A stretch of DNA of 33,876 nt from Prevotella sp. (GTDB lineage: Bacteria; Bacteroidota; Bacteroidia; Bacteroidales; Bacteroidaceae): positions 1-33,876 of the forward strand of contig JAFTFX010000032.1 in the NCBI GenBank assembly GCA_017458225.1, written 5' to 3'. Below are positions 1-33,876 of this stretch, in pieces. A program made the position numbers and the translations under genes. Numbering within the stretch: position 1 is the first letter of the stretch; each line of letters opens with the position of its first letter. Under the pieces are notes generated by a model. It made no database searches, had not been told where the DNA came from, and saw nothing but the letters and a program-made list of their open reading frames with translations.

Positions 1-183
1 ACAGGAGAATTGCATCCATACAGGCCAAAATCAACCGAAGGCCAAGGGAAAAACTAAACTTTCTCACACCAAATGAAGTCTTTTTCAAACATTATGCCTA
101 ACTTTGCACACAACTTGCACTTGCTGGTTGACTCTATAAACGAGATTGCACGCTTGCTATGTAATGAATAATTCTGTCAAAAA

Positions 184-215
184 CTTGTTCCGTTGAATTA
201 TATTTCGTATCTTTG
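184..215 (+). promoter_or_regulatory. pfkA promoter (Bacteroidota type)
   Basis: CTTG at 184-187 and TATCTTTG at 208-215 are separated by 20 bases, matching the Bacteroidota TTTG / TAnnTTTG promoter pattern. Transcription would start near 221, giving a leader of about 50 bases before the pfkA ATG. A second TAACTTTG lies at 99-106 but has no good upstream partner. Bases 1-183 hold no gene that I can see. Confidence 0.65.
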
Positions 216-271
216 CGACGATTTGTGAAGTACGACATAGCAAAAACGAAATTTCATAAAGAACAAGCATC

Positions 272-1249
272 ATGACAAGAATTAAGACAATCGGCATTCT
301 GACTTCCGGAGGCGATGCACCAGGCATGAATGCAGCCATACGTGCCGTGACACGCGCAGGCATTTACAACGGTTTCAACATCAAGGGTATCTACCGAGGC
401 TACGACGGCCTCATCAAAGGCGAGGTGAAGCAGTTCACAACTGAAGACGTGAGCGGCATCATCACCCACGGCGGCACTATTCTGAAGACGGCCCGTTCGA
501 AGGAGTTCATGACCATGGAGGGCATGCAAAAAGCCTACGAGACATGCAAAAAAGAGGAGATCGACGCACTGGTGGTCATCGGCGGCAACGGCTCGCTGAC
601 CGGTGCCCGCAACTTCGGCATGGAGTTCGACTTCCCCTGCATCGGTCTGCCCGGCACCATCGACAACGACCTCTACGGCACCGACTCGACCATTGGCTAC
701 GACACCACGATGAACACCATCATGGAGTGCGTAGACCGCATACGCGACACGGCCAACTCGCACGAGCGCATCTTCTTCGTTGAGGTAATGGGGCGCGATG
801 CTGGCTTCCTGGCTCAGAACTCGGCCATTGCCTGCGGTGCCGAGGCAGCCATCATTCCTGAGGAGATGATGGAAGAAGACCAGTTGGCCCACTTCATGGC
901 ACGCGGCATACGCAAGTCGAAGAAGTCGTGCATCGTCATCGTATCGGAAAGTCCCAAGTGCGGCGCGCTCTACTATGCCGACCGTGTGAAGAAAGAGTTC
1001 CCTGAGTTCGACGTGCGCGTATCTATTCTGGGTCACCTGCAGCGCGGCGGCAGTCCCTCGGCCTACGACCGCATTCTGGCCAGTCGCACCGGCGTTGGTG
1101 CCATCGAGGCCATCAAGCAGGGACAGCGCAACGTGATGGTGGGTGTGCGCAACAACGAGGTGGTCTACGTGCCTTTCTCTGAGTGCATACGTACAGACAA
1201 GCCCTTCAACAAAAAACTCATCAAGGTGCTCGACGAACTGAGCATCTAA
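272..1249 (+). CDS. pfkA: ATP-dependent 6-phosphofructokinase
   Basis: Cytoplasmic glycolytic enzyme that phosphorylates fructose 6-phosphate to fructose 1,6-bisphosphate. At 325 residues it has the length of the bacterial ATP-PFK family. Visible motifs are the N-terminal nucleotide-binding [13 protein letters not shown] (13-25), the catalytic TIDND (129-133), the substrate-binding EVMGRDAG (171-178) and GHLQRGGSP (254-262). The glycine after GGN in GGNGS (104-108) is the ATP-type residue, since PPi enzymes usually carry Asp there. The Asp that normally precedes it (GGDGS) is Asn here, which is worth noting because that position is linked to the metal. The start is the first ATG after a good promoter. 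The PL11 lyase begins 11 bases after the stop, so the two genes are probably co-transcribed. Identification is firm; exact cofactor preference is inferred. Confidence 0.96.
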
Positions 1250-1260
1250 AAAACACCTAT

Positions 1261-3198
1261 ATGAAACATTTCTTTCTTTTGCTCCTGATCATGCTGGCTG
1301 GAAGCTCTGCCGGCGCACAGTCGCGTTATCACGTGAAGAAAATGGCCACCGAGTCGCTCGACCGTGGCGTAGTGGCCATCCGACAAGCCGACGGCAAAGT
1401 GGTCGTCAGCTGGCGCGTGTTGCGCGACGACCATCATCACGAAGCCTTCGATGTCTATCGCAACGGCCACCGGCTGACCCCTCAGCCGCTGACCAAGGGC
1501 GGCACGTTCTTCATCGACGAGCAGCCCCTGCAGGGCGAAGATGCCATCTACGAGGTGAAGGGCGGCAGCGTTAACGGACAGTACACGCTCTGTGCCGATG
1601 CCCCCGTGGGCTATCTGCCAGTGAAACTCGAGAAGCCAGAAGGAGGAAAAGTGCCTGTGATGGAAGGGCAGCCACGCGCCAACCGACAGGGTCGCGGTCG
1701 TGGCCGCCGACAGTGGGTTGACACCGGCGAATACACTTACTCGGCCAACGATGCCTCTGTGGGCGATGTGGACGGCGACGGACAGTATGAGATCATCCTG
1801 AAATGGGAGCCGTCGAACAGTCACGACAACTCGCACTACGGCTATTCGGGCCCCACCCTGCTCGACTGCTATCGTCTGAGCGGCGAACGGCTCTGGCGCA
1901 TCAACCTTGGGACGAACATCCGCTCAGGAGCCCACTACACGCAGTTCATGGTCTACGACTTCGACGGTGACGGACGGGCCGAGCTGATGGTGAAGACGGG
2001 CGACGGCACCACTGACGGCACCGGTAAGGTGATTGGCGACGGACAGGCCGACTGGCGCAACAAGGGCGGACACATCATAGAAGGACCTGAATATATCACC
2101 GTGTTCGACGGCTTGACCGGTCGCGCCCTCGACACCAAACCCTATATTCCCGAGCGCGGCGATGTGGCTGCATGGGGCGACAAATACGGCAACCGCTGCG
2201 AGCGCTATCTGGCCGGCGTGGGCTATCTGGGTGCCAAGAACCAGGAGGGCAAGCTGGTGGCCAGCGGCATCTTCTGCCGAGGCTACTACACACGCACAGT
2301 CATTGCCGCCTGGGACTGGGATGGACGGCAACTGACGAACCGCTGGACCTTCGACACCAATCAGCCCCAGTGGGCCACTTACGCCGGACAGGGCAACCAC
2401 AACCTGCGCATCTGCGACGTTGACGGCGACGGACTCGACGAGATCACCTACGGCTCGATGGCCGTCGACAACGACGGAAAGGGACTGTACAACACCGGCT
2501 TCGGCCATGGCGATGCCATCCATCTGGTGGCCGACCCGAAGAACAACCACCTCTATATATGGGACTGCCACGAAAACAAGCGCGACGGCAGCGACCTGCG
2601 CGATGCCAAGACAGGCAAGGTGGTGTTCCAGATTAAAAGCCGCACCGACGTAGGCCGCGCAATGGCCGCCGACATAGACCCCACCAATCCCGGCATGGAG
2701 ATGTGGAGCACCGACAGCCACGGCATCCGCAACATGAAGGGCGAAGTGGTCTCAACGGCCAAGGACCCCAAGGATCCGCAACACGACAACACGCTGGTCA
2801 TCAACGGCCGCTACCTGCCCGTGAACTTCGGCATCTGGTGGGACGGCGACCTGCTGCGCGAACTGCTCGACCACGAGACGGTATCGAAATACAACTGGAC
2901 AGAGAAGACCATCGACACCGTGCAGCGCTTTGAGGGTCGCTTCAACAACAGCACAAAGTCGAACCCCTGTCTCTCTGCCGACATCCTGGGCGACTGGCGC
3001 GAAGAGGTCATCGTGCGCAACGACGACTCGTCAGAGCTGCGCATCTATGTCACCCCCTTCCCCACCGACTACCGCATGAACTGCCTGATGCTCGACATTC
3101 CCTATCGCATCTCGGTAGCCACGCAGAACGTGGGCTATAACCAGCCTTCCGAGCCCGGCTTCTACATAGGCCCCGACCGCAAGGACTACCTGAGATAA
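1261..3198 (+). CDS. Rhamnogalacturonan lyase, PL11 family (secreted)
   Basis: Predicted polysaccharide lyase that cleaves the rhamnose-galacturonate backbone of rhamnogalacturonan I by beta-elimination. The start at 1261 gives 645 residues with a clear signal peptide (MKHFFLLLLIMLAGSSAGAQ). An in-frame codon at 1183 would overlap pfkA and hide this signal, so I reject it. After an N-terminal beta domain, the propeller typical of the YesW/YesX family carries calcium-type repeats such as DVDGDGQYEI (from residue 169), DFDGDGRAEL and DVDGDGLDEI. The following KWEPSNSHDNSHYGYSG segment is also characteristic. Residues 138-150 are an unusual Arg/Gly-rich stretch. Endo versus exo action cannot be decided from sequence reading. 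Its neighbour is pfkA, not a SusC/SusD pair; other pectin enzymes lie 4 to 23 kb downstream. Confidence 0.9.
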   Translation: MKHFFLLLLIMLAGSSAGAQSRYHVKKMATESLDRGVVAIRQADGKVVVSWRVLRDDHHHEAFDVYRNGHRLTPQPLTKGGTFFIDEQPLQGEDAIYEVKGGSVNGQYTLCADAPVGYLPVKLEKPEGGKVPVMEGQPRANRQGRGRGRRQWVDTGEYTYSANDASVGDVDGDGQYEIILKWEPSNSHDNSHYGYSGPTLLDCYRLSGERLWRINLGTNIRSGAHYTQFMVYDFDGDGRAELMVKTGDGTTDGTGKVIGDGQADWRNKGGHIIEGPEYITVFDGLTGRALDTKPYIPERGDVAAWGDKYGNRCERYLAGVGYLGAKNQEGKLVASGIFCRGYYTRTVIAAWDWDGRQLTNRWTFDTNQPQWATYAGQGNHNLRICDVDGDGLDEITYGSMAVDNDGKGLYNTGFGHGDAIHLVADPKNNHLYIWDCHENKRDGSDLRDAKTGKVVFQIKSRTDVGRAMAADIDPTNPGMEMWSTDSHGIRNMKGEVVSTAKDPKDPQHDNTLVINGRYLPVNFGIWWDGDLLRELLDHETVSKYNWTEKTIDTVQRFEGRFNNSTKSNPCLSADILGDWREEVIVRNDDSSELRIYVTPFPTDYRMNCLMLDIPYRISVATQNVGYNQPSEPGFYIGPDRKDYLR

Positions 3199-3290
3199 AC
3201 CATCAAAAAAGTTTTTGGCAATTTTGCTGTCACTGCTGTCACTCATTCTGCAATTGACGGCATATCATGGTCTAATTAGCAACAAATTCC

Positions 3291-3359
3291 GCTCTGTTTA
3301 ATATCAGATCTCGGTGTGGTTTGTATTGAATCACACCGAAATCTGTATTTAATTAGAGC
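3291..3359. repeat. 69-bp imperfect palindrome (large hairpin)
   Basis: Two 28-base arms (3291-3318 and 3332-3359) are complementary at 22 of 28 positions around a 13-base loop. The inner CGGTGTG/CACACCG and the CAGAT/ATCTG and GCTCT/AGAGC blocks are perfect. It lies between the lyase stop and the next promoter. It may stop transcription, stabilise the 3' end of the pfkA-lyase transcript, or be a small remnant mobile element. There is no T-run typical of an intrinsic terminator. Confidence 0.6.
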
Positions 3360-3376
3360 GAAAAGTGACGCTTATT

Positions 3377-3391
3377 GAACATATTTTGTTC
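3377..3391. promoter_or_regulatory. Operator-like palindrome, toxin pair promoter
   Basis: GAACA-N5-TGTTC (GAACATATTTTGTTC) ends six bases before the -33 box at 3398. An identical copy stands at 4087-4101 in front of the surface protein gene. Position and symmetry fit a dimeric repressor site; an antitoxin is the obvious candidate, which is inference. Confidence 0.45.
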
Positions 3392-3397
3392 GTTTTC

Positions 3398-3429
3398 TTT
3401 GGTAGAACAGGAAAAACACCGTAATTTTG
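3398..3429 (+). promoter_or_regulatory. Promoter of the toxin-antitoxin-like pair
   Basis: TTTG (3398-3401), 20-base spacer, TAATTTTG (3422-3429): a perfect match to the Bacteroidota promoter pattern. The expected start is near 3435, leaving a leader of about 25 bases. Confidence 0.7.
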
Positions 3430-3459
3430 CAGAACACTTTACGATAAATCGCATATAAT

Positions 3460-3723
3460 ATGAGTGAAGATCTTTTCCTTTCCAGCTTAAATGAAGAACA
3501 GCCATTGATGGCATGCGAGCCAATAGGCGCAACGTCTACTTCTATGCAATCAGGCCAACACCAGCATTATTTCATTCCTACGGGAGTGCCTCAAAGTTTC
3601 TCAGCAGCCATAGACGACATAGAAGAAGGTGAAAAGGAGTTCAATCGAGGAGACACGTTTACGCATCAAGAAGTAATGCAAATGGTGTGGGATAAAATTC
3701 AAAGCTATGCAGGTAAAGTATAA
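3460..3723 (+). CDS. Small protein upstream of toxin, putative antitoxin
   Basis: An 87-residue acidic protein that I do not recognise by family. The C-terminal half (GEKEFNRGDTFTHQEVMQMVWDKI) has the look of short antitoxins that pair with RelE/ParE toxins: charged, helical, with a T-H-Q-E-V-M-x-x-V segment. The N-terminal half (about residues 1-45) is rich in Ser, Gln and His and looks unstructured. It has its own promoter 30 bases upstream, and its last 17 bases overlap the toxin start in another frame, which is the usual translational coupling in such modules. No DNA-binding motif can be asserted. The antitoxin role is inferred from position and overlap only. Confidence 0.65.
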   Translation: MSEDLFLSSLNEEQPLMACEPIGATSTSMQSGQHQHYFIPTGVPQSFSAAIDDIEEGEKEFNRGDTFTHQEVMQMVWDKIQSYAGKV

Positions 3724-4015
3724 CAAGAAAGCTTCTCAACATATCAGCAGCACCATTGATTACTATCTTGAAAATTTTGGCACGCAGGCGACAGTAAACC
3801 TTGCCCATGAAATAGATGAGAAAATAAAGACTCTACGTAAATATCCTGAAATAGGGTTTCCTGAGCCATTGCTGAGAGATAGATATATTTTGTATCGCGC
3901 CACACATATAGGGAAATATCACAAATTGATCTATTATGTTAGAGGCAAGACACTTCGTGTAGCTGCCTTTTGGGACATGCGGATGCGCCCTGACAAACTG
4001 ACAAAAATGGTATAA
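3707..4015 (+). CDS. RelE/ParE-family toxin
   Basis: A 102-residue basic protein of the RelE/ParE fold. Seen: a helical N-terminus (QVKYNKKASQHISSTIDYYLENFG), the KIKTLRKYPEIGFPEP segment, the strand YILYRATHIGKYHKLIYYVRG and the C-terminal strand with AAFWDMRMRPDKL, where Arg and Asp residues sit as in many Bacteroidota RelE/ParE toxins. The family acts either as a ribosome-dependent mRNA interferase or on gyrase, and the sequence does not decide which. The start overlaps the upstream gene by 17 bases, supporting one bicistronic module. A 30-base hairpin follows 12 bases after the stop, then the second copy of the promoter repeat. Confidence 0.8.
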   Translation: MQVKYNKKASQHISSTIDYYLENFGTQATVNLAHEIDEKIKTLRKYPEIGFPEPLLRDRYILYRATHIGKYHKLIYYVRGKTLRVAAFWDMRMRPDKLTKMV

Positions 4016-4027
4016 TTTCTCACGCAG

Positions 4028-4057
4028 AGCCGCAGAGGGTATGTGCTCTCTGCGGCT
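4028..4057. repeat. Perfect 10-bp stem hairpin after toxin gene
   Basis: AGCCGCAGAG (4028-4037) pairs perfectly with CTCTGCGGCT (4048-4057) around a 10-base loop. The phrase CACGCAGAGCCGCAGAG that opens it resembles an interspersed repeat that I recall from Bacteroidota genomes. It may end the toxin transcript, although the following T-run is only three bases. Confidence 0.55.
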
Positions 4058-4086
4058 TTGCGCGAAATCACTTTTTCGGGCAATCC

Positions 4087-4140
4087 GAACATATTTTGTT
4101 CGTTTTCTTTGGTTAAATCGGAAAAACACCGTAATTTTGC
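4087..4140 (+). repeat. 54-bp promoter/operator repeat, copy 2
   Basis: Second copy of the block at 3377-3430 (50 of 54 identical), including the GAACA-N5-TGTTC palindrome at 4087-4101. Together the copies bracket the toxin-antitoxin-like pair. Confidence 0.85.
4108..4139 (+). promoter_or_regulatory. Promoter of the surface protein gene
   Basis: TTTG (4108-4111), 20-base spacer, TAATTTTG (4132-4139). The expected start near 4145 leaves a leader of about 100 bases, with a small hairpin GAGGC/GCCTC at 4182-4195. Confidence 0.65.
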
Positions 4141-4245
4141 ACTCGCTTATGGGCCAGCGTGAGCTTCCCCTTCAGCGATGCGAGGCACCTGCCTCAGCCT
4201 CTATATAAATATGGTATAAAATCAACCAACTAATAATAATTCATT

Positions 4246-6585
4246 ATGATTAAAAAACATTTACTATTAAAAACAATGCTCCTGCTATGCGCCCTGGTAG
4301 GGGGAAGTAATGTGTGGGGACAAGCAGACTATTCGGCAGTTTATACTAGTAGTATCGCCCTATCTACTACGGGTGGAACTTCTGCATCTACAGCAAAAGT
4401 CAAAGTCGTTAGTGGTGGTACAGAATATGATGCAATAAAAGCAGGAACAGGAAGTGCTACAGGTGCAGTTAAGATTACAGTTCCTGCAGGGACTAAATAC
4501 CTACATTTTCATGCAGCTGGATGGAATAAGGAAAACATTTCACTGGCTATTACTCCATCAGGATATTCAAGCAACATTGCTTTAACTAGCGATTCTGGCA
4601 TTTCAGGTAGTTCGCCATTCACTTTGACAGGAACAGCTTCTTCTTCTAGCTTTTACAAAGTAATAACCTTCAGTACCGCTCTATCGTCTAATACGGATTT
4701 GACCTTTACCGCATCAGGAGGAAAACGCTTTGTTATTTGGGGTGTCAATGAAGAAGCATTACCTTCAAGCGTGACAGTCAAACAGGGCGGCTCTACGGTG
4801 ACCAACTTGGACATAACGGCAGGTGACGAGGATGTGACATTGACGGCTACCGTTACTCCTGCCAGTGCCAGCCAGAGTGTTACTTGGGAATCAGACAACA
4901 CCAGTGTTGCTACTGTGACAAGTGGTGGTGTGGTTCATGCCGTTGGAGCAGGTACAGCAAACATCAAAGCCATCTCTTCATTGAACACTGTATTTGGCAC
5001 GTGTGCAATCACCGTATCGGCAGCAACAAATCCTGCAGCTACCGTTTCTGAGACAGCACTTGCCTTTGGCGATGTTGAAGTTGGACAAACAAAGAACCTG
5101 ACTTTCACCGTGACCCCAGCTAACCTAACAGGGGCTCTAACTATTGCTAGCAATAATGCAAAGTATACCGTGTCACCTACTTCTATTGCACAAGACATGA
5201 CGACAGCTCAGACCATTACTGTAACCGCTGCCCCTACAGCCTTGAACGATGATATGGATGGCACAATCACCATCAGTGGTGGCGGTCTTGCCAGCAACAA
5301 GACGGTGACACTCTCTGCAGCTCCATATCAGGTATCTAATGTAACTTTGGTCGCGACAGACAATCTTGGTACGTTTAAACAAGGAGATGATGTCGTGACT
5401 TCAATAATCTCTCGTGTAGGCAATACAGTTACCTTGACTGCCGTCCCCAATAGTGGCTATGTTTTTAACGGATGGACTGCTACTGGTGCAACCCCCACCT
5501 CATCCAACACTGCCACGACAGAGTTTACACTTTCAGGAGCAACCGTAACCCTGACCGCCAATTTCACTGAAATACCAGTTCCTGTTGTAACTCTTGACCT
5601 GTCTGACAATAGCGAATGGAAAATACCTACGAGTTCAAAAGAGACTGGTACACACGAATATACAAGTGGGGATTACACAATAACACTATATGGCCCAAGT
5701 GGCAATGGTTATTATTTTGACGCGGACAATGTGATGCTTGGAAAGACTGGTGCATCTCTGTCATTACCAGCATTCTCATTTGACGTTAAAAAGATAACTG
5801 TATATGGAGCGACTGGTGCATCAGGTTCCGTCACGTTTAATATTTTTGTTGGAGATAATGCGGTTAGTTCAGAAGCAACAAGCTCCAAAGTGGCTCACGA
5901 GTTTGAAATCGCGACCGCCAAACAAACAGCAGGTACCATATACACTATAAAAGTCACCAATGCGAATAACATGCGTATTTCAAGTATAGAAGTCTATGGT
6001 GATGCTGAGAGCGTTACTGTTACTAGTGCAAAATATGCTACTTACTGTAGCAAAAACAAACTCGACTTCAGCGGAACTGGCATTACTGCCTATAAAGCTG
6101 TATCAAATGGCTCTTCTGTTGAACTTACCCAAATTACCGATGGTATTATTCCTGCAAAAACAGGAGTTATCCTTTATAGTCCTAATGCTGTAACAAAGCC
6201 GATACCTTTCACATCAGATGCCGCATCAACAAGTTTTACTGACAACGAGCTCATTGGTATCACCGCACGCACGAAGGTAGCATACGACGGTGAAGGTTCA
6301 AAAAAGAACTACATTCTGGCTAACGAAGCGAGCGGCATAGGCTTCTACAAAGCAACATCGGGAGAGGGTGCTTACCTACCCGCCAACCGCGCATATCTTA
6401 GCACTGCGAATGTTAGTCCTGCACGCTATATGGGCTTTGACTTCGAAAGCGAGACAACGAAAATCGCTGAAGTAGAGGTTAAGGAAACAATGGCCCAAGA
6501 GGTCTACGACCTGCAGGGACGCAAGGTGAAGAACCCCACACGCGGACTCTACATTGTTAACGGCAAAAAAGTCGTGATGAAATAA
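4246..6585 (+). CDS. Secreted surface protein with Ig-like repeats and CTD
   Basis: A 779-residue protein with a signal peptide (about 1-25, ending SNVWGQ). Domains in order: a beta-rich Ser/Thr/Gly region (26-170); a BIG2-type Ig-like domain (about 173-258, with TWESDNTSVATVTSGGVVHAVGAG); a HYDIN/ASPM-like domain (about 266-358, ALAFGDVEVGQTKNLTFTV); an InlB-type repeat (about 392-442, GYVFNGWTATG then VTLTANF); a second beta domain (445-586); and a conserved C-terminal region (about 587-779). The end, EVYDLQGRKVKNPTRGLYIVNGKKVVMK, resembles type IX secretion sorting domains of Prevotella, so SprA encoded at 14743-22302 could export it. No catalytic motif is visible; adhesion or glycan binding is inference. 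The gene is AT-richer than the enzymes on both sides except for its last 350 bases, suggesting a horizontally acquired or modular protein. Expression probably follows the same control as the toxin pair. Confidence 0.8.
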   Translation: MIKKHLLLKTMLLLCALVGGSNVWGQADYSAVYTSSIALSTTGGTSASTAKVKVVSGGTEYDAIKAGTGSATGAVKITVPAGTKYLHFHAAGWNKENISLAITPSGYSSNIALTSDSGISGSSPFTLTGTASSSSFYKVITFSTALSSNTDLTFTASGGKRFVIWGVNEEALPSSVTVKQGGSTVTNLDITAGDEDVTLTATVTPASASQSVTWESDNTSVATVTSGGVVHAVGAGTANIKAISSLNTVFGTCAITVSAATNPAATVSETALAFGDVEVGQTKNLTFTVTPANLTGALTIASNNAKYTVSPTSIAQDMTTAQTITVTAAPTALNDDMDGTITISGGGLASNKTVTLSAAPYQVSNVTLVATDNLGTFKQGDDVVTSIISRVGNTVTLTAVPNSGYVFNGWTATGATPTSSNTATTEFTLSGATVTLTANFTEIPVPVVTLDLSDNSEWKIPTSSKETGTHEYTSGDYTITLYGPSGNGYYFDADNVMLGKTGASLSLPAFSFDVKKITVYGATGASGSVTFNIFVGDNAVSSEATSSKVAHEFEIATAKQTAGTIYTIKVTNANNMRISSIEVYGDAESVTVTSAKYATYCSKNKLDFSGTGITAYKAVSNGSSVELTQITDGIIPAKTGVILYSPNAVTKPIPFTSDAASTSFTDNELIGITARTKVAYDGEGSKKNYILANEASGIGFYKATSGEGAYLPANRAYLSTANVSPARYMGFDFESETTKIAEVEVKETMAQEVYDLQGRKVKNPTRGLYIVNGKKVVMK

Positions 6586-6631
6586 TATTTATTAATCATT
6601 CTTAGCAAGCTAAGCGAGCAGAACTCGAGCG

Positions 6632-6651
6632 TATGGTCATTTATGGTCATT
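6632..6651. repeat. 10-bp direct duplication before peptide gene
   Basis: TATGGTCATT occurs twice in tandem (6632-6641 and 6642-6651). Just upstream is a tight palindrome CTTAGC-AA-GCTAAG (6601-6614). Both lie in the leader of the small peptide gene and create ATG triplets that should not be mistaken for its start. Confidence 0.6.
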
Positions 6652-6672
6652 CGTGTTAAAAACAAAAACAAT

Positions 6673-6855
6673 ATGAAAAAGAACTATATAATTCCTGCCA
6701 CAGAGTGGCACACCATAAAACTGGAATCTTTAATGCAAGCAGCCAGTAGTTTCACACAAAATAACGAAGAGGCAGCTTCAGTCACTGGAACTGGCGAAAG
6801 TGCTATATACTCCAACTCCCTAAGTCGCGGCAGCAACTTCTGGGACGAAGAATAA
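6673..6855 (+). CDS. Small 60-residue peptide, Prevotella-type
   Basis: The start at 6673 gives MKKNYIIPATEWHTIKLESL and a 60-residue product; an ATG at 6643 adds ten residues but lies inside a duplicated leader. The form is recognisable to me: Bacteroidales genomes carry many short proteins that begin MKKxYxxP, continue with a short helix ending in LMQAAS or LLxAS, then a Gly/Ser/Thr-rich linker, and end in an aromatic-acidic tail such as FWDEE here. Their function is unknown to me. No transmembrane segment or lipobox is present. The gene follows the surface protein by 87 bases without an evident promoter of its own and ends in a strong terminator, so the two are probably one transcript. Confidence 0.7.
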   Translation: MKKNYIIPATEWHTIKLESLMQAASSFTQNNEEAASVTGTGESAIYSNSLSRGSNFWDEE

Positions 6856-6875
6856 AAAAGTAGATATATTCATGT

Positions 6876-6908
6876 AAAGGCCGCCGTCCGAAAGGATAGC
6901 GGCCTTTT
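6876..6908 (+). terminator. Intrinsic terminator of surface protein/peptide unit
   Basis: Perfect 9-bp stem AAAGGCCGC (6876-6884) / GCGGCCTTT (6899-6907), with an inner TCC-GAAA-GGA tetraloop extension, followed by T residues. Confidence 0.85.
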
Positions 6909-6959
6909 ATTGTTAAATGCTTATTCACTATCACTCAACTTAAAAAAGAAAGGAGTTTC

Positions 6960-6990
6960 TTTGTTTTTTTCTCGGTTTTTTGTATCTTTG
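6960..6990 (+). promoter_or_regulatory. Promoter of GH97-GH28 unit
   Basis: TTTG (6960-6963), 19-base spacer, TATCTTTG (6983-6990). It lies just after the terminator and 55 bases before the GH97 start. Confidence 0.75.
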
Positions 6991-7044
6991 TCGGGAATTA
7001 CCAAAACTACCCACGATTACTAACTTAAAAAAACGAAGAAATAG

Positions 7045-9066
7045 ATGAAAAGATTCCTTTTACCACTGCTGGCACTGCTGCCCCTGACGGCCTTTGCTAA
7101 CGAGGCAAGCGTGACATCGCCCAACGGAAAACTCACGGTTACCATCAACGACCAGGGCGGACGCGCCACATACGCCGTGACACTCGACGGACAGAGCGTA
7201 CTGCTGCCCTCGGCACTGGGTTTCAAGGCTGACTTCGGCGACTTCACGCAGGGCCTCACCATGGGCGAGGTGAAGACGGGCAACCAGAAGGACACCTACC
7301 AAATGCGGCAGGTGAAGCAGTCGGCCATTTCGTATGATGCCAACACGCTGGTTGCCGAGTTCCAAAACGCCAAGAAGCAGCGCATGAGTGTGGAGTTCTT
7401 CGTGAAAGACAACGACGTGGCTTTCCGCTACCTGATTCCCCGTCAGACAAAGGCACCCTTCGCCATGATGGCAGCGACGGAGGCCATGAACCCGAAGTGC
7501 GCCGTCATTGAGCGCGAGGCCACCAGCTTCACCCTGCCCGACGGCACCACCACCTTTGTTTGTCCGCAGATAGACCCCATGAAGGGTTGGGAGCGCACCA
7601 AACCCAGCTATGAAGAGGAGTATGTGCCCGATGCCCCGATGGCGGTGAAGTCGAAGTTCGGACAGGGATATACGTTCCCGTGTCTGTTTAAGGCTCCCCT
7701 CTCATCCCCCCAACAGGGGGGAGGCCAGAATGCAGGCAATGCACTCTGGGTTCTGATTTCTGAGACGGGTGTCAGCAGCCAGTACTGCGCTGCCCACCTC
7801 AGCGACTATCGCGAAGGAACGGGCTACACGATTGCCTTCCCCCAAGCAGGCGAGAACAACGGCTTTGGCTCGGCAACGGCTGCCATCGCGCTGCCTGCCG
7901 AGACACCCTGGCGCACCATCACCGTGGGACAGTCGCTCAGCCCCATCGTGGAGACCACCATCCCCTACGACGTGGTGAAGCCGCTCTACGAACCGTCGGA
8001 AGACTACCGCTCGGGCCGCTACACTTGGTCGTGGCTCATCTGGCAAGACTATAGCATCAACTGGAACGACCAGGTGCAGTTCATCGACCTGGCCGGTGCC
8101 ATGGGCTACGAATACTGCTTAGTGGACGGCTGTTGGGACACCGAGATTGGCCGCAACCGCATGGCTGAGCTTTCGAAGTATGCACAGCAGAAGGGCGTGA
8201 GCCTGATGCTGTGGTACAACAGCAACGGTGCTTGGAACAATGCGCCGCAGACCCCACGCGGATGCATGGACAACAGCATTGCACGCGACCGCGAGATGAA
8301 GTGGCTGAAAGCAATCGGCGTGAAGGGCATCAAGGTGGACTTCTTCGCCGGCGACAAGCAGGAAACGATGCGCCTCTACGAAGACATCCTCTTCGATGCC
8401 AACCGCTACGGCATACAGGTGATCTTCCACGGTTGCACCCTGCCCCGTGGCTGGGAGCGCATGTATCCCAACTTCGTTTCTTCTGAAGCCGTGCTGGCCT
8501 CTGAGAATGTCTACTTCTCTGACTATCACGCCAAGCAGGAGCCTTTCCAGCTGACCATGCACCCCTTCTGCCGCAATGCCGTAGCCACAATGGACTGGGG
8601 CGGTGTGATCATGAACAAGCACCTGTCGAAGGACAACAAGAGCCGCCATCTGCGCCAGACCACCGATGCCTTCGAACTGGCCACAGCCTTTACCAACCAG
8701 GCTGCCATCCAGTGCATCGCCATTCAGCCCAACAACCTGCAGGACTTGCCACAGATGGAACTTGACTTCCTAAAAACCATTCCCACCACATGGGACGAGA
8801 CACGCCTGCTGGCCGGCTATCCCGGCAAATATGTGGTGATGGCCCGTCGCCACGGCGACCAGTGGTACATTGCAGGCCTGAACGCCTTGAAGGAGCCGCA
8901 GAAGATGGTGCTCGACCTCAACGACTACAACGTGAGCAACATCATCATTGATGCCGTTGACAAGAAGACCCAGCAGGTCAGCACGCAGCAGAACACCGTG
9001 AAGAAAAACAAGAAAGGCCTGTACACCGTTGAGATGCAGCCCAACGGCGGTATGGTGCTGTACTAA
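7045..9066 (+). CDS. GH97 family glycoside hydrolase (secreted)
   Basis: A 673-residue secreted or periplasmic glycosidase with signal peptide (1-18, ending TAFA). The N-terminal beta-sandwich (about 20-310), the (beta/alpha)8 barrel (about 325-600, YTWSWLIWQDYSINWNDQVQ to the TTWDET region) and the C-terminal beta domain match GH97. IKVDFFAGDKQ (D432) and SSEAV (E481) have the spacing of the nucleophile and acid/base of retaining members, which act as alpha-galactosidases. SusB-like inverting alpha-glucosidases lack that Asp. The retaining assignment is inference. Residues 217-229 (APLSSPQQGGGQN) are encoded by a REP-like palindrome and interrupt the usual LFK...WVLISETG junction. GH28 follows 46 bases downstream on the same transcript. 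Confidence 0.92.
   Translation: MKRFLLPLLALLPLTAFANEASVTSPNGKLTVTINDQGGRATYAVTLDGQSVLLPSALGFKADFGDFTQGLTMGEVKTGNQKDTYQMRQVKQSAISYDANTLVAEFQNAKKQRMSVEFFVKDNDVAFRYLIPRQTKAPFAMMAATEAMNPKCAVIEREATSFTLPDGTTTFVCPQIDPMKGWERTKPSYEEEYVPDAPMAVKSKFGQGYTFPCLFKAPLSSPQQGGGQNAGNALWVLISETGVSSQYCAAHLSDYREGTGYTIAFPQAGENNGFGSATAAIALPAETPWRTITVGQSLSPIVETTIPYDVVKPLYEPSEDYRSGRYTWSWLIWQDYSINWNDQVQFIDLAGAMGYEYCLVDGCWDTEIGRNRMAELSKYAQQKGVSLMLWYNSNGAWNNAPQTPRGCMDNSIARDREMKWLKAIGVKGIKVDFFAGDKQETMRLYEDILFDANRYGIQVIFHGCTLPRGWERMYPNFVSSEAVLASENVYFSDYHAKQEPFQLTMHPFCRNAVATMDWGGVIMNKHLSKDNKSRHLRQTTDAFELATAFTNQAAIQCIAIQPNNLQDLPQMELDFLKTIPTTWDETRLLAGYPGKYVVMARRHGDQWYIAGLNALKEPQKMVLDLNDYNVSNIIIDAVDKKTQQVSTQQNTVKKNKKGLYTVEMQPNGGMVLY
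7692..7726 (+). repeat. REP-like palindrome A, inside GH97 gene
   Basis: Tail GGCTCCCCTCTCAT followed by a hairpin CCCCCC-AACA-GGGGGG (7706-7721). It is translated in frame as about 13 residues. It is the most divergent of six copies but shares the tail-plus-hairpin layout, and its outer ends GGC/GCC also pair. Confidence 0.65.
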
Positions 9067-9074
9067 TTATTATC

Positions 9075-9098
9075 GAGAATTTGAGAATTATAGAATTT
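9075..9098. repeat. 8-bp tandem array (unit GAGAATTT, 3 copies)
   Basis: Three units at 9075-9082, 9083-9090 and 9091-9098, the second and third each with one change. They fill most of the 46-base spacer between GH97 and GH28. Confidence 0.7.
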
Positions 9099-9112
9099 TT
9101 CTCTGACACAAA

Positions 9113-10519
9113 ATGATGAAACTGACGAAACAATTAGCAACCGCATTGCTGCTGACTCTTGCCACAGGCATGCAGGCAGCCAACAACAATCCGTATAGTA
9201 TCTACACCAGCAACCTGCCCTTCTCAATGCCGGAAGTGACGGTGCCCACGTTCCCCAACCACTTGGTGAACCTAAAGGACTTTGGAGCCAAGGGCGACGG
9301 CACCTCGCTCTGCACCGAGGCCTTTGTAAAGGCCATCGACGCACTGAGCCAGAAAGGCGGAGGACGACTGGTGGTGCCACAGGGTGTGTGGTTCACGGGG
9401 CCCATCGAACTGAAGAGCAACATCGACCTGCATCTGGAGCAGGGAGCCATCATCCTGTTCTCAGGCGACATGAGTCTCTATCCCGTCATCGAGACCGTCT
9501 ATGAGGGCAAGGCCGACCGCCGCTGCCAATCGCCCATCACAGGCAAAGACCTCGTCAACGTGGCCATCACCGGCCGTGGGGTCATCGACGGCAACGGCCA
9601 GAACTGGCGACCGCTGAAGAAATGGAAGGTCACCGACAAGCAATGGGCCAAGATGACGAAGAACGGCGGCACCATGTCAGAGAAGAAAGACCTGTGGTAT
9701 CCGTCGGAGGAACACCTGCGCCGTCGTCCGGTGCTCATCCAGCTGGTGAACTGCCGCAATGTGCTGCTGCAAAATGTGGCCTTCCAGAACTCACCGGCAT
9801 GGAACATCCATCCGCTGATGTGCGAGAACCTTATCATTGACGGCATCACGGCCCGCAACCCCTTCTATGCCCAGAATGGCGATGCCCTCGACCTGGAGTC
9901 GTGCCGCAATGCGCTGGTGGTCAACTCGGTGTTCGATGCCGGCGACGACTGCATCTGCATCAAAAGCGGCAAGGACAAGGAAGGCCGCCTGCGTGCACGT
10001 CCCTGCGAGAACGTGGTGATCAGCGGCTGCACAGTCTTCGCCGGTCATGGCGGCTTCACCGTGGGCAGCGAGATGAGCGGCGGCGTACGCAACATCCTGG
10101 TCAAGGACTGCCAATTCCTCGGCACCGACGTTGGTCTGCGCTTCAAGTCGACCCGTGGACGTGGCGGCGTGGTGGAGAACATCTTCATCAACAGCATCTC
10201 CATGTACAACATCATTGAGGATGCGCTGACCTTCGACCTCTACTACGACGGCAAGTCGGTGACCGACGACATGGATGGCATTGAACAGCAGTCGGCCAAG
10301 GCCCGCATCGTAGCCGATGAGACCACGCCCTGCTTCCGCAACATCACCATTGAGAACATCATCTGCCGCGGAGCCAATCGTGCTTTCTACTTCAACGGTC
10401 TGCCCGAACAGCCCATCAAGAACGTGAACCTGCGCAACATCTACATCACCGCCGATCAGGAGGGTGAGTTTCACTACTGCGAAGGTGTGAAGAAAGAAAA
10501 TGTAAACATCAGGAAATAG
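9113..10519 (+). CDS. GH28 polygalacturonase-like hydrolase (secreted)
   Basis: A 468-residue right-handed parallel beta-helix hydrolase with a signal peptide (about 1-22, ending GMQA). The N-terminal VNLKDFGAKGDGTSLCTEAF segment is the standard opening of bacterial GH28 proteins. Catalytic motifs: NGD (255-257, in place of NTD), GDD (277-279), GHGG (311-314) and RFK (343-345, in place of RIK). All acidic residues needed for inverting hydrolysis of galacturonate linkages are present. The substrate may be homogalacturonan or rhamnogalacturonan; context with PL11 and GH97 suggests rhamnogalacturonan. Two ATG codons stand together at 9113 and 9116. The 3' end overlaps the convergent AI-2E gene by 11 bases. 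It is clearly related to the GH28 gene at 25515. Confidence 0.93.
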   Translation: MMKLTKQLATALLLTLATGMQAANNNPYSIYTSNLPFSMPEVTVPTFPNHLVNLKDFGAKGDGTSLCTEAFVKAIDALSQKGGGRLVVPQGVWFTGPIELKSNIDLHLEQGAIILFSGDMSLYPVIETVYEGKADRRCQSPITGKDLVNVAITGRGVIDGNGQNWRPLKKWKVTDKQWAKMTKNGGTMSEKKDLWYPSEEHLRRRPVLIQLVNCRNVLLQNVAFQNSPAWNIHPLMCENLIIDGITARNPFYAQNGDALDLESCRNALVVNSVFDAGDDCICIKSGKDKEGRLRARPCENVVISGCTVFAGHGGFTVGSEMSGGVRNILVKDCQFLGTDVGLRFKSTRGRGGVVENIFINSISMYNIIEDALTFDLYYDGKSVTDDMDGIEQQSAKARIVADETTPCFRNITIENIICRGANRAFYFNGLPEQPIKNVNLRNIYITADQEGEFHYCEGVKKENVNIRK

Positions 10520-11597
10520 GCCTTTTTCGCTTGATGATGTAGCGCTGATAGTAGCTGAGCAGCAGCGTGGTGAGCGGCAGGGCGATAATCATGCCGAGCA
10601 TGCCAAGCAGCGAGCCCCAGATGGAAAGCGAGAGCAGGATGATGGCAGCATTCAGGCCCGTGACCTGTCCCATGATCTTGGGTGTGAGGAAGGCATCTTG
10701 AATGACTTGTACCACAGCAAACACGGCAATAGCCATCAGCATGATGATCCAGAAGTTCTGACCCGTCTCAGCACTCTTGGCCAGTGCCAGGATGATGGTG
10801 GGGATGAAGCCCAGCATCTGCAAATAGGGCACCATGTTCAGCAAGCCGATGAACATGCCGAGGGGAATGGCCATGGGGAAGCCGATGATCAGGAAGCCGA
10901 TGCTGAACAGCACACCTACAAGGAAGGCAATCATAGCCTGACCACGGAAATACTTGTTCATGCCCTCTTCCACATCGCTGGCCAGCTGAACGGCAAAGCC
11001 CCGATAGCGTTCTGGCAGCAGATTGGGCCAACCGTTGGAAATCTCCTCATAGTCCAGCAGGATAAAGATGGTATAGAGCAAAATCATGGTGAGCGACAGC
11101 AGACTGCTCAGCACACTGAACGACTGGGCAACCACATCCCACACCTTCGGCATGGTCTCTTTCACACTGTCCATAAAGCCTTCCTGCGTCACAATGGCCT
11201 TCAGCTGCTCCACATCGGTATGCTCGCGAATGAAGTCCTGCACCTTGCCAGGAATACTGTTCAGCGTGCTGTTGCCTTCTACGTAGGCAATCATCACGTC
11301 CTTGATGCGTCCGGCCTCCTCAATCATGGGCGGCACAATCAGCCAGAAGCAGACCGCCAGCACCAGACATACACAAAGCAAGGCACAGACAATGCCCAGA
11401 ATGCGGTACTTCAGCCGGCACTTGTATTGGAAGAATCTGACCAACGGAAATAGCAGATAGGCCAGCAGCCAGGCTGCAAAGAAGGGCAGGAGCACACCGC
11501 TCAAACGGTTGAGCAGCATGACGATGCCCACCATGATGACAATGGCAATGATGCCACGCACTACAGTATCGAGAGTTATTTTCTTAGGTTCCATCAT
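10509..11597 (-). CDS. AI-2E transporter family membrane protein
   Basis: A 362-residue inner-membrane protein of the AI-2E transporter/PerM-TqsA family. Hydrophobic segments lie at about 13-45 (two, around the LLPFFAAWLLAYLLFPL motif), 64-92, 160-184 and, after a soluble loop, 215-345 with several helices including FLVGVLFSIGFLIIGFPMAIPLG and a family-typical GLLNMVPYLQ segment. The C-terminus is basic (YIIKRKRPIS). Some members export autoinducer-2, others act in ion or osmotic homeostasis; the substrate here cannot be told. It is transcribed leftward, possibly with the GH28-like and sulfatase genes upstream, from which it is separated by a 48-base spacer holding an 8-bp tandem array. Confidence 0.9.
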   Translation of the reverse strand: MMEPKKITLDTVVRGIIAIVIMVGIVMLLNRLSGVLLPFFAAWLLAYLLFPLVRFFQYKCRLKYRILGIVCALLCVCLVLAVCFWLIVPPMIEEAGRIKDVMIAYVEGNSTLNSIPGKVQDFIREHTDVEQLKAIVTQEGFMDSVKETMPKVWDVVAQSFSVLSSLLSLTMILLYTIFILLDYEEISNGWPNLLPERYRGFAVQLASDVEEGMNKYFRGQAMIAFLVGVLFSIGFLIIGFPMAIPLGMFIGLLNMVPYLQMLGFIPTIILALAKSAETGQNFWIIMLMAIAVFAVVQVIQDAFLTPKIMGQVTGLNAAIILLSLSIWGSLLGMLGMIIALPLTTLLLSYYQRYIIKRKRPIS

Positions 11598-11603
11598 TGT
11601 AAG

Positions 11604-11635
11604 GAGTTCAGAAGTTCAGGAGTTCAGGAGTTCAG
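11604..11635. repeat. 8-bp tandem array (unit GAGTTCAG, 4 copies)
   Basis: Four contiguous units at 11604-11611, 11612-11619, 11620-11627 and 11628-11635, identical except for the first base of the second. The array occupies most of the spacer between the GH28-like gene and the AI-2E family gene. Confidence 0.85.
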
Positions 11636-11645
11636 ACGATAGATT

Positions 11646-13118
11646 TTACTGACTGATATCTGACGAACGGAACGTCACCACCTGCTCTACACCTTGCTCA
11701 GTGGGAGCATCAATGGAGCGGAGCGTGGCCTTGCGAACATCGTCGAGCACCACAGCAGGACGATAGTCTGGACGCTCGTAGCGGAAGGTTACATCGTTGA
11801 CATAGAGGCCTTCCACATGGCGGGCATACAGGCCGTAGGCAGGAGTCCATCCGGCAAACTTCGGCTCAGGATAGTTCGTGCCCTGCTCGCGGTAGTTCTT
11901 ATCCACCAGTTCCTTGGCTCCGCCGCCCTTGAAGTACAGACGGATGTTCGAGAGCCACACATTGCGCACGGGTTCGTCTTTCATGCCGGTAACGATAATG
12001 GAGCAGAGCGAGTCGCAGTCGTCGGCAATGACGTTCGATATCTGAATATCACGAGCCGAACTCATGCGAGTGACCTCCTTCGGGCCTCGATTACGGCAAC
12101 CGGTGGTAATATAAATAGGATAATGGTGCACGTGGCTCATGGTAATATTGCTGACCACGATGTTCTCCATCAGGCCCTGATCGACCTCTTCGAAAGCAAG
12201 GCCGCTGGAGTACATGAACGTGCAGTTCGTGAGCGAGATATTACGATAGCCACCATTCGACTCGGTGCCCAGCTTAAAGCGGCCGCACACCCAGCCGACG
12301 GGTTCGGGTATGTAGGTGCCGTCAATGAGTGAACCGCACTTATAGCCCGTGATGTTGCAGTTGCTGACGGCGATATGTTCGCAGAGCACGGGCTTCTTCA
12401 GCGCATAGCTCGACTTCAGCACCAGGGCATCGTCGCGTGGCGTGTTGATGCGACAGTTGGTGATGGTCATATACTTACAGCAGTCAATGTCGAAGCCGTC
12501 GCGGTTGGTGTCAATAGTCACATTGTCGATGGTCGACAGGTCGCAGCCCGTCATGATAATGCCGAAGTGGCCGCCACGATAGATGGTAATGTCGCGAATG
12601 GTGACCTGACGGCACAGTTTCAGCGCGATGGCCTTGTCGCCCGTACCAATGGAGCCGCCCTTGATGTTGCCACCGCTCTCGGTGTCCTTATGGGTCAGTC
12701 CCTTGCCGTCAATCATGCCGTGACCGGTGATCGAGATATTCTTCTCGCCATCGGCCCAGATCAGTGAGTTATGGAAATAGGTGTGTCCGCCATCCTGATA
12801 TTCTGGGAACCCGCCAAAGGACTCACTCTCGTCGTAGGCTTTCATGGAACCGGGAGCCGCCAGAAGGACGCAGCCGGCTGAGAGATGCAGGTTGATGTTC
12901 GACTTCAGGCGTATCGATCCACTCAGATAGGTACCGGCAGGCAGCAACACCTGTCCGCCGCCGTCCTTGACAGCTGCCTCGATGGCCGTATTGATGGCCG
13001 GAGAGTCAAGCGTCTTGCCGTCGCCCTTGGCCCCGAAATCACGTACGTTATACACTCCCGTTGCTTGCAGTTCGCCCACCAACAGGCAGGCCAGTAGTAA
13101 AGTAAATAGCTTGTTCAT
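11646..13118 (-). CDS. GH28-like parallel beta-helix protein (secreted)
   Basis: With the start at 13118 the product has 490 residues and a signal peptide (MNKLFTLLLACLLVGELQAT). A start at 13145 would place the -7 promoter box inside the gene. The opening VYNVRDFGAKGDGKTLDSPA is typical of GH28 and related pectin enzymes. The acidic motifs survive as NRDGFDID (205-212) and PRDD (227-230). The segment aligning with GHGxxxGSE reads VCGRFKLGTE (277-286), so the conserved His is absent, and the usual R-x-K after it is also missing. The protein may therefore be a variant pectin hydrolase with altered chemistry or substrate, or a binding protein. It lies between a sulfatase and a membrane protein on the minus strand. 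Family-level call is good; activity is open. Confidence 0.82.
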   Translation of the reverse strand: MNKLFTLLLACLLVGELQATGVYNVRDFGAKGDGKTLDSPAINTAIEAAVKDGGGQVLLPAGTYLSGSIRLKSNINLHLSAGCVLLAAPGSMKAYDESESFGGFPEYQDGGHTYFHNSLIWADGEKNISITGHGMIDGKGLTHKDTESGGNIKGGSIGTGDKAIALKLCRQVTIRDITIYRGGHFGIIMTGCDLSTIDNVTIDTNRDGFDIDCCKYMTITNCRINTPRDDALVLKSSYALKKPVLCEHIAVSNCNITGYKCGSLIDGTYIPEPVGWVCGRFKLGTESNGGYRNISLTNCTFMYSSGLAFEEVDQGLMENIVVSNITMSHVHHYPIYITTGCRNRGPKEVTRMSSARDIQISNVIADDCDSLCSIIVTGMKDEPVRNVWLSNIRLYFKGGGAKELVDKNYREQGTNYPEPKFAGWTPAYGLYARHVEGLYVNDVTFRYERPDYRPAVVLDDVRKATLRSIDAPTEQGVEQVVTFRSSDISQ

Positions 13119-13123
13119 GGCTG

Positions 13124-13131
13124 CAAAGATA
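13124..13131 (-). promoter_or_regulatory. -7 box abutting the GH28-like start
   Basis: TATCTTTG on the minus strand ends five bases before the ATG at 13118. A transcript begun from it would start almost at the ATG. No clear TTTG lies 19-21 bases upstream. Confidence 0.5.
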
Positions 13132-13266
13132 TACAGAAATCGCAAAAACGAATACTAAAATCGTATCTTTTTAAGATAGTTTTGGCCATTTTCAGCCCAT
13201 TTCCCCCGTTTTTTGCAGGCAAGCCCACCAAAAGGCTTTCTTTTCACATGGCCGTGGGAATGCTGT

Positions 13267-14676
13267 TCAGGGTTCGCCGGGCAGCGGATAGTTGGGCGAA
13301 TAGTGGTGCATGCGCTTCATCTGTTCGTCCAATTGTCTGACCAGCTCAGGATAGTCTGCAGCCAGATTGTGCTGCTCATTTTTGTCCTCGCTGATGCGAT
13401 AGAGTTCTAACGGTGCGTTTTTCTTCACCGTCACGCACTTCCACTCACCATGCCTGATGGCCCGTTGCTTGCCAGGGAACTCCCAGTACAGATAACGGCT
13501 GTCGGTATCGGCATGTCCACCAAAGAACAGCGGCGAGATGTCCATGCCGTCAATTTGCTCAGGCAGCTGCGGACTGGCTCCCGAGAGTTGTGCCAACGTG
13601 GGCATGAAGTCGGGGAAGTAGACCAAGTTGTCCACCTGTCTGACAGGCACGCGGCCCGGCTGATTGACGATGAGGGGCACCTTGATGCCGCCCTCATAGA
13701 GCTGTCCCTTGTGTCCTTTCAAACCAGCGCCGCAGTCAAGTTGTTCAGTCGGAGCCTGCACGGCAGCCCCATTGTCGGAAGCAAAGATCACCAGCGTGTT
13801 CTCGCGCAGACCGAGGGCATCGAGCGTGGCCAGCAGCCGGCCGATGTTATAGTCCATGTGGGTGACCAGTGCGGCATAGCGTTTCGTATTCGCAGTCCAG
13901 TCACCTTGTTCGTCATACCACGAAGTATCATCGATATTGAACGGCTCATGGGGCGCATCGTAGCCTAAGAAGAGGAAGAACGGGCGCTCCTTGTTGCGGT
14001 GAATGAAACCGATAGCATCGTCGGTCGAAATCTCCGTATTATGGCGCACGTGGGCATCGTTCTCGTTTTCACGGATATTGATCAGACTGTCGCCATGAAA
14101 ACGGTAGTAGGGATAGTAATAAGGTGCGTTCGAATGTACGGTGGCAATGGTCCATCCGTAGAACTCATCGAAGCCGCGATGGTTGGGAGCCGAGCCAGGG
14201 TCGTAGCCGTCCAAGTGCCACTTGTTCACCAGACAGGTGCGATAGCCTGCTGCCGTCATCACCGTTCCCAGCGTCACGTCCTCAGCCAACAAGTTCGCTC
14301 TCCGCACAATGGTTGTGTCGCCCCGTGGATTAATCTTCAGTCCCGTCATGCCGCCGGCATAGCACTGGTTGTCGCGAATGCGCCCGTTGCCACTGTTCTT
14401 GCCCGTCATCAGCGCACAGCGCGAGGGCGAGCTGATGCCACTGCCGGCGTAGGCCTGCGTAAAACTGGTGCCCGTAGCACAGAGACGGTCAATGTTGGGT
14501 GTTTGGATATAGCGGTTACCATAGCAGTGCAGGTCGCCATATCCCATGTCGTCAGCCAGAATGAACACGATGTTCGGGTGTTCGGGCGTAGCCTTTCGCA
14601 ATTCGTTTTCAGTCTGCGCCCCGGCTGTCTGGCTGCCCACGGCGGCCAGTCCTAAAAGTGTGAGATGAAGATCCAT
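13267..14676 (-). CDS. Sulfatase, Ser-type (S1 family)
   Basis: A 469-residue sulfatase. The metal-site opening NIVFILADDMGYGDLHCYG (D42, D43) and the activation motif S-S-P-S-R-C-A-L-M-T-G starting at residue 82 are clear. S82 would be converted to formylglycine by an anaerobic maturase (anSME type), which is not encoded in this window. Later motifs include ASDNGAA and GQLYEGGIKVPLIV. The C-terminal region ends in a Leu/His-rich tail. The N-terminus is odd for export: a hydrophobic stretch (LTLLGLAAVGS) and an AxA-like end (TAGAQ) but no basic residue before it. The substrate is unknown; nearby pectin enzymes make a sulfated plant, algal or host glycan possible. sprA ends 66 bases upstream on the same strand. 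Confidence 0.9.
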   Translation of the reverse strand: MDLHLTLLGLAAVGSQTAGAQTENELRKATPEHPNIVFILADDMGYGDLHCYGNRYIQTPNIDRLCATGTSFTQAYAGSGISSPSRCALMTGKNSGNGRIRDNQCYAGGMTGLKINPRGDTTIVRRANLLAEDVTLGTVMTAAGYRTCLVNKWHLDGYDPGSAPNHRGFDEFYGWTIATVHSNAPYYYPYYRFHGDSLINIRENENDAHVRHNTEISTDDAIGFIHRNKERPFFLFLGYDAPHEPFNIDDTSWYDEQGDWTANTKRYAALVTHMDYNIGRLLATLDALGLRENTLVIFASDNGAAVQAPTEQLDCGAGLKGHKGQLYEGGIKVPLIVNQPGRVPVRQVDNLVYFPDFMPTLAQLSGASPQLPEQIDGMDISPLFFGGHADTDSRYLYWEFPGKQRAIRHGEWKCVTVKKNAPLELYRISEDKNEQHNLAADYPELVRQLDEQMKRMHHYSPNYPLPGEP

Positions 14677-14680
14677 GTCG

Positions 14681-14688
14681 CAAAGATA
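14681..14688 (-). promoter_or_regulatory. -7 box abutting the sulfatase start
   Basis: TATCTTTG on the minus strand ends four bases before the ATG at 14676, the same arrangement as at 13124-13131. The upstream -33 region is weak (AGTG about 20 bases away). Confidence 0.5.
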
Positions 14689-14742
14689 GTCATTTATTCT
14701 GAAAAATGCACTAAACTATGGTAAAAATGTTTCAGCAAGACA

Positions 14743-17700
14743 TCATCTGGTGAGCGAGAACTTCAGCGAGACACCAAAGTCCTGTGTGGTGGTGGGGTAG
14801 CTGTTGGCCGAGAGCAACGGCGTATTGGTCTGCCGCTCATAGTAGGCACTGGCACTGAGGTAGCGCGACAGGGTGTACTCGGCTGAGAGGGAAATCTTCA
14901 AAGCAGAGTTGCCGCTGCTGGCCGAAGACACGCCTGAGGCGATATCGCGCGTGATGGAGGCTTGGTCGCGGAACGATATGTCAAGACGGGTGTTCAGGTC
15001 GTGGTTCACGCCGCCACGCTTCGACTGAGCCGACTGCTTGTCTTTGTCGTCCTGCTGCTGTTTGTTCTTGCCCTTGGCACCCTTCACCTTGCGCGAGGTC
15101 TTGCCCATGCCGAAGAGATTGAAATTAGAAATCTTGTAGCCCACGCCAATGACCCAGTCTTTCGACAGAGCCTCGTTGATTTGGACACTGGTCATCGAGA
15201 GGTTGAGCACGCGAGTGGTCTTATACTCCACCTTGAACGTCATATTGTTCTGCAGCGTCATGTCGATGCCCAACAGGGGCGAGAAGGCCTCGTTGATGCT
15301 GACGGTGGACACGTTGTAGAGCGAGCTGGGCGTATAAGAGCCGTCGCTGGCCTTGATGAAGCCCAGACCACCCATATACTCCACCCACGAACTGTAGCTG
15401 TTGTAGGCACCGATACTGAACACCGACTTGTAGCCATGATTGACGTTGACGCTCTTGAAGTGGTCGCGAATCCAAGGCAACTTCGACAGGCCACTGTAGC
15501 GGACAGTCCAGTTAGGCAACAGCCGTTTCAGCGTGGGGAAAAGATCGAGCGACGACGAGCCCCCCAGCGTATAAGCCGACAGGAAGGCAGGTATCATCAC
15601 GTCGGCCGAATAGGGATCCACCTTATTGACTGCGACTGGCGTTCCGTCGGCATTTACCACATTGGGCGCAGCACCGTCGTACTGGGCCTGCACACGGGCA
15701 CGGAAGCTCTCGAGAGCCCCACGGAACTTGTTGAACGACGGCGAGTCATAGCCGTTGGCGGCATCGCCCATGCCCTCCAAGGCACTCTGAATAGAGATCG
15801 TTGTCATATTGAACGAACCGCTCTGTGTGGTGGGCGACCCTGCATACATGAACTGAATGCTCTTCGAGCGAGTCATGGTGCGCGAGGCAGAAAGGTCTAT
15901 CTTCAAGTCGCGAACAGGTTCGAGGGTGGCCTTCAACTGCAGGTCTTCGGTCTGCGAGGTGGTTGCCGGCGTGGCCACGCTGTCATTACAAAGCAGCCAG
16001 TCGTTGTCAAGGGCTTTCTGGATATAGCCCTCACCAGCCAGTCCGAAGGCGAAGTCGAGACCCGGCGAAAGCACACTGCCCGTACGCTGTCCGAAGGCAT
16101 CGCCCACATTGGGGATAAAGCCAGGAAGCGACATAGAGCGCTGCTTACGATAGGAGAGGTTGACGGTGCGCACCATCATCAGGAAGCGCGATGCATACTG
16201 TGCCGGATTGTACCACCACTCTTTCTCAAGCGGTGTCTTCGGCATGACGGAGAGCTTGATGTCCATGCTGTCCTTGCCCCAGATCTTGATCTTGTTCTCG
16301 TCGACAGCCTTCCACTTCAGATTGACGGGTTTGCCCTTCTTGTCGCGTGCAGTAACATAGATGCGCTTGGTCTTCTTGCCGTGCTGGATGGTGAAGACAG
16401 AGTCGGGCACCAGCGACAGCTCGCGCTGATAGCTGTTCTTGTTTTTCGGCAGAACTTTCTGTTCTTTCTTGTCGTCCTTCTCAGCCTGCTGGTCCTTCGG
16501 GTCTTTCTTGGCGGTGGTCTTCGGTTCCTTTTTCTTCTTCTCAGGCTGTTTCTTGACGGGCTGCTTCTTGAAGCGCTCGTTCACCTTCTTCAAGAACGGC
16601 GAGTGGTTGTAGAGGGTCTCCATATTGAAGGCACCATTGATGTTCAGGTTGCTGTTGTTCGAAATGGTGTTGCCCAGCGACGAACCGTCTTCCAACTCAG
16701 TACCGCGCAGCCATGAGTAGCTGGCATTGTAGGAAGCATCGCTCTTGATCCAGTCTGTGATGGGCAGTTTGTCGATGGGCAGCTGGTAGCTGGCCGTGAA
16801 GGTCTGCTGATAGTCGAGCGGCGTACCCCAGTGCTTGATGCTGGTCCAAACGGAGTCTTTCCAAGCCGAGTAGCGGTCGGGATAGAGATCCTTGTTAATG
16901 GGGGTATAGGGCTCTTCAATCTCTGCATGGGTAGCCGACTGGAAGTTCATGTGCAGGTTCTTCGTGAGGTCCCAACGCAACTGGAAGTCGCGGTTCCAGA
17001 GGAACTGCGAACTGAACGTCAGCGGCAGACTGGAGTTCTCGGTGGCTTCCAGATCGCGCTCCTGCAACTCGTAGTAAGTGCGGTTCATCTCAGAACCAAA
17101 CGAGATATTCTGCGGCAAGTAGTTGATGCCGAATGCCTTGGGGAAGTTAAGCCATTTCGATTTTCCTTTCAGTTTCTTGAACGGCTCCCACGTCTTGTAG
17201 ACGGGTGTATAGGTATAGTTCAGCGCGCCACGCCACTGATCCTCGGTCTCCCAGATGGTGGTCTGTCCGCTGGTCTTGCGGTGCGAGTGGCTGTAGCTGA
17301 CCGAGAAGTTGGCGGGATCGTAGGGCATGGGGTGCCGCTTGTTCTTGATGCCCACACGGGCATTGGAGATAGAGAAGTTGCGCGAGATATTGCGCGTCAC
17401 AGAAATACTCTCTATCGAGTCGCGCTCATGACTATTGGCAGCCGACTCCAAGGCATCGTCAAGTTCCATGTCGGAATCCAGCGGATTGTACTTGGGTTCA
17501 ATAATTTCCTTCGTGTACGAGTAGTAGACGGGAGCCGTGACCTTGGCTTTCTCGGGGAAGAACTTACCCATCTCAAGATTGGCCGTGAAGGAATATGATT
17601 TCTGGGTGTCAGTGCTGCGCTGCATGATGCCGTCTTCCAGTCCGCCGAAGCCCTCTGACACATAGCGACCAGTCAGGTTGACAGTGCCGAAGTCGGAGAG

Positions 17701-20700
17701 CTGTACGTTCAGTGCACCCGATGCCGCCCAACCGCCGTGGTTGTTGGTCTCACGCAAGCGCAACTCGTTGACCCACACCTCGCCCGACTTCATGTCGCTG
17801 CTGAGGTTGCGCACACCAATAATCATGGTCTTCACCTCGCCCAGCGTGGGGTTACCCATGATGCTGATGCGGTTATTGGGCTTGTCGGGATCGTAGTCGC
17901 TGAAGAGCTGCGAGTTGGTGGCCGCACCTGTAGAGCGTGCCTTGTTGCGGGCTTTCTTCAGACGGGTAAAGACGCTGAGGTCGATATCAAGCATATTTTC
18001 CTCGGGCCACACCAGCGGACGGTCGCCAGGAACATTCCAGCGGTAGATGCCTGCCGGAGTGAGTTTCAGGGGGATGAGATACTCGTAGTAGTTGTTCGTA
18101 TAGTCGCTACCCAGACGGATGAACACAGCCAGCTGGTTATCCTCCAGCTGAGTGCTGTTGGGCACCAGATAGTTGGCATGCACGAACATCTCCATACGCT
18201 TGTACTGACGCAAGTCGAGGTTGGTGTTTTTGTAGACCGCCTTCGACTCGTTCTGGCTCAGGTCTTTCACCGTCAGACAGAGTGCCTGCTCGTTGTTCTC
18301 GGTAAGCTGCGGCTGTGAGGGGTCGGTGGCGCGCGAAATACCTGGCGGCAGCACGTATGCCACGGGCTGTCGGTCGGTGTTCTCTTCCACATTGACGGCA
18401 CTCATCTCCAGCACACCTGTTTCAGAACCAGCCGAGGTGTTCAGGTTCTTCTTGTACTGTCGCCATTCACCACGCACCAAACTCAGCGAGCCGAAACGCA
18501 GCACGATAGGCTCTTCGAAGCCGGTCAAGAACATACGCATGAAGCGAATGCTGGTGAAGTCGTTAATGCTGCCCACCTTCTCCTGGAACACGGCCAGCGG
18601 CACACGATACTGATACCAGCGGACAGTGGCAGAGTCGCCGTTACGCAACTTGGCATTATAGTCACGATGGTCTACGATATAGGAGTCTTCGCTCTTTGTA
18701 CCGTTATTGTAGGCCTGCAGCTCAGCATCGCTGATGGGGATGCGGTACTGGAAGTAGCGTTCATACTCATTGAGGGTGAAGTCCTGGTTGATATCCTCTA
18801 CATCGGGACCTGTCTTATAAGATGTATCGTATGACTCGGTCTGGTTGTCAGAGGCTGGCGAGTTGCCCTGCGGATTGTTGATGCGCTTGTAGCGGTCCAT
18901 GATGCTGACGCGCTGGTTGTCGAAGTCGGTGCCACGGAAGTAGTGATAGTCGTCGCCGGCAGGGTCGGTGCGCCAAGCCTGCAGCAGGCTGTCGTTGGTC
19001 ACCACCGAGGACACGTTCTCCAACCACTGCTTGTAGGAGGGATACTCGCGTTCCTCGGCATCATTCAAGCCATTCAGACCCACGTCTTGCAACACGCGCG
19101 AACCGGCAGTGGTGGCAAAAGCATAGGTCTGGGTGGCCTGAACGGGAATGCGGCCCCACTGAGTGGTGGTGAAATTCGACGAACCGTCGACGGGCATGCC
19201 GCTCTCATAGAACTTCTTGCCGTCGCGCAGTACGTCTTCGCTCACCTCGCCCAGATTGATATAGAGCTCGCCACTGTGCTTGGCAGCCGTTCCGTTCTTG
19301 CGCGTATAGATATAAGGATCGAGCAGCCAGAACTCCACATATTCTATATTAGCCTGTTCGAAGTCGGTGGTCTCCAGACGACGCATCATGCCGCCCCACT
19401 TCTTGGCAGGATCCTTCAGTGTGCCGTTGGCATTGAACTGGGTGGTCAGGTTATAGGGACCGCGTTCCTGCGGATAGTAGGCCAGATTGAGCACGGGCAG
19501 TGTGCTGGTGGCTCCGTTATAGCTCGACTGGTCGCGGTTGGGATAGAGCTCGCGGACATATACCTCGCGGACATAGTGGTTGGAGAGCTGTTCCAAGTCG
19601 CTCTTGATATGACTCGGCGTGAGACTCGACGAACGGTGAGTGAAGATGGGGTCTACATTATACCAGGCCAGCAAAGCACGCCCGTAGCCGCTGGCCACAG
19701 TGGTCTTGTCCAGATCGGCATCGACAGTCTTCGAAGGCACACTCGACAGCACCCAAGCCTTCGCATCGCTCACATCAATGAGATTCTTGGTGTTCTCGAA
19801 GTCATCAATATAGGAGGCGTTGTCCTGCGTGCCTACTGACTTGTGTGCTATCAGCTGTGCAAACTCGCCCGTCAGGGTGATCTGCGATGGCTGCGTAACA
19901 TGCAGGAAGGGTATCTTGTTGAGCATCTTGGTCAGCCACTGCGACTCCTGCTTCCAATTCAGGCTCAGTCCCCAAATGGTGTTGTTCAGCGGTTCTTCAC
20001 CCAGCGACACCTTTGTTATCAGGGCTTTCTCCTGCAAGTGCTGCAGTGTTCCGGCCAGGGTAAAATTCTTGTTGAACTCGTATTCCCAGTTCACACCGAA
20101 CATGGTCTTGCGCTGCATGCCATACTGTGTATTGTCTTCCAGCGACACATTGACGCTGGTGCCTGCATCAATGATGCTCTGGTTCAGGATGGTCACCTCG
20201 CCAGCGGCATAGTCGACAGAATAGTCGCTGCCCTCTTGCAGCGTAACGCCACCTGCAGTAACCACCACCGAGCCCTGCGGCACATTATAGGCACCCAGCG
20301 AAATGACATTGGCCGACGAGCCCTTAAACTGGCCCGCCATGATGAACTTGTTCTTCTCGGCATTCTGCTTGGCGAAGGTCTTTGTCGAGTCGTAGAGCGC
20401 ATCGAAGCAATACTTGTCGGCCACTGACTCCAGCCCCTTCTGCTTCAGGTAACGGCGCAGATAGGCACCGAAGGGCTCGGCGGCAGGCAGGAACACACGA
20501 CCGTTGTCGACCGTATAGCCCTGCACAAAGTCGAAACGCCCGTCAGAATGGGCTTTCTGGTTATTATCCAAACGGTCGAGTCCCATCACCTTCAACAGGG
20601 TAGTGCTCTTCAGTGCGGCTTCGGGCAGATAGGACAGATAGGTGCCCGTGGTGTCGCTCTGGTACTTGATGTCGAGACGGAACTTCTCCCGCTCAATATT

Positions 20701-22302
20701 GGTGGCCAGATAGTAGACGTTCTTCATCATCAGTCGCCAGTTGCCTTGCGAGGGGTTGTTCGACGTGTTCTTCAACGACTTCACAAAGAGGGTCTTGTCG
20801 GTCTGTGTCAGGTCGCTGGCAAACTCGCCCACCTGGTAGGTCTGGCCGCCGTATGTGTACTCGTATGCCACGGCCAGCACCTGATCAGTCTGCAACCCTG
20901 CTTTCAACGAAATATAACCAAGGGCGGTATTTACGGTATATTCGCTCGAAGTGAGCAGTCGGGCCGACGACAGTTTCTCGTAGTCGGCTCCGCCTTCCAG
21001 CTGGGTGAAGCTCTCCAGCCGTGCCGTAATCAGGTCAATGCTGCGCGAGGCGGTATCAATGGCTGCCACCAACTGTGCATACTCGTTATTAGCCTGGTTG
21101 CTTGGAACAGGCGAACCGCTGGCCGACCAATAGCTGTTGCTGATATACTGCGCCAGGTTCTCACCCAAGTCGGTGAAGGCAACGATGTTTCGCGAGTTGG
21201 CCGTGGTGCCCGTCTTGTTGGTCACCCACACTTCCACACGGTTGATTTTGATGCCCGTGGTCATGTTAGGCAACCGCTGCATCGCGTTGTCGTAGATCTC
21301 GCGGAAATAATGCGATAGGAAGAAGTGGCGGTTCTCTTCATAGTCGGCCACGTTCAGTTCAAAGGGGGTAGTCTGGGTGCCGCCCTTGCTGGAGACGCTC
21401 TTCGAGGTGGAGTTCTTCTGCGAGAGCACCGTCTGCAGCTTCAACTTACCAAACTGCAAATCAGTCCTGATACCAAACAGACTCGACGCGCCCGTCACCA
21501 GCGAGTTGTTCGAGGGGAAGGTCACATTACCAGCCTCTACCAGTTTGATAATCTCGTCTTCCTTGCCCTCATACTTCAGCTTGATATTCTTTGTGTCGAA
21601 ATCGAAGGTGGCATCGGTGTTGTAGTTCAGCGTCATGTCCACCTTGTCGCCCACCTTTCCGTTGACGCTCAGGTTGATTTTCTCGTCGAAGTCGAAGGCC
21701 GTGGTTTTGCGGTTACGGATGGGAAGCGAGGGGTTGTCCACGTTCTTGACGGTGGCACCCAACTTCAGCTCAGCCGTTCCCTGCGTCTTGATGCGCACAC
21801 CACCAGGGCCGAAGATTTTCTCGGCTGGGCCCAGATCGAAATGCATGTCAGAGAAATCGAACTTCTCTTTTCCCTTGGCAGCGGTGTTCTCAGCATCTTT
21901 CTGACGGAAGAAAGCCTGACGGGCACGCCGCTCGCTCCATTTCAGATACTCCTCGGGAGTCATCATGACGGGAGCGTTCAGATAGGAATTGCCTATCTTT
22001 GAACCGATAAAATAAAGATTGAGCGAGTCATCGTAGACGGCCTCCAGTTTGATGTTCTCAGGCATCCGGAGGTCCAGTGCACTGGTGTCGGCATCCTCCG
22101 TCAGCACAGGGGCTGTCTTCTGGATGCGCCAGCGAGGATGCAACAGCGAGTCGGGGATGGTCTCATCCTCGACAGTCACCGACTTTGGCTGTGCCTTCGG
22201 CGCAGCTTTTTTCGGTTGCTTGTCATCATCGTCGGGCCGGGGCACCTGGGCAAATGCCGTGATGCTCAGCAACACCAATAATATATAGGCAACTCGCTTC
22301 AC
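14743..22302 (-). CDS. sprA: T9SS outer-membrane translocon SprA (Sov)
   Basis: A 2519-residue protein, in the size range of SprA, the very large outer-membrane beta-barrel that moves type IX secretion cargo across the outer membrane. The start codon is GTG at 22302; an in-frame stop lies five codons upstream, and the start gives a clean signal peptide (MKRVAYILLVLLSITAFAQ). Recognisable family segments include the plug-region FFLSHYFREIYDNAMQRLPN, KINRVEVWVTNKTG, the DDFENTKNLIDVSDAKAW region and long runs of alternating barrel strands to the C-terminal FGVSLKFSLTR. Lys/Glu-rich insertions occur at about 1905-1955 and 2397-2427, plus a charged stretch at about 23-45; these are probably periplasmic or loop regions. 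ruvA lies immediately upstream, an arrangement commonly seen in Bacteroidota. The other T9SS genes are not in this window. Confidence 0.95.
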   Translation of the reverse strand: MKRVAYILLVLLSITAFAQVPRPDDDDKQPKKAAPKAQPKSVTVEDETIPDSLLHPRWRIQKTAPVLTEDADTSALDLRMPENIKLEAVYDDSLNLYFIGSKIGNSYLNAPVMMTPEEYLKWSERRARQAFFRQKDAENTAAKGKEKFDFSDMHFDLGPAEKIFGPGGVRIKTQGTAELKLGATVKNVDNPSLPIRNRKTTAFDFDEKINLSVNGKVGDKVDMTLNYNTDATFDFDTKNIKLKYEGKEDEIIKLVEAGNVTFPSNNSLVTGASSLFGIRTDLQFGKLKLQTVLSQKNSTSKSVSSKGGTQTTPFELNVADYEENRHFFLSHYFREIYDNAMQRLPNMTTGIKINRVEVWVTNKTGTTANSRNIVAFTDLGENLAQYISNSYWSASGSPVPSNQANNEYAQLVAAIDTASRSIDLITARLESFTQLEGGADYEKLSSARLLTSSEYTVNTALGYISLKAGLQTDQVLAVAYEYTYGGQTYQVGEFASDLTQTDKTLFVKSLKNTSNNPSQGNWRLMMKNVYYLATNIEREKFRLDIKYQSDTTGTYLSYLPEAALKSTTLLKVMGLDRLDNNQKAHSDGRFDFVQGYTVDNGRVFLPAAEPFGAYLRRYLKQKGLESVADKYCFDALYDSTKTFAKQNAEKNKFIMAGQFKGSSANVISLGAYNVPQGSVVVTAGGVTLQEGSDYSVDYAAGEVTILNQSIIDAGTSVNVSLEDNTQYGMQRKTMFGVNWEYEFNKNFTLAGTLQHLQEKALITKVSLGEEPLNNTIWGLSLNWKQESQWLTKMLNKIPFLHVTQPSQITLTGEFAQLIAHKSVGTQDNASYIDDFENTKNLIDVSDAKAWVLSSVPSKTVDADLDKTTVASGYGRALLAWYNVDPIFTHRSSSLTPSHIKSDLEQLSNHYVREVYVRELYPNRDQSSYNGATSTLPVLNLAYYPQERGPYNLTTQFNANGTLKDPAKKWGGMMRRLETTDFEQANIEYVEFWLLDPYIYTRKNGTAAKHSGELYINLGEVSEDVLRDGKKFYESGMPVDGSSNFTTTQWGRIPVQATQTYAFATTAGSRVLQDVGLNGLNDAEEREYPSYKQWLENVSSVVTNDSLLQAWRTDPAGDDYHYFRGTDFDNQRVSIMDRYKRINNPQGNSPASDNQTESYDTSYKTGPDVEDINQDFTLNEYERYFQYRIPISDAELQAYNNGTKSEDSYIVDHRDYNAKLRNGDSATVRWYQYRVPLAVFQEKVGSINDFTSIRFMRMFLTGFEEPIVLRFGSLSLVRGEWRQYKKNLNTSAGSETGVLEMSAVNVEENTDRQPVAYVLPPGISRATDPSQPQLTENNEQALCLTVKDLSQNESKAVYKNTNLDLRQYKRMEMFVHANYLVPNSTQLEDNQLAVFIRLGSDYTNNYYEYLIPLKLTPAGIYRWNVPGDRPLVWPEENMLDIDLSVFTRLKKARNKARSTGAATNSQLFSDYDPDKPNNRISIMGNPTLGEVKTMIIGVRNLSSDMKSGEVWVNELRLRETNNHGGWAASGALNVQLSDFGTVNLTGRYVSEGFGGLEDGIMQRSTDTQKSYSFTANLEMGKFFPEKAKVTAPVYYSYTKEIIEPKYNPLDSDMELDDALESAANSHERDSIESISVTRNISRNFSISNARVGIKNKRHPMPYDPANFSVSYSHSHRKTSGQTTIWETEDQWRGALNYTYTPVYKTWEPFKKLKGKSKWLNFPKAFGINYLPQNISFGSEMNRTYYELQERDLEATENSSLPLTFSSQFLWNRDFQLRWDLTKNLHMNFQSATHAEIEEPYTPINKDLYPDRYSAWKDSVWTSIKHWGTPLDYQQTFTASYQLPIDKLPITDWIKSDASYNASYSWLRGTELEDGSSLGNTISNNSNLNINGAFNMETLYNHSPFLKKVNERFKKQPVKKQPEKKKKEPKTTAKKDPKDQQAEKDDKKEQKVLPKNKNSYQRELSLVPDSVFTIQHGKKTKRIYVTARDKKGKPVNLKWKAVDENKIKIWGKDSMDIKLSVMPKTPLEKEWWYNPAQYASRFLMMVRTVNLSYRKQRSMSLPGFIPNVGDAFGQRTGSVLSPGLDFAFGLAGEGYIQKALDNDWLLCNDSVATPATTSQTEDLQLKATLEPVRDLKIDLSASRTMTRSKSIQFMYAGSPTTQSGSFNMTTISIQSALEGMGDAANGYDSPSFNKFRGALESFRARVQAQYDGAAPNVVNADGTPVAVNKVDPYSADVMIPAFLSAYTLGGSSSLDLFPTLKRLLPNWTVRYSGLSKLPWIRDHFKSVNVNHGYKSVFSIGAYNSYSSWVEYMGGLGFIKASDGSYTPSSLYNVSTVSINEAFSPLLGIDMTLQNNMTFKVEYKTTRVLNLSMTSVQINEALSKDWVIGVGYKISNFNLFGMGKTSRKVKGAKGKNKQQQDDKDKQSAQSKRGGVNHDLNTRLDISFRDQASITRDIASGVSSASSGNSALKISLSAEYTLSRYLSASAYYERQTNTPLLSANSYPTTTQDFGVSLKFSLTR

Positions 22303-22328
22303 TTTTCTCTCATATCATCCTTCACACG

Positions 22329-22362
22329 CCCCTCCCTCACAGGGAGGGGGCGAGGGAGAGTC
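22329..22362 (-). repeat. REP-like palindrome B, ruvA-sprA spacer
   Basis: CCCCTCCCT-CAC-AGGGAGGGG (22329-22349) followed by the tail ending GGGAGAGTC. It matches copy F in gcvT at 31 of 34 positions. It occupies half of the 64-base spacer between ruvA and sprA. Confidence 0.85.
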
Positions 22363-22366
22363 TTTT

Positions 22367-22969
22367 CTATTTTATTTGTTTCAGTGCCAACTTCACCACC
22401 TGTTCAACGGGCAGCGAGGGCTGTTCCTGCAAGATGGCAACCACCACTTTCTGCGTGGGAGCAGGCGCAAAGCCCAGCATGGTGAGGGCTGCCACTGCCT
22501 CGTCGCGAACAGCATTGTCGATGGGGACCGTGATAGAGCCGCCAGCAGGTATCTCCTCGGTGATGCCCAGGGCCACAATCTTGTCTTTCAAGTCGACAAT
22601 GATGCGCTGGGCAGTCATCTTGCCAATGCCCTTGATGCTCTGAATCAGTTTCGCATTGCCTGTGGAAATGGCATTGCAGAGTTCAGGCACACTCATGCCC
22701 GAGAGCATCATGCGCGCCGTGTTGGCCCCCACCCCACTGACGGTGATGAGCAACTGGAACATCTCGCGTTCCTTTTTATTATAGAAGCCATAGAGCACGT
22801 AGGCATCCTCACGAATAGCCTCATAGACGTACAATTTCACTTCCTTTTTCCCCTGACAGGCTGAATAAGTATTCAGCGAGATGTTCAGGGCATAGCCCAC
22901 TCCGGCAGCCTCTACAGTGGCAAGTGCAGGCGTCAGCTCGGTGAGCTCGCCTTTGATATATTCTATCAT
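22367..22969 (-). CDS. ruvA: Holliday junction branch migration protein RuvA
   Basis: A 200-residue DNA-repair protein that binds four-way junctions as a tetramer and recruits the RuvB motor. Visible: the N-terminal OB-fold opening [12 protein letters not shown], the strand [16 protein letters not shown], two helix-hairpin-helix motifs ([17 protein letters not shown] at about 73-89 and [19 protein letters not shown] at about 112-130), and the C-terminal RuvB-binding three-helix domain (about 151-200, [14 protein letters not shown]). Length and motifs are standard. The leader contains a TACAAA-A-TTTGTA palindrome (22976-22988) but no clean promoter match. The stop is followed by REP-like copy B and then sprA on the same strand. 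Confidence 0.96.
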
Positions 22970-23064
22970 TGTTAGTACAAAATTTGTATATATACAATGA
23001 AATAACGACAGAAAGCCGTTCTTTATTGCCTCAACGTGAATTTTGGACGATTTTTCCCCTCAGC

Positions 23065-23100
23065 AAAAAAACATCCCAGCCACTTAACGGTTGGGATGTT
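23065..23100 (-). terminator. Intrinsic terminator of ddh
   Basis: Perfect 9-bp stem AACATCCCA (23070-23078) / TGGGATGTT (23092-23100); read leftward it is followed by seven T residues (23071-23065). It lies 30 bases past the ddh stop. Confidence 0.85.
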
Positions 23101-23129
23101 GTTGCAATAACTGTTCTGAAACAAGTGTT

Positions 23130-24029
23130 TTACACCAGATGACTGATCAGTTCTTCCTTGTCGCCTGGCAGCATGTCGATGACTGGAATTTCGACCATCG
23201 TGTAGCAGCCGGGCTGCAGACGCATCGAGGCGCGTGCCACGTTCACCAGCACCTGTCCTGTCAGTGCGGGATTGTTGATGCTCATGTTGAACTCCAGTCG
23301 CTGGTTCTGCGTCTTGCCTGAGACGCCCTTGCGCACCAAGTTCACGCCATGACCCATGTCGCGCACGTCGTCGACGCTCTCCACCTGGAACACATGCGTC
23401 TCGTCGTTGGCAAAATAGGGGTCGGCCTTAATGGCGGCTGTCACCTCGTCGAGCTTGGCACCTTCCTCCAGCTCGACATATACCATGCGGCGGTGTATGC
23501 CTTCACCGAGGGGGATAGTCATAGAGAGCGCGTTCTTCACGCCAGCCTTAGAGCGTACGCAGACGCTGTGCCCCATCGACATGCCGGGGCCAAAGTTGGT
23601 GTAGCTCAGTCCCTTTGGAGCCAGGCTCTGCATCAGCGTGCGGACAATCGAGTCACTGCCCGGATCCCATCCGGCGGCAATCACACTGACGGTGTTGGTC
23701 TTCTTGTTCAGTTCCATGAGCGTGCGGCGATAGTCGCGAATCAGGGTGTGGATGTCGAACGAGTCGACGGTGTTGATGCCCAGCGGCAGAATCTGCTTGG
23801 CATATTCCTCGCATGAGCGAGTGGGGGTAGCCAAGATGGCCACGTCTACATTTTTCAGTTCACGGATATCCTTCACAACCTCATACTGTGCCAGTTCCTG
23901 TGGCTTGTTCTCTGCCCCTTGGCGGCGCACAATACCTGCCACCTCCATGTCGGGAGCGGCCTCCAGTGCCTCAAGGGCATACTTTCCGATGTTGCCGTAA
24001 CCAACGACGGCTACTCTGATTTTCTTCAT
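23130..24029 (-). CDS. ddh: meso-Diaminopimelate dehydrogenase
   Basis: A 299-residue NADPH-dependent enzyme that converts L-tetrahydrodipicolinate and ammonia to meso-diaminopimelate in one step, feeding lysine and peptidoglycan synthesis. The Rossmann motif VGYGNIGKYALEAL (9-22) binds NADP; VDSFDIH, AAGWDPGSDSIVR and the NFGPGMSMGHS segment are typical of the substrate site. The C-terminus LINxx-type segment (NMSINNPALTGQVLVNVARA) carries the helix expected for the dimer. Length is normal for the family. The gene stands alone on the minus strand with a TACTTTTG box at 24072-24079 and its own terminator. Identification is firm. Confidence 0.95.
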   Translation of the reverse strand: MKKIRVAVVGYGNIGKYALEALEAAPDMEVAGIVRRQGAENKPQELAQYEVVKDIRELKNVDVAILATPTRSCEEYAKQILPLGINTVDSFDIHTLIRDYRRTLMELNKKTNTVSVIAAGWDPGSDSIVRTLMQSLAPKGLSYTNFGPGMSMGHSVCVRSKAGVKNALSMTIPLGEGIHRRMVYVELEEGAKLDEVTAAIKADPYFANDETHVFQVESVDDVRDMGHGVNLVRKGVSGKTQNQRLEFNMSINNPALTGQVLVNVARASMRLQPGCYTMVEIPVIDMLPGDKEELISHLV

Positions 24030-24071
24030 CTTTTTTTGTACTTTGTGTTGTTAAACAATTCAATCTGCGTG

Positions 24072-24079
24072 CAAAAGTA
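24072..24079 (-). promoter_or_regulatory. Possible -7 box of ddh
   Basis: TACTTTTG on the minus strand, about 42 bases before the ddh start. No strong -33 partner: the nearest TTG is at a spacing of 23. Confidence 0.45.
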
Positions 24080-24170
24080 CACATTTTTCCTGAAATACCT
24101 AACAATATGACAGAAAAGTTTTGGTTTTCACGAAAAGATGTCCCTTCTATTGTTTTCAACATATAAAAAT

Positions 24171-24200
24171 TGAGACAAATTGAGACAAATCGAGGCAAAA
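24171..24200. repeat. 10-bp tandem array (unit TGAGACAAAT)
   Basis: Two perfect units (24171-24180, 24181-24190) and a degenerate third (24191-24200). It lies between the ddh promoter and the left direct repeat of the nuclease gene. Confidence 0.7.
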
Positions 24201-24204
24201 TGGA

Positions 24205-24245
24205 GAATTTGACAAGTTTTTCTTCAAATCGCTTGGCGGTTCGGA
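24205..24245 (+). repeat. 41-bp direct repeat, left of nuclease gene
   Basis: Matches 25174-25214 at 35 of 41 positions, 969 bases apart. The shared core includes CAAATCGCTTG and CGGTT. The left copy contains the CTTG -33 box of the gene it precedes. Confidence 0.75.
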
Positions 24246-24263
24246 TTATTTATTCTATTTTTG
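24232..24263 (+). promoter_or_regulatory. Promoter of the Rpn-family gene
   Basis: CTTG (24232-24235), 20-base spacer, TATTTTTG (24256-24263). The final TTG of the box would otherwise be read as an alternative start codon; the promoter position argues for the ATG at 24288. Confidence 0.55.
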
Positions 24264-24287
24264 CCAACAAAACAAAACAGATTGGGT

Positions 24288-25145
24288 ATGATTGAAGAAG
24301 GAGAAAGATATATCAATCCCTACACAGACTTTGGGTTCAAAAAACTATTTGGTTCTGAGTTGAACAAAGAACTATTAATCAGTTTCCTCAACGCGCTGTT
24401 CAACGACAGCAAACGTGAAATAACCGACATCAGCTATCTGAATACCGAGCGATTGGGTGAAGGCTACGGTGATCGCCGTGCCGTGTTCGACGTTTACTGC
24501 ATGACCAAAAGTGGAAAACGCTTCATCGTCGAAATGCAAAAGGCCGAGCAAGAGTATTTCAAAGACCGGAGTGTCTACTATGCCACGATGCCCATACGCG
24601 AACAGGCACCGAAAGGAAAATGGAACTATCGTTTAGAGGATGTCTACACTATCGGCATACTGAACTTTGTTTTCCCTGACGGAGAATATCCTGACAACAG
24701 TTACGTGCACGAAGTGAAGTTGAAGGATATAGAGGACAACCATGTGTTCTACGACAAACTGACATTTTTCTACCTTGAGATGCCCAAGTTCAATAAGACA
24801 GAGGACGAACTGGTAACCATGTTCGACAAGTGGATGTTTGCCCTTCGCAATCTCTCACGTCTGTTGGAGCGCCCACAGGCATTGCAAGACCGTGTTTTCT
24901 CTCGGTTGTTCGAACAGGCTGAGATTGCTCGCTTCACGCCAAAGGAACGGCAGGAATATGAAGACAGCAAGAAGGAATATTGGGACTATTACAGCACCAT
25001 GGAGACGGCACATAAAAAAGGACGGGCTGAAGGCAGGGCTGAAGGCCACTTAGAAGATGCCAAAAGGATGAAAGCCGACAACATGCCGGTGGAACTGATT
25101 TCCAAGTACACAGGCTTGTCCGTCGAAGAAATCATGATATTGTGA
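24288..25145 (+). CDS. Rpn/PD-(D/E)XK nuclease-transposase family protein
   Basis: A 285-residue protein of the PD-(D/E)XK family usually labelled putative transposase or recombination-promoting nuclease (Rpn). Seen: the opening YINPYTDFGFKKLFGSELNKELL (8-30), then RRAVFDVYCMTKSGKRFIVEMQ with D68, E82 and Q84 as the likely metal-binding set, and the family YYATMPIREQ segment. The C-terminal part (about 235-285) is a charged helix followed by a short KYTGLSVEEIMIL motif common to the family. I choose ATG 24288 because the TTG at 24261 lies in the promoter box. Such genes are multi-copy in Prevotella. The gene stands alone between direct repeats, with its own promoter and terminator, as a self-contained cassette. 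Confidence 0.88.
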   Translation: MIEEGERYINPYTDFGFKKLFGSELNKELLISFLNALFNDSKREITDISYLNTERLGEGYGDRRAVFDVYCMTKSGKRFIVEMQKAEQEYFKDRSVYYATMPIREQAPKGKWNYRLEDVYTIGILNFVFPDGEYPDNSYVHEVKLKDIEDNHVFYDKLTFFYLEMPKFNKTEDELVTMFDKWMFALRNLSRLLERPQALQDRVFSRLFEQAEIARFTPKERQEYEDSKKEYWDYYSTMETAHKKGRAEGRAEGHLEDAKRMKADNMPVELISKYTGLSVEEIMIL

Positions 25146-25173
25146 CGAAATCCAAAAATTAAGGCATAATTGG

Positions 25174-25214
25174 GTATTTGATAAGATTTTCTCCAAATCG
25201 CTTGTCGGTTTGGA
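25174..25214 (+). repeat. 41-bp direct repeat, right of nuclease gene
   Basis: Partner of 24205-24245. In this copy the sequence has become (or remained) a hairpin, CTCCAAA/TTTGGAG, that serves as a terminator. Confidence 0.75.
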
Positions 25215-25223
25215 GATTTTTTT
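25191..25223 (+). terminator. Intrinsic terminator of the Rpn-family gene
   Basis: CTCCAAA (25191-25197) pairs with TTTGGAG (25209-25215), followed after one A by seven T residues. It lies 46 bases past the stop and overlaps the right direct repeat. Confidence 0.75.
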
Positions 25224-25440
25224 AATCTGACCGACTGGCCTAATATAAACAGATCATAAAATAATTGAAGTTTCCCACCTCATGACTTCTTATATAAACT
25301 ACGAATTTAATACAGCTTCTAATGTACACCCCATATCCTTGCCAATGTTGGAATAAGTAAAATTCCCATCATCCGTATAATCCGTAAAATTTGTAGTTTT
25401 ATGAATATTCTAGGATGGGAAAGTTCAGTAAAATAATATT
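25224..25440. other. AT-rich intergenic region without a gene
   Basis: No plausible coding sequence on either strand. The only structure I see is TTCCCATC (25363-25370) and GATGGGAA (25414-25421), an 8-bp inverted pair 43 bases apart. Confidence 0.6.
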
Positions 25441-25470
25441 AAAGCCGAAAGTTTGCTGCTTTCGGCTTTT
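25441..25470 (+). terminator. Terminator-like hairpin overlapping a promoter
   Basis: Perfect 11-bp stem AAAGCCGAAAG (25441-25451) / CTTTCGGCTTT (25459-25469), loop TTTGCTG, followed by T residues. The loop holds the -33 box of the next promoter. Confidence 0.75.
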
Positions 25471-25483
25471 TTATTTACTTTTG
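25452..25483 (+). promoter_or_regulatory. Promoter of second GH28 gene
   Basis: TTTG (25452-25455), 20-base spacer, TACTTTTG (25476-25483), an exact pattern match. The leader is about 25 bases. Confidence 0.75.
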
Positions 25484-25514
25484 CACCAAAACTAAACCTA
25501 ATACATTCAATAAA

Positions 25515-26930
25515 ATGAAGAAACTGTTCTCTGCCCTTTGCCTGATGCTAGCCACAACAGGCGTTTTTGCGTCCGATTATGACACATACTATCAGGATCT
25601 GCCTTGTCAAGTGAAACCAGTCGTTCCCATACAGATTCCTGACCATCAGGTGAGCATTACAGAATGTGGAGCTGTGGGCGACGGCGTGACACTGTGTACC
25701 GAAGCGATTGAAAAGGCCATCTCGAAAGTGACCAAGCTGGGCGGCGGTCGCGTGGTGATTCCAGAAGGAGTATGGCTGACGGGACCCATCATGCTGAAAG
25801 ACAACATTGAACTGCGCGTGGAGCAAGGGGCTATCGTGTGTTTCTCGCCCGACAAGCAGCTGTTTCTGGACAAGAATCCCGATGCCAAGCGCGTGTACCC
25901 CTGCATACGCGCCTCGAAACGTAAGAACATCGCCATCACCGGAAAGGGCGTGATTGACGGTGGCGGACACCTGTGGCGACCCGTGAAACGCATGAAAATG
26001 AGCGACGTCGAGTGGCGACAGTATCAGGAACTGGGTGGTCAACTGAACGAGAAAGGCGACCTGTGGTACCCCTGGCAACTGACGAATGGCTATGCCGATA
26101 TTTCCGAGACGGCCCAGAAACAGGAGTCCATGCGCAATGACCTGATTCGTCTGACCGACTGCGAGAATGTGCTGGTAGAGGGAGTGACCATCCAGAACTC
26201 GCCCCGTTTCCACTTGCATCCCTGCTATTGCACGAATGTGATTATCGACGGTGTGACGGTACGCTCAGAATGGAACGTACAGAACGGTGACGGCATCGAC
26301 CTGAGCGACTGCCATCAGGCACTCATCGTGAACTCGACGGTCAGCGTGGGCGACGACGGCATCTGCATGAAGAGCGGCAAGCCCTCGAAGAGCCACGCCA
26401 TCGCCGGCTGTGAAGATATCGTGGTGGCCCACAACACGGTGAACCACGCCCATGGCGGCTTCGTCTTCGGCAGTGAGACGGCTGGCGGCATGCGCCGCAT
26501 GGTGGTGCGCCACAACATGTTCAGTGGCACCGACGTAGGCTTGCGCTTCAAGAGTGCGCTCGACCGTGGCGGCAAGTCGGAACAGATTTTCATCAGCAAC
26601 ATCATGATGAACGACATCAGCAGCGAGGCCATCACTTTCCAGTGCGACTACGTGAACAAGCATGCCGGTACCACTACCGATACGCCCACCTATACCGAAG
26701 CAGAGAAGAAGTGGGCTCCGCAGTTCCAAGACATCCACATCAGCAACGTGGTATGTCGCGGCTGCAAGACCGGCATCAAAGCTGCCGGCATAGCAGGTCT
26801 GGAGTGCGTGAAGAACATCACCATCAGCGACTGCTCTATTATATATAACAAGGTGGCCTCCTCCATTGACGAGAAGACCACCCAGATAACGCTCAAGGAT
26901 GTGAAGCTGACAGCGAACAAGGCGCAATAA
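25515..26930 (+). CDS. GH28 polygalacturonase-like hydrolase 2 (secreted)
   Basis: A 471-residue parallel beta-helix hydrolase with signal peptide (1-19, ending GVFA). It is a clear relative of the gene at 9113, sharing LCTEA, GGGR-VP/IPEGVW-TGP, GVIDG-G--WRP, KGDLWYP-like and VGLRFKS segments. Catalytic motifs: NGDGID (257-262), GDD (279-281), HAHGG (311-315) and RFK (344-346). All expected acidic residues are present, so activity on galacturonate-containing pectin is likely; exact substrate is inference. It is a single-gene unit with its own promoter and terminator and lies about 15 kb from the other pectin enzymes. The downstream gene is convergent. Confidence 0.93.
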   Translation: MKKLFSALCLMLATTGVFASDYDTYYQDLPCQVKPVVPIQIPDHQVSITECGAVGDGVTLCTEAIEKAISKVTKLGGGRVVIPEGVWLTGPIMLKDNIELRVEQGAIVCFSPDKQLFLDKNPDAKRVYPCIRASKRKNIAITGKGVIDGGGHLWRPVKRMKMSDVEWRQYQELGGQLNEKGDLWYPWQLTNGYADISETAQKQESMRNDLIRLTDCENVLVEGVTIQNSPRFHLHPCYCTNVIIDGVTVRSEWNVQNGDGIDLSDCHQALIVNSTVSVGDDGICMKSGKPSKSHAIAGCEDIVVAHNTVNHAHGGFVFGSETAGGMRRMVVRHNMFSGTDVGLRFKSALDRGGKSEQIFISNIMMNDISSEAITFQCDYVNKHAGTTTDTPTYTEAEKKWAPQFQDIHISNVVCRGCKTGIKAAGIAGLECVKNITISDCSIIYNKVASSIDEKTTQITLKDVKLTANKAQ

Positions 26931-26939
26931 AAACAGACA

Positions 26940-26980
26940 AGAGGCTGTGTCGTTTAATATAGCACAGCCTCTTTCTTTTT
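26940..26980 (+). terminator. Terminator between GH28 and convergent TonB gene
   Basis: 10-bp stem AGAGGCTGTG (26940-26949) / CACAGCCTCT (26963-26972) followed by TTCTTTTT. On the minus strand the stem is followed by a weaker T-rich stretch, so it may serve both convergent units. Confidence 0.85.
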
Positions 26981-27045
26981 GCTGTTGGTTACAGCAGTTT
27001 TGATAACCAATAATTGTTTTCAGAATTTTATTTCAGCACATTTTC

Positions 27046-27396
27046 TTACTGAAGACGGAAGGTGAAAGGAACGGTGTAGTTGACGGCCACAACTTTGCCC
27101 TCGTTCTGTCCGGGAGCCCACTTCGGCATCAACTTGATCACACGCAGAGCCTCGGCATCGAGCAGCGGGTCAACAGACTTGACAACAATGGGATTGGTAA
27201 CATTTCCCTGCTCGTCAATGACAAAGCGAACCAGCACGCGCCCCTCAATGCTCTTCTCCTCGCACTCTGCAGGATACTTCACATTGTCAGCAATAAACTT
27301 CATCAGGGCCTCCTGACCGCCGGGGAACTCAGGCATCTGGTCGGCCTCGTCGCGCGAACCGTCGAGCAGGAAAGAGACCGGTATCGTATACTTCAC
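27046..27396 (-). CDS. TonB C-terminal domain protein, probably truncated
   Basis: From a GTG at 27396 the frame gives 116 residues. Residues 21-116 (MPEFPGGQEALMKFIADNVKYP ... GRVLVRFVIDEQGNV ... EALRVIKLMPKWAPGQNEGK ... VNYTVPFTFRLQ) are a full TonB C-terminal domain, the part that contacts outer-membrane receptors. There is no signal peptide or membrane anchor. Residues 1-10 (MKYTIPVSFL) repeat the end of such a domain, and the open frame continues upstream of the GTG with GKNEAGEAVRV, matching the residues that normally precede it. The gene thus looks like the 3' part of a tandem TonB-domain protein whose 5' part has been lost. GTG overlaps the TGA of the upstream gene, so it could still be translated by coupling. 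Confidence 0.75.
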   Translation of the reverse strand: MKYTIPVSFLLDGSRDEADQMPEFPGGQEALMKFIADNVKYPAECEEKSIEGRVLVRFVIDEQGNVTNPIVVKSVDPLLDAEALRVIKLMPKWAPGQNEGKVVAVNYTVPFTFRLQ

Positions 27397-27932
27397 GCGA
27401 ACAGCCTCGCCAGCCTCGTTCTTACCTTCAGATAACGATCGTAATAGTCGGTCTGCAGGTCCCTGTGAACCTGCAATGGGCTGTTGCCCAAGTCGTCAAC
27501 GACTCTCGACAACGTGCCGCGAGCCGCCTCGATGTGTCCGCGTGTCTCATAGGCAAAGGCGATATAGCCAAGTTCCCTTAGCATGCCCATTGTATCGCGC
27601 TGGACTGAGTCGAGGACAAATGCCGAAGTCATGCACTCTATACACTCTTCTGCCAACCCATTGCGCAGGAACAATAATCCCATACGATAATGCACCTCGC
27701 TTTCGAGATCTGAATCAGGATACTGACACAGCACATCATAAGCCTCTTCATAAAGGTCGAGTGCCATCACGGCATCGGTATCTTCCGCAGCAATGGCTGC
27801 ACTGATCATTTTCTGAACCTGTTCGGTATGCGATGAAGGGTCTATGCACGAAACGAAAGCATAGCTGATGACCATCCAGACGATAATCATCAGCTTTGAA
27901 CAAAAAAGGAATTCTGCCTTCGTTTCTCTCAT
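27393..27932 (-). CDS. Small lipoprotein-like protein, TPR-type helices
   Basis: The ATG at 27932 gives 179 residues; a later ATG at 27890 would give a compact signal sequence. The hydrophobic segment MIIVWMVISYAFVSC ends in a possible lipobox Cys, so the protein may be lipid-anchored. After it come paired helices that resemble tetratricopeptide repeats (ALDLYEEAYDVLCQYPDSDL, YRMGLLFLRNGLAEECIECMTSAF, LGYIAFAYETRGHIEAARGTLSRV). I do not recognise a specific family. The last dozen residues (LKVRTRLARLFA) are read out of frame from DNA that in another frame encodes the end of a TonB domain, so the native C-terminus may be missing. It starts 24 bases after the lpdA stop, on the same strand. Confidence 0.65.
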   Translation of the reverse strand: MRETKAEFLFCSKLMIIVWMVISYAFVSCIDPSSHTEQVQKMISAAIAAEDTDAVMALDLYEEAYDVLCQYPDSDLESEVHYRMGLLFLRNGLAEECIECMTSAFVLDSVQRDTMGMLRELGYIAFAYETRGHIEAARGTLSRVVDDLGNSPLQVHRDLQTDYYDRYLKVRTRLARLFA

Positions 27933-27956
27933 TGGCAAATTTCGGGAGTTAACAGA

Positions 27957-29261
27957 TTATTGCTCGGCTGCCGACAACAATATTTCAGACAGTGTGGGGT
28001 GGATGTGCACCATGTTGCGCAACTGCTCCACGGTGGCGTTTAGCTGCATCAACACGCTGACTTCCTGCACTATATCGGCACTGTGGGCACCAAAGGCATG
28101 ACAGCCAAGAATGCGAGACCCTCCCCCATCCCCACCCTGTGAGGGAGAAGTGCTAAATAGCTTCAGCATGCCGTCGGTTTCGCCCATGGCCAGTGCCTTT
28201 CCATTGGCACGATGGAAGGCCTTGCGACACACGTAGTCCACACCCCGCGCCTTCAACTCGTCTTCGGTAGGACCGACGCAGGCGGCCTCGGGCGTGGTAA
28301 AGATGGCGGCAGGGATGTTTTTTAGTGAAGAATCGGCTACCGTTTCTCCACGACTCCTTACTATTTCATCTACCACCACTTTTGCCTGCCATTCGGCAGC
28401 ATGGGCCAGCATCTGCTTTCCATTCACATCGCCAATGGCATAAACGGAAGCCTCCCCCATCCCCTCCAAGGGAGAGGCGATGCACACACGGAAGTTTTCA
28501 TCAACGGGGACGGAACCGTCACGGTTGAGCGTGATGCCAAGAGCCTCCAGGTTCAACCCTTCGGTACGGGGCTTGCGACCCGTGGCCATCAGGATGACAT
28601 CGGCATCGATGTCGGCCAGCGACTGCACAGCGGTCTTCATTTTAAAAGTGATTCCCTGCCTTTCCAGTGTTTTACGCAGGCGCTTGGCAATGTCGCTGTC
28701 AAGGGCAGGCAGACATTCTTTCAGGTACTCTATCACCGTGACCTCCGAACCGAAGCGATTGAAGATGCTGGCAAACTCCATGCCGATGACACCAGCACCG
28801 ATGATGCATAGCTTCTTGGGACACTCGCGCAAGGCGAGCATGCCAGTGGAATCGACCACGCGAGGGTCTTCATGAATGCCGGGGATGGGCAGCCACTTCG
28901 TTTCAGAGCCAGTGGCAATGATGACATTAGTAGCTGCAATGCAGCCACACACAGGACAGGTGACCGTGTGGGCATCGACGAAGGAGGCTTTTCCGCGAAT
29001 GAGGGTGATGTTGGGGTGCGAGAGGATGCTCTCTACCCCACTGCGCAACTGCGCCACCACCTGTGGCATGCGTTCCACGGCCTCAGCAAAGGAAGCACTA
29101 TGCACGTAGGTCTTCGTGGGGATGCACCCTACGTTCAGACAGGTGCCACCCACCTCCGAGGCTTCGAATATGACGACTTTCAGTCCTGCCTTGGCTGCAA
29201 GTTCGGCAGCACGGTAGCCTCCAGGGCCTGCACCGATGATAATGAGATCAGATGTATTCAT
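27957..29261 (-). CDS. lpdA: Dihydrolipoyl dehydrogenase
   Basis: A 434-residue flavoprotein (E3/L-protein) that reoxidises dihydrolipoyl groups with NAD; here it would serve the glycine cleavage H-protein. Seen: FAD-binding IIGAGPGGYRAA (8-19), redox disulfide GGTCLNVGC (38-46), second nucleotide motif IIGAGVIGMEFA (about 154-165), IYAIGD-type FAD motif (VYAIGDVNGKQMLAHAA) and the C-terminal HIHPTLSE with catalytic His-Glu. Two palindromic elements are translated inside it: residues about 262-271 (ASPLEGMGEA) just before the AIGD motif, and 372-382 (TSPSQGGDGGG) in a surface loop before RILGCHAFG. Residues CPVCGC near 102 are also unusual. Catalytic residues are intact. It follows gcvPB by 30 bases. 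Confidence 0.95.
   Translation of the reverse strand: MNTSDLIIIGAGPGGYRAAELAAKAGLKVVIFEASEVGGTCLNVGCIPTKTYVHSASFAEAVERMPQVVAQLRSGVESILSHPNITLIRGKASFVDAHTVTCPVCGCIAATNVIIATGSETKWLPIPGIHEDPRVVDSTGMLALRECPKKLCIIGAGVIGMEFASIFNRFGSEVTVIEYLKECLPALDSDIAKRLRKTLERQGITFKMKTAVQSLADIDADVILMATGRKPRTEGLNLEALGITLNRDGSVPVDENFRVCIASPLEGMGEASVYAIGDVNGKQMLAHAAEWQAKVVVDEIVRSRGETVADSSLKNIPAAIFTTPEAACVGPTEDELKARGVDYVCRKAFHRANGKALAMGETDGMLKLFSTSPSQGGDGGGSRILGCHAFGAHSADIVQEVSVLMQLNATVEQLRNMVHIHPTLSEILLSAAEQ
28117..28148 (+). repeat. REP-like palindrome C, inside lpdA
   Basis: On the plus strand a tail GACCCTCCCCCATCC runs into a hairpin CACCCT-GTG-AGGG. The gene reads the opposite strand in frame as TSPSQGGDGGGS. 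Confidence 0.8.
28450..28478 (+). repeat. REP-like palindrome D, inside lpdA
   Basis: Shortened copy: tail GCCTCCCCCATC and hairpin CTCC-AAG-GGAG. The gene reads it antisense as ASPLEGMGEA. Confidence 0.7.
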
Positions 29262-29295
29262 AATTAGTAATTAGCAATGAGTAATGAGTAATTAT
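29261..29295. repeat. 7-bp tandem array (unit TAATTAG, 5 copies)
   Basis: Five contiguous 7-base units (two TAATTAG, then CAATGAG, TAATGAG, TAATTAT) fill the gcvPB-lpdA spacer and include the gcvPB stop codon at 29292-29294. Confidence 0.8.
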
Positions 29296-30701
29296 GATTT
29301 GTCTGCAATCAACTGATGATAGGTGGTGACAGGATGCTTGGCAGCCAGCACATCGTCGACACGGCCAATGGGCGTGTTGTGCGGTGCCGACTTCACCAGC
29401 TCGGGGTCGGTCTTGGCCTCTTCGGCAATCTGCCGCATCACGGCAATAAAGCCGTCGATGGTCTCCTTCGACTCGTTCTCGGTGGGTTCAATCATCAGGC
29501 TCTCATGGAACAGCAAGGGGAAATAGATGGTGGGCGCATGATAGCCATAGTCAAGCAGACGCTTGGCCACGTCCATCGTGGTGACACCCGTCGACTTATC
29601 TTTCAATCCATCAAAGACAAACTCATGTTTGCACACCCCTTCGATGGGCAGTTCATAGACATCCTTCAGCGACTCCTTGATATAGTTGGCATTGAGCGTA
29701 GCCAAGGGGCCCACCTCTTTGATATGTTCACGACCGAGCGAGAGAATATAGGCGTAGGCTTTCATGGCTACAGCGAAGTTGCCATGATAGGGAGACACCT
29801 CGGGGAAAAGATCCTCCAAGCCCTTGCGCACACCCACAGGACCGGCACCGGGTCCACCACCGCCATGAGGCGTTGAGAACGTCTTGTGCAGGTTGATGTG
29901 CATCACGTCGAAGCCCATATCACCGGGGCGACAAGCACCCAGCATGGGGTTCAGGTTGGCACCGTCGTAGTACATCAGGCCACCAGCCTTGTGTATCAGC
30001 TTTTCAATCACGGGGATCTGCCGTTCAAAGAGGCCGAGAGTGTTGGGATTGGTCATCATCATGGCGGCAATGTTGGGGCCTTCTAGTTCTACTAGTTTAA
30101 CTAGTTCCTCTAGTGAGACTAGGCCGTCTGCCCCACTCTTCACCTCCACGATATCGAAGCCGCAGACAGCAGCCGAAGCGGGATTGGTGCCGTGGGCCGA
30201 GTCGGGCACGATGACCAGTCGGCGGGCAGCGTCTCCCCTATTCTCATGATACCGCTTGATGACCATGAGGCCGGTCAGCTCACCATGAGCACCAGCAAAG
30301 GGTTTCAAGGTGAAAGCATGCATGCCCGTCAGTTCGCAAAGCGACCGGCAGAGCAGTGTGCAGACAGCCTCGGCCCCCTGCACCGTTTCCTTCGGCTGCA
30401 GGGGATGCAGGTTCTGGAATTGTGGCATGGCGGCCACCTCCTCATTGATCTTGGGGTTGTACTTCATGGTGCAAGAGCCCAAGGGATAAAAACCGTTGTC
30501 GACACCGAAGTTGTTGGCCGAGAGGTTGGTATAGTGGCGCACCACGGTGAGCTCGTCGCACTCGGGGAGCTGTGCCTCTTCCTTGCGGCGCAGAGAGGCA
30601 GGCACTTCATAGGAGCCGAAGCGGTTCTTCGGCAGTGAGTAGCCGCGACGGCCAGGTTGCGAGAACTCGAATATCAGGTTTCCGTATAATCGATTGTTCA
30701 T
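29292..30701 (-). CDS. gcvPB: Glycine dehydrogenase (decarboxylating) subunit 2
   Basis: A 469-residue C-terminal half of the glycine cleavage P-protein, which with GcvPA decarboxylates glycine and passes the aminomethyl group to the lipoyl arm of GcvH. Seen: GFYPLGSCTMKYNPKINE (70-87), the HGTNPASAA motif (170-178), the MTNPNTLGLFE segment, YYDGANLN and the PLP lysine in HINLHKTFSTPHGGGGPG (K273). Length and order fit the split form found in many bacteria. Residues 194-207 are encoded by a perfect 9-bp CTAG periodicity, with five CTA leucine codons that contrast with the GC-rich codons around them. gcvPA lies 45 bases upstream, lpdA 30 bases downstream. Confidence 0.96.
   Translation of the reverse strand: MNNRLYGNLIFEFSQPGRRGYSLPKNRFGSYEVPASLRRKEEAQLPECDELTVVRHYTNLSANNFGVDNGFYPLGSCTMKYNPKINEEVAAMPQFQNLHPLQPKETVQGAEAVCTLLCRSLCELTGMHAFTLKPFAGAHGELTGLMVIKRYHENRGDAARRLVIVPDSAHGTNPASAAVCGFDIVEVKSGADGLVSLEELVKLVELEGPNIAAMMMTNPNTLGLFERQIPVIEKLIHKAGGLMYYDGANLNPMLGACRPGDMGFDVMHINLHKTFSTPHGGGGPGAGPVGVRKGLEDLFPEVSPYHGNFAVAMKAYAYILSLGREHIKEVGPLATLNANYIKESLKDVYELPIEGVCKHEFVFDGLKDKSTGVTTMDVAKRLLDYGYHAPTIYFPLLFHESLMIEPTENESKETIDGFIAVMRQIAEEAKTDPELVKSAPHNTPIGRVDDVLAAKHPVTTYHQLIADKS
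30083..30122. repeat. 9-bp periodic CTAG array inside gcvPB
   Basis: CTAG occurs at 30083, 30092, 30101, 30110 and 30119, exactly nine bases apart. In the gene each becomes CTA-G, giving Leu at residues 194, 197, 200, 203 and 206. Confidence 0.85.
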
Positions 30702-30717
30702 TGTTCTTTCAATTAGG

Positions 30718-30736
30718 GGTGCGACGATGTCGCACC
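30718..30736. repeat. 8-bp stem hairpin in gcvPA-gcvPB spacer
   Basis: GGTGCGAC (30718-30725) and GTCGCACC (30729-30736) around GAT. It fills the 45-base spacer and could attenuate or protect the mRNA between the two P-protein genes. Confidence 0.7.
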
Positions 30737-30746
30737 ATACCGGACA

Positions 30747-32060
30747 TTAAATGAGGGAAAGCAGTTGGTCGATTTCTTCCTTGGAGCGTTTCTCGGTGAC
30801 GGCAAACATAATCTGGTCGTCGGCCACTTTGATGCCACCGAAGATGCCGTTCTCCGTGAAGCGGCGCTGAAGGGCATCGACATCTCCATCGTAGTGCACC
30901 ACGAACTCGTTGAAGAACGGCTGATCGTAGACGAGGGAGAAACGGCCCGTTGCCAGCAGTTGCTCGCACAGATAGTGGGCACCTGCATAACTCAGTTCGG
31001 CAGCCTCGCGGAGCCCCTGCTTGCCCATCAGCGAGCAATAGACGGTGACCCACAGGGCCATCAGGCTCTGATTAGAGCAGATGTTCGACGTCGCTTTCTG
31101 ACGGCGGATGTGCTGTTCGCGCGCCTGCAGTGTGAGCACGAAAGCACGCTGACCACGATTATCAAGCGTCTGGCCCACGATGCGGCCCGGCATCTTGCGG
31201 ATGAGTTTCTCCGTGCAGCACATATAGCCGACGTACGGTCCGCCGAACTGCATGGGTATGCCCAACGACTGAGCATCGCCCACGGCAATGTCGGCTCCCC
31301 ACTCGCCCGGTGTCTTCAGCACGGCGAGGTCGGCTATGATGCTGTTCATCACGAAGAGTGCCTTCTTCTCGTGGATAGCATCGGCAAAGCCTGTATAGTC
31401 CTCCACGATGCCATAACGGTTGGGTTGTTGAACAATGACACCGGCAACGTCGTTGACAGCGGAGAGAGAAGAGTGGAGAGAGGAGAGAGTGGTCACACCA
31501 TTCTCGGCCTTCACCATCTCAACATGAATGCCGTGGAAATGGGCGTAAGTCTTCAGCACTTCGACGGTCTTAGGGTCGACGGTCTCGCTGACCAGCACCG
31601 TGTTCTGCTTCTTTCCTGCCGCCACGGCCATCATCATCGCCTCGGCCGTAGCCGTGGTGCCGTCGTACATCGAGGCATTCGAGATGTCCATGCCTGTCAG
31701 CTCGGCCATCATCGACTGATACTCGAAGATGTAGTGGAGCGTGCCCTGCGAGATCTCAGCCTGATAGGGTGTGTAGCTGGTGAGCAGTTCGGAGCGCGAG
31801 AGCAGATTGGGAATGACAGCGGGCGTGTAGTGGTCGTAGACACCGGCACCGGCAAAGCAGGTGAGCTGGCGGTTCTGCGAGCCGAGCTGTTCGAACAGCT
31901 GTCGCACCTCCAGCTCGCTCATCTCCGACGGCAGCTGATAGTCGCCACGAAAACGGATGCTCTCGGGCACGTCGGCATAGAGCGCATCGACAGTGTCGAT
32001 GCCTACGGTGGCCAGCATCGACTGCAGGTCGGCCTCGGTATGGGGAAAATACTTATGCAT
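30747..32060 (-). CDS. gcvPA: Glycine dehydrogenase (decarboxylating) subunit 1
   Basis: A 437-residue N-terminal half of the glycine cleavage P-protein, the partner of GcvPB. The opening MHKYFPHTEADLQSMLATVG, the FAGAGVYDHYTPAVI motif, YTPYQAEISQGTLHYIFEYQSMMAELTGM, SMYDGTTATAEA and LPGRxVG-like MPGRIVGQTLDNRGQRAFVLTLQAREQHIRRQKATSNICSNQ regions are all characteristic (cited in parts). I place the start at ATG 32060, overlapping the gcvH stop by eight bases; a TTG two codons earlier is unlikely. A Ser/Leu-rich stretch (LSSLHSSLSAV) is encoded by a GA-rich tract at 31460-31491 where homologues have an ordinary acidic helix. Confidence 0.95.
   Translation of the reverse strand: MHKYFPHTEADLQSMLATVGIDTVDALYADVPESIRFRGDYQLPSEMSELEVRQLFEQLGSQNRQLTCFAGAGVYDHYTPAVIPNLLSRSELLTSYTPYQAEISQGTLHYIFEYQSMMAELTGMDISNASMYDGTTATAEAMMMAVAAGKKQNTVLVSETVDPKTVEVLKTYAHFHGIHVEMVKAENGVTTLSSLHSSLSAVNDVAGVIVQQPNRYGIVEDYTGFADAIHEKKALFVMNSIIADLAVLKTPGEWGADIAVGDAQSLGIPMQFGGPYVGYMCCTEKLIRKMPGRIVGQTLDNRGQRAFVLTLQAREQHIRRQKATSNICSNQSLMALWVTVYCSLMGKQGLREAAELSYAGAHYLCEQLLATGRFSLVYDQPFFNEFVVHYDGDVDALQRRFTENGIFGGIKVADDQIMFAVTEKRSKEEIDQLLSLI
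31460..31491. repeat. GA-rich low-complexity tract inside gcvPA
   Basis: Almost pure purine on the plus strand with GGAGAGAG at 31461-31468 and 31475-31482. It is translated as SSLHSSLSAV in a variable loop. Confidence 0.55.
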
Positions 32061-32436
32061 TTTCAATCATTTCTTTATATGCCTCGGCATCCATCAGGTT
32101 GTCGAGCTCGGTCTTGTCGGAGAGTTCCACCTTGATAATCCAGTTTTCCCAGGGGTCCTGGTTGAGCAGTTCGGGCTGGTCGTCGAGGGCTTCGTTCACT
32201 TCAACGACGACACCGCTGACGGGAGACATCAGGTCGCTGGCGGCCTTCACGCTCTCCACAGCGCCAAACTCGCTGCCGGCTTCCACTTCGTCGTCCACTT
32301 CGGGCATGTCTACATAGACCACGTTGCCCAGCTCATGCTGTGCATAGTCGGTGATGCCGATGTAACCATACTCGCCTTCAATTCTCACATACTCGTGCGA
32401 CTCACTGTAGTAGAGTCCTTCTTTTACTGTTGCCAT
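32053..32436 (-). CDS. gcvH: Glycine cleavage system H protein
   Basis: A 127-residue lipoyl carrier protein that shuttles the aminomethyl group from P-protein to T-protein and is reoxidised by LpdA. The barrel-sandwich fold is recognisable: YIGITDYAQHELGNVVYVDMPEVDDEV (25-51), then the lipoylation site GAVESVKAASDLMSP with K64, and the C-terminal NQDPWENWIIKVELSD segment. Length is normal. Its stop overlaps the gcvPA start, which suggests translational coupling. It is separated from gcvT by a 63-base spacer containing an 8-bp tandem array. Confidence 0.96.
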   Translation of the reverse strand: MATVKEGLYYSESHEYVRIEGEYGYIGITDYAQHELGNVVYVDMPEVDDEVEAGSEFGAVESVKAASDLMSPVSGVVVEVNEALDDQPELLNQDPWENWIIKVELSDKTELDNLMDAEAYKEMIENA

Positions 32437-32451
32437 AGTATTGTTGTTTTA

Positions 32452-32507
32452 TTTCGACTTTTCGAGATTTCGATGTTTCGATATTACGATGTTTCAATGT
32501 TACGATT
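32452..32507. repeat. 8-bp tandem array (unit TTTCGATG, 7 copies)
   Basis: Seven contiguous 8-base units from 32452 to 32507, each within two or three changes of TTTCGATG. It fills the gcvT-gcvH spacer and runs into the last codons and stop of gcvT (32500-32502). Confidence 0.8.
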
Positions 32508-33705
32508 TCTTGTAATGCTTCTCGTAGAAGCGCTTCTTCACCACCACGCCGGGGAAGGTCTTCTTTCGAATCTGCACTTCCACCTCGGTGCCCAGCTTCG
32601 CATACTGGCTGTCGACGAGTGCCATGCAGACGCTCTTGTCGGTAGAGAGGGTGTGATAGCCGGTGGTCACCTCGCCGATGGGCTGTCCGCCTTTCAGCAC
32701 GGTGTAGCCATGACGGGGTATGGCCTTGTCGTGCAGTTCAATGCCGACAAGTTTGCGCTCTGTGCCCTCGGTCTTCTGCTTCAGCAGGGCTTCGCGCCCG
32801 ATGAACTCTGGCTTGTCGAACTTCACGAACATGGTCAAGCCTGCCATCACGGGCGAAATCTCGGCCGAGAGCTCATCGCCGTAGAGAGGCAGACCCACCT
32901 CGAAACGCAGTGTGTCGCGACAGCCCAGTCCGCAGGCCTGCACGCCGGCAGCCATCAGCTTGTCCCAACAATTATTAATGTACGCATGCGAGGCATAGAT
33001 CTCGAAGCCGTCCTCGCCGGTGTAGCCGGTACGGGAGATTATAAGGAGACTCTCCCCCGCCCCCTCCCTGCAAGGGAGGGGAGTAGACAGTTCTGTAGCT
33101 GCATTCTCGCCTTGAGGGTGTACACCCCCCTCCCTCACAGGGAGGGGCTGGGGGAGAGTCTTTGCCTCATAGAACTCCAACTCGCTGCACGCCAAGCCCA
33201 GCACCTGTTCCACGATCTCTTCGCTCTGCGGTCCCTGCACGGCCAGCTGGCCATAATAGTCGCTACGGTTCTGCAAGTCGATATCGAAGCCTTTGGCCTG
33301 CTCTTGCATCCAAGCCCAGTCCTTGTCGATATTGGCGGCATTGATGACGAGGAAGAAATCCTGCTCAGCCATTTTATAGACGAGCAGATCGTCGACAGTG
33401 CCACCATCTTCATAGCACATCATGCCGTAGAAGACTTTCCCTGCAGGGGCACCGGCCACGTCGTTGGTGAAGATGTGCTGCACATAGCGCTCGGCATCAC
33501 GGCCTTTCACCGTCACCTCGCCCATGTGGCTCACATCGAAAACGCCCACGCGCTCGCGCACAGCGGCATGCTCAGGGGCGATACCTGCATATTGCAGGGG
33601 CATCTCGAAGCCGCCGAACGACACCATCATAGCCTTCTGCTCCACGTGTTTCTCATAGAGGCACGTGCGCTTGTCCTTTGTTTCTTGTTCAGTCTTGATT
33701 CCCAT
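32500..33705 (-). CDS. gcvT: Glycine cleavage system T protein (aminomethyltransferase)
   Basis: A folate-dependent transferase that releases ammonia from the H-protein-bound aminomethyl group and forms methylene-tetrahydrofolate. Seen: FGGFEMPLQYAG (30-41), GVFDVSHMGEV (54-64), NAANIDKDW (122-130), ISRTGYTGEDGFEIY (223-237), GLGCRDTLRFEVGLPLYG and the C-terminal KKRFYEKH. At 401 residues it is about 40 longer than usual. The excess is residues 183-219, placed between FYEAK and LLIISRTGYTGEDG, and is encoded by two REP-like palindromes in opposite orientations plus 45 bases between them. All folate-site motifs remain. It is the first gene of the operon; the leader holds a palindrome at 33733-33742. 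Confidence 0.94.
   Translation of the reverse strand: MGIKTEQETKDKRTCLYEKHVEQKAMMVSFGGFEMPLQYAGIAPEHAAVRERVGVFDVSHMGEVTVKGRDAERYVQHIFTNDVAGAPAGKVFYGMMCYEDGGTVDDLLVYKMAEQDFFLVINAANIDKDWAWMQEQAKGFDIDLQNRSDYYGQLAVQGPQSEEIVEQVLGLACSELEFYEAKTLPQPLPVREGGVHPQGENAATELSTPLPCREGAGESLLIISRTGYTGEDGFEIYASHAYINNCWDKLMAAGVQACGLGCRDTLRFEVGLPLYGDELSAEISPVMAGLTMFVKFDKPEFIGREALLKQKTEGTERKLVGIELHDKAIPRHGYTVLKGGQPIGEVTTGYHTLSTDKSVCMALVDSQYAKLGTEVEVQIRKKTFPGVVVKKRFYEKHYKKS
33048..33081 (+). repeat. REP-like palindrome E, inside gcvT
   Basis: Tail GACTCTCCCCCGC and perfect hairpin CCCCTCCCT-GCA-AGGGAGGGG (33061-33081). Read antisense and in frame by gcvT as part of STPLPCREGAGESL. Opposite orientation to copy F. 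Confidence 0.9.
33127..33160 (-). repeat. REP-like palindrome F, inside gcvT
   Basis: Perfect hairpin CCCCTCCCT-CAC-AGGGAGGGG (33127-33147) plus the tail ending GGGGGAGAGTC. Translated as TLPQPLPVREGG. With copy E it makes an inverted pair 45 bases apart. Confidence 0.9.
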
Positions 33706-33732
33706 TTTTCTTCGTATTATTGTTTTGATTCA

Positions 33733-33742
33733 AGGTATACCT
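33733..33742. promoter_or_regulatory. Palindrome in the gcv operon leader
   Basis: AGGTATACCT, a perfect 10-bp palindrome 28 bases before the gcvT ATG. No clean TAnnTTTG box or glycine riboswitch could be made out in 33706-33876; a small hairpin CCTTAC/GTAAGG lies at 33854-33868 and a GAACTAGTTC palindrome at 33842-33851. Confidence 0.35.
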
Positions 33743-33876
33743 AAAATCCGCAGATAATTTTTCAACGGTCTAGTCTTGCCGTCATTTGAGACATGCCTGT
33801 CTGTTTTTTTTGCCATACAAGCGCGTAATCCGACGGGACATGAACTAGTTCCCCCTTACCCCGTAAGGTCGAGAGG

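Follow-up and report, generated by a model that had tools for sequence, protein, structure and literature searches.

Core enzymes of a Prevotella genome appear to carry extra loops derived from a probably mobile palindromic DNA family

The palindromic element in gcvT

The question raised by this locus is how a gene of core metabolism comes to hold a pair of inverted palindromes while staying readable from end to end. The window, i.e. the whole stretch of 33,876 nucleotides that was analysed, belongs to a draft Prevotella genome that is 74.7% complete. On its minus strand, at 32500-33705, it carries gcvT, identified by its open reading frame and by NCBIfam (PRK00389.1, E=1.7e-129); the gene encodes 401 aa and is interrupted in frame by a palindromic element of 115 bp (33047-33161). 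Two GC-rich arms of 43 nt in opposite orientation, 84% complementary, make up this element together with a spacer of 29 nt (33090-33118), comparable to those of several other compact copies. The arm located downstream in the gcvT sense (33047-33089, inner palindrome 33061-33081) encodes TPLPCREGAGESL and the upstream arm (33119-33161, inner palindrome 33127-33147) encodes KTLPQPLPVREGG; each contains its own palindrome of the form CCCCTCCC..GGGAGGGG. The pair of opposite palindromes described in the original prediction as 34-base units 45 bases apart is therefore real, the 34-base units being a tighter measurement of the 43-nt arms.

The reading frame of gcvT is open through the element. Matches to homologues mostly end at about residues 180-187 and restart at about 214-222. 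Since they mostly break near 184 and restart near 221, some 38 residues (about 183-220) are extra, in agreement with the in-frame addition first placed at 183-219. In an AlphaFold2 model of GcvT, built from 38 window and locus sequences, the mean pLDDT is 83.1 and residues 190-217 are below 50; this low-pLDDT segment lies between the strands 180-185 and 220-225, i.e. at the turn of a beta-hairpin. These low values may reflect disorder or, in part, the fact that no other aligned sequence has the insert. By Foldseek the model matches known T-proteins, the best being 1yx2. The element would thus have replaced and lengthened a beta-hairpin turn into a loop of about 38 residues that is probably disordered, and the catalysis by GcvT should stay largely intact. 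The insert is presumably translated and the loop tolerated.

As RNA the element is predicted to fold into a single long hairpin, as had been proposed for the mRNA, with an energy of -90.5 kcal/mol vs -53.84 (sd 3.8) for 200 shuffles (z = -9.65), none of which folds as stably (0/200). The foot of the hairpin reads AGTAG at one arm and GGTGTA at the other. Degenerate tandem octamers of the ATTTCGAN kind are also present nearby, between gcvT and gcvH (32451-32482).

A dispersed family and its arms inside genes

A search of the window's own genome for the element, suggested along with the original prediction, returned at least 100 matches to the 201-bp gcvT region; among those listed, the best outside the gcvT locus has 84% identity over 128 bp. 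The palindrome pattern CCCCTCCC..GGGAGGGG was found 54 times, against 0 for the reversed pattern used as a control. These matches, the counts of 54 vs 0 and the RNA fold lying below that of the shuffles all place the gcvT palindrome far from chance.

By a blast-based search with a consensus arm, applied to the stretches fetched around the matches and to the end of the window, we found 79 arms, a number of places found in these stretches rather than a full census. They form 50 clusters, 29 pairs and 21 single arms. The unit is the arm, roughly 38-48 nt long (consensus by eye: AGAC-YCWCCCCC..CCCCTCCCTGTGAGGGAGGGG-AGT), often in an inverted pair. Neighbouring arms less than 300 bp apart are in the order L..R in 29 cases vs R..L in one, which is the inverted order of REPINs, and the spacers within pairs measure 26-163 nt. 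Of the 79 arms, 21 have a tetranucleotide GTAG close to their AGT end and 7 have one close to the opposite foot, and CGTC is absent from all of them; a GTAG or CGTC tag at the hairpin foot, the mark of the REP class, is thus not a character of this family. The gcvT element has terminal inverted repeats, as MITEs have, and its 115 bp with inverted arms of 43 nt fall within the size of RPE-type palindromic units (about 100-150 bp). Within the window a single arm of the same family lies at 22326-22363, outside any homology-supported gene.

Of these 79 arms 46 lie in an open frame inside 23 genes supported by NCBIfam or Pfam, or 44 arms in 21 genes once the two N-terminal cases (AroK and ArgG), whose arms may be untranslated, are excluded; the remaining 33 lie outside the 23 genes, and frames there were tested in part. 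Judged by the arms found, the family thus departs from the mostly extragenic REP class and is present in frame in many unrelated protein genes, as RPEs are. The arm-bearing genes are those of GcvT, Lpd, DapF, CCA transferase, PyrG, LeuS, RNase R, DnaG, GltB (six arms), an HTH_18 regulator (four arms), Mfd, PheT, PorX, TopA, an IGHMBP2-family helicase, a DUF559-SpoU protein, an ABC ATPase, three glycoside hydrolases, a Fer4_20/Pyr_redox protein (GltD-like by our naming), AroK and ArgG. Coding DNA makes up most of a bacterial genome and, by reasoning from this coding share, genes probably still hold fewer arms per base than the DNA between them.

The second copy of the window in a gene is a single arm (28116-28153, peptide STSPSQGGDGGGS) in the gene of dihydrolipoyl dehydrogenase, whose open frame occupies 28002-29270 on the minus strand. 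A divergent arm-like insert is found in the same gene at 28447-28484 (peptide CIASPLEGMGEAS), and the PDB homologue 1dxl has gaps at both inserts. On contig C11 of this genome (arm at 41336), an arm lies between the DUF559 and SpoU methylase domains of one 326-aa frame (L051:9935-10912), and the repeat may have created this frame by fusing two genes.

In consensus, the upstream arm can be read without a stop in one frame only. The downstream consensus has two open frames and a third which is open except for a stop in its tail. With frames read by eye, 16 of the 19 coding upstream arms use the sole open frame, and the 25 coding downstream arms are spread over three frames (18, 5 and 2 arms respectively). 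Frame use in genes thus matches the stop pattern of the arms, as survival under translation predicts. The encoded peptide is of a flexible Pro/Gly/charged kind (TLPQPLPVREGS...TPLPHREGLGES). Arms would persist in genes because of this stop-free frame in the upstream arm, and two or three in the downstream arm, encoding a flexible Pro/Gly peptide, and because selection would let survive only the in-frame copies located in permissive loops or linkers.

We consider it very probable that the GcvT insert belongs to a family of REPIN/BIME-like palindromes that are non-autonomous and mobile and are tolerated in genes. Elements kept for their structure in RNA or DNA (an mRNA hairpin, an RNase or pausing site, a site for gyrase or a nucleoid protein), their coding being incidental, would account for the very stable hairpin predicted in gcvT, for the 33 arms outside homology-supported genes and for the fact that arms of one pair are more alike than arms across pairs (28.45 vs 26.96, sd 0.55, p = 0.006). 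But 21 of the 50 clusters are single arms, the positions in genes are not common to most relatives, and joint transposition predicts the likeness within pairs as well; we regard a structural role as unlikely.

Comparison with relatives and spread in the genus

The inserts of the family were compared in protein alignments, each protein being aligned with 3 to 8 relatives. The arms of PheT are absent in 6/6 relatives. In DapF the upstream arm is absent in 5/6 and the downstream arm in 6/6, and in PyrG they are absent in 7/7 and 6/7 respectively. LeuS has no insert in 6/8 relatives, the other two holding other repeats, and RNase R none in 4/5, the remaining one holding another repeat. In these five proteins the orthologues without arms align on both sides of the insert; the bounds are less clear in TopA, CCA transferase, Mfd and DnaG because the loops of the relatives vary in length. 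For LeuS, the window's own genome, G023 and G034 carry two unrelated insert families at one loop. The same RNase R loop holds in G034 (L112) an insert rich in Ser/Pro/Leu, which is similar to the CTC-rich sequence found in long GcvT turns.

In GcvT, PheT and RNase R (for the latter from the protein lines alone, its DNA alignment being misplaced) the insert takes the place of a few native residues of the loop; this replacement counts against simple insertion, which predicts none. No target-site duplication is visible in the DNA alignments of gcvT, PheT and LeuS with relatives that are diverged. Mobility is presumed from the dispersal of the arms and from their presence or absence among relatives of different species. 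The likeness to BIMEs (paired inverted REPs) and that to the palindromic elements of Rickettsia, both drawn in the original prediction, are supported by the unit being dispersed through the genome, by its open-frame copies in many unrelated genes and by the insert being missing from most relatives.

For GcvT itself, 106 of 110 loci were parsed (L038, L148, L193 and L196 were left out), giving 98 distinct proteins. The turn has 9-13 residues in 76 of them and 16-43 residues in 22; thus the alignment with relatives that had been called for finds a plain turn in most. An unrelated, non-repeated insert of the same length shared by all relatives, which would have spoken against a repeat, was not seen. 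By eye, the 22 long turns belong to the present family (2, the window and L202), to a PLSSPEG palindrome family (4), to an ELPS family (2) or to a CTC-rich low-complexity repeat (10), and 4 are not repeat-like. The CTC-rich sequence lengthens the turn in L138, L141, L144, L165, L199 and others. The turn is short in L132, which groups as sister row to the GcvT of the window with support 86/96.

On a GcvT tree built without the turn, whose bootstrap is not settled, the five long-turn classes, assigned by eye and with the 4 turns that are not repeat-like, need 8 changes for a minimum of 4 and a shuffled mean of 11.2; changes as few as 8 are reached in 3/200 shuffles. The classes with two rows need 2 changes each, and shuffles give the same. 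Long turns are thus partly clustered without having a single origin, since 8 lies between the minimum of 4 and the shuffled 11.2. Fully independent origins were considered and set aside on account of this partial clustering. In other Prevotellaceae, different repeat families are found in the GcvT turn on scattered branches.

These turns bear on a further explanation, namely that the segment is a functional and selected loop of GcvT, regulatory or binding the H-protein, which is palindromic by chance. It is kept open and in frame, and the same turn is long in 22 of the 98 sequences, as such a loop might be. But similar peptides occur in some 20 unrelated proteins, 76 of the 98 GcvT have no long insert, the sequences of the long turns are unrelated to each other, and the model gives the segment no confident structure. 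We thus hold a selected loop to be very improbable, and a tolerated repeat remains our preferred origin for the segment.

Across the genus, the insert peptide was found in 30 of 150 sampled genomes, own genome included, and had no match in the other 120. For 27 of these 30 genomes, the frame that holds the best match runs without a stop for 268 aa or more, although a peptide search favours open frames, and 8 of 10 chosen long frames carrying the peptide have a Pfam family at E <= 1e-10. In a genome of 3.45 Mb assembled as a single contig, copies are present in the genes of a phosphoglycerate mutase and of an ABC-2 transporter; the family is thus not a quirk of one draft assembly. One of three stretches of G140 (L231) has no long frame with the motif.

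A habit of coding common to the whole genus was also considered and is not displayed by G016, a single-contig genome with 32 palindromes. Among the 12 palindromes of its 8 chosen stretches, 10 fall in frames no longer than 106 aa, and the other 2 stand right where frames of 387 and 235 aa begin; because of these short frames or start positions, the 12 palindromes examined look extragenic.

Misjoins driven by repeats during assembly or binning could in principle place palindromes in genes, the genome being a fragmentary draft and such repeats being able to disturb short-read assembly. The frame is nevertheless open in more than 20 genes across many contigs, a second assembly, G034, has inserts in DapF and PyrG at matching sites, and copies in genes also exist in the single-contig genome. 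An artefact is thus extremely improbable. The sequencing artefact named at the outset as a way in which the prediction could fail was not seen, and these observations make it unlikely.

Known palindromic systems, pair formation and the transposase

Palindromes in frame within genes are known from Rickettsia, where passages of two papers describe the RPEs (PMC10969869, PMC2229807). As described there, the elements of Rickettsia and Wolbachia are, like the present ones, small palindromic units in frame in unrelated protein genes. The present family differs from RPEs by its host (Bacteroidota) and by its arms, single or in inverted pairs, some of them around native coding sequence; the likeness is one of architecture and in-frame placement, drawn from published descriptions. 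Intragenic REPs of the GTAG/CGTC class are the subject of PMC3733652, the text of which, supplement aside, reports singles and dimers in ORFs including replication, repair and tRNA-synthetase genes, a prevalence of inverted dimers, different REPs near one recB site in two Xanthomonas species, and CGTC repeats from Bacteroidetes as well. In contrast to the REPs of that text, GTAG accompanies only 21 of the 79 present arms and CGTC none, and over half of the present arms are intragenic.

The REPINs of Pseudomonas, in the sections of PMC3116915 that concern them, are inverted REP doublets with a spacer and a predicted hairpin; they are extragenic and RAYT-associated, the doublet being proposed as the mobile unit and singlets as its remnants. 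In the present family, by contrast, many copies lie within coding frames, and the search for a cognate RAYT found none. The TnpA-REP subclass 2.4 described in part of PMC6006769 has REPs inside the transposase gene in Bacteroidetes, Cyanobacteria and other phyla, whereas the present arms are in core metabolic and information-processing genes. The present family works like RPEs and is built like REPINs, but has the GTAG tag of REPs beside a minority of its arms and the CGTC tag beside none. Palindromes in genes are already known, RPEs and intragenic REPs being nearest to the present case; we did not meet this family and its intensity in Prevotella in the literature. No title on palindromes inside Prevotella genes was found in a search that mostly excluded subscription journals and preprints, and the consulted part of a Porphyromonas paper (PMC5771137) holds no comparable palindromes in genes.

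Earlier descriptions of selfish DNA in frame in core genes come mainly from Rickettsia and Wolbachia and from isolated cases of intragenic REPs. The present analysis finds it repeatedly in a gut genus, the peptide being carried by 30 of 150 sampled genomes, and the permissive loops concerned are lengthened by several repeat families unrelated to each other. Such cases amount to natural replicate experiments on the protein loops that tolerate insertion and to a source of new protein length; annotators and structure modellers are also warned that loops can be repeat-derived. Furthermore, the pairs that span native sequence could be used to examine how inverted REP pairs arise.

In the window's genome, PyrG carries both arms, upstream and downstream, with about 40 native residues between them; one of the G034 copies has the downstream arm only and the other has none. 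DapF likewise has both arms in the window's genome, one G034 copy having the upstream arm only and the other none. Some 40-50 native residues separate the arms of the PyrG and DapF pairs, and native sequence seems to lie between paired arms of GltB as well, from an unaligned reading. The two pyrG and two dapF copies of G034, with different inserts, are on contigs C19 and C35 (L225-L228); they may have arisen by duplication or come from two strains binned together, this bin being possibly mixed because each gene is found twice on different contigs.

Tentatively, and with the odds against it, we propose that the arm and not the pair inserts, and that inverted pairs are built stepwise inside genes. 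The second arm would land in inverted orientation at a distance of some 95-165 bp, so that native coding sequence stays between the two. The one-arm copies of PyrG and DapF in G034 would be intermediates, if the shared arms are of common descent. A mechanism such as fold-back template switching or hairpin-guided single-strand insertion would impose the orientation, and the likeness of arms within pairs would be its trace. If true, the origin of REPINs and BIMEs could be read from coding sequence.

The transposase would act in trans and could be RAYT/HUH-like or lost. That a RAYT moves the family in trans, which would make of it true REPINs, is a version of our preferred explanation rather than a contrary one; we hold it for possible, with the odds somewhat against it. 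In its favour are the inverted-doublet architecture and the occurrence of Y1 transposases (Pfam Y1_Tnp) in 26 of the 36 genomes searched. Moreover, G011 has a RAYT (L215:843-2200, contig C12; 80.8 vs the NCBIfam cut-off of 80) flanked on both sides by repeated palindrome pairs of another family, reading GTAG.

The window's genome itself, a draft 74.7% complete, has a single Y1 match, a protein of 432 aa (25 bits vs the Pfam cut-off of 23). This match also counts for a RAYT as a RAYT-like gene, but a divergent one (34.6 bits on the RAYT model vs a cut-off of 80), and neither CCCCTCCC nor GGGAGGGG is present in the 2.5-kb stretch that holds the gene and runs to the contig end 126 bp beyond it. 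The RAYT/IS200 link, for which a search was proposed with the original prediction, is thus not supported by this gene. G019, rich in palindromes (47), has no Y1 match, and the scarcity of GTAG beside the arms also weighs against a RAYT. In the five stretches where RAYT neighbourhoods were inspected (three of G016, one of G011 and one of the window's genome), neither candidate mover shows a link to the family, the own gene being divergent with no arms nearby and the G011 RAYT standing beside a different palindrome family. The RAYT-like protein of the window's genome (L216:1106-2401, contig C19) carries five 30-nt tandem repeats in its coding sequence.
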